Assembly: GCA_937883785.1 (NCBI GenBank)
Contig: CALGDE010000124.1
Coordinates: 1-46,179 of the forward strand
Origin: an uncultured cyanobacterium
GTDB lineage: Bacteria; Cyanobacteriota; Cyanobacteriia; CACIAM-69d
Direction of reading: 5' to 3'
DNA length: 46,179 bases
In this document: one piece after another, positions 1 through 46,179 of the stretch
How positions within the stretch are numbered: the stretch's first letter is position 1
How the letters are laid out: each line of letters starts with the position of its first letter
Program-made: the position numbers and the translations under genes
The notes under the pieces: generated by a model
Seen by the model: only the letters and a program-made list of their open reading frames with translations
Database searches by the model: none
Told to the model about the DNA's origin: nothing

Positions 1-1821
1 ATCGCCCAGTTCCTCTCGCAGTGCCAACGATTGTCGATAGAGCACCTCGGCGGCGTCCCAGTTACCTCGATATCGCTCGATATCTCCCAACTGTCCCTGA
101 AGACTGGCAATCATATGGCGATTGTCCTCAGCCTCAGCGAGTTTGAGCGCTTGCTGATAGCGACTTTCTGCCTGCTGCCAATCGCCCCAATCTCGATAAA
201 TTATCCCAATTCGCTGGGCAATATACGGCTTGCTTGCCCGCTCAAGATTGGGCAAAAGCTGCTCGCACAGGTCTTTCTTCAGAGACCAGTACCCCCAAGG
301 ATCGAGATATTTTTCCAGCTCGTAGATCAGATTCTCCGCCTCGCTGTAATTTCCCAGCTGAAACGCAAAATGCTGCGCTTCTAACAGCGGCTGAAGATCG
401 CCCAACACCTGCGGACGCTTCGGTAATCCCACTGCTCGATAGTACGAAAACGCCGCCGCCCACAACTCCCCACGGTCTACCCGCCGCACCATAAACTCCA
501 CTACCACCCGGTGTAGCGAAAACAACACCTCGCAGCGTTCCTCGTCATACTTCGCCTGCACCAACGACGCCCGCACCAACTGCTCCGCAATCTCCTCCGT
601 CTCCGCCATCTCCCGCTCCCCACAGTCCAGCTCCCTGGGGTCCCCTCCGAACAACCGCAAAAACGTCAACCCCCGCCCATCCACAGCACAGCGCAACACA
701 CACAACATCCCCAACAACCGCCGCGCCGTCTCGCTCTGTCGCGCCACTTGCTTTTTCAGCAACGACTCCGTCCCCTGGACCAAAATCTCCCCGTGCCGCC
801 GCAAATATCCTGGACGGTCCCCGTAGTGCCGACTAAGCAACTCCAGGGAAAACGGATGTCCCCCCACCCGCTCCGCCACCCAAACCAGATCCGCCTCCGA
901 ATCCTGTAGCCCGTAATCTCGTAAAATCTCCACCGCACTGGCACTATCCACCCGATCCAGCCGCTCAATACGCACCCGCCGCCGATTCGGCTTATCGCTA
1001 CCAAACGTCACCCCCGCCAAATCCGTCGGCAGCTCCCGACTGGTCAATACCGTCAGCGACTGATGATTGCCATTCGCCAACTGGTCCAATAACAGCCCCC
1101 AATCCCGCGCGATCGCCCGACCCGCCTGGGGATGACTCGGCGGCTGCAAAATCACCTCCAAATTATCCAACACCAACAGCACCCGCTCCCGCCCCAACGC
1201 CCGCACGATCGCCGCCACCGTCTGCTCCGCCGTCAACTCCGCCGCTCCCACACCCAATCCCGCCAATAATGCCCCCGCCGCCTCATCAAAGCTAGTCCCT
1301 TCATAGGTTTTGAAGGCGATCGCCCGATCAAAAAGCGCATCCTTTTGAAACGCCCCCGACACCGGATCAATCCCCGCCGCTTCCACCACCTTCGTCATCA
1401 ACGCACTTTTCCCCATCCCCCCTTGGGCCAACAACGCCGCCACTCGCCGCTCCTGGTTGCCGAACTCTCGCACTAACTCCGACACCAGGCGATCTCGCCC
1501 ATGCCACACCGTCACCGCCGGCAACACCTCCGTCCCCACCAACCTGCGCGGCAACACCGCCTCAACGCCCCCCGCCTGCAACTCCGCCGCCCGATGGGGA
1601 TTTTCCTTGCAAAAAGCTGTCAACAGCTCCTCAAGTCGCCCCTGACTATCCGCCCACTCAATCAGCTCAAACGCGGTTGTATCAAGGTTGTCATCCTTTG
1701 TGATGCGATTGAGTGAAGCCTCAATTCCATCCATCACAAACATACGAAGCGCCTGGCGATCGCGATAAGTGTCCACCAAAGCGTCCCGAAATACCTGTTT
1801 CCGCTTGCCTGTCCAACCCAT
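1..1821 (-). CDS. EAD1-NB-ARC (STAND) ATPase with TPRs, 3' end outside window
   Basis: The frame is open for 607 codons from ATG at 1821 to the window edge with no stop, so the C-terminus is missing. Residues 1-80 match the effector-associated domain 1 (EAD1) pattern, with AFELIEWADSQGRLEELL at about 50-67. EAD1 is known as a homotypic adaptor that recruits effectors in bacterial conflict systems. A STAND/NB-ARC module follows: P-loop QGGMGKS (133-139), Walker B RVLLVLDNLE (213-222), TSRE (260-263) and GHPF (321-324). A winged-helix region and TPR-like helices begin near residue 500. I infer a signal-dependent oligomerising ATPase that recruits an EAD1-tagged effector. It starts 63 nt after trmFO on the same strand. 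The effector gene is not visible and may lie beyond position 1. Family call is strong; function is inference. Confidence 0.85.
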   Translation of the reverse strand, partial: MGWTGKRKQVFRDALVDTYRDRQALRMFVMDGIEASLNRITKDDNLDTTAFELIEWADSQGRLEELLTAFCKENPHRAAELQAGGVEAVLPRRLVGTEVLPAVTVWHGRDRLVSELVREFGNQERRVAALLAQGGMGKSALMTKVVEAAGIDPVSGAFQKDALFDRAIAFKTYEGTSFDEAAGALLAGLGVGAAELTAEQTVAAIVRALGRERVLLVLDNLEVILQPPSHPQAGRAIARDWGLLLDQLANGNHQSLTVLTSRELPTDLAGVTFGSDKPNRRRVRIERLDRVDSASAVEILRDYGLQDSEADLVWVAERVGGHPFSLELLSRHYGDRPGYLRRHGEILVQGTESLLKKQVARQSETARRLLGMLCVLRCAVDGRGLTFLRLFGGDPRELDCGEREMAETEEIAEQLVRASLVQAKYDEERCEVLFSLHRVVVEFMVRRVDRGELWAAAFSYYRAVGLPKRPQVLGDLQPLLEAQHFAFQLGNYSEAENLIYELEKYLDPWGYWSLKKDLCEQLLPNLERASKPYIAQRIGIIYRDWGDWQQAESRYQQALKLAEAEDNRHMIASLQGQLGDIERYRGNWDAAEVLYRQSLALREELGD

Positions 1822-1884
1822 GAAGCGATCGCCCAATCATCACCTCACAGTTTAAAGGGAAATTCCCGGGACCTCCCGTCCCCC

Positions 1885-3252
1885 TTAACCCACCGCAGCC
1901 GTCACTTCCCGCCGCAAATGCTCCAAAGACCAGGCTTGTAAATCCTCGAGGGAGCGATCGCGATAGCACCCATACCGCTCCTTCTTATTGCGCACCTTCT
2001 CCGCCAAGGGAGGAATAATTCCAAAATTCGGCGGCATCGGCTGATAATGCTTCGGCGAAGCAGAACTAATAAACTCAAACAACGACCCCGCCATGGTGGT
2101 CGTCGGCATCACCACCGGCTCCAATCCCTGAGCCAACCGCGCCGCATTGGTTCCCGCCAGCCAGCCGCCAGCCGCTGCCGCCGTATAGCCCTCGGTACCC
2201 ACCAGTTGCCCTGCCGCTAAGAGGTGCGATCGCGACTTAAACTGCAGGGTTGATTTCAACAGCTCCGGCGCATTCAAAAACGTATTGCGGTGCATCACCC
2301 CCATGCGCACAAACTCCGCATTTTCCAGCCCTGGAATCATCTGAAATACGCGCTTCTGCTCCCCCCAACGCAAGTTGGTCTGGAAACCCACCATATTCCA
2401 AAGCTGCCCTGCCTTATCCTCTTGGCGAAGCTGCACCACCGCATAGGGGCGCTTGGATTTATTCTCCGGCGCACGAAAATCCCCCAGCCGCGCATCAAAC
2501 AATCCCACCGGCTTCAGGGGACCGTAGCGCATAGTGTCCTCCCCTCGCTGGGCCATCTCCTCAATGGGCAAACACGCCTCAAAAAACTTCGACGTTTCCC
2601 GGTCAAAATCCTTCAGCTCAGCCTGTTCCGCCGCACACAGCTCATTCCAAAATGCCAAATACTGCTCCCGATCCATGGGGCAGTTCAAATACGCCGCCTC
2701 ACCTTTGTCATAGCGAGACGCCAAAAACGCCACATCTCGATTAATCGACTCCCCCACAATAATGGGGCTCGCCGCATCAAAAAAGCTCATATAAGCAATG
2801 CCCGTCACCCGCTGCAAATCGTCGGTTAATGACGGACTAGTCAACGGTCCCGAGGTGAGCACCGTAATGCCATCGTTGGGAATGGTGGGCCGCTCTTCCC
2901 GCCGCAGTTCAATCAACGGATGCTGGTCCAACGTTTGGGTGAGGTCGCCCCCAAACTGTCCCCGATCCACCGCCAACGCTCCCCCCGCTGGCACTTTGTG
3001 CTCGTCCGCCTTGCCGATGATGATGGATCCCAGACGGCGCAGTTCTTCGTGGAGGAGACCGGCGGCGCGATCGCTCGACTGAGCCCCAAAGGAATTGCTA
3101 CACACCAACTCCGCCAACTGTTCCGTATGGTGAGCGGGCGTTTGCTGCACCGGGCGCATTTCCCACAAAATCACCGGCACCCCCGCCTGGGCAATTTGCC
3201 AAGCCGCTTCAGTTCCGGCCAAGCCGCCGCCAATAACGTTGATGGGTTTCAT
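1885..3252 (-). CDS. trmFO: TrmFO, folate-dependent tRNA (uracil-5-)-methyltransferase
   Basis: This 455 aa protein has the usual family length. It begins [18 protein letters not shown], an N-terminal FAD-binding Rossmann motif (GGGLAG). It continues with conserved TrmFO blocks such as [14 protein letters not shown] and [17 protein letters not shown]. TrmFO makes m5U54 in the tRNA T-loop using methylenetetrahydrofolate and FADH2. I chose ATG at 3252 over an upstream start at 3324 because it places the dinucleotide fold at the N-terminus. The 85 nt up to yajQ contain a C/G-rich inverted repeat. It lies downstream of yajQ on the same strand and is probably co-transcribed. The cell contains one glycine-rich FAD signature only, as expected for this family. 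Confidence 0.95.
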
Positions 3253-3337
3253 AATTTTTCGCCGCGCAGGATCAAAGCAGACATCATAAGCCCCTCGCCC
3301 TGGGGAAAGGGGGTTGGGGTACAAGCAACCAAAAATT
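3253..3337. repeat. C/G-rich inverted repeat between yajQ and trmFO
   Basis: The spacer holds clustered CCCC and GGGG runs (about 3293-3318) that can pair with each other on either strand. It resembles the short intergenic hairpin repeats common in cyanobacteria. It could act as an attenuator or an mRNA-stabilising hairpin between yajQ and trmFO. That role is inference. Confidence 0.4.
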
Positions 3338-3829
3338 TTAGCGGTAGTTATTGAACTGGATAGGCACGGGCCAATCGCCGGAGCGAATCAACTGCATCGC
3401 TGATTGCAAATCATCTTTGGATTTCGCCGACACCCGCACCGCGTCCCCTTGGATCGACGCCTGCACCTTCTTCAACTCGTCGCGAATGGTTTTGCTGATT
3501 TTCTTCGCCAGTTCCTTATCAATACCCTTCACCAAATTAATAGTTTGGGTCACTCGACCGCCGCTGGCAGTGCCGGTGGGACCATACTCAAACATTTTCA
3601 GGTCTAGCCCTCGCTTGGCAGCTTTCTGAAACAGCATTTCCCGCACCGATTTCAGGGTCATGCTGTCCTGGGTTTCAATTTCCAGGGTGTCCCCTTTTTG
3701 TTCGATGGTGCTGTTGGAGTCTTTTAGGTCATAGCGGCTTTTCAGCTCGCGACGGGTTTGGTCCAGAGCGTTAACCAATTCTTGCTGGTCAAAGTCGCTG
3801 ACAATATCAAAGGAAGAAGTAGAAGCCAT
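3338..3829 (-). CDS. yajQ: YajQ-family nucleotide-binding protein
   Basis: This 163 aa protein has the standard YajQ length. Its N-terminus, [17 protein letters not shown], and C-terminus, [13 protein letters not shown], are diagnostic. The family has two RNP-like ferredoxin folds. Some members bind cyclic di-GMP and others bind RNA or nucleotides, so the ligand in this organism is not known. ATG at 3829 is the natural start. It sits between the MAPEG gene (59 nt upstream) and trmFO (85 nt downstream), all on the minus strand. Confidence 0.95.
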
Positions 3830-3887
3830 TTTTATGGTGTTTTTACACGGTGAATGAAGGGAAGCGCCGACGGATCGGGCGCTGTTG

Positions 3888-4364
3888 TTAGGTGGGGAGG
3901 TGGGTCAGGCTGGTGTAGAAGAGGCTGATGGTGGCGGCGGAACCGATGCCGAAGGAGAGCGATCGCAACGGGGGCACATTGGCGATATAAAACAGCGAGA
4001 ATAACAACCGTCCAATCACAAAGGCGATCGCCGCCAAAACCACCGATTCACTGGTTTGCCCAGTCACGTAAGCGGTCAACGCCGCCGCCGTGTAAGGCAT
4101 AAACGTTTCAAAGGAATTTTGGTGAGCCCACACCGCCCGCTTACCGTAATCTGGCAGCTTATCGAACAGGGCACGAGGCGCTCCGAAATCCATCCCCGCC
4201 TGAAAACGGGCAATCACCACGAAAAAATAGGGGAAGTAGATTAATAGCGCTGCCGCGGCGATCGACCCCAGCAAAATCTGCGGCGTAGACAACCCCAGCG
4301 TCACCTGTGAAACTGTAATTTGCGGCAGAGAAATCTCAACCATGACCATAGTCCCCACATCCAA
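3888..4364 (-). CDS. MAPEG-family membrane protein
   Basis: The 158 aa protein has about four hydrophobic segments. It carries the MAPEG-like block RAVWAHQNSFETFMPYTAA, including the conserved N/E pattern, followed by RLLFSLFYIANVPPLRS. MAPEG proteins are glutathione-dependent or eicosanoid-type membrane enzymes in eukaryotes; bacterial members are mostly uncharacterised. The start is at 4364, but internal Met residues 6 and 8 are also possible. It lies between the small DprA-like gene and yajQ in a minus-strand series. Confidence 0.85.
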   Translation of the reverse strand: MDVGTMVMVEISLPQITVSQVTLGLSTPQILLGSIAAAALLIYFPYFFVVIARFQAGMDFGAPRALFDKLPDYGKRAVWAHQNSFETFMPYTAAALTAYVTGQTSESVVLAAIAFVIGRLLFSLFYIANVPPLRSLSFGIGSAATISLFYTSLTHLPT

Positions 4365-4458
4365 GAAAGATAATTCTGGACTACTTTAACTGGTATTCGT
4401 CGTCCTTCGGGGGACTCCAAAGCCGTAATCCAGTGAAGTTAGTCAGGCTAAGCAAAAA

Positions 4459-4962
4459 TTAGTCAAAGTAAAACAAAGTCACGACTCGCCGCAGCTCCTC
4501 AGCTTCCTGACAGGTTTTGAGCAACGTTGTACTGTCGTGGAATGCAAAGCAAATTAACTGCTGGCACCGGGAAATAATTTCCTGATTACACAGGGAACTA
4601 GCCTCCGCCAATGACATCTCATTATTGCGGCTGTTCTCTACCAAGTGCATCACGTTTTCTAACTGCGATCGCGACTCCTTCGGCTGCCGCTCCAAACTCT
4701 GGGGCAAAATCACCGTTAGCAAGTTCGCATCTGCCCGCATTGCCCCGCGAATCGCCGCCGCATTGGTTCCCGTAGCACCCGACGTAATTACATAATTTCC
4801 CGAAAGCACCAGCGCGTAGCTCAAGGTTTCAATTAGCTGCTGATGGGTAATCGGTACGTGGCGCGATCCCAGAATAGCGATACGCTTGGAGCCCGTTTGC
4901 TGAATGGCTGCCAGCTCCTGCAAAAAATCGTCAACTCTTGGGAGATCGAGGGATTGACTCAA
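4459..4962 (-). CDS. Small DprA-like (Rossmann) protein, possible recombination mediator A
   Basis: The 167 aa protein carries the nucleotide-binding core seen in DprA/LOG proteins: RIAILGSRHVPI (about 27-38) and YVITSGATGTNAAAIRGA (about 57-74). It lacks the SAM-like N-terminal and winged-helix C-terminal parts of full DprA, which is encoded separately at 24275-25537. Short DprA-like proteins of this kind are common in cyanobacteria and their role is unclear. No ATG or GTG fits. An in-frame TAA lies six codons upstream, so TTG at 4962 is the best start. Alternatives are a LOG-like or SLOG-domain sensor. Confidence 0.7.
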   Translation of the reverse strand: MSQSLDLPRVDDFLQELAAIQQTGSKRIAILGSRHVPITHQQLIETLSYALVLSGNYVITSGATGTNAAAIRGAMRADANLLTVILPQSLERQPKESRSQLENVMHLVENSRNNEMSLAEASSLCNQEIISRCQQLICFAFHDSTTLLKTCQEAEELRRVVTLFYFD

Positions 4963-5472
4963 GGACGCTACCCGGATTTACGTTCAAACAACGGTGTTAT
5001 TCTACCAGACCCTTTCACGTTGACACCTTGACACCAGGTCTGCTGAGCCCTTGCCAGGGTGCTGACCACCGCCCCCGCAGCAACCTTCCCCCTAAGGTCA
5101 TCCATGATGTCGTCCATTACTAAGCCAATAGCTCTAGACTTAACGTCCCCAAATCAAAGGGTCTCTGGAGCAATCGCCCACAAACCATCTCAGCAAAATA
5201 AACAGTTAAACCCAGCCCATAAACACAGCTTAGCGAGGGCAACGAACAAAAATAATCCAATTAGAATTGATGGATTTTCCCCGAGTGGGTATTATTTTTA
5301 TTGCGAGTTTGTTGCATTTTCTTAAAGTAACGACTCATAGCCTTCACAAAAAACTTCATAAATTATTCCAGTGAAACGATTTCAGGGCTTTTCCTTGAAG
5401 GCAGCGGCTTCGGTTCAGTAACTTAGTTGCAATGTGGTGATCACTGACATTCAGTTCCTTTGAATCTTTTCT
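4963..5472. other. Gene-free 510-bp divergent intergenic region
   Basis: This separates the minus-strand small DprA-like gene from the plus-strand rsfS operon. I see no convincing gene. A possible plus-strand sigma70-type promoter is TTGAAG (5395-5400), an 18-nt gap, then TAACTT (5419-5424), giving a leader of about 40 nt before the rsfS ATG. The region is AT-rich and has no obvious terminator hairpin. The promoter is read by eye only. Confidence 0.35.
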
Positions 5473-6015
5473 ATGGTCCAATCCCAGCCCGAGCCCAATA
5501 ATATTAGTTCCCAGGAGCTTAGCTCTGACCCAGTGGGCGTTGAAATTACTCCCACTGCCCCCGAAGCGCCGTCCCCCGTTGATGCACAGACGGAGGCGAT
5601 GGCCTATGCGATCGCGGACGCTATGGATGATCGCAAAGGGGAAGATATTGTGCTCCTAAAGCTGGCGGATGTGTCTTACATTGCCGACTACTTTGTCATC
5701 GGCACTGCCCTTTCCCGCGCCCAAATTCGCGCCATGTCTCAGTCCGTGCGCGATCGCGTGGAAACGGAATTTGAGATGCGCCCTTACAACGTGTCCGGTG
5801 AAGGGGACAGCGCCTGGGTTCTCCAGGATTACGGCGACATTATTGTCCATATTTTGATGCCCGACGAGCGCGCCTTTTACAACCTTGAAGCCTTTTGGGG
5901 GCACGGCGAAACCATTCCCTTCGAGCCATCCATGGTTGCCGCCAAGCCTCAACCCGTTCCTTCAGATACCCGTTCCTCTGCCCGTTCTCCAGAGTCTCTC
6001 GACCCAACCGATTGA
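5473..6015 (+). CDS. rsfS: RsfS, ribosomal silencing factor
   Basis: The 180 aa protein contains the RsfS/DUF143 core at about residues 40-150: DRKGEDIVLLKLADVSYIAD, YFVIGTALSRAQI, the WVLQDYGDIIVHI block and RAFYNLEAFWG. RsfS binds ribosomal protein L14 on the large subunit and blocks subunit joining when nutrients are scarce. The N-terminal 40 and C-terminal 30 residues are low-complexity extensions. It is followed 24 nt later by the CGLD27 gene, so the two are probably one operon. Confidence 0.95.
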   Translation: MVQSQPEPNNISSQELSSDPVGVEITPTAPEAPSPVDAQTEAMAYAIADAMDDRKGEDIVLLKLADVSYIADYFVIGTALSRAQIRAMSQSVRDRVETEFEMRPYNVSGEGDSAWVLQDYGDIIVHILMPDERAFYNLEAFWGHGETIPFEPSMVAAKPQPVPSDTRSSARSPESLDPTD

Positions 6016-6039
6016 TTTAACCGTCATAACCGCCGGCCT

Positions 6040-6543
6040 ATGCCTCAGACTTCTACCCCAATTTGCCCTGTTCCTCCTGAACAGCAGCCCCTAAACGAGT
6101 TCACTGAAATAAAAGAAGCCTGGCTATTTTCCTGGTTGACGTTGCCCCGTGCCCTTTATATTCGCAAGCTCCTAACGGTGGGGCTGCTGGGCTGGGTGAT
6201 CTTGGGCTGGCCTCTGGCTGCTGCCAGCTTTCCCCCCAGCAAAGCCCCCGTTCACTTTTTGATTAGCGCTTCCGGTGCAGCGATCGCCACAGTTACCTTG
6301 CTGCTGGTGCACCTATACATTGGCTGGCGACACGTGCGCGCCCGCCTCACCAATCCCACCGTTGAATACGAAGAATCCGGCTGGTACGACGGTCAGGTGT
6401 GGACTAAAACTGACACTGAACGGGCGAAGGATCAGCTAGTGGCCACCTATCAAGTGGAGCCTGTTTTTGTGCGCTTGCGCTGGACCTTTGCCGCCTTGGG
6501 CAGCTTTGGAGCCTTGGGAACCGCTCTTTGGGTGATTGTTTAA
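6040..6543 (+). CDS. CGLD27/DUF1230-family membrane protein
   Basis: The 167 aa protein opens with CPVPPEQQPLNEFTEIKEAW, the signature of the CGLD27 (DUF1230) family conserved in cyanobacteria and green plastids. It has two hydrophobic segments near residues 45-65 and 75-100, then YEESGWYDGQVWTKT, and a third hydrophobic segment at the C-terminus. Plant relatives have been tied to chloroplast function and iron response; the bacterial role is not settled. It lies directly after rsfS and before the asparaginase gene, an arrangement I associate with cyanobacteria. Confidence 0.9.
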   Translation: MPQTSTPICPVPPEQQPLNEFTEIKEAWLFSWLTLPRALYIRKLLTVGLLGWVILGWPLAAASFPPSKAPVHFLISASGAAIATVTLLLVHLYIGWRHVRARLTNPTVEYEESGWYDGQVWTKTDTERAKDQLVATYQVEPVFVRLRWTFAALGSFGALGTALWVIV

Positions 6544-6850
6544 GGTTTGGGGCGATCGTTTAAACTGACAGAGCCGGGGATGCTAGATAACCATTGGATG
6601 CAGAGTGCGTCAAAACGCGCCGTCCAGTTTTTACAGTTAACTTCCACCGTTAATTTCTACAGTTGAAAATAATGCTGGAAGTCCAGCATCGGAATACCCC
6701 GCGCCCGAGATTTAACGTAGACCAATTAGCATCCTGAAAGTTGGCGATTGAAAGACTTGGCATCTGAAATCTAACGTCAAGCTTCAATTGTCCCAGGGAA
6801 GGGAAATCACGGCATCACAATCTAAAGCGACGACCCAGCCACAAAACCAT
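6544..6850. other. Leader of asparaginase gene with a near-perfect palindrome
   Basis: This 307-nt stretch has no gene. It contains the inverted repeat ATGCTGGA (6672-6679) and TCCAGCAT (6682-6689) with a 2-nt centre, which looks like an operator. Three loose copies of a GCATC-GAA motif occur at about 6686, 6730 and 6760. No Rho-independent terminator is obvious after CGLD27. The palindrome is seen directly; its regulatory role is inference. Confidence 0.4.
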
Positions 6851-7804
6851 ATGAATCGTCCTAAAGGAAACCGCACCGCTGATATCACCGTAAGATTGCT
6901 GCGGGAAGGTATCGCCGAGTCCCAGCATCAGGTGCAAGCGGTGGTTTGCGATGATCGAGGACGGATTTTAATGGGCGCTGGCTCCACGGAAACCTCCTCT
7001 TTTATCCGCTCATCTTTAAAACCGTTCCAGGCGGTAGCTGTTGCCAGTTCTGGCACCTTGGAGCGCTTTGGACTGGACAATCGCAATTTGGCGATCATGT
7101 GCAGCTCCCACCAGGGCACCATCAACCACGCCCGCCAGGTGTTCAACATACTGTGGCGCTGCGATATTGAGCCGTCGGCACTACAGTGCCACTGTCCAGA
7201 GGGACAGAAAAGTCGCCTCCAGCATAATTGTTCAGGAAAACACGCAGGAATGCTTGCCCTTTGCCGCAAGCAAGATTGGTCCCTGGAGGATTACATTCAG
7301 CGGAGTCACCCAGTGCAGCAGCATATTGTTGACAAGGTGGGTGAATTTTTAGAAATGCCCGCCAAGGAGCTGATTGTGGCGCGGGATGATTGCGGTGCGC
7401 CCACTTACTTAATGCGCCTGTCTCAAATGGCGCAGCTTTATGCCATGTTAGCCAGCGGCAACCGCCTAGATATGGAGCGGATTGTGCGGGCGATGACTAG
7501 CTACCCAGAATTGATTTCCGGCAAAGGGGGCTTTGATACGGAGCTCATGCAGGCAACTCAGGGGGAGGTCGTCAGCAAGTCCGGGTCTGAAGGGGTGCAA
7601 TGTATTGGTCGTGTGGGTCACGGTCTAGGCTTAGCGATCAAAGTTTCTGATGGGCGGAAGCGAGCAAAATACGCGGCGGCAATTCACCTGTTGCGCCAGC
7701 TGGGGTGGATTTCCCCCGATGCGGCAGAGTCCCTGGGCGATCGCTATATCAACCTCACCCCTTTTAAGCGCCTGGATGTGGTGGGCGAGCTGGCAATGGC
7801 ATAG
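6851..7804 (+). CDS. Class 3 (rhizobial-type) L-asparaginase
   Basis: The 317 aa protein belongs to the asparaginase family typified by Rhizobium etli enzymes (COG4448). Key motifs are SSLKPFQA (SxxK catalytic pair), HNCSGKHAGML (CxxK) and DDCGAPTY, which together supply the Ser/Lys dyad and the Cys/Lys zinc-site residues known in the rhizobial enzymes. It hydrolyses asparagine to aspartate and ammonia. I chose ATG at 6851; an upstream TTG at 6788 adds a low-complexity Gln/Ser/Thr stretch with no family support. It is the last of a three-gene plus-strand group and converges on rnhB. Confidence 0.88.
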   Translation: MNRPKGNRTADITVRLLREGIAESQHQVQAVVCDDRGRILMGAGSTETSSFIRSSLKPFQAVAVASSGTLERFGLDNRNLAIMCSSHQGTINHARQVFNILWRCDIEPSALQCHCPEGQKSRLQHNCSGKHAGMLALCRKQDWSLEDYIQRSHPVQQHIVDKVGEFLEMPAKELIVARDDCGAPTYLMRLSQMAQLYAMLASGNRLDMERIVRAMTSYPELISGKGGFDTELMQATQGEVVSKSGSEGVQCIGRVGHGLGLAIKVSDGRKRAKYAAAIHLLRQLGWISPDAAESLGDRYINLTPFKRLDVVGELAMA

Positions 7805-7818
7805 GTTTAAGCCTCCAA

Positions 7819-8400
7819 TTAGGTTCCCAATTCCTCCAAAATCTGACGACAAGGGGCGAAACTGCGGCGATGGTGGGGCGTCAACCCCAGTTTTTTTAAG
7901 CCATCGCGATGTTTAGCCGTGCCGTAGCCTTTGTTAGACGCCAAGTCGTAGCCAGGATAGTCCTTGGCCAAGTCCAAAACCTGGCGATCGCGCCACTCCT
8001 TCGCCAAAATACTGGCAGCGGCGATCGCCACCGACCGCTGATCTCCTTTAATCACAGTTTCCTGGGGAATCGTCAAATGGGGAATCGCCCGGTTGCCATC
8101 CACCCAACATAGGTCGGGAGCTGGGTTTAACGCGTTTACGGCCCGCCCCATCGCCAATAGGGCGGCCTGCAAAATATTAAGCTGGTCGATTTCTGCCACC
8201 GATGCCGAAGCAGTTTTCCAGGCGATCGCCACTGACTGAATTACTGGTACCAACCTCTGACGCTGGGCAGGCGACAGCACCTTACTATCCCGAACTCCTG
8301 CCCTATGTAGCTCCTGAGATCCAGCGGGCGACACCGTCACTGCCGCCGCCACAACCGGACCAAACAGGCACCCGCGCCCCACCTCATCCACCCCTGTCAA
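7819..8400 (-). CDS. rnhB: Ribonuclease HII
   Basis: The protein carries TGVDEVGRGCLFGPVVAAAV with the first acidic pair, CWVDGN, and SILAKEWRDR, the usual active-site set of RNase HII. The enzyme removes ribonucleotides and RNA primers from DNA. The start is uncertain: TTG at 8400 is the only canonical start in frame and leaves almost nothing before the first strand. The 30 codons between the rne stop (8491-8493) and this TTG stay open in the same frame and read like a normal RNase HII N-terminus (LWLPFPSCQSLTGVDE), but contain no ATG, GTG or TTG. It lies downstream of rne, as in other cyanobacteria. Confidence 0.92.
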   Translation of the reverse strand: MTGVDEVGRGCLFGPVVAAAVTVSPAGSQELHRAGVRDSKVLSPAQRQRLVPVIQSVAIAWKTASASVAEIDQLNILQAALLAMGRAVNALNPAPDLCWVDGNRAIPHLTIPQETVIKGDQRSVAIAAASILAKEWRDRQVLDLAKDYPGYDLASNKGYGTAKHRDGLKKLGLTPHHRRSFAPCRQILEELGT

Positions 8401-8430
8401 AGACTGGCATGAGGGAAAGGGAAGCCAGAG

Positions 8431-8475
8431 TGCTTCAGTACCCTGTGCTTCAGTACCCTGTGCTTCAGTGTGCTC
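8431..8475. repeat. 15-bp tandem repeat between rne and rnhB
   Basis: The unit TGCTTCAGTACCCTG occurs at 8431-8445 and 8446-8460, with a partial third copy from 8461. On the minus strand it would encode the five-residue unit TEAQG in the same frame as both the rne end and rnhB. A 15-bp unit does not disturb the frame. Confidence 0.85.
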
Positions 8476-8490
8476 TGTATGTTCCTCAGT

Positions 8491-10890
8491 TCAGTCGGAA
8501 GAGGAACGACGGCGACGACGACGGCGAGGAGGTCCATCCCCGGCAGCTACCGGTTCTGGCGTGTTGTCGACATCGCTCGATCCTGAATCATCGGACTCGG
8601 GCGTCACCACTGCACTATCGGACATTTCAGCGGGCTTCCCAAAAGCCTTAGCCACTTCCTCTGGCGATACCGTCTCCGCTGGCATGGCCTGGGTTTTATG
8701 GCGAAGTTGAGGAGCACCATTAGGGCTGCTGCCGTTGCGCCGCGATCGCCCACTGCTGCGTCCTCCACTGCGCCCGGCACTACTGCGCCGACGGGATCGC
8801 GTGGGCGGCGGCGTATCCTCAGCGGGCGCATCGTCTGAGGCACTGTCTTCAGCCACCCCGTCGTCGCCAGCAGCATCCACCGCAGCCTCTACTACTGTCT
8901 TGGGCGCCTCTTTCTTGGGTGTATCAGAGTCACTCCCCTCTGCATCAGCAGAGCTTTGATCGCCAGCACCGTTGGTCCCGTTCTCCCCGTCAGCACTCGG
9001 CAAAAAGTCCGCAGGGGGCTCCTCCCCAGGGCGCACTACTGCCACAATCGCCGTCTTAGGGCGCTCCACGGGGGTTTCGCTCAATACCACCGGCGAAATT
9101 CCCATCCAGGCAAACACTTCCTGCTCGTCCTCTGTCATGGTCACCACCAACCGCTCCGGAGGCGTTACCGTAGTGCGGCGGCGATCGCGAGAGGGCGGCC
9201 GACTGGCCTCCTCCTCAACGACAGGTTCAGGCTCACTTTGACGCTTGCTGGCGGGAATAGGAGCCGGGGTAGACCGACTGCTGCGCTCGGACGAGTCAGA
9301 GTCGCCACGGGAGTCAGAACGCGAATCGGAGCGCGATCGCCCGCGCCGGGAAGACCCACCCTCATCAGAATCCCCACGACGGCGACGACGGCGACGATTG
9401 CCGCTATCATTAGACGCCTCTTGGTAATTGGGATGATTGCTTAAATCCAACTCATCCGGTTCCCCACCATCCGCCGTCGGATCCAGCCGTCCCGGCAAAG
9501 ATATGGGATTGGGCGTGGGCGTACCGCCGCGCGATCGTCCACCGCGACGACCATTGCGGCTGGGGGCACCATTGCCACCTGGCGAGGATCGCTGCAGCTG
9601 CGGAACCCCAGGAGCAGCACCAGCATCCACCGCCCCCGGCAGTAAACAAGTGGGCTCTCCCTCATCATCAGGCAACTTCACCAAATGCCCCAAACCGCCA
9701 CAGGTAGGGCACGCCTGTCCAAATAACTCATAAATGTTTTGCCCCTGGCGCTTCCGAGTCAGCTCCACCAGCCCCAACTCCGACAGCTCCGCAATTTGCG
9801 GTCGCGCCTTATCAGACCGCAACGCCTTATCAAACTGCTCCAGCACCTGCATGCGATCCGCATTAGACTCCATATCAATAAAGTCCACCACAATCACCCC
9901 CGCCAAGTTTCGCAACTTAAGCTGGTGAGCAATTTCTACCGCCGCCTCGCAATTAGTCCACAGCACCGTTTCCCGCGCCGTCGCCGATCGCGTAAACGAC
10001 CCCGAATTCACATCAATAACCGTCAGTGCCTCCGTGGGCTCAATAATGATATAGCCCCCCGACGGCAAGTCAGCTCGCGGCTTCAACGATTCCCGAATCA
10101 CCGAATTCACCCGGAAATACTCCAGCAGCGGCGTACGCTCCCGGTGGTGATCTACCAACACCTTATTCCCCGTATTCCAGCTCCCCATACGCTGCTTCAC
10201 CCGCTTCATCCCCGTATGGGAATCCACCACAATACGGTTCACGTCGGAACTGTACACATCCCGCAGCACGCGCTGTACAAAATCATCATCCCGATTTAAC
10301 AACGCCGGAGCCCGCGTTCCCTGGGCATCCTGCTGAATTTCTTCCCACTGGCGCTGGAGATTCTCCAGATCCGCCATAATCGCCTCTTCCGGCACCCCTT
10401 CCGCTTCTGTACGCACCAGCAGTCCCATCCCCGCCGGCTTAATCAAAATCGCCAACGCCCGCAACCGATGCCGCTCGCTGTCCTTATCGATGCGCCGGGA
10501 CAGGTTCACCCCCTGACCGTAAGGCAGCAGCACCAAATACCGTCCAGGCAACGTCACCTTGCCGGTAAGGCGTGGTCCCTTATTGCCCGTGGGCTCCTTC
10601 ATAATTTGCACCAGCACCTTTTGCTGAGGTACCAGCAGCTCCGTAATGGACCCGGCGGATCGCCGCCGTCGCAGGGGTCCTAAATCGGAAACGTGAATAA
10701 ATCCGTTGCGCTCTGAATCGCCAATATTTACAAACGCTGCGTCAATGCCCGGCAACACGTTCTCCACGACGCCGAGATAAATATCGCTCACCTGGTGACT
10801 TCCCTGAGCCACGATTAACTCTTGAACGCTATCCTCACTGAAAACCGCTGCGATGCGATGTTGCTCAGCGATAACAATTTGCTTCGGCAT
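8491..10890 (-). CDS. rne: Ribonuclease E/G
   Basis: The 799 aa protein has the RNase E catalytic half at about residues 1-410. It includes the S1 domain (VSDIYLGVVENVLPGIDAAF), the DNase I-like region with TVIDVNSGSFTR and VVDFIDME (metal-binding Asp residues), and the zinc-link CPTCGG. A long Arg/Ser/Pro/Asp-rich tail follows and ends RRRRRRSSSD. That tail is the cyanobacterial PNPase-binding signature known from work on Nostoc and relatives. I chose ATG at 10890, preceded by GAGG at a good spacing; the extra TTG at 10902 is not needed. Tail length makes it longer than many cyanobacterial homologs. Confidence 0.95.
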   Translation of the reverse strand: MPKQIVIAEQHRIAAVFSEDSVQELIVAQGSHQVSDIYLGVVENVLPGIDAAFVNIGDSERNGFIHVSDLGPLRRRRSAGSITELLVPQQKVLVQIMKEPTGNKGPRLTGKVTLPGRYLVLLPYGQGVNLSRRIDKDSERHRLRALAILIKPAGMGLLVRTEAEGVPEEAIMADLENLQRQWEEIQQDAQGTRAPALLNRDDDFVQRVLRDVYSSDVNRIVVDSHTGMKRVKQRMGSWNTGNKVLVDHHRERTPLLEYFRVNSVIRESLKPRADLPSGGYIIIEPTEALTVIDVNSGSFTRSATARETVLWTNCEAAVEIAHQLKLRNLAGVIVVDFIDMESNADRMQVLEQFDKALRSDKARPQIAELSELGLVELTRKRQGQNIYELFGQACPTCGGLGHLVKLPDDEGEPTCLLPGAVDAGAAPGVPQLQRSSPGGNGAPSRNGRRGGRSRGGTPTPNPISLPGRLDPTADGGEPDELDLSNHPNYQEASNDSGNRRRRRRRGDSDEGGSSRRGRSRSDSRSDSRGDSDSSERSSRSTPAPIPASKRQSEPEPVVEEEASRPPSRDRRRTTVTPPERLVVTMTEDEQEVFAWMGISPVVLSETPVERPKTAIVAVVRPGEEPPADFLPSADGENGTNGAGDQSSADAEGSDSDTPKKEAPKTVVEAAVDAAGDDGVAEDSASDDAPAEDTPPPTRSRRRSSAGRSGGRSSGRSRRNGSSPNGAPQLRHKTQAMPAETVSPEEVAKAFGKPAEMSDSAVVTPESDDSGSSDVDNTPEPVAAGDGPPRRRRRRRSSSD

Positions 10891-12038
10891 GAATTTCCTC
10901 AAAATTGAAGCGGTACCGGGATCCGTTCACTGGTGAAATCGCCCTAAATTGACAGGCATTTTCTCTCAAATGTCCCCGTTTTCGCCGTTGCTCCTAACCT
11001 TGAATCGCTCTAAACTGGCGAAATGAAAACGCTGAAGTCACTGGGCAAAGACAACGTAAAGTAGCCCACCAAAACAGCTCTCACAGTCACAAGGAACGCA
11101 AACACGAACGGGAAAACCAGTAGTACCTACAGGGATCTGGCAACCATAGTTAAAAAGAAAAGTGAAAAACAAACACTAAAAGCTGTGAGCCTATGCCAGG
11201 TGATATCGTAAATAGCGATACCGTTAACAGCGACGTTCTTAACGCTGGGCTAAAACCCTGAACTCAGGCAATTTCTCTACAACGGCTTCAATAATTCACC
11301 TTAGAAAGTCCCTCGAATCGTTTCGAAGTGCTTCCTTCCCCAAGGGTTCGAGATTAGCAACAGCAAGCGAACAACAAGATCAGTGCATGATCAGCGCAAT
11401 GTCAAAACAGGGCAGCAAGTGTGGCATCCGTTGCTTTGACCTTGCTTCGATCATTCTCTAACGCTCTTTTAAAGACTTAACGTTTAAAACGCTATCTGAA
11501 AATCTGAATTAGCTCTGGTTTCACCCCTGGCAACTGCGGCAGTGTCTAACAACACTTTCGGTGGCTGCCGTCAGGGGAAGTGGCAGAAACTTAGACGGTC
11601 GCTCGAGTAGGCGTTGAGCGAAGTACAAATAGCACTTAAAAGCGGATTAAAATTCAAAGTCGCGTTAGATAGCGTCGTTATCCCAATAATCATCGAATAA
11701 GACAACTACTAAATCGTTGTTTCACTCCTTTGGAGTATTCTCTCTGCATCGCCGTCTTAACCAAGCGAGCAGGTCACCCTCGGAGGCGAGCACACCACAA
11801 TAGCAGTTCAAAGCGTTCGTCCAATCTTTCAGACAGCTTCTGTCAGATTAAGACTTTGGCATTTGTTCTTGCTGTGGCGGTGCAAAAACTGAGCCGTCGG
11901 TACTCCCAGATAGACCACGTTGTGAATTAGATCTAGGTTCTCGAGCAGCTTAGCTAACAGTGTAACAGTATTGGTTCCTAATGGATCGTTTAATGAGAAA
12001 GGAACCCCGTAAATGCACTCTCACGCCTGATTTGATTA
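10891..12038 (-). promoter_or_regulatory. Long gene-free region, probable rne 5' leader
   Basis: About 1.15 kb carries no convincing gene on either strand; the small ORFs have no coding character. It lies upstream of rne on the minus strand. Cyanobacterial rne mRNAs are known to have long leaders through which RNase E limits its own synthesis at U-rich sites. A matching U-rich tract on the minus strand lies at about 11147-11181 (A-rich as written on plus). Transcription start and leader length cannot be read from sequence. It also separates the CPBP gene from rne. Confidence 0.45.
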
Positions 12039-12980
12039 TCACTTGCCGTTGCGGATTATGTTCTGGTGTCGTCGCCATTCGCTGATGGTTTTCCAGGCGG
12101 CGATCGCCCCCACAATCAACCCTCCCAAAATAAAAAGCCCAGATCCCACCACGAGAAGCTGGTCTCTCATCGGTAAATTATCCACAGCGCCAGGGTTGCT
12201 AAACCACCGTTCTTGCATTTCAGGGGAGCCAAAGATTTTAACCACAATCAAGGGGGTTAAAACAAATCCGTTGTGTAGCCCGTGACCGAGCACTGCCCAG
12301 AGGAAACCGTAGCGCAGCCGTAGAAATCCCATCCACAGGGCCAAAATGGTTTGGGGAAGGACCAAAATTGGCAGCAGTTGCCACACGTCCTGTTCATAGT
12401 TGGTGATATGAATTGCGCCGAACAGAACGGTGCTTAGGTAGAAAATGATTCTGGGGTAGCGACGGTAGAAGTTTTCTAACGCTTTTAGCTTTGGGGGCGA
12501 TCGCCACAGGTAAAAATTCAGTGCCGTTAGGGCAGCGATGGTTAGCCCTAAGGCGGGCATGGTTATGCCAGCGGCGATCACGATTAAGCAAAAAATAATG
12601 GACGCTGGTAGGGCCAGGTTAACGGCTTTTGGGCGCAGGGGCAGGCGGAAGATAATTTCTTCCACGGTGGGCAAAATAACGACGGTTAGGGCAAACAGCC
12701 ACCAGGGCGATAGCTCGGTGAAAAAATCCGGATTGGCGTTGCTGTCCTGAACGCCGAGGGTGCCAATGATAATGCCAACGGCAAAAATTGGCAGCAGATG
12801 CAAACTGTAAAGACGTAGAGACTGCTTACAGGTTTGGGGCAGCGATTGGGGTTGGGACGAGGTTGTTAAAACGGGCGATCGCAAAAACGCCAAGTATTTT
12901 CCCAGCAAGCTCCTGGGCTGGGAATTTAAAGCCTCTTCAGGACCAGAAGCCGTAGCAGTGTTGTCAGAACTGTCAGCCAT
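12039..12980 (-). CDS. CPBP-family intramembrane glutamic protease (CAAX-like)
   Basis: The 313 aa protein has several membrane segments and the three CPBP motifs: VEEIIFRLPLR (EExxxR), FGAIHITN and AVLGHGLHNGF (HxxxN). These supply the Glu/His active site of the Abi/CAAX protease family. The first 60 residues are Ser/Thr/Gln-rich and probably cytosolic. Family members process lipidated or membrane proteins or act in self-protection; the substrate here is unknown. It has an ATG start at 12980 and lies downstream of the DUF3120 gene on the same strand. Confidence 0.88.
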   Translation of the reverse strand: MADSSDNTATASGPEEALNSQPRSLLGKYLAFLRSPVLTTSSQPQSLPQTCKQSLRLYSLHLLPIFAVGIIIGTLGVQDSNANPDFFTELSPWWLFALTVVILPTVEEIIFRLPLRPKAVNLALPASIIFCLIVIAAGITMPALGLTIAALTALNFYLWRSPPKLKALENFYRRYPRIIFYLSTVLFGAIHITNYEQDVWQLLPILVLPQTILALWMGFLRLRYGFLWAVLGHGLHNGFVLTPLIVVKIFGSPEMQERWFSNPGAVDNLPMRDQLLVVGSGLFILGGLIVGAIAAWKTISEWRRHQNIIRNGK

Positions 12981-13125
12981 AGTTGCCAGGGTAATTTACC
13001 AGGAGTCACAGCGCTTTCATCTACGCACCCAGTCTACAAACTTGGTTATAGTCTTTTTTTCCACCGCTGGAAGGTTTTACCAACCAGGCTCCAGAAGATG
13101 AATATTTTGGGATACGCGCACCCTG

Positions 13126-13169
13126 AAGATCAAAAAACGATGGCGTGAACTTCTTGGAATTTTGATCTT
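13126..13169 (-). terminator. Possible terminator hairpin downstream of the DUF3120 gene
   Basis: AAGATCAAAA (13126-13135) and TTTTGATCTT (13160-13169) form a perfect 10-bp stem with a 24-nt loop. It sits just after the stop of the minus-strand DUF3120 gene and before the CPBP gene. The stem is AT-rich, so this may be a weak terminator or a processing site. Confidence 0.4.
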
Positions 13170-13249
13170 TAACCTTAATTTAGGCAGATTTCGAATTAGT
13201 GTTCTGGTTTTCTTAGCAACCTGCCCCTCGGTTACTTCAAACTGCTCGC

Positions 13250-14245
13250 TTACATTTTGCCAAACATGGCCGTCAGCCAAAATAAACCGTCCACCGCCAA
13301 GGTATTCAACACAGCGCCAGCAAAAACCCACGCTGCCACCTGGCGCGATCGCAGCGCCACGCCACCAGAGATCAACAAAGCCGATGCGCAAACCACCGCC
13401 CATCCAAAGCCCGACAAAGTATTCATTTGAATGAGGGCATCGGTCAAAATGGGTGAGATTTCCCTAGGCTCCACCCGCATTACCTGCTCCCAATAGGGAA
13501 TCAGATCAACGGACCACAGGTAAGCATCAGTAACGGCGGTACCTAGCAAGGAACCCAGGTAAAACCAACTTCCAAGGCGACCTCGTCCCATCCATAGGCA
13601 GGCCAAAGCCACCGGCACCCCCAGTGACTCCAAAGGTAGGTGCAACACAGGCTCCCAACGGAACCAACCCCAGTAAACAGCGCCAGCAAACCAGCTAAGA
13701 CTAAAACCAAATAGGATATCGCCCCACCATTTCCCACTGTCCCGGCGATCGCACCACCACGCCAAACCTAGCCATCCCAAGGTTAGGGTCAACGCGGCAA
13801 TGGGATAGGCTCGCACCAGAGGAGCCTCGAGAAAAACCGGACCGGAAACTAAAAATGCGCCGATAGCCAACCCTTTCCAGCGAGTGAGTTCTGTGGCGAT
13901 CGCCTCGGATGGAACTTCAGATGCATCTAGAGATTCTGGCAACAAAGTAGATTCTGTCACCAAAGGACATGACTCAGCAACAGGAGTGGTAGAAGACAGA
14001 TTATTAGCGGAACTACTAGCGGTGCTGTCAATAATGTTGTCGGCGTTTGCGTTGTTCGCTGCCTGATTTGACAAAGCAGGTGTTGGGATCATGCGTTCTG
14101 CGGCCAAGACTTGCAACCCGGCAATGGAAGGGGACAGGGGTGGGGGAAAAACAGCGTCCGATGGTTCAAATCCTACAGGCTTTGGCTGCCTGTTAAATGA
14201 GAATTCTAGGCTGTTTTCTGAAATGTTCTTTAGTTTTCTTAACAT
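13250..14245 (-). CDS. DUF3120-domain membrane protein with N-terminal extension
   Basis: The C-terminal 220 residues match the cyanobacterial DUF3120 family. They contain multiple membrane segments and the blocks FGFSLSWFAGAVYWGWFRWE and GTAVTDAYLWSVDLIPYWEQ. The family has no known function. An ATG at 14245 preceded by GAGGAAG is the best start; a TTG at 14320 is less likely. About 110 residues before the membrane part are Ser/Ala/Asn/Glu-rich and look disordered, which is longer than I would expect for the family. ATG at 14092 is another possible start that would remove half of it. Confidence 0.85.
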   Translation of the reverse strand: MLRKLKNISENSLEFSFNRQPKPVGFEPSDAVFPPPLSPSIAGLQVLAAERMIPTPALSNQAANNANADNIIDSTASSSANNLSSTTPVAESCPLVTESTLLPESLDASEVPSEAIATELTRWKGLAIGAFLVSGPVFLEAPLVRAYPIAALTLTLGWLGLAWWCDRRDSGKWWGDILFGFSLSWFAGAVYWGWFRWEPVLHLPLESLGVPVALACLWMGRGRLGSWFYLGSLLGTAVTDAYLWSVDLIPYWEQVMRVEPREISPILTDALIQMNTLSGFGWAVVCASALLISGGVALRSRQVAAWVFAGAVLNTLAVDGLFWLTAMFGKM

Positions 14246-14505
14246 ACCATAGGACTTCCTCAGGGATAACGAAGGAAGTGCAGTACTCCGATAGGATTCC
14301 GATAAAATAGCGGGCGGCAAGATTCCGGAACCGTTAAGGGCGGCTGTCCCGGAGGTTGACCAGGGAGAAACCAGAATTTGAACCAGTGGGGGGCGTTAGA
14401 AAGCTGCGATGAAAAACTCGGTTCACAACAAATGAGCTACAGATTTTTTTAAGAAACGTTTCAAAATGGTCGATGGGGTGACTGGCTCAGAAGTAAGGGT
14501 TAAGG

Positions 14506-14670
14506 GGATTAAGACCTGGAGAATAAAAACTTAGGACATTAAAACCCAGGAAATTAGAGTCCAGAAAGTTAAAGCCCAGAAAGTTAGAGCCCAGAAAATT
14601 GAAATCTAAGGTGCTGAGCCCCCAAAACATTAAGGTTTGGGCAATCAAGGTTAAAACAGTCAAGGTCAAG
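14506..14670. repeat. Degenerate 15-bp tandem repeat array upstream of uppP
   Basis: About eleven 15-nt units run head to tail. The clearest five are at 14551-14565, 14566-14580, 14581-14595, 14596-14610 and 14536-14550, with consensus AARTTARAGCCCAGA. Units from 14626 to 14670 share a TCAAGGT core at the same period. On the minus strand the array reads as repeated NFLG(S/F) pentapeptides inside an ORF with no other support. It ends 17 nt before the uppP ATG, so it forms the leader of that gene. Confidence 0.8.
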
Positions 14671-14686
14671 AGAGAGTCTCGCAAGA

Positions 14687-15649
14687 ATGAATCAATACGG
14701 TGGCGGAGTCGGGCGATGGGTGTTGTGGGTGTTGGTTGGTTTGGGATTTGGGTTATTGGGACACCACGACGGGGCATTTGCTGCCAGTGCCAGCAACGGG
14801 GGAGCCTTAAGTCAGGTGGGATATATAGAAGGAATTGTTCTGGGGCTGACCCAAGGGCTAACGGAGTTTTTGCCTATTAGCAGTACGGCCCATTTAAAGG
14901 TGGTGCCGGTGGCGCTGGGGATGGGAGATCCGGGGGTGGCGCTGACGGCGGTGTTGCAGTTGGGCAGCGTAGCGGCGGTGTTGAGCTATTTCCGCGAGGA
15001 TTTGCTGAATTTGATGAAAGGGACAAAAACGGCAATTACTGAGGGAAACTTTCAGAACCGAGATTTCCGCATTACATTAGGAATTCTTTTAGGGACGATT
15101 CCCATTGTAATCGTCGGATTATGTATCAAGTTTTTTGTAACTGATTTTGATAATTCGCCGTTACGCAGCATTACGTCGATCGCGATCGCTTCCATCGTAA
15201 TGGCAGTGTTGCTGGCTCTGGCGGAGCAGATTGGTAGCCGGGAGCGGGGCTATGGGCAGCTTAATTTGCGCGATGGAATTTTAATTGGTATTGCCCAGGC
15301 GCTAGCGGTATTTCCCGGCGTGTCCCGGTCCGGTTCTACCTTGACGGCGGGGTTATTTTTGGGCATTGAGCGGGCATCGGCGGCGCGGTTTTCGTTTTTA
15401 TTAGGGATTCCGGCGATTACGCTGGCGGGTGTGATTGAATTTCCCACCCTGCTAGAGGGAAGCTACGGTCCTCGGGAGTTTGGGGTGTTGGCGGTGGCGC
15501 TGTTGGCGTCGGTGGTGTCGTCCTATGGGGCGATCGCCTTCCTCTTAAAATTCCTAAAAACCCAAAGCACCTGGGTCTTCGTCGCCTACCGTCTAATCTT
15601 CGGCATCGGTTTACTGCTGGCCTTAAATTGGGGTTGGCTGGCGGGATGA
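14687..15649 (+). CDS. uppP: UppP, undecaprenyl-diphosphate phosphatase
   Basis: The 320 aa membrane protein begins with a signal-like hydrophobic segment. It carries the two UppP active-site blocks: GLTQGLTEFLPISSTAHL (about 58-75) and PGVSRSGSTLTAGLFLG (about 208-224). It recycles the lipid carrier for peptidoglycan and O-antigen by dephosphorylating undecaprenyl pyrophosphate at the outer face of the membrane. ATG at 14687 is the only good start. The last 118 nt (15532-15649) recur twice downstream at 16181 and 17041. Those copies share a tail with each other (VGLLAALNFG) that differs from this gene's own ending. Confidence 0.95.
   Translation: MNQYGGGVGRWVLWVLVGLGFGLLGHHDGAFAASASNGGALSQVGYIEGIVLGLTQGLTEFLPISSTAHLKVVPVALGMGDPGVALTAVLQLGSVAAVLSYFREDLLNLMKGTKTAITEGNFQNRDFRITLGILLGTIPIVIVGLCIKFFVTDFDNSPLRSITSIAIASIVMAVLLALAEQIGSRERGYGQLNLRDGILIGIAQALAVFPGVSRSGSTLTAGLFLGIERASAARFSFLLGIPAITLAGVIEFPTLLEGSYGPREFGVLAVALLASVVSSYGAIAFLLKFLKTQSTWVFVAYRLIFGIGLLLALNWGWLAG
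15532..15649 (+). repeat. uppP 3'-end repeat, copy A (the functional gene end)
   Basis: This is the C-terminal coding part of uppP. Over the first 72 nt it differs from copies B (16181) and C (17041) by two bases each. After that point it diverges from both. Confidence 0.95.
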
Positions 15650-15696
15650 ATTAGGAGAATTTAAAAGCCAACTGGACGTAAACACGTGTCCTTCAA

Positions 15697-16173
15697 TCAC
15701 GCATAGTTGAATTCGTCTTCACCGAAGAAAAAATCTCCCCATAGGGATTCACCAAGATTTGCAGGTCCTACGAAAAAAACCTGATCTTCACGAATAATCC
15801 AGAGCATGCCATGTTCAACTTCCCACTCACAGTTCCACTCCAAGACAGCGATAGGCTGGTTATCACTTTGAGGCTGTGGCACCCATAATCTCGGGGAGCC
15901 TGACAGAGACAGAATATCTCTGGGGTGGTCAGGACTCACCTGTAGCTCTGGTTCGCCTGAATAACAAAAATTGCAATATCGAATTGATGCTTCACATGCG
16001 TCGTCGATCACGAGATCAGGCAAGCTATTCAAATAGTTGACACACCGTGCAGCAAAAGCGAGGTAGTGCCCTTCTTCAAGACAAACAAAAGATATTACCT
16101 GCCTGTGCAGCTCGAAGAAAAACTCCCCTTCTAACCTTCCCCACTTTTCGTGAACATTTTGGATCGCTTCCAC
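15697..16173 (-). CDS. Unknown acidic protein, immunity-like, inside the uppP-tail mosaic
   Basis: This 158 aa protein is acidic and rich in Trp, Phe and Tyr. It includes VLEWNCEWEVEHGMLWII (about 108-125), a pattern I loosely connect with DUF6985-type or polymorphic-toxin immunity proteins. I do not recognise it firmly. The start is GTG at 16173, and an in-frame TAG six bases upstream closes the frame. It begins 8 nt from uppP-tail copy B, so the true N-terminus may have been lost at that junction. It lies between tail copies A and B, on the strand opposite to uppP. Confidence 0.6.
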   Translation of the reverse strand: MEAIQNVHEKWGRLEGEFFFELHRQVISFVCLEEGHYLAFAARCVNYLNSLPDLVIDDACEASIRYCNFCYSGEPELQVSPDHPRDILSLSGSPRLWVPQPQSDNQPIAVLEWNCEWEVEHGMLWIIREDQVFFVGPANLGESLWGDFFFGEDEFNYA

Positions 16174-16180
16174 TGCCTAT

Positions 16181-16307
16181 GGTCGCCTTCCTCTTAAAAT
16201 TCCTCAAAACCCAAAGCACCTGGGTCTTCGTCGCCTACCGTCTAATCTTCGGTGTGGGTCTATTGGCAGCGCTAAACTTTGGCTGACTCACCGAAGGAGT
16301 TGGGTAA
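16181..16307 (+). pseudogene. uppP 3'-end repeat, copy B (fragment)
   Basis: It encodes the uppP C-terminus AFLLKFLKTQSTWVF through YRLIFGVGLLAALNFG, then stops (TGA) where copy C continues with Trp. The tail after the TGA still resembles copy C (ends GGGTAA against GGGTAG). It starts 8 nt after one accessory gene's start codon and ends 13 nt before another's ATG. Confidence 0.92.
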
Positions 16308-16319
16308 TCTTCCTCAACG

Positions 16320-16877
16320 ATGAGCAACTTCAACACTGTCAATGAAGTCACACGCTGGCGAGCATTTACGGTTGGTGATGCAGTCTATGACTTGTCTCAC
16401 CTAGATGCTCACTGGGCTGAGTATCAGGACACCCGAGACCCAGTCAAGGTGACAACATACAGATTCATCGTCACTTACGGATTGCACTGTTTTACCAAGG
16501 CGCTTCCAGGAATGTCCGACGACGACGAGCAAAGACTGATGTACATCGCCCCTCGTGAGTCTCGACCCTTTAATTTTGAGCGATACGAGCTTTCCAAGCA
16601 GTTGCCTGCCATTATTCGCAGCTTAGGCAGTCAGGAAACTTTGGTAGCTCACGCTGGCTATGGCAAGTATGCGATCGTCAAAGTTGTAACTGCTGATGGG
16701 CGAGAGGTGGACTATCTTGTCCCTTTTATGGTCTTCAAAGAACGCAAGAAACTCAGGCTACACGTTCAAAGTGCATATCCTTTAGATCAGCAGCCAGGAA
16801 GGGTCCAAAAGGTCAATTTTTTCTTAATTGCCCGTCGGTTACAGCGTAATGAACAACTGCCACGCCCCTTCAAATAG
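16320..16877 (+). CDS. Unknown soluble protein, accessory family
   Basis: The 185 aa protein contains VYDLSHLDAHW near the N-terminus, LHCFTKALPG, FERYELSKQLPAIIRSL and near the end VQSAYPLDQQ followed by KVNFFLIARRL. I recall a widespread bacterial family of unknown function with this layout (YDLSHL, FERYxLSxxLPxII, QSAY, IA) but cannot name it. There is no signal peptide or membrane segment. It begins 13 nt after uppP-tail copy B and ends just before a structured non-coding stretch. No partner gene is adjacent on the same strand. Confidence 0.75.
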   Translation: MSNFNTVNEVTRWRAFTVGDAVYDLSHLDAHWAEYQDTRDPVKVTTYRFIVTYGLHCFTKALPGMSDDDEQRLMYIAPRESRPFNFERYELSKQLPAIIRSLGSQETLVAHAGYGKYAIVKVVTADGREVDYLVPFMVFKERKKLRLHVQSAYPLDQQPGRVQKVNFFLIARRLQRNEQLPRPFK

Positions 16878-16891
16878 GCTTCCAATAACAA

Positions 16892-17009
16892 GGGCTCCCT
16901 AAAAGGAGCCCCCGCCAAATTTTGAATTTGGTATTCAGAACGTCTTTACCGGAATTCCTCGACCCTTTCGGGTAACGGGATGTCATGCGAGTGCATGTCT
17001 GCTGCATCC
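16892..17009 (-). ncRNA. Candidate structured RNA between uppP-tail copies
   Basis: Read on the minus strand, four stems occur in 118 nt. GGATG/CATCC (17005-17009 with 16978-16982) encloses CATGC/GCATG (16993-16997 with 16984-16988). An ACCC-GAAA-GGGT hairpin with a GNRA loop lies at 16962-16973. CCAAATT/AATTTGG (16915-16931, 3-nt loop) follows. Last comes GGGCTCC/GGAGCCC (16892-16911), which is terminator-like although the U-tract is poor. The GNRA loop appears only on the minus strand, which favours that orientation. It could be an orphan HEARO/omega-type RNA, another mobile RNA or a repeat hairpin. Identity is unproven. Confidence 0.5.
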
Positions 17010-17040
17010 TACTTGCATTGAGCATAGCATAAAGCCTCTG

Positions 17041-17167
17041 GATCGCCTTTCTCTTAAAATTCCTAAAAACCCAAAGCACCTGGGTCTTCGTCGCCTACCG
17101 CCTAATCTTCGGCGTCGGTTTATTGGCAGCGCTAAACTTTGGTTGGCTGCATGAGGGAGTTGGGTAG
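17041..17167 (+). pseudogene. uppP 3'-end repeat, copy C (fragment with intact tail)
   Basis: It encodes the same C-terminal stretch of UppP and continues open to NFGWLHEGVG and a TAG stop. It has no start and no upstream part of the gene. It may be the original uppP end, displaced when accessory DNA entered, because copies B and C share the tail that the functional gene lacks. Confidence 0.92.
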
Positions 17168-17382
17168 ATTAGACAATGTCCATATTGCTACTAAGGGCAT
17201 TCATGGTAAACCTCATAATCCCCAATGCCAGCAACGCCCAACTGGTAGCAATGCAATATGATGGTTGCTTAATTTCGAGAAGCCTGGGTCTTGTATGGAC
17301 TAAAGCTTAGCCTGCATTATTCTTCGTCACTAAAAATATATTTTTAAGTTGGATAACTTGAAGCCGTCACGCACAAATCCCA

Positions 17383-17832
17383 ATGTTCGACTATGTAGTT
17401 TTAATAGCTCTGTTTGCATTGTTGTTTGTATTAAAGCTTTCGTTTCTATTGGTTAGATACGTACGCTTATGGGGAAAAGGGCGTGAGGAGAGGCTACGAC
17501 TTTACGACGATCCAGACTTGATGGAACAAGAGGTTGAGCGTCTAGTTGCTCTGGGAAGTTCCATTGGGCGGGCAAAAGGGATCATGGAAGCCAACGGCTT
17601 TGAGTGTCGTTACGCTGAAGATAGTAGCTTTATTAGAGGTAGAGACGGCACCATAGCGCCCTTAGGAAAGCCAGGTGAATCCACAAGATATGAAGGGAAA
17701 GACTTCCTCTATTGCGACTTCTCCGGATTTGCGATGAAGCAGTGGCTCCCCATCCGATGGCAAGTCGCGATCGCCCATGAAGAAAGCAAAGTGACAATCA
17801 TTGCTGTGTCTGCACACGTTATCTATTTGTAA
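17383..17832 (+). CDS. Single-pass membrane protein of unknown function
   Basis: This 149 aa protein has one N-terminal hydrophobic segment (about residues 3-27, ending LLVRYVRLW), then a basic-acidic linker. The compact C-terminal domain contains SSIGRAKGIMEANGFEC and WQVAIAHEESKVTIIAVSA. The C-terminal pattern recalls small BamE/SmpA-like folds, but that is a guess. One HIP1 site lies inside. It is preceded by 215 nt without a gene after tail copy C and converges on the photolyase gene. Confidence 0.7.
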   Translation: MFDYVVLIALFALLFVLKLSFLLVRYVRLWGKGREERLRLYDDPDLMEQEVERLVALGSSIGRAKGIMEANGFECRYAEDSSFIRGRDGTIAPLGKPGESTRYEGKDFLYCDFSGFAMKQWLPIRWQVAIAHEESKVTIIAVSAHVIYL

Positions 17833-17889
17833 CGTTGAACGCAGCTAGAGTGATGAAGCAAAAATTTAAGCCTTCCGCCTTTAAAGGCT

Positions 17890-19314
17890 CTACGATTCTC
17901 GTTGGGCTTTGTAGATTTGTTTGAAGCGGTTTTGTTGGATTTTGTGATCGACGATCGCCCCAGGATAATCAATACCTTGACGTTCCATGGGGGTGATATT
18001 GCCGGAGATTAAGGTGCCGGTGTCGAGGGTACGAATTTCCGGGAGCCACTGGCGGATATAGTCGCCGTCGGGGTCGTATTTTTTGGCTTGACTGGCGGGG
18101 TTGAAAATGCGCAACGGTTTGGGATCCATGCCGCTGGAGGCGCTCCATTGCCAGCCACCATTATTTGCTGACAAGTCCCCGTCAATGAGGTTCTGCATAA
18201 AATATTTCTCCCCCCAGCGCCAGTCAATTATCAAATCTTTGGTGAGGAAACTGGCGACGATCATGCGACAGCGGTTGTGCATCCAGCCGATTTCGTTAAG
18301 CTGTCGCATCGCCGCATCCACAATGGGATAGCCGGTGCGCCCTTCACACCACGCTTCAAATTTTTCCTCGTCATTCTCCCAAGGAAAGTTTTTCATTTGA
18401 TCGCGATAGGGTCCGTCCGCCAGCTCGGGAAAGTGATACATCACGTGCTGGTAAAATTCTCGCCACGCTAATTCCTGTTGCCAGGTGGTGACCCCGGCTC
18501 GTCCCTCGTCGCTGCGACTTTGGTTTCCCATATCTTCCGCCGCTGCCCAACATTGCCGAATCCCGATCGCCCCAAATTTCAACGCCGCACTAAGCTTCGA
18601 CGTACCGGTTTCCAACGCGGGAAAATTGCGATCGCCATCATAAGCCTCGATGGACTGGGTGCAGAAACTATCCAGGGTATCCACAGCGGACTGGGTTCCC
18701 GGATCCAAAATAAAGCCCCCGTCCCAGGTCATGTCCAGTGATCGCAACTGGGGAATCGTCTCGCTATTTGCCGTTTCCAGCTCCGCCGCCGTCAACGATT
18801 CAAACTGCTCCGGCGCAGGATAGGGATCGGCTTTTGAGTGCGATCGCCAATTTTTCCAAAACGGCGAATAAACTTTGTAGGGCGTACCCGACCCCGTCAT
18901 CACCGCATCGGGGGCGTGCATAATCCGGTCCCAATGTCCCTTCCCCTGGATTCCCTTTTCCGTCAACGCTTCCAATACCTGGCGATCGCGACTGCGGGCA
19001 TAGGGCTCCACATCCCAATTCCACATCACGTGGGTTGCCCCCAACCGCTCCGCCAACGCCGGAATTTCCTGGGTCGGATCCCCCTGGAGCATCAGCAAAT
19101 CGCCGCCCCGGTCCTGGTAATCGTTGCGCAGGGACCGCAAACAGCCCAGCATATAATCCACCCGCGCCGGAGCCACATCGTCCCGCTCCAAAATCGCCGG
19201 ATCTAGGCAAAATACCGCCACCGTCTTGGGCGATCGCGCCACGGCAGCCGTCAGCCCCACATTGTCCACAATGCGTAAATCGTTGCGGTGCCAAAACAAA
19301 ACGGGGGTGTTCAT
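17890..19314 (-). CDS. phr: Class I CPD photolyase (deoxyribodipyrimidine photo-lyase)
   Basis: The 474 aa protein begins MNTPVLFWHRNDLRIVDN, the antenna-domain Rossmann start. It ends with the FAD domain, including NNGGWQWSASSGMDPKPLRI and FNPASQAKKYDPDGDYIRQW, which are signatures of bacterial CPD photolyases. It uses blue light to split cyclobutane pyrimidine dimers. Similarity to the Synechococcus enzyme suggests an 8-HDF antenna chromophore, but that is not shown here. ATG at 19314 is preferred over an upstream start at 19359. It lies 80 nt downstream of dnaX on the same strand. Confidence 0.95.
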   Translation of the reverse strand: MNTPVLFWHRNDLRIVDNVGLTAAVARSPKTVAVFCLDPAILERDDVAPARVDYMLGCLRSLRNDYQDRGGDLLMLQGDPTQEIPALAERLGATHVMWNWDVEPYARSRDRQVLEALTEKGIQGKGHWDRIMHAPDAVMTGSGTPYKVYSPFWKNWRSHSKADPYPAPEQFESLTAAELETANSETIPQLRSLDMTWDGGFILDPGTQSAVDTLDSFCTQSIEAYDGDRNFPALETGTSKLSAALKFGAIGIRQCWAAAEDMGNQSRSDEGRAGVTTWQQELAWREFYQHVMYHFPELADGPYRDQMKNFPWENDEEKFEAWCEGRTGYPIVDAAMRQLNEIGWMHNRCRMIVASFLTKDLIIDWRWGEKYFMQNLIDGDLSANNGGWQWSASSGMDPKPLRIFNPASQAKKYDPDGDYIRQWLPEIRTLDTGTLISGNITPMERQGIDYPGAIVDHKIQQNRFKQIYKAQRES

Positions 19315-19394
19315 AGGGCAAGCGGCGGGGAGAAACGGCGGCGGATCAGCAATACACACTATAGATATAGGCGGGGCATCAGCGGGATATCAAC

Positions 19395-21626
19395 TTAGGT
19401 TTTCGCCGATTTTTTTGTCTCCTTGTCTTCTATCGGATCCATGTTGACAATCTCACCATTAAAAAATTCGGCAAGTTGCTTAGCGCTGCGGGTCACCTCG
19501 TCATCAGGCTTCCAATCCTTCGGGCTTTGGATTGCCGGAGGACGGTCATCGGTGATCGCTCGATCTTTGCCGTTGTCTTTGCCATTGGCGGGTGCAGCGG
19601 GACGGGAAACCACGGTCGGCGCTGCAACCTCATCCGTGGTGTCAAGCTTTGGGGGCGGCTGAGGATCTGGGGCAAAATCCACGCTGGGGTCCGGATCGGC
19701 ATTGGGGATGGGGTCAGCGGGGGGTGGCGAGGGCACTGGGGGCGATGGGGGCGGGGCGGCTCCGGTGGATTGACTCGCGGCAGGGGGAACACCAACGGTG
19801 ATTTCGATGGCGATCGCCCGTCCAAAATGGTCAGAAAACGCCTTCGCTACAGCGTCGCGCTTATCGTTAATTTTCGAGTGCCAGGTTTGGGTCGCCCCGA
19901 TATAAGCCTTGCGCCCATCAAACGCCAACAGCTTGCCCATTTGCCGCAGCAACATCTGCGTTGACGGCGGCTGCAACGTTTTCAAAATATCCAACCAAAG
20001 CTGCTCCAGATTCACATTGGGCTGACTTCCAGGAATTGCAGACTGTGCAGCCGGAATGGGAGTAGGGGGTGCGGGCGCAGGAGTCGGCGCTTTGGCAGGC
20101 GTTGGGGCGGGCGTCAGGGCAGGCGCAGGGGTGGGCTCAACTTTCGGGGGCGCTGATTGTTGCGGCGGCGGAGTGGATTGCGCGGTGTCTTTTGCGGCGG
20201 GTATTGGTGCCGGAGCTGGGGCTGGGGCAGCGATCGCCGGGATGGGCGCTGGAGTCGATCCGTTTCGCAGCCCTTGGATGGCACCGATAACTTGCTCAAA
20301 GAGCGTTGAATCTTGCTGAGCCGTTTGGGTTAACGCCGCCACCAGTGCTTGAATCCCATCCATTGCCGTGGCATCAGCAAATGCGTGGGAGTCGTTGATA
20401 CGGGTGAGCAGTTGGGCTAGGTTAGGCTGCGAGGTTGGGGCAGGTTGGGGCGTGGGCGCTGGAGCAGCGATTCGAGGAGCAGTGGATTGAGGAACTGGAG
20501 CGCTTACAGTGACTGGGGCTAGGGTTACGGGGGCGAATCCCTGGGGCAACAAACCCAACAGCGTCACCTCTAACCAAAGACGCGGCTGGGTTGTATTTTT
20601 AACTTGAACTTCGCTTTGTTTTAAATGCTTTTGTCCCTGCAATAAAAGCGGCAATTCTATTTGCGTAACGAACTCCCGAAGCTGTTGCCAAGTGGGTTCC
20701 GTTAATGCCACTAAATCGGGGCGTTCTGGTGCCGTTTTTGCCACCAACATATCCCGATAAAAACTCGCCAAGTTTTGCAGCACAATTAATGGTTCCCGAC
20801 CCCGATCCATTAACCGTCGTGCACATTCTAGAACTGCTTCACCATTGCCCTGGGCGATCGCCTGCACCAGAGTCAGCAAATCCCGCTCTGGAACTGCCCC
20901 CACCAAATCCCAAACCGCCTCGACAGTCACCCCATTAGGTAACAAACTAAGCTGGTCCAATAAACTTTCTGCATCCCGCAATCCCCCCTGAGCAATTTGC
21001 GCTACGAGAGTCAATGCTTCGGGCTTAATACTGATATTTTCATTATCCGCAATTTGCCCTAGATGATTGGTCATATCTACCAGAGGAATACGACGAAAAT
21101 CAAACCGTTGACAGCGGGAAATAATCGTCGGTAAAACTCGCTGCGGATCCGTTGTTGCTAACACAAACACAACTCGATCCGGCGGTTCCTCAAGGGTTTT
21201 TAGCAGCGAATTAAACGCCGCATTACTGAGCATATGGCACTCATCAATGGTGTAGACCTTGTAGCGACACTGCACCGGAGCAAACTGCGCCCGCTCAATC
21301 AACTCGCGAATATTATCAACGCCCGTATTACTCGCCGCATCAATCTCCACCACATCCAACGACGCCCCCCGAGTAATCTCCCGGCACACATCGCACGTCC
21401 CACAAGGTTCCGCCGTCGGTCCGTCAGCTTTCACGCAATTCAACGACTTCGCCAAAATCCGCGCACTAGACGTTTTCCCCGTCCCCCGCGGTCCCGCAAA
21501 CAAATATGCCGGCGCAATCCGGTCTTGCCCCAGCGCATTGGTTAGGGTTTGGGCGATCGCCCGCTGCCCCACCAACTGAGCAAAAGTTTGGGGGCGATAT
21601 TTATGATGAAGCGGTTCGTAAGCCAT
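19395..21626 (-). CDS. dnaX: DNA polymerase III subunit gamma/tau
   Basis: The 743 aa protein has the clamp-loader AAA+ module at residues 1-370: HHKYRPQTFAQLVGQ, GPRGTGKTSSARILAK (P-loop), a four-Cys zinc site (LNC, EPCGTCDVC) and EIDAASNTGVDNIREL. The second half is a long Pro/Ala-rich tau-type region (about 390-545 and 620-710) with a folded patch between. There is no intein in the P-loop region; some cyanobacterial DnaX proteins carry one. ATG at 21626 is chosen by homology with other DnaX starts. A gamma form by frameshifting cannot be judged from sequence alone. Confidence 0.95.
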   Translation of the reverse strand: MAYEPLHHKYRPQTFAQLVGQRAIAQTLTNALGQDRIAPAYLFAGPRGTGKTSSARILAKSLNCVKADGPTAEPCGTCDVCREITRGASLDVVEIDAASNTGVDNIRELIERAQFAPVQCRYKVYTIDECHMLSNAAFNSLLKTLEEPPDRVVFVLATTDPQRVLPTIISRCQRFDFRRIPLVDMTNHLGQIADNENISIKPEALTLVAQIAQGGLRDAESLLDQLSLLPNGVTVEAVWDLVGAVPERDLLTLVQAIAQGNGEAVLECARRLMDRGREPLIVLQNLASFYRDMLVAKTAPERPDLVALTEPTWQQLREFVTQIELPLLLQGQKHLKQSEVQVKNTTQPRLWLEVTLLGLLPQGFAPVTLAPVTVSAPVPQSTAPRIAAPAPTPQPAPTSQPNLAQLLTRINDSHAFADATAMDGIQALVAALTQTAQQDSTLFEQVIGAIQGLRNGSTPAPIPAIAAPAPAPAPIPAAKDTAQSTPPPQQSAPPKVEPTPAPALTPAPTPAKAPTPAPAPPTPIPAAQSAIPGSQPNVNLEQLWLDILKTLQPPSTQMLLRQMGKLLAFDGRKAYIGATQTWHSKINDKRDAVAKAFSDHFGRAIAIEITVGVPPAASQSTGAAPPPSPPVPSPPPADPIPNADPDPSVDFAPDPQPPPKLDTTDEVAAPTVVSRPAAPANGKDNGKDRAITDDRPPAIQSPKDWKPDDEVTRSAKQLAEFFNGEIVNMDPIEDKETKKSAKT

Positions 21627-21865
21627 AGAGGAATTTAGGGCGATCGCCTCTACTTTGTAACGGTTTTCGTTCACTCCTAAGCTCTGTTTGACTCAAACTT
21701 CAACAATCGGCGAGCGAAAAGTTACTTTCCAATAATTAAACTTCACCCAGTACTTAATAGAACCCCAGCCTATCCTAGGTGGAGTGGGCAAGTACTATTA
21801 TTTGACCGTCTCTCGCAAAAGCCCTAGGGAATTCACCGCTCCCAAACAGGGAATTACTGCTCGAC
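21627..21865. other. Divergent intergenic region between dnaX and the nuclease-STAND gene
   Basis: This 239-nt stretch holds no gene. It becomes AT-rich toward the STAND gene. No clear operator palindrome is seen. It should hold promoters for both genes. Confidence 0.4.
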
Positions 21866-24247
21866 ATGATGAATTATAAATTTGAGAATTTAAACGACAA
21901 AGAATTTGAATGCCTTGTGACTGACCTACTATCAGTTCTTTATGGAGAGCGGATAGAGCGATTTAAGTCAGGGCGAGATGGTGGAGTTGATGGACGTTTT
22001 TTCTCAGACGAAAAAAATGAAGCCATCATTCAATGTAAGCATTGGATCAAGTCTGGCACGGAAGCATTGCTTAGGTCCCTAAAGAGCAAGGAATCTGTAA
22101 AAGTCAAAAAGCTACAACCGAGTCGGTATATATTTGTCACGTCACTTGAGTTATCAAGAGAGAACAAAAAGTCAATAAAAAGAATTTTCGATCCATTTCT
22201 CAGAAGCGAGTCAGACATTTTTGGCAACGAAGATCTAAATCAACTTCTAAGTGAAAATAAAGAGATTGAAAGAAGGCACTATAAGCTTTGGATCACAAGT
22301 ACAGCCACTATTCAAACAATTTTCAACAACGCTATATTAGGTAGAAGCTTGTGGAAGCTAGAAGAAATCATAGAGCGATCCAAGTACTATGCCATAACTT
22401 CAAGTTATCGAGAAGCCGTTGACAAGCTACATAAAGTCAACACCTTGTTAATTATTGGATCACCTGGAATTGGAAAAACTTTTCTATCTGATCAACTCTG
22501 TCTCAAATACGCAGCAATTGGGTATGAGCTATTTTACATAGAGAACTCTCTTAACGAAGCAGAAGAAATATACAGCCGATCAGGAAAGCAGATTTTCTAC
22601 TTTGACGACTTCTTAGGCAGTAATTTTCTGAAAACAATAGAGTCAAGGCAGGATTCTCACCTGATCAACTTCATAAAGAGAGTAAATCGAGACAGAAATA
22701 AAAAAATCATACTAACCTCTCGAATCAATATATTGAATCGAGGAAAGCTACTCAGTGAAGTCCTTAGAATCGCAGAGATTGATGCTAATCAACACACGGT
22801 AGAAGTACAATCACCCACACACGTAGAGAAAGCAAAAATTCTCTACAACCATATTTGGATGCATTCTCTGGAAGAGAGCTATCGCAATGTCTTGTATGAA
22901 GCTCAAAGATACCTAGAAATCATCAAGCACCGAAATTTCAATCCCAGACTCATAAGCTTCATTGTTAATTCCAAGAAGCATAACTGCATCTCTCCGGAAC
23001 GGTACTGGGAATACATCACTACAACATTGTCGAATCCACAAGATATCTGGGATCACGTATTCAACAACCAGGTTGATAGAACGTGTGTGCATCTAGTGAT
23101 TGCCATCACGCTCAATGGCAACTCAGTAAGCGAAACAGGGCTCCAGTCAACTTTTAAGAACCTACTAAATAGCAGACTGAATATCAATCTTGATACACGT
23201 TATGAGTCAGCCACCAAGGTAATTCAGGGAGCATTGATCACTAAGAACTTGACCGATACAGGTGTAACAACATATACCCTATTTGAACCTTCCATTGCAG
23301 ACTTTATTATATCAAGCTACCTCAAATCAACGTCTACAGATTATATTGCTGAAATTTTAGTTTGCTTAAGAACACACAAATCCCTCCATAACTTAAGTGG
23401 ACTTATCCGCTCAAAAGCAATAACTCAATCCTTTTATGAAGGGGTTTTGAATGCAATTTTTGATCATCTCCTCAACAGCGAGAGGGAAATCACCATCGAC
23501 ACCTATAAACTACACTTCCTACTACTTGCTAGCGCGACTCCAAACTTAGCCCAGCAACATCTAAATTACATGAAAAAAATATCGAGAGTACTTTTGAAAA
23601 TTGACTCTGATCTTGTCTTCACAGATTCACACCATATCGAATTTATCAAGGTATCTCTCGACCTTGGCCTTATACCTACGGACGACAAACAATTGATACG
23701 GTGGCTTCAGAAAATTATGAGTAGCAAAATTAGCTGCGATGTTTTCCTAAGGGAAGAATTCCAAGCACTGTCAGAAATAATAGTGTGCGCGAACGTATCA
23801 GAATCTTGCTCAGTCGAATTGATCGAGAGATTCAGAAAAATTGTTGTCAGTAACTTTCGCGATAATATTACTAATCTAGCCAGTGAATGCTGCTTTCCTC
23901 AGCAAGGCAATATCGAAGATTTATGGGACTCGGATGGGTACTTTCAGACGTCTGACTGTGATTATTTGGATTGCGGCGATGACTATTGGGATTATAGTGA
24001 TCAAGTTGACGAGTTAATTAAAGATCAGGTATCAGATTTTGCAATTTCGTTAAATCCCTCGGACATCTACGATATTTGGAACGCGTGCAATATTGATGGC
24101 ATTCTCGACACGTATCAAGATCACTACTCACAAGAGGGAGAGTCTTTAGATACTCCTGAACTTGACGAGTCTGGCGACTTGTTCAGCCTGCTACTATCCA
24201 CACAGAATGATGATGATCTCATCCATGACTTGTTTTCTGCGAGTTAG
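21866..24247 (+). CDS. Restriction endonuclease-like / nSTAND3 NTPase defence-type protein
   Basis: The 793 aa protein starts with an Mrr-like PD-(D/E)XK nuclease domain: NDKEFECLVTDLL, GRDGGVDG (36-43) and AIIQCKHW with QxK at 56-58. A STAND-type NTPase follows: LLIIGSPGIGKTF (P-loop 198-205), IFYFDDF (243-249, Walker B) and IILTSR (281-286). The remaining 480 residues are mostly helical and lack recognisable repeats; an acidic Asp/Tyr-rich patch lies near 690-720. Nuclease-STAND fusions act as anti-phage sensors (Avs-type and related). It is strongly AT-rich and has no HIP1 site, unlike its neighbours, so it looks recently acquired. It stands alone between dnaX and dprA. Confidence 0.85.
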   Translation: MMNYKFENLNDKEFECLVTDLLSVLYGERIERFKSGRDGGVDGRFFSDEKNEAIIQCKHWIKSGTEALLRSLKSKESVKVKKLQPSRYIFVTSLELSRENKKSIKRIFDPFLRSESDIFGNEDLNQLLSENKEIERRHYKLWITSTATIQTIFNNAILGRSLWKLEEIIERSKYYAITSSYREAVDKLHKVNTLLIIGSPGIGKTFLSDQLCLKYAAIGYELFYIENSLNEAEEIYSRSGKQIFYFDDFLGSNFLKTIESRQDSHLINFIKRVNRDRNKKIILTSRINILNRGKLLSEVLRIAEIDANQHTVEVQSPTHVEKAKILYNHIWMHSLEESYRNVLYEAQRYLEIIKHRNFNPRLISFIVNSKKHNCISPERYWEYITTTLSNPQDIWDHVFNNQVDRTCVHLVIAITLNGNSVSETGLQSTFKNLLNSRLNINLDTRYESATKVIQGALITKNLTDTGVTTYTLFEPSIADFIISSYLKSTSTDYIAEILVCLRTHKSLHNLSGLIRSKAITQSFYEGVLNAIFDHLLNSEREITIDTYKLHFLLLASATPNLAQQHLNYMKKISRVLLKIDSDLVFTDSHHIEFIKVSLDLGLIPTDDKQLIRWLQKIMSSKISCDVFLREEFQALSEIIVCANVSESCSVELIERFRKIVVSNFRDNITNLASECCFPQQGNIEDLWDSDGYFQTSDCDYLDCGDDYWDYSDQVDELIKDQVSDFAISLNPSDIYDIWNACNIDGILDTYQDHYSQEGESLDTPELDESGDLFSLLLSTQNDDDLIHDLFSAS

Positions 24248-24274
24248 TACTATTCATCTGTGAATGCAGAAACT

Positions 24275-25537
24275 TTAGGCACGTCGATACATCATTCCTG
24301 GCAATTGAATGATCGCCCCTAATAGCTCCAATTCAATCAACCCAGCGCTGATTTTTTGTGGGGGGATTTGGGATTTTTCTACGATGTGGTCGTATAGGGT
24401 TGGTTCTGTGGCGATCGCATCATAAATAGGACGAAGATGCTCAGATATTTGAACAGGCTCGGACTCTAAAATTGGAGCTGAAGCAGGTTGAGAAATTGGT
24501 AAGTTTGACGGCTTTGGTTCAGCCTTAGACGTGGATTTTTGTGTGGCTACTTTGGAAGCGGAAAGATCTAGAGGTAACTTATCCAGCTCGGGAGTTCTTG
24601 ATAGCTTTTCAAGCAAATCATCGATGCTCAAAATCACCTGGGCACCGCAATCAATTAACCGTAAACATCCCATTGCTTGGGGATTATCCAAACTTCCAGG
24701 CAATACGTAAACGTCGCGACCGTATTCAGCGGCGGCGCGGGCAGTGATTAATGCGCCGGATTTGTAGCCCCCTTCCATTACCAGAGTGGCGCGGCATAGG
24801 GCGGCGACGATGCGGTTGCGCTGGGGGAAGTGGGAGGCGTTGGGGCGGGTGCCAGCGGGGTATTCACTGAGGGCTAATCCTAAGGCAGGCTGGTTGGTTT
24901 GGCGATCGCCCACCAGCGTGCGATAAAGGGGCTTATTTTTGCTTGGATACACCACATTCAACCCGGTGCCCACCACCGCCAGGGTCTTTCCATTTGCAGC
25001 CAGGGTAGTTTGATGGGCTTCCGTATCAATACCCTCCGCCAAGCCAGACACAATACCCAACCCCCGCCGCGCCAATGTATCCACAATACGTCGGGTCCAG
25101 CGGGTTCCATAGTCGGACGGATGACGGGTGCCCACTACGGCAATTAGGGGAAACGTGCCGTCCAGGGGGATTAGGGACGGGTCACCGCGATAGTGCAGAA
25201 TCGGAGGCGGATCGGGGATTTCTTTTAGGAGCGCTGGATAGTCCGGGTCAGCGGGGGTCCAAAATTGGGGATTTTTCTGTTCGTAGGCGGCTAAGGTTTT
25301 TTGCGGATTTATGGTGCGGGCGGTGGCGATCGCCCCCAAAGTTTTCCTCCCAATTCCCTCCACCTGACCTAGCTCCGCTTCCGGGGCAGCCCACGCTACC
25401 GCCATCGAACCAAAGGCATCGTGCACCCGCCGCAAACTGACCGGTCCCATCCCTTTCACCTGGGACCACGCCACCCACGCAGCCCGCTCCTGGCGATCGC
25501 TCCACATCTCAGAATCAGACATCTCAGAATCAGGCAT
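24275..25537 (-). CDS. dprA: DprA, DNA-processing protein
   Basis: The 420 aa protein has an N-terminal SAM/HhH region (AWVAWSQVKGMGPVSLRRV), the DprA Rossmann core (IAVVGTRHPSDYG, IVSGLAEGIDTEAHQTTL, FPQRNRIVAALCRATLVME) and a C-terminal winged-helix-like part. DprA loads RecA on incoming single-stranded DNA during transformation. The start is unclear. A 15-bp tandem repeat provides ATG codons at 25537, 25522 and 25507, and a GTG at 25591 is also open. I use 25537. It converges on the nuclease-STAND gene with a 27-nt gap. Confidence 0.93.
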   Translation of the reverse strand: MPDSEMSDSEMWSDRQERAAWVAWSQVKGMGPVSLRRVHDAFGSMAVAWAAPEAELGQVEGIGRKTLGAIATARTINPQKTLAAYEQKNPQFWTPADPDYPALLKEIPDPPPILHYRGDPSLIPLDGTFPLIAVVGTRHPSDYGTRWTRRIVDTLARRGLGIVSGLAEGIDTEAHQTTLAANGKTLAVVGTGLNVVYPSKNKPLYRTLVGDRQTNQPALGLALSEYPAGTRPNASHFPQRNRIVAALCRATLVMEGGYKSGALITARAAAEYGRDVYVLPGSLDNPQAMGCLRLIDCGAQVILSIDDLLEKLSRTPELDKLPLDLSASKVATQKSTSKAEPKPSNLPISQPASAPILESEPVQISEHLRPIYDAIATEPTLYDHIVEKSQIPPQKISAGLIELELLGAIIQLPGMMYRRA

Positions 25538-25549
25538 CTCAGAATCAGA
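25505..25549. repeat. 15-bp tandem repeat at the dprA 5' end
   Basis: Three units of CATCTCAGAATCAG(A/G) lie at 25505-25519, 25520-25534 and 25535-25549. On the minus strand each encodes SDSEM and brings its own in-frame ATG. Copy-number change would alter start choices without shifting the frame. Confidence 0.9.
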
Positions 25550-25634
25550 CAAAAAATTATAAGAAGACGGATTAGGAGAAGGCACAATCACAGCCCATGG
25601 TTTCTTAAAACGGAACTTTACAGTGGCGTTTGTG

Positions 25635-25796
25635 ATGGCGCTTAGTAGGACGACCCCCTACGAAGCCGCATCCGACGCATTTCTCGGTCGCTTTTTAACT
25701 GATTTCCGCCAAATACTTTTTAACGATATCAGGGCTGCTGAGGGGGAAAGATTAGCTATTCTTCAGGTATTATTAGAAGAACTTGCGAAAAATTAA
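25635..25796 (+). CDS. Possible small protein (53 aa)
   Basis: An ATG at 25635 opens 53 codons: MALSRTTPYEAASDAFLGRF, a middle with FRQILFNDI, and an end with LQVLLEELAKN. It is predicted amphipathic helix throughout, with a GTG just upstream and no strong ribosome site. It lies between dprA and psbI. I do not recognise a family. The amino acid composition looks protein-like rather than random, but the call rests on that alone. Confidence 0.4.
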   Translation: MALSRTTPYEAASDAFLGRFLTDFRQILFNDIRAAEGERLAILQVLLEELAKN

Positions 25797-25919
25797 GACT
25801 GTAACGCTTGCTCCGCTGCAAAGGTTCAGTCACGCAATTGGTCCTGATGCAAAATTCGGTTACCCGTTAGAGTAGCGCCGCGGACTTTCACCTAGATATA
25901 AGCCTTTTGGAGCCGTTCC

Positions 25920-26042
25920 ATGTTGACCCTTAAAGTCGTCGTTTACATCGTTGTTATTTTCTTCATCAGCCTCTTCGTTTTCGGATTCCTATCCAGCGAT
26001 CCTTCCCGGAACCCTGGTAACAGCGGCAGCGATTTCGAGTAA
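25920..26042 (+). CDS. psbI: PsbI, photosystem II reaction-centre subunit I
   Basis: The 40 aa product starts [12 protein letters not shown], has a single membrane helix through [10 protein letters not shown] and ends [12 protein letters not shown] plus four residues. This matches PsbI closely; the usual cyanobacterial length is 38 aa. PsbI sits next to D1 and CP43 and stabilises photosystem II assembly. GGAG lies 7 nt before the ATG. The short C-terminal extension (GNSGSDFE in place of the more usual charged end) is a small departure. It is followed by a strong terminator at 26143. Confidence 0.97.
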
Positions 26043-26142
26043 ATTCCGAATTTATTAGTGGCAGGGACCTGTAAGCAAATGGTTCCTGTTAGGTGTTGGC
26101 CTTCTCGCTGGGTAATTCGTTAAGGCTTTGAAACCTTTGACT

Positions 26143-26170
26143 GGCTTCCTTTTTAGGAAGCCTTTCGTTT
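26143..26170 (+). terminator. Rho-independent terminator after psbI
   Basis: GGCTTCC (26143-26149) pairs with GGAAGCC (26156-26162) around a 6-nt T-rich loop, followed by TTTCGTTT. It lies 100 nt beyond the psbI stop and isolates psbI from the LptD-like gene. Confidence 0.8.
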
Positions 26171-26355
26171 GTAAGGGATTGGTTTCACCGGCTTGCCTGC
26201 CTTGCGTTTATGGTCTAGCGTGGGTTCTGGTTACTTTGCCCACATCCAAATACATCGGCATGGGGCAACAGTAGCTTTATTATTTTCGTCAAAACTGGGG
26301 CGGTTCCCTTGGCGATCAGCCGACAAAACCAAGCTTTTCGAGCGTTTTTGACTCC
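26171..26355. other. Intergenic region upstream of the LptD-like gene
   Basis: No gene is seen. The frame of the downstream gene is open for 27 codons before its ATG but contains no start codon. No promoter stands out by eye. Confidence 0.3.
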
Positions 26356-28977
26356 ATGACCTACCCGGCCCCACCGCCTGAGCTACCTCCCCAGATTACG
26401 CCTGCTCCCCAAGTGGTGGTGCAAACGCCGTCCGCCGCAGCTCGCCCAGAACCGGCTGCCCCTGCTCCCCTGCGCCAGGTCATTGAACAGCTCCCCCCAG
26501 CAAGGGCAGAGGATCTGGGACGCCCCATGGGTGTAGTAGATATTAGGGCCGTACGCGAGTCGGTGGGTGAGTCTGCGAGCTATCCCCTTAACGCGCCGCA
26601 AAGTTCAGCCTCCCAAGTCCTAACGGAAAGCGCCCCAACTTTACCGCCCCTTGGCAATCCCACCACCGAACAAGCGTCCACCCAAATATCCCCAGCGGGT
26701 GCGGCGGCGGCGGAAACGAACGGAAACGTCGATCGCGATACAAATAGAAGTCGTCTTAGCGGCGCATCCAGTGATGCGGGGGTAGACAGGGGCGCGGATA
26801 ACAGCGATCGCCCCACTCCTCCGTCAGGATCGGCTAATTCTCGTTTGTCCCGTGGAGCGTTGGAGCAGCGATCGCCAGGGACGGGGGCAAATACGCCCGA
26901 CGAAAGCCAGGAAATTGCCCAAAGTCCAGCTCAACGTTCCGTACAAAATCCAGCCCAAAATATTGACCAGCGATCGCCCTTTGAGCCGGAGCCTTTAAAT
27001 CCTGCCGACGAGCCTGTTCCCCCCGCACTGCCGCCCACCAACCGCCCACCAACGACGCGAGACGATAGCGAGCAGGCAGACCCCAACAGTACGGAGCCCA
27101 CGGGCACAGCGCCAAACCCTAATATCCAGCGGCTGGATTTGCCCACAAATTTAGCGGGAGCCGTGGAAGTGACGGCGGACCAGCAAGAATATGACGAAGT
27201 GCGCAATGTGGTCATTGCCATCGGTAATGCGGTGGTGCGATTTCAGGGGGCGGTGATTAGTGGCGATCGCATTCAACTTAATTTGAATAACCGTATTGCC
27301 CTGGCCGAGGGAGAAGTGGCTTTCAAGCGAGGGCAACAGCTGTTGCGCGGAGAGCGACTGGAATACAACCTGGTGCAGGGGGATGGGATTTTACTGGACG
27401 GTTATGGGGAAATTGACCGCACCACCTTGGCTCAGGATTTAGCCACTGGGCAGCCGGCGGTGGGAGCCTATAATCCAGCGTTGGATCGTCCCCTCAGCGA
27501 TCGCATTACCGGCAGTGATCCCTTAACAAATGTGCGCCAAAGGGGGCAGTTTGCGGTGGAAGTGGGCACTGGCGATGTGGGCATTGTGGACCCGCCGCCG
27601 GGGCAAACGGGGGAAGTGCAAAATTTTCGCTTTGAGGCGGAGCGCATTGAATTTGACCCCAATGGTTGGATTGCGGAAAATGCCCGACTAACCAACGATC
27701 CTTTTTCGCCGCCGGAGCTGGAGATTCGCACCCCTCGCCTTCGGTTTCGTCGCCTGTCGCCGTTGCGGGATGAGCTGGTGGCGGAAAAAGGGCGATGGGT
27801 AATTGATGATTCGTTTTCCTTTCCCCTAATTCCCTCCCGCACTGTCTTTGATCGCCGGGAGCAACCGCCAGAGCCCTTTAGCATTCGCTATGACGAAGAG
27901 GAGCGTGGAGGGTTATTTATTGAGCGTACGTTTACGATTTTGCGCACGCCCCAGTGGCGAGTGGATGTAACGCCCCAGTTCCATGTGCAGCGAGCATTTT
28001 TTGATAGTAATAGCGGCATATTTTCCCCCGATGCGTGGGGGGGCAAGGTGCGGTTGGCAGGAAATATTACGCCAAAATTGTCGATCGCGGGAATTGCGCG
28101 ATTTAGTAGCTTTGATTTTGATGAGTTTGACGATCGCTTTCGGGGGAGCCTGCGGGCGAACCAAATTATCGATACCCCCTGGGGTCCCCACACCCTAAGC
28201 GCTGAATATAGTTTTCGCGATCGCCTCTTTAACGGCACCTTTGGCTTCCAAACCATTCGCCGCAGTATTGGTGCAGTGCTAACTTCTCCGCAGATTCCCC
28301 TGTGGAACACCGGCATTACGTTGCAGTATCAGGGGGGCGTGCAGAATATTACCGCCCGAACAGACCGCCCATTTTTGCTAAAACCCATTCGCGACAACGA
28401 TTTAATTACGCTGGATCGAATTCAGGTGGGTGCCATTTTGCGGCGTAATTTCACTTTGTGGCAAGGGGAAACGTTGCCGCCCACTGCGGAAGAGGGACTG
28501 CGCTATACCCCTGCTCCGGTGCGCCCATTTTTGCGAATTGTGAGCCGGTTGCGGGCATTTTCCAGCAATTACAGCAATGGGGAATTTCAAAATACCATTG
28601 CTGGAACCATTGGTTTACAGGGGCAATTTGGTCACTTTTCCCGTCCGTGGTTTGACTACACCGCCTTTAATATTGCCTACCAACGGCGCTTTCGGAATGG
28701 GGAATCGCCGTTTTTATTTGACCGGGTTGGGGAGAACCAAGTTATTGGCTTTGGATTGACCCAGCAAATTTATGGACCGTTTCGAGTGGGATTTCAGGCA
28801 GCCTATAGCATTGACCGTGAAGAGATTTTGGACAGCAACTTTACTTTGGACTATAGCCGTCGCACCTTTGGCATTACCCTGCGGTTCAACCCTGAGCGGC
28901 AACAGGGGTCAATAATTTTCCGACTGACGGACTTTAACTGGAGCGGCAACGGCAGAGTCTTTGATGATGACTTTTAG
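26356..28977 (+). CDS. LptD-like outer-membrane protein (DUF3769)
   Basis: The 873 aa protein has three parts. Residues 1-265 are a Pro/Ala/Ser/Asn-rich disordered region. About 270-360 form an OstA/LptA-type domain (AVEVTADQQEYDEVRNVVIA, YNLVQGDGILLDGYGEID). From about 430 to the end is a beta-barrel with alternating aromatic residues (RLRFRRLSPL, the FRGSLRANQI region, YSRRTFGITLRFNPE). This is the cyanobacterial LptD equivalent that inserts lipopolysaccharide in the outer membrane. No signal peptide is visible after ATG 26356, which is odd for an outer-membrane protein. The proline-rich start may hide an unrecognised start. Confidence 0.88.
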   Translation: MTYPAPPPELPPQITPAPQVVVQTPSAAARPEPAAPAPLRQVIEQLPPARAEDLGRPMGVVDIRAVRESVGESASYPLNAPQSSASQVLTESAPTLPPLGNPTTEQASTQISPAGAAAAETNGNVDRDTNRSRLSGASSDAGVDRGADNSDRPTPPSGSANSRLSRGALEQRSPGTGANTPDESQEIAQSPAQRSVQNPAQNIDQRSPFEPEPLNPADEPVPPALPPTNRPPTTRDDSEQADPNSTEPTGTAPNPNIQRLDLPTNLAGAVEVTADQQEYDEVRNVVIAIGNAVVRFQGAVISGDRIQLNLNNRIALAEGEVAFKRGQQLLRGERLEYNLVQGDGILLDGYGEIDRTTLAQDLATGQPAVGAYNPALDRPLSDRITGSDPLTNVRQRGQFAVEVGTGDVGIVDPPPGQTGEVQNFRFEAERIEFDPNGWIAENARLTNDPFSPPELEIRTPRLRFRRLSPLRDELVAEKGRWVIDDSFSFPLIPSRTVFDRREQPPEPFSIRYDEEERGGLFIERTFTILRTPQWRVDVTPQFHVQRAFFDSNSGIFSPDAWGGKVRLAGNITPKLSIAGIARFSSFDFDEFDDRFRGSLRANQIIDTPWGPHTLSAEYSFRDRLFNGTFGFQTIRRSIGAVLTSPQIPLWNTGITLQYQGGVQNITARTDRPFLLKPIRDNDLITLDRIQVGAILRRNFTLWQGETLPPTAEEGLRYTPAPVRPFLRIVSRLRAFSSNYSNGEFQNTIAGTIGLQGQFGHFSRPWFDYTAFNIAYQRRFRNGESPFLFDRVGENQVIGFGLTQQIYGPFRVGFQAAYSIDREEILDSNFTLDYSRRTFGITLRFNPERQQGSIIFRLTDFNWSGNGRVFDDDF

Positions 28978-29017
28978 GTTGTCCCCCAAAATCAAAGGCA
29001 AAGAATTAATGCTAAAC

Positions 29018-29084
29018 GCCCCCCTGGGGATTCTTAAGGGACACTGTCCCTTAAGCGGGGGTTCGGGGGCAGCGCCCCTGGGCA
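29018..29084. repeat. Palindromic intergenic repeat
   Basis: A perfect 9-bp inverted repeat, CTTAAGGGA (29033-29041) and TCCCTTAAG (29047-29055), is flanked by C/G-rich arms (CCCCTGGGG on the left, GCGCCCCTGGG on the right). It resembles REP/MITE-like intergenic elements of cyanobacteria and may also stop transcription after the LptD-like gene. Confidence 0.6.
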
Positions 29085-29106
29085 GTAGAGACATTAAAAA
29101 ACACCC

Positions 29107-29649
29107 ATGATCAAAACCACATTTCAGAAAAACGCACTTCAAAAAAACGCACTTCAAAAAATCATTCAGAGCCTGCTGGGGGCGATCGCCACCGCCAGCG
29201 TCCTAACAATCCAGCCAGTACATAGCGATCCCCCGCCCATCACCGACAGCCCCATCACCGAAGAGCCCCTGTTTGATGATCCCGACTACGTAAAAGCCTG
29301 CGAATTTGCCGTCGATATTTCCGCCGGAGTGCTGGCGGGCAATCGATTCTACGGTACCTTCAGCTTTGGCGACGCCTCCTTAACCGGACAGGGGCAAGAG
29401 GTGATCACCCCCGAAGACGGGCTGAAAATTTCCATGTATTACCTGGGGCGCACCTACGAACACACGGACGATCGCAACTATCCCGACTATCCCCGCGTAA
29501 CGCTGCAGGACGGCAAAGTGGAGCTGGTGGATTTTTGGGTGGACCCACGCGATCGCGATATTTGGTGGACAGGGGTACCAGGCTGGGACGTGCAGCTTAC
29601 CCGAACCGACTGCGAAATCAAATCGTCAACCCAACAATCAGCGAAATAG
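29107..29649 (+). CDS. Secreted protein of unknown function
   Basis: The 180 aa protein has a signal peptide: a basic start, hydrophobic LLGAIATASVLTI, and a likely cleavage near residues 38-40. The mature part has AGNRFYGTFSFGDASLTGQ, PDYPRVTLQDGKVELVDFWV and WWTGVPGWDVQLTRTDC, with at least two Cys. The GTFSFD-SLTG layout resembles beta-sandwich extracellular domains in cyanobacteria; I cannot name the family. Residues 8-17 are a tandem KNALQ repeat coded by a 15-bp DNA repeat. A hairpin at 29738-29777 lies downstream. Confidence 0.8.
   Translation: MIKTTFQKNALQKNALQKIIQSLLGAIATASVLTIQPVHSDPPPITDSPITEEPLFDDPDYVKACEFAVDISAGVLAGNRFYGTFSFGDASLTGQGQEVITPEDGLKISMYYLGRTYEHTDDRNYPDYPRVTLQDGKVELVDFWVDPRDRDIWWTGVPGWDVQLTRTDCEIKSSTQQSAK
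29126..29155. repeat. 15-bp tandem repeat at the 5' end of the secreted-protein gene
   Basis: AACGCACTTC recurs at 29131-29140 and 29146-29155, embedded in two 15-bp units. It encodes KNALQ twice just before the signal peptide core. Confidence 0.8.
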
Positions 29650-29737
29650 ATACTCCCTTAACGCAACGTTAAACAAAGAAGGACCAAAAAATAACTCGGC
29701 ATCGCCGCCACTACTCGGTTCCGCGCTGGGTATTTTA

Positions 29738-29777
29738 AAAGCGAGAGATCTCCTAAATCCACGGAGGCTCTCGCTTT
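29738..29777. terminator. Long perfect hairpin, possible bidirectional terminator
   Basis: AAAGCGAGAG (29738-29747) pairs with CTCTCGCTTT (29768-29777), and CTCC/GGAG inside extends the stem. It is well placed to end transcription of the secreted-protein gene. The U-run is better on the minus strand. The rest of 29650-29991 holds no gene. Confidence 0.6.
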
Positions 29778-29991
29778 CATGCTGTTTACGCTCAAAACTT
29801 CGCCCCAATGAACCACAGTTGCGTAGCCCGATCTTCCCTTCAAGATTGCACTAAGCCGCATGGGAGCAACATCAAAATTGCATTAGACTGACGCTTAAGT
29901 TAAGCTTAGATTAAAGCAAAGTTAATCGAGATCTTTAACGGCATGGTGTTGTCGCTTAAGTCTCACTCACGGCTTAATGCCAGGAGGGTGT

Positions 29992-30180
29992 ATGAAAATC
30001 ACTCAAAATTCCACCACCGCCAGAGTTGATGGGCGATCGCTAATAGCAACCGGCAAAACGGTGCCCCATCCGATGGATCCCCAGGGGAGCTGCGATCGCG
30101 AGATGATTATGGTTTGGCGTGCAACCGGCGAATCCTATCCCAAGATGGAAGCTCACTGGGTTTACCGGGATGAACTGTAA
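29992..30180 (+). CDS. Small protein of 62 aa with a strong ribosome site
   Basis: ATG at 29992 is preceded by AGGAGG at close spacing, one of the best Shine-Dalgarno sequences in the window. The product begins MKITQNSTTARVDG and ends YPKMEAHWVYRDEL. It is soluble, with no Cys pair motif or membrane segment. A HIP1 site lies inside. A strong terminator follows at 30259. I do not recognise the family. The well-formed expression signals at both ends argue it is a real single-gene unit. Confidence 0.75.
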   Translation: MKITQNSTTARVDGRSLIATGKTVPHPMDPQGSCDREMIMVWRATGESYPKMEAHWVYRDEL

Positions 30181-30258
30181 CCCTGTCCGGTCCTTCTATT
30201 CGTTGCAACCAGGGACTATTTCGAGGCTCGAAATCTAGCCCCTGAGAGCCATCAAGAG

Positions 30259-30303
30259 CAAATCCCCCTCCACATTCGTGAAGGGGGATTTGTTGTTTTT
30301 TCT
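30259..30303 (+). terminator. Strong Rho-independent terminator
   Basis: CAAATCCCCCT (30259-30269) pairs perfectly with AGGGGGATTTG (30282-30292), followed by a T-rich run. It ends the 62 aa gene's transcript. The remaining sequence to 30492 has no gene. Confidence 0.9.
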
Positions 30304-30492
30304 CAGTTTTTATTTTGGATGGCTGTTTTTGCCTCGGATGGCTTTATAGATGTCAGTTCGACGGCAAGCCCCTTACCAAGGGGAAAAGCAGATTTGCGCT
30401 GATTTTGTGCCATTGAACTGACACTATTGAACTGACACTGACGTTGTGGGCGATCGCCAAAGTTAAGCCCAGTTTAAGGCAGCTTTATTGGA

Positions 30493-31074
30493 CTACGGTG
30501 CAGGGCAAAGGTCCTGTATTGGCTGCAAGATTTTCTCGAAGGCTCGTCCACGATGCCCTAATTTACGCTTTTGATCCTTGTCCATTTCAGCGAAGGTCAA
30601 CCCGGTTTCTGGCACGTAAAAGATTGGGTCATAGCCAAAGCCACCGCTGCCCGCAGGGGCGCGAGTGATTTCGCCAGGACATCGCCCTTCCGTTTCCAAT
30701 GCCACAGAGCCGTCGGGGCGGGATAGCACCAACGCGCAAATAAAGGCCGCCGAGCGATCGCCCCGGTCCCCCAACGCCGCCAATAATTTCTCAATGCGCT
30801 CCTGATCGGTTTTGCCATAGCGAGCTGAATATAATCCTGGAGCCCCATCCAGGGCATCCACCGCCAAGCCAGAATCATCGGCGATCGCCCATTGCCCCGT
30901 TGCGATCGCCACCTGGGATGCTTTCAGGCGGGCATTTTCCAAAAACGTTGTCCCCGTTTCCTCCACATCCAGCTCGGCAGGTTTTAATGTCAACTCCCAG
31001 CCAGAGCCCTCCAAATAGGACTGCATCTCCTTTAATTTTCCTGGATTTCCCGTAGCGACCACTAACTGAGTCAT
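30493..31074 (-). CDS. rdgB: XTP/dITP diphosphatase (RdgB/HAM1)
   Basis: The 193 aa protein has the family length and motifs: VVATGNPGKLKEM at the start, AIADDSGLAVDALDG and GSGGFGYDPIF. It hydrolyses deaminated purine nucleotides (XTP, ITP, dITP) to monophosphates so they are not incorporated in DNA or RNA. ATG at 31074. The EamA transporter gene lies 33 nt upstream on the same strand, so co-transcription is likely. Confidence 0.95.
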   Translation of the reverse strand: MTQLVVATGNPGKLKEMQSYLEGSGWELTLKPAELDVEETGTTFLENARLKASQVAIATGQWAIADDSGLAVDALDGAPGLYSARYGKTDQERIEKLLAALGDRGDRSAAFICALVLSRPDGSVALETEGRCPGEITRAPAGSGGFGYDPIFYVPETGLTFAEMDKDQKRKLGHRGRAFEKILQPIQDLCPAP

Positions 31075-31107
31075 AAATATGGTGATTTCCGCTAAAGATG
31101 GGCTTGT

Positions 31108-32181
31108 TTATACCCCTTTGTAACCGGCTTCGATATCTAGGGCGATGGGGCACGGTTCAGGCTCAGGTTCCAGTTTTTGCTGGTCCCGTTTTGCCTTTCG
31201 AAGCTGTTCGTACTGGGTGACCACAATGCCCACGAGGATAACGCCGCCGCCGATATATTGGGCGGTGGTGGGCAGGACGCCTAAGATAACGAAGGCGGAA
31301 AGGATGCCGGCAATGGGACCGAAGGAGCTGGCCAGGGAAATTTCACTAGCCGTTGATGCGCGCAGCCCCGCAAACCAGGACAGTTGCCCTCCCAGCACCA
31401 AAATGCCGCCGTAAATTAGCATCCACTGCCACAGGAACGGCGATGCCACATCAATAAAGTGTTTAGGGCCGAAAAGGATGGCAGCGGTGACGCCGAAGAC
31501 CACCGTAGAAATGGCGGTGCGTCCCACCATAAAAATGCCCAGGGGAATTTGGCGCAGGGCGTATTGACCAGCTAGGGACGCCAAAGCGCGGCTAATGGCA
31601 CCGATCGCCGCAAAAATTTCCCCCCGTCCTAATGTAAATCCCATGGCTTCGGTCATCGTTGGATCGGGCGGCGCTAACAGCAACGTTAGGGCAACGCCCA
31701 CAAGGGCAAGGGCCGCACCAAGTATCGTTAAAAATCCCACGCTGGATCCCAGCACCAGCACGCTGAGGGCAAGGGTTAAAGGCGGTTCCAAACGCCCAAT
31801 CAAAATGACGTTATTAACGGAGGTGATATCGAGGGCAGTAAAGGTGACAGCGGGACCGATCACTCCTGCGAGCAATGCCACCCCCAACAGCGCAATCCAA
31901 TCTTTGTTGGACAGTTTGGCGATAGTGGCGCAGTTTAGCTGGTTTTTATACAGAGGGATAACGATCGCCAACACCACCAGATTTGCCACAAACAGCACGT
32001 TGCAAAAGGAAATGGGGTTGCGTCCGTCCACCAAGTTGCCTTCTCCTATGTCGGTGATGCGGCGCACGGTGGGATTGGAGGCGGCGAAACACAAGGTGGC
32101 AATAAGCAGATAAGCCCGATTGGGGATGCGGGCAAAAATTTGGCTGATATTGGTGCCAAGGGTGGCAAGCCGTTGAGTCAT
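31108..32181 (-). CDS. EamA/DMT-family transporter
   Basis: The 357 aa protein has about ten hydrophobic segments in two halves, with SVNNVILIGRLEPPLTLALS in the first EamA repeat and GLRASTASEISLASSFGPIA in the second. These match the drug/metabolite transporter superfamily. Substrate cannot be told. The last 30 residues are charged and cytosolic. It lies between the SDR gene (18 nt upstream) and rdgB on the minus strand. Confidence 0.88.
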   Translation of the reverse strand: MTQRLATLGTNISQIFARIPNRAYLLIATLCFAASNPTVRRITDIGEGNLVDGRNPISFCNVLFVANLVVLAIVIPLYKNQLNCATIAKLSNKDWIALLGVALLAGVIGPAVTFTALDITSVNNVILIGRLEPPLTLALSVLVLGSSVGFLTILGAALALVGVALTLLLAPPDPTMTEAMGFTLGRGEIFAAIGAISRALASLAGQYALRQIPLGIFMVGRTAISTVVFGVTAAILFGPKHFIDVASPFLWQWMLIYGGILVLGGQLSWFAGLRASTASEISLASSFGPIAGILSAFVILGVLPTTAQYIGGGVILVGIVVTQYEQLRKAKRDQQKLEPEPEPCPIALDIEAGYKGV

Positions 32182-32199
32182 AGCATTTTGAACGTAAGG

Positions 32200-33114
32200 T
32201 TAATTTTGTGACGCACCTACGATTGTTTTTAACTTACGTTCGACGAAATCTGGTTGATAGCCCAGGTCAAAGGCGCGCTGACTGTTAAGGCTGGTGTCGG
32301 GAGATCGCGGTGCGGGCATGGTTAATTCCGCCTGCAATCCTGGCTGCACCTGGTCTAAAGGAATATCCAGCGCGATCGCCAATTTCTTGGCAAAGTCGTA
32401 GCGGGACAGACGCTCCGGTCCCCCTAAATGTAAACATCTCCGCCCCATTACCGGCTCCACGGTGTTTTCCCAAGCGACAACCAACCCTGCCGCCGCGTCC
32501 TGGGCGCTGGCGGGGGTGCGAAATTCGTCGGTGAATGCAAACAGGGGATCGGGCGATCGCAATTTTTCAATAAATCCCTGCAAAAAGCTGGCGGAGGTGG
32601 ATGGGGAAGCGCCAAACATTAGGGGCATGCGGCAAGTTTTTGCAGCGGGATGGCGATCGCTCACTGCCAATTCCGCTGCCACTTTTTGTTCCCCATAAAG
32701 ACATACGGGCGACACCGAATCTTCCTCAGAATAATTACCCCGCACACCATCAAAAACCAGATCCGTTGATGTGAATACAAAATCAATATTTCGGTCCGCA
32801 CATTGGGTGGCTAAATTAAGGGTGGCAGTGACGTTGATGCGGTGGGAAATATCGGAATTGATTTGGCACCAGTTGGGGCGGGCAGCGGCGGCGAGGTGAA
32901 ATACAGTGGTGGGTTGCAGTTGATTTAGGGCTTGGGCGATCGCTGTTTCATCGGTTAAATCCAGCGACAAAGTTTTCACGTTTGGAATGGCGATTTTCTG
33001 GCGATTATAGGTGCCAATTACGGTGCAAGACTCGCCTCGGTTTTGCACGAGCCACTGACATAAATTCCACCCTAGAAAACCGCTACATCCTGTGACTAAA
33101 ACCGCATGTTTCAT
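32200..33114 (-). CDS. NAD-dependent epimerase / dTDP-4-dehydrorhamnose reductase-like SDR
   Basis: The 304 aa protein begins MKHAVLVTGCSGFLGWNLCQ (Rossmann GxxGxxG) and has TVFHLAAAARPNWCQ, DFVFTSTDLVFDGVRG and the YGEQK active-site Tyr/Lys. This layout is typical of RmlD-like reductases in the extended SDR family. A role in sugar-nucleotide metabolism is plausible given the WecA-like gene nearby, but the substrate is not known. ATG at 33114 is preferred over a TTG at 33123. Confidence 0.85.
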   Translation of the reverse strand: MKHAVLVTGCSGFLGWNLCQWLVQNRGESCTVIGTYNRQKIAIPNVKTLSLDLTDETAIAQALNQLQPTTVFHLAAAARPNWCQINSDISHRINVTATLNLATQCADRNIDFVFTSTDLVFDGVRGNYSEEDSVSPVCLYGEQKVAAELAVSDRHPAAKTCRMPLMFGASPSTSASFLQGFIEKLRSPDPLFAFTDEFRTPASAQDAAAGLVVAWENTVEPVMGRRCLHLGGPERLSRYDFAKKLAIALDIPLDQVQPGLQAELTMPAPRSPDTSLNSQRAFDLGYQPDFVERKLKTIVGASQN

Positions 33115-33244
33115 GGTGAGCAATTCAGCTTAAATATTCAGCTTAAATTTACAGAACTGATGCAAAGTCTCCTTTACCAAGGGAGGAAGTCGATGCAACG
33201 TTTGTTTTTGGACTTAAACAGCATGTCTTGCGTAAGTCCTGATG

Positions 33245-33994
33245 TTAGTGGCTTTCCGTTAGCAAAACCGTGATCACCCGTTCCATCAGCCCCGCCATTG
33301 CCTGGCTGGCTACCCCAGCACCATTGCCATAGCAGGACCGAGCCCCCCAAGCCACTGCTGGCCAATGTCCCACTGGAGCGCCGCGATCGCCATCTAACTC
33401 GTCCCGATAGATCCACTCTTCGCCGCTGCGCCAGCCCACGGAGTCGCAGAATTTCTCGTAGTTGCCGCCGGTATGTTGCCACAGTTGCGCCTGGGCAGCG
33501 AATCCAAAGCGATCGCCACTCCAGTAGCGCCATAGATTATCCACAGTGCCCAAATCCACCGCCGGTAATCGCTGCCAGTCATCCGGGGCGATCGCTGCAT
33601 TGGCAGGCATTCCCACCGCTGCTGCCAATAGATCCCGCGTCATCCGATCCGCCTCTGCCCACTGTCCTAATCCCAAATATTGGTTCAACGGCGCGTAATC
33701 CAGCCCCACTTCCGATGCCAAAGGGTTAGCTTCAGCCTCGGGCGCTGGGGCAGGTTCGGCATAGGCGGCGGGTTCGTTTAATTTTTCGTTGAGGATTCCC
33801 AGCTGGTGATGGTGGGACTCGTGCCAACGTTGCAGGGTTTGTAGTTGCTGATCCAGTTGGTCAAAGCGTGGGAAATCATCTACCCTTTCGGCTAGGGTTT
33901 CGCGGGCGGTGGAATTTTTCGGAAAGCGACCGGCGATCGCCAGGGTAAAACTACTGCCCAGCGCCATTCCCACCAGTAGCCACAGCACTTCCAT
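33245..33994 (-). CDS. Membrane-anchored GUN4-domain protein
   Basis: The 249 aa protein has an N-terminal membrane segment (VLWLLVGMALGSSFTLAIA, residues 3-21), a coiled-coil-like linker (about 45-75), an Ala/Pro/Glu hinge, and a GUN4 core from about residue 97. GUN4 signatures are YAPLNQYLGLGQWAEADRMT, LPAVDLGTVDNLWRYWSGDR and FGFAAQAQLWQ with GNYEKFCDSVGWR. GUN4 binds porphyrins and stimulates Mg-chelatase. This form, with a membrane anchor, is probably a paralogue rather than the Mg-chelatase subunit. ATG at 33994 lies 2 nt after the stop of the WecA-like gene, so translation is likely coupled. Confidence 0.9.
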   Translation of the reverse strand: MEVLWLLVGMALGSSFTLAIAGRFPKNSTARETLAERVDDFPRFDQLDQQLQTLQRWHESHHHQLGILNEKLNEPAAYAEPAPAPEAEANPLASEVGLDYAPLNQYLGLGQWAEADRMTRDLLAAAVGMPANAAIAPDDWQRLPAVDLGTVDNLWRYWSGDRFGFAAQAQLWQHTGGNYEKFCDSVGWRSGEEWIYRDELDGDRGAPVGHWPAVAWGARSCYGNGAGVASQAMAGLMERVITVLLTESH

Positions 33995-33996
33995 GG

Positions 33997-35043
33997 TTAG
34001 GACGCTTTCGCCTGCCGCCACACCTGCCAGCTAATGTAGGTCAATACCCCAGTACCAGCGATCGCATAGGCGGGACCGCTGGGGATGCCGGAAAATGCCA
34101 GCGCCAGTGACCCCACCCATAGGGTTAGGGCATAAATAAATAACACCGTGGCGCGATGGGACAGGCCGGCGCTCAGCAAACGGTGGTGTAGGTGGCGTTT
34201 ATCGGCGCGGAAGGGGGATTTACCACTGCGTAGGCGATCCAAAATTACGGCGGACATATCCAGCAGCGGCACCGCCAAAATTACGTAGGGCAACACCACC
34301 GAAGTTACCGCCGCCGCCTTTACCAAGCCGATCGCCCCGACGCCTGCCAGGGTAAAGCCCATAAAGTAGGACCCGCCATCCCCCATAAAAATCTGAGCCG
34401 GGTTGAAGTTGTAGCGCAAAAAACCTAGGGCGGCCCCCGCCAACGCCGCCGCAATCAATGCCGCAGCGGGCTGTTCCATAAACAGGGACACCACCAACAT
34501 CACCACCGCCGAAATTCCCGACACCCCGGCCGCCAAACCATCCAGCCCATCAATCCAGTTCACGGCGTTGGTCATTCCCACCAACCACAGCACCGTAATG
34601 GGCAAACTAAATATCCCTAGCTGCACCAAGCCAATGCCAGGGATGGTCAAGAAATCAATACTTACGCCCACGTTCCAGCACAGGGTGGCGATCGCCGTTT
34701 GCAAAAACAGCCGTACAAAGGGGGACAGATTTAATAGATCATCAGCTAACCCCAGGGCAAACATCGCCAGCCCGCCAATGGTCACTCCCCAAATTGCAAA
34801 TTCCTGCGCTTGGGGTAACCATCCAAACGCCCCCAAACTCCACACCACCACCAGGGCAATTAAACATCCCAGAAAAATCGACACCCCACCCAGGCGCACC
34901 ATAGGACGGTCATGCACCTTGCGATCGCCAGGCAAATCCACCCGCCCGCTGCGCAGTCCGATGCGTTTTACCAGCGGCGTCGTCACCATCACGACAGCAG
35001 TGGCAATTAGAAAGGCTAGTAGATGATAGGGATAAGGAATCAT
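33997..35043 (-). CDS. WecA/MraY-family undecaprenyl-phosphate sugar-1-phosphate transferase
   Basis: The 348 aa protein has about ten membrane segments and the family's catalytic loops: GLADDLLNLSP (DD motif), MTNAVNWIDGLDGLAAGV, FMGDGGSYFMGF and ADKRHLHHRLL. It probably transfers GlcNAc-1-P or a related sugar phosphate from UDP to undecaprenyl phosphate and starts polysaccharide assembly. The HLHHR ending favours WecA-like over MraY. ATG at 35043. The GUN4-like gene follows 2 nt after its stop. Confidence 0.92.
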   Translation of the reverse strand: MIPYPYHLLAFLIATAVVMVTTPLVKRIGLRSGRVDLPGDRKVHDRPMVRLGGVSIFLGCLIALVVVWSLGAFGWLPQAQEFAIWGVTIGGLAMFALGLADDLLNLSPFVRLFLQTAIATLCWNVGVSIDFLTIPGIGLVQLGIFSLPITVLWLVGMTNAVNWIDGLDGLAAGVSGISAVVMLVVSLFMEQPAAALIAAALAGAALGFLRYNFNPAQIFMGDGGSYFMGFTLAGVGAIGLVKAAAVTSVVLPYVILAVPLLDMSAVILDRLRSGKSPFRADKRHLHHRLLSAGLSHRATVLFIYALTLWVGSLALAFSGIPSGPAYAIAGTGVLTYISWQVWRQAKAS

Positions 35044-35283
35044 ACCGAGGCGGGGGTAGAAGGCAGCAGCCTTGGTCAGCCAGAGTCTACTACATTTTTA
35101 TAGATGGCGAATAATGTTGGTTCACCCTGCGTCACATCTTAGGTTCAATCGCAGCCGCAATTCCAACGGCGACGTCGCAAATGTTACGAAGTCCGCTAAT
35201 TTCCAGCCGAATTACTAACGTCGCTCACGCCGCTACTGTGGCAAGTACGGTTTAGTTGTTGTTTAGTTCCTTCACCACAAACC

Positions 35284-35577
35284 ATGCGGGCTCGAATCAA
35301 AGATGACATGCTCTACATTGCGGCGGAGGATGTGCCGGTGTTTAAGAAGGGCGGACCGGTGGTGCGCAACAGCTATTTTTGGGCGCTGAAGTCGATTTGT
35401 GATTTTGCGCCACGGGAGAAGGATTGGGAGTTTGAGCGGTGTGTTTGGGTGGCGCTGTCGCGGATGTTGATTTCGTTTGCGGATAGTGGGTATTTGCGGT
35501 TGAGTGAGACGCTGCTTGAGTTTGAGCCGGGGCAGTCGATTCCCGATGAGTTGCGATCGTGCTCAACGATTATTTAG
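35284..35577 (+). CDS. Conserved-looking protein of unknown function (97 aa)
   Basis: The product reads MRARIKDDMLYIAAEDVPVF, then WALKSICDFAPREKDWEFER and an acidic end. It is soluble, without recognisable motifs. ATG at 35284 follows CACAAACC with no clear ribosome site. It stands alone, divergent from the WecA-like gene and convergent with the hepT pseudogene. GC-rich codon use agrees with host genes. Confidence 0.6.
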   Translation: MRARIKDDMLYIAAEDVPVFKKGGPVVRNSYFWALKSICDFAPREKDWEFERCVWVALSRMLISFADSGYLRLSETLLEFEPGQSIPDELRSCSTII

Positions 35578-35588
35578 CGCGATCGCCA

Positions 35589-35925
35589 CTACGGTAATTC
35601 AGCTTCAAGACTGTGAATCAACTCTGGAACTTCAGACCCCACAACGCTCCAGACCAAGTCGAAATCAATTTCGTTGTATTCGTGCACTAGCCGATTGCGC
35701 ATTCCATTAGATTTCATGCCACGCGATATTGATATTGCTCAGGCGATCGCGGGTGGCAGGGGAAATCCGGCAGGCAGCTTCGGCAATGACCATTAGGCAA
35801 CGAATGACGGAATCTTGAAGCTGAACATCTGCAATGGACTCCGCTTTGCTGGTGGTGGCGGTGTATTGCCGCACAAGCTGGGCGGATTGCAGCATATCAA
35901 GCAGATATTGTTGATCGCGTTCTAT
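35589..35925 (-). pseudogene. hepT: hepT (HEPN ribonuclease toxin), frameshifted
   Basis: Frame 1 encodes ERDQQYLLDMLQSAQLVRQY and on to SNINIAWHEI, then TAA at 35707-35709. The continuation GMRNRLVHEYNEIDFDLVW is in another frame and runs to TAG at 35589. Four bases (35706-35709) occupy the place of the one codon expected between WHEI and GMRN, so the net change is +1. The RNRLVH catalytic motif (Rx4-6H) is separated from the rest. The expected start codon is ATA (35923-35925); the first in-frame ATG is at 35895. Either the toxin is inactive or the sequence has an error. It overlaps mntA. Confidence 0.85.
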
Positions 35926-36274
35926 GGAGTAGTTGAGCGCTGGATAGGATGGCTTCGCGGCGGAGATAGTTACGGCTGTTGCTGATACCGTTTCGGGTTA
36001 TGACATCGACGGGGCGCTTGAATAGAGTTTCTAGGCCGACTTGGATGCGATCGAGGGTAGCAAAGGTTGGTTTGGCGTCGGGATGGAATTGGACGATTAC
36101 ATCGACGTCGCTCTGATCGTGGAAGTCATCGCGGAGAACGGAGCCGAAGTGGGAGAGTTCCGTAAGTTGCCATTGTTGCGCGATCGCCTCCAAATCATCA
36201 CGCGCAATTTCCTGCCCCAGCTTTTGGGACAGCCATTGCAGATTGACGGTTGGGCTGGGGGGCAATTGGGTCAT
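35897..36274 (-). CDS. mntA: MntA-family antitoxin nucleotidyltransferase
   Basis: The 125 aa protein has the minimal nucleotidyltransferase motif GSVLRDDFHDQSDVDVIV (GS-x10-DxD) at about residues 39-56. MntA antitoxins inactivate HepT by adding AMP to a Tyr of the toxin. ATG at 36274 overlaps the stop of an upstream gene remnant (ATGA). The 3' end overlaps hepT, as usual for these pairs. The gene is intact while hepT is not. Confidence 0.88.
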   Translation of the reverse strand: MTQLPPSPTVNLQWLSQKLGQEIARDDLEAIAQQWQLTELSHFGSVLRDDFHDQSDVDVIVQFHPDAKPTFATLDRIQVGLETLFKRPVDVITRNGISNSRNYLRREAILSSAQLLHRTRSTISA

Positions 36275-36402
36275 TTCTCGTTGTCCTGCTGGCGGGATTC
36301 GAGGGCGGTTTTGAGGAGGGCGATCGCTTCGGTGAGTCCGGGAATGGGTGTTGGGTGCGAGTTAGGACTTCGGCATCATCGAGGACACCTTCAATGGTGT
36401 TG
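36271..36402 (-). pseudogene. Remnant of a gene upstream of mntA
   Basis: On the minus strand, TPIPGLTEAIALLKTALES leads to a TGA that overlaps the mntA ATG, while the upstream piece TIEGVLDDAEVLTRT is in a different frame. It ends abruptly at the MITE-like element (36403). The two pieces probably come from one gene broken by a frameshift and the insertion. No family is recognised. Confidence 0.5.
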
Positions 36403-36518
36403 GTTGTATAGTCATTCCCCAGGTATGTAGGACGGAATGTAGAAGTGTTCTAACCTCCTAATCCTTATGCCCTTTGCTTATAGCGCTGACCTACATACCA
36501 GGGGAATGACTATACAAC
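36403..36518. mobile_element. MITE-like element with 29-bp terminal inverted repeats
   Basis: The left end GTTGTATAGTCATTCCCC plus 11 nt (36403-36431) and the right end (36490-36518) are inverted copies with one mismatch in 29. The total is 116 bp with no coding potential. Both flanks read TTG, a possible 3-bp target duplication. It could also fold as one long hairpin RNA. Confidence 0.8.
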
Positions 36519-36528
36519 TTGTCTTTAG

Positions 36529-36729
36529 CTCTCTGACTATTACGTCGCACCACTACCTATAGATGAAGAACGGGGCAATTTCTTAAGGCAACTTGCTGAT
36601 GAATTCAAAAAAGAACCTAAGTTGCCCTCGATTTCTATCTATGGTGATATTCGCTGCGTTGCAAAGTGTGGAATTGGGCGCAATCTCGGTAGACGTTCCA
36701 AAAAATTTTCGATAAAGTCAGTAGCATGA
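36529..36729 (+). pseudogene. Gene fragment with no start, unknown family
   Basis: Sixty-six codons are open after a TAG at 36526 and end at TGA 36727: DYYVAPLPIDEERGNFLRQL, then SISIYGDIRCVAKCGIG and a basic end. No start codon fits, so this looks like the 3' end of a gene whose front was lost at or near the MITE-like element. Confidence 0.45.
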
Positions 36730-36750
36730 ACTGTAATAACACCACTGTTT

Positions 36751-37731
36751 ATGGCGCTTCCGGCGTCAACGGTTAAAGTTTTGACCACCCGAAAGATAGT
36801 CCCATCAAAGCATCGATCTCCTTCCCTACGCCAACTTCAGCGTCGTCTCAACGTGGCGCTTTTGGTGGGGCTGTTTGGAGCGGGAATTTTATCGACGGAG
36901 TTGCTGGTGGCGATCGCCGCTCAAACTCGAGATTTTGTAGCTGGCACCAATAGCCCCAATGGCAATACGGAGCAGGTGGAGCAGTGGATTGAAGCATCTC
37001 GCGCCACAAAAGATGCGGGTCCTCCTGAGGGCAATAAGGAAAAAAACAGCGATGCCTCTTTAGAATCCCTTGGCAAAACCCAGGCTATTCTTCAGCCACC
37101 CGGCGCCAGCTTGCCGAAAGAAGCACCCCGCAAGCCGAAAATTGAGCCCAACCCCCAGGCGTCTTCTGCGAACACCGACGATGACTCCATTAAGGTGGCC
37201 AGCAGTGCGGCGGCGGTACCGGCGATCGCTCCTCCCCAAAAGCAAGGAGCTGTGGCCTACTCTGGCACTAGTGCCTGGCAGCGGGGTTCATTTCCGGTGG
37301 AAAATTTCCAAAGTTACACGTCGGCCTTTGGTTATCGCGGGTCCGGCGGACGGTGGGAATTTCATCGTGGTTTAGATTTGGCGGCACCGAAAGGCAGCTA
37401 TATTCGCAACTGGTGGGCGGGGAAGGTGATTAAAATCTCCGATGGCGATCGCTGTGGAACGGCGGTGCGCATTCAATCGGGAAATTGGCAGCATGTATAT
37501 TGCCACCTAAAGGGTCGCGCTGGGGTGCGAGATGGACGGCGATATTTAAAGGATCCCGGCAGCGGTTTGGAAATTTGGGAAGGGCAAATGGTACAAACGG
37601 GAGCCCGTATTGGTCGCGTGGGCATGACTGGGCGCACCACGGGACCGCATCTGCACTGGGGCATTAAGTACGGCAAAGATTGGATTGATCCGGCGCTGGT
37701 GCTGCGGGCAATGTACACGCCTCGATCCTAG
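36751..37731 (+). CDS. M23-family (LytM) metallopeptidase
   Basis: The 326 aa protein has a membrane segment at about 34-57, a Pro/Ala/Lys-rich linker to about 180, and an M23 domain with HRGLDLAAPKGSYI (HxxxD) and GPHLHWGIKYG (HxH), which bind zinc. SAFGYRGSGGRWEFHRG begins the domain. These enzymes or their inactive relatives cut peptidoglycan cross-links in the periplasm. All three zinc ligands are present, so it is probably active. ATG at 36751. It converges with the ATP-grasp gene. Confidence 0.92.
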   Translation: MALPASTVKVLTTRKIVPSKHRSPSLRQLQRRLNVALLVGLFGAGILSTELLVAIAAQTRDFVAGTNSPNGNTEQVEQWIEASRATKDAGPPEGNKEKNSDASLESLGKTQAILQPPGASLPKEAPRKPKIEPNPQASSANTDDDSIKVASSAAAVPAIAPPQKQGAVAYSGTSAWQRGSFPVENFQSYTSAFGYRGSGGRWEFHRGLDLAAPKGSYIRNWWAGKVIKISDGDRCGTAVRIQSGNWQHVYCHLKGRAGVRDGRRYLKDPGSGLEIWEGQMVQTGARIGRVGMTGRTTGPHLHWGIKYGKDWIDPALVLRAMYTPRS

Positions 37732-37746
37732 AATTCTGGAAAATTT

Positions 37747-39327
37747 TTACGCTGACGGCCAGGAAAAGGGCATGGTGAGTCTTGCCATGGCTTCGTCGGA
37801 GGTTTCCCGATCCAGGGCGGTTGAAACTTGTTGATATAGGGTTTCGGCTTCTTCGCGGGAGTTGCCGATGCTGGTCATGCCCAGTTTGCCGAATTCTGAT
37901 AGACAGCCCATTAGGTGGAACACGGTGCCGGTCTCGGTGCTGGTGTCGAAGTGGAGCTGGTTGAAAGCGATCGCGTCCATCAAATCACTGGGCAATAGTC
38001 CCTGATAGCGACTCTTTTCCAGATTGTCAGTGGCTTTGTAGTATTTCGGCTGTCCCTGCAAGCTATAGAATCGCCCGTCTTCTGTGTTGTACTGCCCCAT
38101 GGTTAGCAGCTTCATCGCCATAAACGGATGGGTGGTGCCCCCCTTGCGCAAATTAATTTCGATCGCCTCCACATCCCACTGTCCCGACTCCCGCTGCACC
38201 ACCACAAAATCCACCCCATACCGCTCCAGCGCTCCGTACTGCCCCAGCTTTTCGCCCACCAGTTGCCCATAATGTTGCAGCTTTAGGCGATAGTCCGCAT
38301 GGGCAGGAAACTCGCAGCCGAGGAAAATTTGCCCATCAGGACCGCCGAGAATTTGATCATGGGTCGAAAGAATTTCCACACGCCCACAGGGATTGATGCG
38401 CCCCTGCACACTGGGCGATCGCTTCACCTCCCCCTCCACAAACCCTTCCACGATCGCCCCCAATTCGGGAATGCACTGCTTAAACGTGTCCCAGGTTTCG
38501 TTGCTGGCTTGGAACCGCATGGTTTGGAACCGCCGGTGAATTTCTGGCAGGGGCGGGCGATCGTCCAGTTCCCGCAGATTCAACAGGGCATTGCCTTCCC
38601 CAGAAAACCCCTCGTTAAGCTTGACCACGCAGCGCTGCAACTCAGGATTGCGATATTTTAACGCCTGGGTTTCTCGGGCAAGATCGTCGACGGTGTGTAC
38701 CAAGGGACTGCCATCGGGATGGGGCACCTGGCATTCGGCAAAGATCTGACGACTGCCGCTTTTGGTGCCAAATTCTCCCAAGGCTGGATCCGTGGCGAAT
38801 AGGGGAATCCCTAGCTGCACCGACAGGTCCCGCTCAAGATCGGTGGCGTTATAGCAAATGGCATAGGCGCGATCGCTACGCATTGCCCGCCGAATGCGCT
38901 CCATCAGCCGAGGGCGTTCTAGGATTTTTTGGGTGAGTGCCTTGGGAGATGCGTCGTAGGTGGAAAATAGCAGCAAGCGGTTGCGGGCATGGGAAAAGGG
39001 AATCCCCGGCAGCAGTTGTAGGTAGTAGTCAATAATGCTGGGGTGGAGCGGCTGGGAGGTGATGTAAATTAGCCGCGTTCGAGGATTGCGTAGGCGAATT
39101 AGGGAAAATAGACACCGTTCTTCGTAGTGTAAAAATCCCCGCACCTTCTCAAGTTCATGGGCATCCAGCGTCACCGATGGAATCACCACAATGTCGTAAT
39201 CGCCAGTGTCGAATAGGTCCACCGACTGCCAGCAATCGCGAAGTTTGGTTTGAAGCGATTGAAACTCCTCAGGAATGGACCGGGGAAGGGCGGTATCGAC
39301 AATACTCCGAATCGCAGACAAATCCAT
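37747..39327 (-). CDS. ATP-grasp protein related to peptide ligase PGM1
   Basis: The 526 aa protein has a Rossmann-like N-terminal domain (DIVVIPSVTLDAHELEKV, RTRLIYITSQPLHPSIIDYY) and an ATP-grasp part with CVVKLNEGFSGEGNALLNL, VEGFVEGEVKRSPSVQ and EAIEINLRKGGTTHP (metal/ATP ligands E and N). It is most like the PGM1-related ligases, whose founder makes pheganomycin-type peptides. The substrate in cyanobacteria is unknown. ATG at 39327 is chosen over an upstream start at 39375. The gene stands alone. Confidence 0.82.
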   Translation of the reverse strand: MDLSAIRSIVDTALPRSIPEEFQSLQTKLRDCWQSVDLFDTGDYDIVVIPSVTLDAHELEKVRGFLHYEERCLFSLIRLRNPRTRLIYITSQPLHPSIIDYYLQLLPGIPFSHARNRLLLFSTYDASPKALTQKILERPRLMERIRRAMRSDRAYAICYNATDLERDLSVQLGIPLFATDPALGEFGTKSGSRQIFAECQVPHPDGSPLVHTVDDLARETQALKYRNPELQRCVVKLNEGFSGEGNALLNLRELDDRPPLPEIHRRFQTMRFQASNETWDTFKQCIPELGAIVEGFVEGEVKRSPSVQGRINPCGRVEILSTHDQILGGPDGQIFLGCEFPAHADYRLKLQHYGQLVGEKLGQYGALERYGVDFVVVQRESGQWDVEAIEINLRKGGTTHPFMAMKLLTMGQYNTEDGRFYSLQGQPKYYKATDNLEKSRYQGLLPSDLMDAIAFNQLHFDTSTETGTVFHLMGCLSEFGKLGMTSIGNSREEAETLYQQVSTALDRETSDEAMARLTMPFSWPSA

Positions 39328-39584
39328 AGGTTCGGCAGAAATTAGGACCGGACAAAGACGTGCCGATCCTAACAAGGGCGGTTCTCTAGACGTAGCAACT
39401 ACGCAGAATCGTTACTGTCTTTGGGGATCATGCCCATCGGAATCCAAGTTCAAAATTGCCGTCAGTGTACCCTCGCAAGCTAGCTTCCGTTCTAGGAAAA
39501 CCGGTTGCAGAAGCTCGCCCGTTCCTAGGGCTTATTTGGCGATCGCCCCAGCGATAAAAATACCCTTGACTCTATGACCAGTCA
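39328..39584. other. Intergenic region upstream of the ATP-grasp gene
   Basis: No gene is seen in this 257-nt stretch. It contains one HIP1-like site (GCGATCGCC at about 39539). The ROK gene ends at its right side. Confidence 0.3.
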
Positions 39585-40496
39585 CTATTTACCTTCAAGA
39601 TTTCTAAGCAAAAGATATGCCGCGCCCAACAGACCAGAATCATTGCCAGCGCTGGCCATCTTAAGGATCAGATTTTTCTTAAAGCTAGGCATTAGCTTCT
39701 GATGTAGATTCTCCTCAATTCTGTGTAAAAGATAATCTCCCTGGGCTGACACTCCGCCACCAATAATTATCAGCTTAGGATTGAAAGAAACAACAATACT
39801 TTTTAGTCCATCAGCTATAAATCCTATCCATTCTTCCACTAATTCTTTATATAGAACATCGCCATTTCTTTCGCGTTGGAAAATCGTTTCGCCATCGATA
39901 TTATCCAGTTTTGCTAATACTTTTGCCCTAGAAATGAGAGCATCGGTTGATGCATGAGCTTCGTAGCATCCGTAGTCACCGCATCTACACTGTCGGCCAT
40001 TTTGAACAATTTTTATATGCCCAAACTCACCGGCTCCATAGTTATCTCCCCGGTAAAGCTCACCCTGATTAAATATCCCTCCACCAATGCCTGTGCCGAG
40101 GGCAATACAGATAAAAGAGTCTTCCCCAATAGCACTTCCCTGCCAGTGTTCAGCTATTGCGATGCAGTTCACGTCGTTTTCAACAACAACTGGTAAATTG
40201 AGTTTCCCTTCAAAATACCCCCTGATATTAGTCCCTATCCAGTTTGGAATTAAATCGGTGGCATAACTAATAATTCCTTGATAAAAATCCACTTGCCCTG
40301 TGGCGCTGATACCAATCCCAACTAATGGATATGCCTTAGCCATTGTGGTAATGACTTCTGCAATCCTCATAAGGATATCTGAGGCACCTCTTTTAGGATG
40401 AGTCTGTATACTTCCTTGAGAAGAAATACTGCCCTCGTCATCAACCACCCCATACTTAATCTTCGTTCCGCCGATATCTATTGCAGCAATGAACAT
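39585..40496 (-). CDS. ROK-family sugar kinase (glucokinase-like)
   Basis: The 303 aa protein begins MFIAAIDIGGTKIKYGVV (phosphate-1 motif) and has VVENDVNCIAIAEHW, ALGTGIGGGIFNQGEL, EFGHIKIVQNGRQCRCGDYG and CYEAHAS (ROK zinc site CxCGxxGC). It probably phosphorylates glucose or another hexose with ATP. ATG at 40496 follows a strong AGAGAGGAAG ribosome site, unlike nearby genes. It is AT-richer than its neighbours and has no HIP1 site, which suggests transfer, perhaps from Firmicutes. An upstream in-frame ATG at 40601 is not needed. Confidence 0.92.
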   Translation of the reverse strand: MFIAAIDIGGTKIKYGVVDDEGSISSQGSIQTHPKRGASDILMRIAEVITTMAKAYPLVGIGISATGQVDFYQGIISYATDLIPNWIGTNIRGYFEGKLNLPVVVENDVNCIAIAEHWQGSAIGEDSFICIALGTGIGGGIFNQGELYRGDNYGAGEFGHIKIVQNGRQCRCGDYGCYEAHASTDALISRAKVLAKLDNIDGETIFQRERNGDVLYKELVEEWIGFIADGLKSIVVSFNPKLIIIGGGVSAQGDYLLHRIEENLHQKLMPSFKKNLILKMASAGNDSGLLGAAYLLLRNLEGK

Positions 40497-40618
40497 CTTC
40501 CTCTCTTCTACTCTCCTTACGAAGGTTTGAGGGTGAATAACACTGCACAGAATTGGATAAAGTGCTTCAGCTCTATGCAGTATCCTACGCAATAATTTCA
40601 ACGAATAAGATAACCCTG

Positions 40619-42043
40619 CTAGGTATCCTGAGGTAGCGTGCTCATGCGATTTAAATCTAAAATTTCTGTTAGTTTATCCTCTGGAATTAGCTCCCGCTCC
40701 AGCACAATTTGCCGCAATGATTTGCCCGTTTCTAAGGATTCTTTGGCGATCGCCGCCGCCGTCAAATAGCCCCCGGGCAAATGGGTATTCAGTGCCGTCA
40801 CCAACGCCAAACTCCCCTCCGCGTAGGCTTCACACCGCTCCGGCACAGCTTCAATTCCCGCGATACAGCGATCGCCTAAGGCACCGATGGTATTACCCAA
40901 AATCTCAATGCTGTGGATCAGATCAAAGGCAATCAGGGGCATCATCACGTTCAGCTCCAACTGACCTGCCTGGGCGCACAGGGCGATCGCCTGGTCGTGC
41001 CCCATTACCTGGAAACACACCATCGACGTCATCTCCGCCATCACCGGATTGTATTTTCCCGGCATAATCGACGAGCCGGGCTGTACCGGCGGCAACTTAA
41101 TTTCCTTAAAACCGGTCTTCGGACCCGAATCCATCAGGCGCAAATCGTGGGAAATTTTCGCCAAATCCTGCGCCAAGTTCCGCAAACAACCGGACATATT
41201 TACGAAGGGGGACATACTTTGCATCGCCGCCATCAGATGGGGAGCGGGAGCCACATCCACCCCAATCAATTCCGATAGCAACTCCGCCGATCGCCCGCGA
41301 TATTTCGGGTGGGTATTCAACCCCGTCCCGGCAGCACTACCGCCCAACCCAAGCTGCGTAAGATCCGCCGAAGCCATCTTCAGCCGCCGCAAATGATCCG
41401 CCAGAATCACGGACCATGCCCGGAAACCTTCCCCCAAACGCACCGGCACCGCATCCTGTAAATGGGTGCGCCCAGACTTCACCACGTCTTTGAACTCGTC
41501 CGCCTTTGCCGCCACGTGATGAATCATGGACTCCAGCGCCGGATAAAGGGTTCGCTTCAGGGCTAACAAACTGCCAATGCGAATCGCCGTGGGAATCACA
41601 TCATTGGTGGACTGTCCATAATTCACGTGGTCATTGGGGCTCAGCCGCCCATAATTTCCCTTCGCATCCCCCAATAGCTCCAAGCCCCGATTCGCCAACA
41701 CCTCATTCACATTCATATGGTGGGACGTGCCAGCCCCGGCTTGGTACACATCCACCACAAACTGATCCCGTAGCTTGCCGTCCAGCACCTCATCGGCTGC
41801 CTGCACAATCACCTTCGACAGCTCCTCGGGAATGCAGCCCAGCTCCCCATTGGCGATCGCCGTCGCCTTCTTAATCAACACACAGGCTTCCACATAGGTG
41901 GGCAAGGGACGCAGCCCGCTAATGGGAAAATTCTCCATTGCCCGCAGGGTTTGGATACCGTAATAGGCAGAATCGGGCAGGGACTTTTCTCCCATCGAAT
42001 CCTTCTCAATGCGAAATCCCGATTGATTGGCAGCTTGGGTCAT
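40619..42043 (-). CDS. aspA: Aspartate ammonia-lyase / class II fumarate lyase
   Basis: The 474 aa protein has the fumarase/aspartase superfamily signatures: VYQAGAGTSHHMNVNEVLAN, NDHVNYGQSTNDVIPTAI, SGRTHLQDAVPV and GSSIMPGKYNPVMAE. The QAGAGTS and LELLGDAKGNYGRLSPNDHV blocks favour aspartase. GSSIMPGK, where aspartase usually has GSSIMPAK, leaves fumarase possible. It is either aspartate to fumarate plus ammonia, or fumarate to malate in the TCA cycle. ATG at 42043. It is divergent from xisH. Confidence 0.85.
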   Translation of the reverse strand: MTQAANQSGFRIEKDSMGEKSLPDSAYYGIQTLRAMENFPISGLRPLPTYVEACVLIKKATAIANGELGCIPEELSKVIVQAADEVLDGKLRDQFVVDVYQAGAGTSHHMNVNEVLANRGLELLGDAKGNYGRLSPNDHVNYGQSTNDVIPTAIRIGSLLALKRTLYPALESMIHHVAAKADEFKDVVKSGRTHLQDAVPVRLGEGFRAWSVILADHLRRLKMASADLTQLGLGGSAAGTGLNTHPKYRGRSAELLSELIGVDVAPAPHLMAAMQSMSPFVNMSGCLRNLAQDLAKISHDLRLMDSGPKTGFKEIKLPPVQPGSSIMPGKYNPVMAEMTSMVCFQVMGHDQAIALCAQAGQLELNVMMPLIAFDLIHSIEILGNTIGALGDRCIAGIEAVPERCEAYAEGSLALVTALNTHLPGGYLTAAAIAKESLETGKSLRQIVLERELIPEDKLTEILDLNRMSTLPQDT

Positions 42044-42172
42044 GATGGCGATCGCCCCTTCTCAGTACAAATGACCTTCCGACGCTAGGGGGTGACACAG
42101 GACAACGTCAAGGCATCCATAGGGAAGCCGCTTACAATCGAATTAGGGCGCTTTCTCTCCCATTCATCTCCT

Positions 42173-42592
42173 ATGGCAGCACGAGATATCTATCATCAAA
42201 CCGTTAAAGAGGCGCTGATTAAAGACGGGTGGCAAATTACCCATGATCCCTTTTCCATCCGTTGGTCTAGTCGCAGATTGGAGGCAGATTTAGGGGCACA
42301 GCGATTGTTAGCGGCGGAGCGGGCTACTCAAAAGATTGTGGTTGAGGTGAAGAGTTTTTTACGGGATTCCCGCGTGGTGGATTTGGAAGATGCACTGGGT
42401 CAATATGTTCTTTACGAGGAGATTCTGAAGCGTACTCATCCGGATCGGGAGCTTTATTTAGCAATGCCCAATGCTGCTTTCTTTGACTTATTTGAAAAGG
42501 ATGATTTTGCTCAGATTTTGATTGACTCTAATCGTCTTAAGGTCATGGTTTTTAACCCTAGTCAACAGGAGATTCAGCAATGGCTACCTTAG
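42173..42592 (+). CDS. xisH: XisH-family protein (PD-(D/E)XK nuclease-like)
   Basis: The 139 aa protein has normal XisH length. It begins MAARDIYHQTVKEALIKDG and has LEADLGAQR with IVVEVKSFL, the D and ExK of a PD-(D/E)XK fold. XisH was first named as a helper for excision of the Nostoc fdxN element; XisH/XisI pairs are now thought to behave as toxin-antitoxin-like pairs. ATG at 42173 is preferred over an upstream in-frame start at 42092. It overlaps xisI by 13 nt. No fdxN element recombinase is present in the window. Confidence 0.92.
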   Translation: MAARDIYHQTVKEALIKDGWQITHDPFSIRWSSRRLEADLGAQRLLAAERATQKIVVEVKSFLRDSRVVDLEDALGQYVLYEEILKRTHPDRELYLAMPNAAFFDLFEKDDFAQILIDSNRLKVMVFNPSQQEIQQWLP

Positions 42593-42930
42593 ACCAGAAA
42601 CGGGAAGCAATTCGCACAATCTTCCAATACTTCACAGGAAATGCCGAAGAAAATACGGATGTGCATTATGAGGTAATTGCAGATTCAGAACATGATCGCT
42701 ATCTCTTGATGGCCCTTGGTTGGGAAGGCGATCGCCGAATCCATCATCCTTTGCTGCACCTAAATATTGTTGATGATTGTATTTGGATTGAGGCGAATAA
42801 TACGGATCGCTCTGTTGCAGAGGAGTTGGTCGAGTTGAGGATTCCGCCCCGCGAGATTGTTTTTGGGGTTCAGCCCCCTGAATTACGTCCTTTGACCGGG
42901 TATGGTCCTCAGCCTACAGCGGCTGCATAG
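42580..42930 (+). CDS. xisI: XisI-family protein
   Basis: The 116 aa protein matches XisI: HYEVIADSEHDRYLLMALGW, HHPLLHLNIVDDCIWIEANN and AEELVELRIPPREIVFGVQP. It partners XisH. It overlaps xisH by 13 nt and is followed 62 nt later by the P-loop ATPase. The last residues (after LRPLTGYG) are low complexity. Confidence 0.93.
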   Translation: MATLDQKREAIRTIFQYFTGNAEENTDVHYEVIADSEHDRYLLMALGWEGDRRIHHPLLHLNIVDDCIWIEANNTDRSVAEELVELRIPPREIVFGVQPPELRPLTGYGPQPTAAA

Positions 42931-42992
42931 GGAGTGATTACAATTGGGGAGCGGTGTATCAGTTGTGATTTTGCTAGGGAGTTAGGGTGCTA

Positions 42993-44387
42993 ATGGCAAT
43001 GTCAGACGCTGAAATTATCAAAGGACTGTTTAATTCGTTTAAGCCTGATTCGCCGCTGGAGCCGGGGGATGCGCGGTATGTGGATTTTCAGGCGGTGCGG
43101 GGGGATGACGATATCCGTACGGAGTTGGGCAGCCGGATCCTAAACGATGACGAGAATACCTATCAGCTTTATTCGGGGCATCGCGGTGGAGGGAAGTCCA
43201 CGGAGCTGTTGCGGTTGGCGAAGTTTTTGGAGGATGAAGGGTGTGTTGTTGTTTATTTTGCGGCGGCGACGGATAACAGTGGCGATTTGAGTTTGCAGGA
43301 TACTCAATATCAAGATGTGTTGTTGTCTTGTACTCGCCAGCTACTGGAGAAGTTGAGCGATCGCGCCGATTCCACCCCAATTCAAAATTGGTTGAGCGAT
43401 CGTCTGAAAAGGTTGAAAGAATTGGCGTTGACCGAGGTGGAACTGGAGAAGATGACGTTGGATGTGGCGTTGCCCCAGTTTATGAAGTTGACGGCGGCGG
43501 TGCGGAAGGAGCCGAATCGGCGGGAGGAGATTCGGAAGTTGGTGGAGGTGAATACGGAGTCGTTGGTGACGGCATTGAATCTGTTTATCAACAATGCACG
43601 GAAGAGGGGGAAGGCGAATGAAAATAAGGTGGTGGTGATTGCGGATAATTTGGATCGGATTGTGCGTACCCAGGAGCCGGATAAGCCGAGCAATTTTGAG
43701 GAGATTTTTGTCCATCGCTCGGAGTTGATGCGATCACTGGATTGCCACATGGTGTACACGGCTCCGCTGTCGTTGTTATATTCGCCGTTGTCTTCGGAGT
43801 TGCAGACCATCTATGGCAAACCGCAGATTTTGCCGATGGTGATGGTGACGTCGGTGGATGGGACAGTGATCCAGGAGGAGGGGATTGGGTTGTTGCGGCA
43901 GGCGTTGGCGCGGCGGGTGAGGCAGGTGTGGCCGGAGCTGGGGTTGGTGGCAAATGGGGATGAGGGGACGGTGGGGGTGTTTGAATCCCAAGATATTTTG
44001 GATTTGCTGTGTTTAAGCAGCGGTGGGCATTTGCGGGATTTGATGCATATGTCCCAGGATGCAATTAATCGCACCTTGAAGTTGCCGGTGCGGGCCCAGG
44101 CGGTGAAGCGGGCAATTACGGATTTTCGGCAGGCTTATTTGCGATCGCTTCAGGAGTCGGAGTGGGAGTTTTTGTTGGCGGTGCGGGAAAGCAAGCAAAA
44201 GCAGAACGATGATGATGAGCGGTATCAGGCGCTGTTGGCGAAGCGGTGCATTTTGGAATATTCGTTTTTTGATGACGATGGCGAACGGGTGACGTGGTAT
44301 GACGTACATCCGTTGATTCGTGGGTCGAAGGTGTTTAAGGAGCGGTGGGCGGTTTATCAGCAGCAACGGGCCCAGGGGGACGTATGA
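42993..44387 (+). CDS. P-loop ATPase (AAA/KAP-like), partner of downstream TPR protein
   Basis: The 464 aa protein has YQLYSGHRGGGKSTELLRLA (P-loop, residues 62-70), KVVVIADNLDRI (Walker B, about 212-223) and a downstream helical region with LSSGGHLRDLMHMSQDAI. It ends in a winged-helix-like part (YDVHPLIRG). Several starts fit (GTG 42987, ATG 42993, ATG 42999); 42993 has an AGGG upstream. Its stop overlaps the next gene's start (ATGA), so the two are translated together. I cannot name the family. A signalling or conflict NTPase is likely. Confidence 0.85.
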   Translation: MAMSDAEIIKGLFNSFKPDSPLEPGDARYVDFQAVRGDDDIRTELGSRILNDDENTYQLYSGHRGGGKSTELLRLAKFLEDEGCVVVYFAAATDNSGDLSLQDTQYQDVLLSCTRQLLEKLSDRADSTPIQNWLSDRLKRLKELALTEVELEKMTLDVALPQFMKLTAAVRKEPNRREEIRKLVEVNTESLVTALNLFINNARKRGKANENKVVVIADNLDRIVRTQEPDKPSNFEEIFVHRSELMRSLDCHMVYTAPLSLLYSPLSSELQTIYGKPQILPMVMVTSVDGTVIQEEGIGLLRQALARRVRQVWPELGLVANGDEGTVGVFESQDILDLLCLSSGGHLRDLMHMSQDAINRTLKLPVRAQAVKRAITDFRQAYLRSLQESEWEFLLAVRESKQKQNDDDERYQALLAKRCILEYSFFDDDGERVTWYDVHPLIRGSKVFKERWAVYQQQRAQGDV

Positions 44388-45667
44388 CGGAGCGGCTGGT
44401 TGCGGATTTTTTGGATTGGGATGAGGAGGAGTTGCCGCCGGAGTCGAAGGATGAGGTTTTGGGGCGGTTGTTTCGAGGCATTGCCAACACTGAGGGGGCG
44501 GGCTGGTTTTTTGTGCAGTGTTCTCGCCAGCAGGGATCCGAGGTAGTGGAACAGCTCAAGGGGCGTTTTGGGCGGGTTGAGGTGTTGGAATTGGAGCGGG
44601 GGGCGGAGTCGTTTTATCCCGAGGCGATGGGTTTATTTGAGACCAATCCTTTTGATGTGTTGGTGGTGCAGGGGGTTGATGAGGCGCTGTTGGGCTATGA
44701 GGATACGAAGCGGGCGTTGGGGTGGGACAGTGCGGATTTACATAATTATGATTCGCGGGATGTGCCGCCGTTATTAAGCCATTTCAATCAGGTGCGGGAG
44801 TGTTTGCGGGATACGGTGCCGCGTCCTGTTGTGTTTGTGGTGTCGGCGTTTGTGGTGAAGTATTTGTTGTTGCGGGCTCCTGATTTTTACGATTGGCGAG
44901 CCGGAACGTTGACGTTGCCTTTGGATGAGGGCGATCGCTCCCAAATTATGGGTTGGACTAAATCCGCAGAATACGGCGATTATTGCAATTTATCGGAGAG
45001 AGAACGACAGCAAAAGATTGCTGATTTACATCAATTGATTGAGACAGATAGTTTAGAGAAAGCAGAGCGATCCAGATTATTAGTGGAAGAAGGACTGCTC
45101 TTTGAAAGTGGAAATACTTACGAGCAAGCTATCTTTTGCTACGACAAAGCCCTAGAAATTGAACCGGATAAAGATACAGCTTGGTTCGGCAAAGGCTTCT
45201 CACTTGTTGAAATAGGTCGCTATGAGGAAGCGATCGCCAGCTATGACAAAGCCGTAGAAATCAAACCCGATCAAGATCAAGCCTGGTACAACCGTGGGAA
45301 TGCTCTGCATAAATTAGAGCGATATGAGGAAGCGATCGCCAGCTATGACAAAGCCCTAGAAATCAAACCCGACAATAGTTGGACCCGTCATCAAATTGGC
45401 TGGGCTTACCTAATTGCTAAGCAGTACGAAAAGTCCATCGAAACATTCCAGCAATGTCTTGACTTGAATGGTGACGATCCAGAAGGGCATTACGGCTTAG
45501 CTTGCGTCTACAGTCAGAAAAACCAGATTGAGCCTGCCCTTGAATGGCTCGCCAAGGTTTTCAAACTCGATCCAGATAACTACCGCGAGCGTACCGCCAA
45601 AGACTCAGACTTTGACCCTATTCGCAGCGACCCACGCTTCCAAGACCTAATTCAACCCAACGAATAA
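44384..45667 (+). CDS. Pseudo-STAND/TPR protein
   Basis: The 427 aa protein has an N-terminal region (1-180) laid out like a STAND NTPase but with VQCSRQQGSEV (44-54) where a P-loop should be, so it is probably unable to bind ATP normally. LLLRAPDFYDWRAGTLTL (161-178) matches a motif seen in bacterial STAND proteins. From about 235 there are four to five TPRs (LVEEGLLFESGNTYEQAIF, GRYEEAIASYDKAVEIKPD and copies). Two TPR units are nearly identical in DNA, each holding a HIP1 site, which points to recent duplication. It overlaps the ATPase gene by 4 nt. Confidence 0.88.
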   Translation: MTERLVADFLDWDEEELPPESKDEVLGRLFRGIANTEGAGWFFVQCSRQQGSEVVEQLKGRFGRVEVLELERGAESFYPEAMGLFETNPFDVLVVQGVDEALLGYEDTKRALGWDSADLHNYDSRDVPPLLSHFNQVRECLRDTVPRPVVFVVSAFVVKYLLLRAPDFYDWRAGTLTLPLDEGDRSQIMGWTKSAEYGDYCNLSERERQQKIADLHQLIETDSLEKAERSRLLVEEGLLFESGNTYEQAIFCYDKALEIEPDKDTAWFGKGFSLVEIGRYEEAIASYDKAVEIKPDQDQAWYNRGNALHKLERYEEAIASYDKALEIKPDNSWTRHQIGWAYLIAKQYEKSIETFQQCLDLNGDDPEGHYGLACVYSQKNQIEPALEWLAKVFKLDPDNYRERTAKDSDFDPIRSDPRFQDLIQPNE

Positions 45668-45678
45668 CCATCCCCCCC

Positions 45679-46041
45679 ATGCAAACGATCGCTATACTCC
45701 ACATCCCAACTCCTGACGGCACCCCCACCTACCGGGCGATCTCCGGCAATAAACAAACCCAAGGGAACACCGCCGGTCAAGCCCTCGACGCCCTCACCGC
45801 CCAACTCAGCGACCAACCCTTCGGCGGCACCATTCTCCTGCAAAGTTTTCGTCCCGACCCCCACTTCACCGAAGCCCAACAAACCCGCCTCGCCGAACTG
45901 ATGACCGCTTGGCGCACTGCCCGCGACAATGACCAACCCTTCGATGAAACCCTCCAAACCGAATTAGACGCCCTGACCCTTGCTGAACTTCAGGCAACAG
46001 GGGAACGAAGCATGACCCTCCTCAGCGTCATCGCCCCGTGA
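45679..46041 (+). CDS. Small protein of unknown function paired with HNH fragment
   Basis: The 120 aa protein begins MQTIAILHIPTPDGTPTYRA and has GNTAGQALDALTAQL, GGTILLQSFRPDPHFTEAQQ and a helical end. It has no known motif. It starts 12 nt after the TPR gene and its stop overlaps the start of an HNH endonuclease fragment (GTGA). A small protein directly ahead of an HNH gene may be its partner. Unknown family. Confidence 0.7.
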   Translation: MQTIAILHIPTPDGTPTYRAISGNKQTQGNTAGQALDALTAQLSDQPFGGTILLQSFRPDPHFTEAQQTRLAELMTAWRTARDNDQPFDETLQTELDALTLAELQATGERSMTLLSVIAP

Positions 46042-46136
46042 ATCCCCAATATCCCAAAGTCGCCAAACGCGCCGACCATCGCTGTGAATACTGCCGTGCC
46101 CCAGAATCCATTTTCAATTTTCCCTTTGAGAGCTAA
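46038..46136 (+). pseudogene. HNH endonuclease, truncated after 32 codons
   Basis: From GTG at 46038 the frame reads VNPQYPKVAKRADHRCEYCR, then APESIFNFPFES and TAA. This is the start of the HNH family common in cyanobacteria (RCEYC zinc pair, FNFPFE). The usual EHI active-site block after FPFE is missing. The sequence breaks into AT-rich DNA, so the gene was cut by an insertion or deletion. Confidence 0.85.
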
Positions 46137-46161
46137 TTTATAAAGTAAATCTTAATTAGCT
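46131..46161. repeat. AT-rich inverted repeat at the break in the HNH gene
   Basis: AGCTAATT (46131-46138) and AATTAGCT (46154-46161) form a perfect 8-bp inverted repeat exactly where the HNH gene breaks. It may be the end of an insertion element that continues outside the window. Confidence 0.5.
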
Positions 46162-46179
46162 AACCTGCGCATCATCAAG

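Follow-up and report, generated by a model that had tools for sequence, protein, structure and literature searches.

In this genome of an uncultured cyanobacterium, uppP is probably one of several sites at which horizontally acquired DNA was inserted into the palindromic octamer HIP1 near the 3' end of a gene. The window, i.e., the whole 46,179-nt stretch of DNA that was analysed, holds three copies of the uppP 3' end with accessory genes between them. Observed directly are the anatomy of these repeats, the HIP1 octamer at their edge, the recurrence of the arrangement at other genes, cargo that is poor in HIP1, cassettes in which no recombinase is annotated, and empty sites at two of the genes, gcvP and fumC, in a genome of the same genus (G001).

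Three 3' ends of uppP and the genes between them

The features of the uppP locus, in window coordinates, are as follows.
14687..15649, plus strand: uppP (BacA), intact host gene (PF02673, E 6.5e-73)
15530..15537, no strand: HIP1 octamer GCGATCGC within uppP, at which the repeated 3' end has its left edge (from sequence; edge offsets +4 and +2)
15532..15649, plus strand: copy A, current functional uppP 3' end, its tail probably donor-derived (sequence comparison)
15697..16173, minus strand: cargo 1, DUF6985 protein of 158 aa between A and B (PF22481, E 3.5e-20)
16183..16306, plus strand: copy B, uppP 3' end with a premature TGA; left half of HIP1 missing
16320..16877, plus strand: cargo 2, YjaZ-like protein of 185 aa between B and C (NF007263, E 2e-44, under the curated cut-off)
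16890..17039, minus strand: cargo 2, sroH-family small RNA, convergent with yjaZ (RF00372, 51.2 bits, E 1.9e-10, under the gathering score of 80)
17041..17166, plus strand: copy C, putative original uppP 3' end (by analogy with the empty sites at gcvP and fumC)
17383..17832, plus strand: 149-aa ORF between copy C and phr, a possible extra accessory gene, for which no flanking repeat copy was found

A threefold occurrence of the terminal ~118 nt of uppP, as stated in the initial annotation, was confirmed; a genome-wide BLAST search with the uppP end matched copies A, B, and C only, at a significance far above chance (E = 5e-35 and 5e-29). Copy A has two mismatches to B and two to C within its first 72 nt, as had been described, and the tail of A does depart from that of the other copies, with 19 (A-B) and 16 (A-C) differences in the last 45 nt; B and C differ from each other at 4 positions in the first 72 nt and at 9 in the following 48. 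The repeat itself stood, and its left edge was corrected: the edge common to B and C corresponds to the inside, or the second half, of the HIP1 octamer at 15530-15537. Copy B carries an in-frame TGA upstream of the natural end, and the seven codons that differ between B and C before this stop are all synonymous (25% expected at random; P 5e-5), which argues that the copies are not decayed local duplicates; the differences of A from B and C in the core are synonymous as well. Most likely, to judge by these substitutions, each tail evolved for a while as a working end of uppP. A DNA-level constraint on synonymous sites of the uppP 3' end was considered and set aside, as it is unexceptional across 61 cyanobacterial genes.

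Outside this genome, no second uppP tail was seen at ~56 further cyanobacterial uppP loci within the DNA examined there, and candidate tail copies from 390 cyanobacterial genomes were rejected after a re-check in 15 of these genomes, where the second matches proved to be mostly full-length paralogues. Searches of viral contigs with the uppP, YjaZ, and DUF6985 proteins, and of plasmids with DNA of the uppP locus, gave no match. As a separate observation, a 77-nt stretch 3' of copy C (17243-17319) occurs twice in G001, on contigs C544 and C342, at 76-81% identity.

The acidic gene first noticed between A and B encodes the DUF6985 protein, which was not found in the 389 other cyanobacterial genomes searched, while the gene and the structured stretch noticed between B and C correspond to the YjaZ-like gene and the minus-strand sroH-family RNA, the family being matched over its full RNA length by the stretch 3' of yjaZ. 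The YjaZ-like protein was found in 11 of 390 cyanobacterial genomes and in 587 plasmid records. A yjaZ gene convergent with an adjacent sroH RNA is present not only in the window, but also in E. coli K-12, where the same pair lies between rpoC and thiH, on enterobacterial plasmids, where sroH scores above the gathering score, and in other cyanobacteria; the two form a convergent pair that is conserved among E. coli, small plasmids, and cyanobacteria (loci L142-L148, L152, and L154-L156). The pair behaves as a mobile protein-RNA module, possibly of the toxin-antitoxin or defence type; no paper testing its function was found in the open-access literature, and searches of PADLOC, PDB, and PHROGs with the cargo yielded nothing significant. 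Gene-tail repeats as general flanks of yjaZ-sroH were considered and rejected, as only generic intergenic repeats were found, at L144 and L145; in these two related cyanobacteria, arrays of ~78-nt intergenic repeats lie on both sides of the pair (L144 4396-4743 and 5547-5921; L145 3754-4143 and 4993-5302).

Gene-tail copies across the genome and their edges at HIP1

We screened 1.87 Mb (39% of the genome; the first 20 kb of most of contigs C1-C123) for 3' ends of genes of which a second copy lies further downstream, not covered by an ORF on the same strand, under a scheme that was settled during the work. Copies downstream were found for 20 3' ends as compared to 2-7 for 5' ends or gene middles, paralogues being still included in these counts. 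Tandem paralogues and low-complexity arrays were then excluded by eye (L139, L162, L182, L202 minus strand, L211, and L220), and ten cases, with uppP counted twice, were left after curation in the 1.87 Mb of this one genome. The argH, fumC, and glmS genes as well as the host TPR, kinase, and glycosyltransferase genes were named from their protein sequence, without a Pfam call. The tail copies enclose an AIPR gene at gcvP, a TrkH gene at argH, a ROK kinase gene at the fumC-type gene, an ABC-transporter operon at a TPR gene, a Uma2 gene at an ORF on a contig edge, and, between decayed copies, a nucleoside-deoxyribosyltransferase-like gene at glmS; a glycosyltransferase-like gene also has a decayed tail copy. 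At a histidine-kinase-like gene, two tails of 139 nt, 100% identical, enclose an AAA ATPase, an eCIS-core protein, and a Pvc16-like protein as a single 5.6-kb insert (eCIS_core and Pvc16_N; L249 8700-16100, contig G000:C96); since the two tails are fully identical, this insertion is probably recent.

The fumC-type site lies in the window itself, where the whole arrangement of gene, kinase, and tail copy spans 39412-42043.
40619..42043, minus strand: fumC/aspA-type gene, second cassette site (name read from sequence, not family-searched)
40746..40753, no strand: HIP1 in the 3' part of the fumC-type gene, left edge of the repeated end
39585..40601, minus strand: cargo, ROK-family kinase of 338 aa (PF00480, E 2.7e-66)
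39412..39547, minus strand: decayed copy of the fumC-type 3' end, with HIP1 at its start (39539-39546)
Further along the window, 102-nt spaced repeats at 45108-45372 encode a TPR-like array and represent ordinary protein repeats.

Duplication of a gene tail around foreign-looking cargo is not unique to uppP, and the cargo is varied, ranging from probable defence genes to transporters. Several spacers are low in GC (AIPR 38% and ROK 42%, as compared to 51.6% for the genome). No annotated recombinase was found in any cassette, either by Pfam searches of the cargo genes or in the ORF lists, which bears out the initial statement that the inserts lack an integrase. A 0.58-Mb sample of other cyanobacteria, too small to judge how general the pattern is, gave one candidate, which lacks HIP1.

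Many cyanobacterial genomes have a marked excess of HIP1, and in the present one it occurs once per 584 nt, 100-fold above the expectation from composition. The left edge of each copy was set by ungapped extension, with its offset counted from the start of GCGATCGC in the intact gene. Seven of the ten tail copies start between -1 and +6 nt from a HIP1 octamer (offsets +4, +2, +4, -1, -1, +6, and -1), so that their junctions lie within or at GCGATCGC. Within a range of -2 to +5, 6 of 10 edges qualify, compared to a null of 1.7% in ORF 3' ends (P 4.6e-9), and within a range of -4 to +8, which alone includes the TPR edge (+6), 7 of 10 do, compared to 2.7% (P 1.3e-9). Identity starts exactly at the second half of HIP1, TCGC, in uppP copy B and at gcvP, and the full GGCGATCGCC is common to both copies at argH, fumC, and the histidine-kinase gene; for Uma2, the edge is GCGATCAA, with only six HIP1 bases, and the glmS and glycosyltransferase copies do not start at HIP1. 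Direct repeats in general are hardly enriched for HIP1 at their edges (11 left and 10 right edges of 103, as compared to 7.8% at random), which rules out all direct repeats as the relevant class and makes the link to HIP1 specific to gene-tail copies. In addition, the spacers of the seven HIP1-edge cases hold only 2 HIP1 in 17.4 kb, where ~30 were expected (P 6e-11), the two being internal to the TPR cargo; such HIP1-poor and partly AT-rich spacers fit foreign DNA, and they also fit segments that run from one HIP1 to the next.

HIP1 may be no more than a convenient microhomology, so that transforming DNA, anchored in a conserved gene, would end at the most frequent match of 8-10 nt by homology-facilitated illegitimate recombination, without dedicated machinery. 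We regard this account, a narrower version of the preferred explanation rather than an exclusive alternative to it, as falling only slightly short of an even prospect. It agrees with the abundance of HIP1 given above and with the three junctions that share the full GGCGATCGCC; HIP1 is also said to stimulate illegitimate recombination at a low frequency, in E. coli too, according to a report cited in a review (PMC4390886). Against it, uppP copy B and gcvP share only the right half of HIP1 and thus join inside the octamer, although later mutation of the left half would explain half-octamer junctions as well.

Empty sites in a congener and the probable course of insertion

The congener G001 was compared through alignment coordinates only. 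In this genome, the gcvP stop is ~104 nt from the LysR flank, where the present genome carries a 2.3-kb cassette, and the copied gcvP end and its flank align to G001 as a single block that begins exactly at the HIP1 edge (query base 61). The match of the fumC copy lies at G001's own fumC end and runs ~75 nt past the stop into the native flank, with ~0.9 kb of other DNA slightly downstream. Inserts flanked by long direct target repeats, with an empty site in a relative, are thus present at gcvP and fumC; by these alignments the second copy is the native end at both genes, and the tail that each gene uses at present would therefore be the newcomer. The proposal that copy C is the original end of uppP gains support from these two empty sites rather than from uppP itself, where the sequence of G001, the sole same-genus genome, breaks between codon 212, at which its contig ends, and phr. 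In the other four genomes of the family, the gene order 3' of uppP is not shared. The suspected turnover of cargo is upheld indirectly: the glmS duplication is also present in G001, with a spacer of ~500 nt compared to 1428 nt here, and the intervening DNA at fumC differs. In genome G002 (L095 8100-11030), ~3 kb with desaturase-like and methyltransferase-like genes lie between uppP and a PHP-type gene, with no uppP tail copy in this stretch, and in genomes G003 and G004 the PHP-type gene directly follows uppP.

The same comparison bears on local tandem duplication, i.e., unequal crossing-over between HIP1 sites with subsequent loss of the second cargo copy and no horizontal transfer. Such an event likewise predicts HIP1 at one edge of the repeat, but we consider it very improbable, given that G001 joins the gene end directly to the native flank at gcvP and fumC, that the copies differ synonymously, like ends selected separately, and that the cargo is HIP1-poor, shifted in GC, and, where tested, patchily distributed.

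Under the preferred explanation of horizontal insertion at HIP1, the incoming segment would consist of the 3' end of the corresponding donor gene, followed by the cargo, and it may have been acquired by natural uptake of DNA from relatives. The left junction would form by homologous recombination with the recipient gene, within the gene or at HIP1, and the right junction by joining to the recipient's copy at HIP1. The host gene would then run intact into the donor tail, with the cargo next, and the recipient's old tail would be left as a remnant beginning at HIP1. The three tails of uppP would then be due to two rounds of insertion: in the first, yjaZ-sroH may have entered and provided tail B, C being the original, and in the second, the DUF6985 gene may have entered and provided tail A, leaving B as a remnant in which a stop is now present. 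The host gene would be preserved because only insertions that bring a working tail survive. The earlier view that insertion occurred at a protein-gene 3' end and restored the reading frame each time is in line with these findings. An enzyme that cuts or recombines at HIP1 would account for half-octamer junctions, and plain microhomology for full-octamer ones. A bolder extension is that cyanobacteria in general capture cassettes at HIP1, where a cut or a recombinase directed to the octamer would exchange segments of relatives' DNA that are bounded by HIP1; this seems rather unlikely to us.

These observations indicate that foreign genes have repeatedly been placed in gene tails without breaking the genes, and they provide a testable link between HIP1 and gene capture. 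If the bolder extension is true, any conserved gene with HIP1 near its end would be a safe landing site and the palindrome would gain a function. If cassettes regularly enter at HIP1 without harm, HIP1 would be an acquisition route for defence and transport genes, and a direct assay of its function would become available. Left-over tails could also serve to date and trace single-gene transfers, and a marker-free insertion tool might possibly be derived.

Relation to known insertion systems

The biological significance of HIP1 was called little known in a 2015 review, which also covers plasmid recombination at HIP1 in Synechococcus PCC 7002 (Akiyama et al. 1998) and an SDR5 repeat module inserted inside HIP1 (PMC4390886); plasmid fusion and inversion at HIP1 are described elsewhere (PMC9239245), and the HIP1 passages of both papers name no recombinase or nuclease acting on it. 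The present sites are alike in that DNA is joined at HIP1 octamers, with breakpoints inside the palindrome; however, the known cases are plasmid fusions, an inversion, and a repeat module, whereas gene cassettes at gene 3' ends, with probable replacement of the tail, are seen here. A second parallel is insertion with long target duplication, as reported for restriction-modification genes of Helicobacter pylori (Nobusato et al. 2000, as cited in PMC4978471). Both involve small gene units, often of defence, long direct target repeats, and no recombinase of their own. By contrast, the repeat here is a gene 3' end, the frame is kept, the repeat mostly begins at a fixed palindrome, and the uppP and gcvP copies have diverged as functional ends. 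This synonymous divergence suggests that one repeat copy arrived with the donor DNA; the histidine-kinase-gene copies, unlike those of uppP, are identical. The present pattern joins HIP1 recombination with long target duplication and adds restoration of the gene tail and varied cargo. Our search of the open-access literature found no description of cassette capture at gene 3' ends via HIP1.

Integron cassettes form tandem arrays of single genes, with a repeated site (attC) after each. The tandem single-gene cargo units here, with a repeated site after each, are similar, but the repeat is a coding gene tail rather than attC, no integrase is seen in the cassettes, and cargo occurs in both orientations.

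Integrative elements at protein-gene 3' ends, such as e14 at icd, bring a divergent replacement 3' end and leave the old end as a remnant. The present sites also supply a replacement 3' end and leave the old one behind, with direct repeats that run from the crossover to the gene end and a restored frame. Unlike e14-type elements, they have no integrase by the attachment site, carry one to few genes as cargo, affect many different target genes in this one genome, and have HIP1 in common. The cassettes could nevertheless be remnants of such elements, with integrases that were lost or act in trans; target restoration has the same anatomy at tRNA genes or icd, and four tyrosine-recombinase genes are present elsewhere in the genome. 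We consider this quite unlikely, as a separate integrase would be required for each of several unrelated genes, and as the space is taken up by cargo and holds no remnants of an integrase. The likeness to integrase attachment sites that had been proposed initially was not sustained either, since the target genes share no core except HIP1, at most left edges, and the cassettes hold no recombinase. Only one recombinase gene adjoins a gene end, and no link between it and the cassette sites is known; this tyrosine recombinase gene lies ~120 nt 3' of the dnaN stop, at a contig end (L137 41-1096, contig G000:C15), and its product resembles Tn554 transposase A.

Follow-up and report, generated by a model that had tools for sequence, protein, structure and literature searches.

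A nuclease that waits for a phage inside the cell has to be kept silent in the meantime, since a leaky nuclease would kill the cell, and how such proteins stay off when no phage is present is a central open question for Avs-like STAND proteins. That question is raised by a gene on a contig of an uncultured cyanobacterium, analysed here over a stretch of 46,179 nucleotides (the window). The gene is an uninterrupted open reading frame running from an ATG start to a TAG stop, and its features are collected in Table 1. As the original prediction held from the letters alone, the protein joins an Mrr-like nuclease to a STAND NTPase. The nuclease combines the Mrr_cat fold (31.5 bits against a curated Pfam cut-off of 21) with a D and QxK active site, and a search with the nSTAND3 profile PF20720 scored 156.5 bits against a curated cut-off of 27.2, with both the P-loop and Walker B intact. 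The nuclease residues D38, D42, Q56 and K58 are kept in 63 of 64 non-redundant full-length homologues, the remaining one having a gap there, and R286 is as invariant among the non-redundant homologues (64/64) as the P-loop and Walker B residues. The expected helical C-terminus was also found. However, the sensor is not the roughly 480 residues that had been assigned to it, as residues up to about 513 match the ARC and winged-helix parts of NLR proteins and CED-4; this leaves a sensor of about 245 residues (515–759), followed by a linker and a tail.

Table 1. Features of the gene and its neighbours in the window
Feature	Coordinates	Strand	Basis or remark
Mrr-nSTAND3 gene, 793 aa, PDC-S73 family	21866..24247	+	ORF; PDC-S73 E 3.5e-234 over residues 1-791
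Mrr-type nuclease domain, residues 8-106; active-site D38/D42, Q56-x-K58	21887..22183	+	Pfam Mrr_cat E 2.1e-7
nSTAND3 NTPase core, residues 175-331	22388..22858	+	Pfam PF20720 E 5.4e-46
P-loop GSPGIGKT, residues 198-205	22457..22480	+	G201, G203, K204 in 64/64
Walker B FYFDD, residues 244-248	22595..22609	+	D247, D248 in 64/64
ARC/winged-helix-like part of STAND core, residues 332-513	22859..23404	+	VIA-align to NLR/CED-4
Helical C-terminal (presumed sensor) region, residues 515-759	23408..24142	+	AlphaFold helices
Acidic variable linker, residues 760-781	24143..24208	+	pLDDT mostly <50
Conserved C-terminal tail helix DDDLIHDLFS, residues 782-791	24209..24238	+	F790 at 24233-24235
dnaX, left neighbour, divergent	19395..21674	-	NCBIfam PRK14948 E 1e-252
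dprA, right neighbour, convergent	24275..25591	-	NCBIfam dprA E 4.6e-71

To place the protein among known systems we used an AlphaFold model built on 58 homologues (mean pLDDT 86, pTM 0.73). Its top Foldseek matches in the PDB were the Avs5 filament 9nc9 (E 1e-8), EfAvs5 9jap (2.1e-8) and the Avs4-portal structure 8dgf (1.4e-7), giving an Avs4/Avs5-like nuclease/SIR2-STAND-helical fold with TM-scores of only about 0.3 over the whole chain, while VIA-align matched residues ~158–513 to NLR resistosomes and CED-4 (Z ~16–18). The sensor region alone gave no clear fold match (Foldseek best E 0.15, VIA best Z 9.1, both to unrelated helical proteins), and phmmer and profile searches of the PDB returned mainly generic P-loop matches among the rows shown. 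Judging from the model, the resemblance to solved Avs proteins is by fold only. Avs4, which has an Mrr-like nuclease and senses the phage portal, shares the nuclease-STAND-helical plan, but the window protein is about half as long (793 versus ~1,540 residues), the identity over the structural alignment is 13% and no Avs-named PADLOC model was matched. In Avs5 the NTPase is again nSTAND3, PF20720 being reported there in the accessible part of PMC12931631; the effector, however, is SIR2 where the window protein has a nuclease, and that part of the paper makes no mention of a C-terminal tail latch. A further likeness, taken from the accessible part of the published description, is to the Mrr_cat-STAND proteins of P4-satellite hotspots, which have a STAND NTPase, C-terminal repeats and an Mrr_cat effector (PMC9122126).

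We consider it likely that the gene encodes a one-protein anti-phage switch, made up of a STAND-held Mrr nuclease, C-terminal sensing, ATP-driven assembly, DNA cutting and a tail acting as a latch. By analogy with Avs proteins, we propose that at rest the protein would be a monomer whose STAND NTPase core holds the Mrr nuclease inactive, and that the C-terminal helical part would sense a phage component, this trigger being assumed because no fold could be recognised for the sensor. Several copies would then assemble, driven by ATP, and so bring the nuclease domains together, and the assembled nucleases would cut DNA and stop the phage, probably together with the cell. The Mrr_cat domain would equally suit an Mrr-like restriction factor that reads modified or foreign DNA directly and uses its STAND part only for power, and 15 of the 30 plasmid rows listed for relatives do carry the annotation 'restriction endonuclease'. 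Yet protein-sensing Avs proteins are built on the layout seen here, an nSTAND3 domain leading into an ARC-like region and a divergent helical C-terminus; the model, moreover, resembles Avs5 and Avs4, and Pfam found no separate DNA-reading domain; we regard a restriction factor of this kind as unlikely.

The switch belongs to a family that is already catalogued, as a candidate only. In PADLOC the protein matches PDC-S73 (PDLC05079), a single-gene phage defence candidate in that catalogue, over its full length (residues 1–791, profile positions 1–750 of 752), and the same profile is matched by all 58 aligned homologues; the tail, its loss and its replacement by an SSB-like end are set out below. 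The name 'PDC-S73' was absent from the literature searched, and no experimental work on the family was found there, most subscription papers and preprints lying outside the scope of that search. Beyond PDC-S73, PADLOC gave only two argonaute-associated models, covering residues 2–223 and 2–149 only, and weak matches, with no Avs-named model at E values up to 1 for the window protein or at 1e-5 for the 58 homologues. The description of the gene as standalone nuclease-STAND is thus borne out by the full-length family match and the top Foldseek matches, and its assignment to the Avs-like group holds for the build of the protein, which makes it a possible rather than an established member of Avs types 1–5. 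The longer argonaute-associated match (21869–22534; nuclease, linker and P-loop part) is to Aga_TIR-PNTD1-PNTD2 (E 4.8e-40), and because this model, too, is matched by 58 of 58 homologues, the nuclease-to-P-loop module may be common to proteins encoded beside prokaryotic argonautes.

A profile-guided scan, in which 84 of 94 candidate stretches encoded relatives and 80 were kept, gave 80 family loci in named genomes. Further relatives lie on viral contigs (5), on plasmids (54 records, 31 of them predicted to be conjugative) and in phage records (2), and the family ranges over Pseudomonadota, Campylobacterota, Bacteroidota, Planctomycetota, Chloroflexota, Bacillota, Methanogenium and others. From 92 candidate loci we dropped seven copies, 11 cut or short ORFs and then L038, whose C-terminus looks frameshifted. 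Ten upstream neighbours of relatives were selected because most of them lie within a few bases of the gene and share its orientation. Scanned without a control set, they include LmuB-, PDC-S46-, PDC-S06-, type I restriction-, IetS- and OLD-like proteins; eight match some defence model at 1e-5 and two match none. Among the nearest neighbours of relatives (111 of 112 scanned, again without a control set) the commonest defence models were AriA (6), OLD (5) and GajA (5). Several individual loci are worth recording. A Y-family DNA polymerase lies near the gene on two viral contigs (L033 and L034, directly upstream on the latter) and on the Prosthecochloris aestuarii plasmid pPAES01 (L227); it is UmuC-like by our reading of the two viral contigs and is so annotated on the plasmid. 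On pPAES01 the family gene also adjoins an annotated diversity-generating retroelement consisting of Avd, reverse transcriptase and formylglycine-enzyme-like genes. On the Priestia megaterium plasmid pN447-3.2 (L230) the family member is split into adjacent 'restriction endonuclease' and 'AAA family ATPase' genes.

As for the origin of the window gene, its AT-richness, which had been noticed from the letters, stands out against the genome: a 338-kb genome sample contains 132 ORFs that reach 300 aa, with a mean GC of 53.3% (sd 4.2), and only one of them falls below the 38.8% of this gene. The gene also lacks HIP1, as had been stated, within a HIP1-free stretch of 2763 bases (21648–24410), compared with 89 sites in the window, where 1.04 would be expected by chance, and 8376 in the 4.84-Mb genome. 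As a sign of acquisition, however, this gap is weak evidence that adds little beyond the low GC, because 7 of 528 gaps in the 338-kb sample are equally long; two of the 25 sampled ORFs of at least 600 aa have no HIP1 site, namely this gene and one other. The lowest GC of the 132 sampled ORFs (37.3%) belongs to a HIP1-free ORF of 585 aa on contig C8 of the same genome (L171 17327–19081), which from its composition is possibly another acquired gene, and the third most AT-rich (41.9%) is a 338-aa ORF without HIP1 in the window itself (39588–40601, minus strand).

The gene was found in one of 59 genomes searched, its own, and five other genomes of its family do not have it. Across 386 genomes of the phylum, matches with E <1e-100 occur in seven, this genome and six of one group (f44), while 197 match at E 0.001, mostly through short P-loop matches. 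A 69-row tree places the gene beside a viral contig (L032) and Shewanella surugensis (L039) with support 96, the next branch to join being Methylophaga (L037; 99), so that the sequences nearest to it come from marine gammaproteobacteria and viral contigs and lie outside the cyanobacteria. Because the other genomes of its family lack the gene and its closest kin are of this kind, horizontal acquisition is probable and is the simplest reading. The idea of a recent acquisition also withstood the comparison that could have undone it, the gene being neither present in all relatives nor host-like in composition, and the window gene is itself an ordinary horizontally acquired member of PDC-S73. Insertion of the single gene by a mobile element was set aside: there is no tRNA gene in the window, flanking direct and terminal inverted repeats are only short and chance-like, and no integrase was found among the nine neighbouring ORFs scanned. 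A second cyanobacterial-labelled member, on a 3.4-kb contig of Nostocales cyanobacterium LEGE 12452 (L111), falls inside the tail-less Bacteroidota clade described below, a placement that points to either transfer or contamination.

The two flanking genes had been named correctly as dnaX and dprA, but the suggestion that the interval between them is a defence insertion spot did not survive comparison with relatives. Of 20 genomes, 19 yielded dprA and 18 a strong dnaX match; in relatives whose contigs allow judgement, dnaX and dprA are either separated by 140 kb or more or do not share a contig, and the interval is therefore ruled out as a shared insertion slot or defence hotspot. In the one genome of the same genus (G001, 93% complete) the gene is absent and the sequence upstream of dnaX is unrelated to it, dprA being cut by a contig end. 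In the genomes compared, the adjacency of dnaX and dprA is peculiar to this genome, or else to its genus, for which the one relative sampled is fragmented. The gene might be a STAND regulator outside defence, or an acquired gene that is decaying without a function in its host: it is a single copy of foreign composition, no defence genes were found among the neighbouring window ORFs scanned, and promoter-like sites are no commoner than in shuffled sequence. Against this, the reading frame and all catalytic residues are intact, and its relatives are found on mobile elements and in the vicinity of defence genes, which makes both variants improbable compared with a defence switch.

If the protein is such a switch, an element that may bear on how it stays off lies near its end. 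In the alignments most members finish with a variable acidic linker, then [I/V]xx[L/M]F and a handful of further residues, as in IDDLFERT, SIDELFNTL, VREMFKTLRE and, in the window protein, LIHDLFSAS; the last 50 residues carry a median net charge of -9 among members and of -14 in the window protein. Among proteins sharing <80% identity, 50 of 63 have the pattern [IVL]xx[LIM]F within their last 25 residues, compared with 21 of 441 upstream windows; for those sharing <50% identity the figures are 33 of 44 and 16 of 308. Shuffled tails of the 63 gave a mean of 1.9 and a maximum of 7. Over the C-terminal 298 residues of 58 aligned homologues the columns average 14% identity, and F790 alone is conserved at 90% or more. 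Judging from the alignment, the tail is not essential to the fold, because the motif pattern is missing from 11 of the 44 that share <50% identity (one of these 11, L063, has IDDVF). The tail is not described in the literature searched, which included the accessible parts of PMC8195603 and PMC11514479 and whose scope excluded preprints and most subscription papers.

In the AlphaFold model of the whole protein, the tail helix 782–791 is placed with pLDDT ~91 although most of the linker before it falls below 50. When the fragment 496–793 was modelled alone it folded as well as before, but the pLDDT of the tail fell to 50–56, a drop that may partly reflect the fragment's own re-made alignment. 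By this difference, confident placement of the tail in the models needs residues 1–495, and the tail helix is predicted to clip onto the nuclease/STAND half. We propose that this short amphipathic helix, tethered by its acidic flexible linker, would fold back as an autoinhibitory latch that ligand binding or assembly must open. A beta-clamp-binding motif was considered for the tail and set aside, as the beta-clamp consensus begins with Gln, whereas the first residue of the aligned tail motifs is I, V, L or M.

Lineages that have lost the tail offer a way of locating where it might dock. On the tree the motif appears ancestral, being present in 56 of 69 rows (55 with LF, 1 with both ends), with L062, counted as having none, carrying the variant MDDLF; it was lost twice, once in a ten-member clade centred on Bacteroidota and once in L113/L115. 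Of the residues shared by at least 80% of 57 rows with a tail, the tail-less Bacteroidota clade has lost ten, and five of these (323, 327, 349, 359 and 380) sit in the ARC-like helices 319–380. This amounts to 5 of 15 conserved residues in that region versus 5 of 82 elsewhere (one-sided p 0.007), for a region chosen after the positions had been seen and a main tail loss that is a single event; of 27 control clades, one reached p <0.05, with two positions. When the threshold is relaxed, the two tail-less lineages have positions 232, 323, 353 and 380 as losses in common, so that two of the five ARC-region losses (323 and 380) recur in the second lineage. The ARC helices around 319–380 are the most likely candidate docking region for the tail, which we offer as a lead, and the latch would most likely clip there.

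What took the place of the tail in part of the tail-less clade bears on a different reading of this element. A sub-clade of six (Flavobacteriaceae; support 99) ends in DDLPF, NDLPF, DTLPF or DELPF, an SSB-type acidic [I/L]PF end that the window protein, which ends DLIHDLFSAS, does not have. The loci contain 2686 other closed ORFs that reach 100 aa; a single one of these has an acidic [ILV]PF end, and from its sequence it looks like an SSB. Three Flavobacterium members (L066–L068) combine an IxxLF motif with a VPF or LPF terminus. We read the SSB ends of hosts through a motif filter that gave 15 ORFs (from 41 matches in 20 of 21 genomes, 30 of which became loci): SSB ends in DLPF in 6 of the 8 Bacteroidota hosts read, and in DDDIPF in five proteobacterial hosts. 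A search of the SSB-tail clade against viral contigs gave no new loci.

Since SSB C-terminal ends bind partner proteins, the resemblance of these six ends to host SSBs lends some weight to a variant of the same defence switch in which the tail would be a docking peptide for another protein, either a replication/repair partner or a protease, and its fit to a groove in the model incidental. A ClpXP degron can be another reading of the LPF end, by analogy with some Streptococcus mutans strains in which LPF suffices for degradation by ClpXP (accessible part of PMC5143411). Nevertheless, the LPF end is limited to one clade without the ancestral motif, a single change on the tree; the motif of the window protein is followed by three more residues, leaving no free terminal Phe as in SSB tails; and AlphaFold puts the tail on the protein itself. 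A docking peptide for another protein is accordingly, in our estimate, a doubtful reading, if a stronger contender than a restriction factor or a decaying gene, and we continue with the autoinhibitory latch.

A bolder version of the latch can be put forward tentatively, as a possibility we would not yet bet on. The whole PDC-S73 family might be held in check by a helical clip on a flexible acidic linker, with the ARC of the same or an adjacent copy as the docking site, and one Bacteroidota lineage might have lost this clip and evolved a copy of the host SSB tail instead, so that the switch would depend on the replication/repair hub or on the state of single-stranded DNA. If true, evolution would here have directly exchanged the internal latch of an NLR-like immune protein for a signal that docks it to a host hub. 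In either version the family offers a very short, deeply conserved element, twelve residues with one conserved Phe, and in the tail-less lineage with its SSB-like end a natural experiment on tail exchange. If the latch holds, these would provide a handle on autoinhibition in prokaryotic NLR-like immunity.
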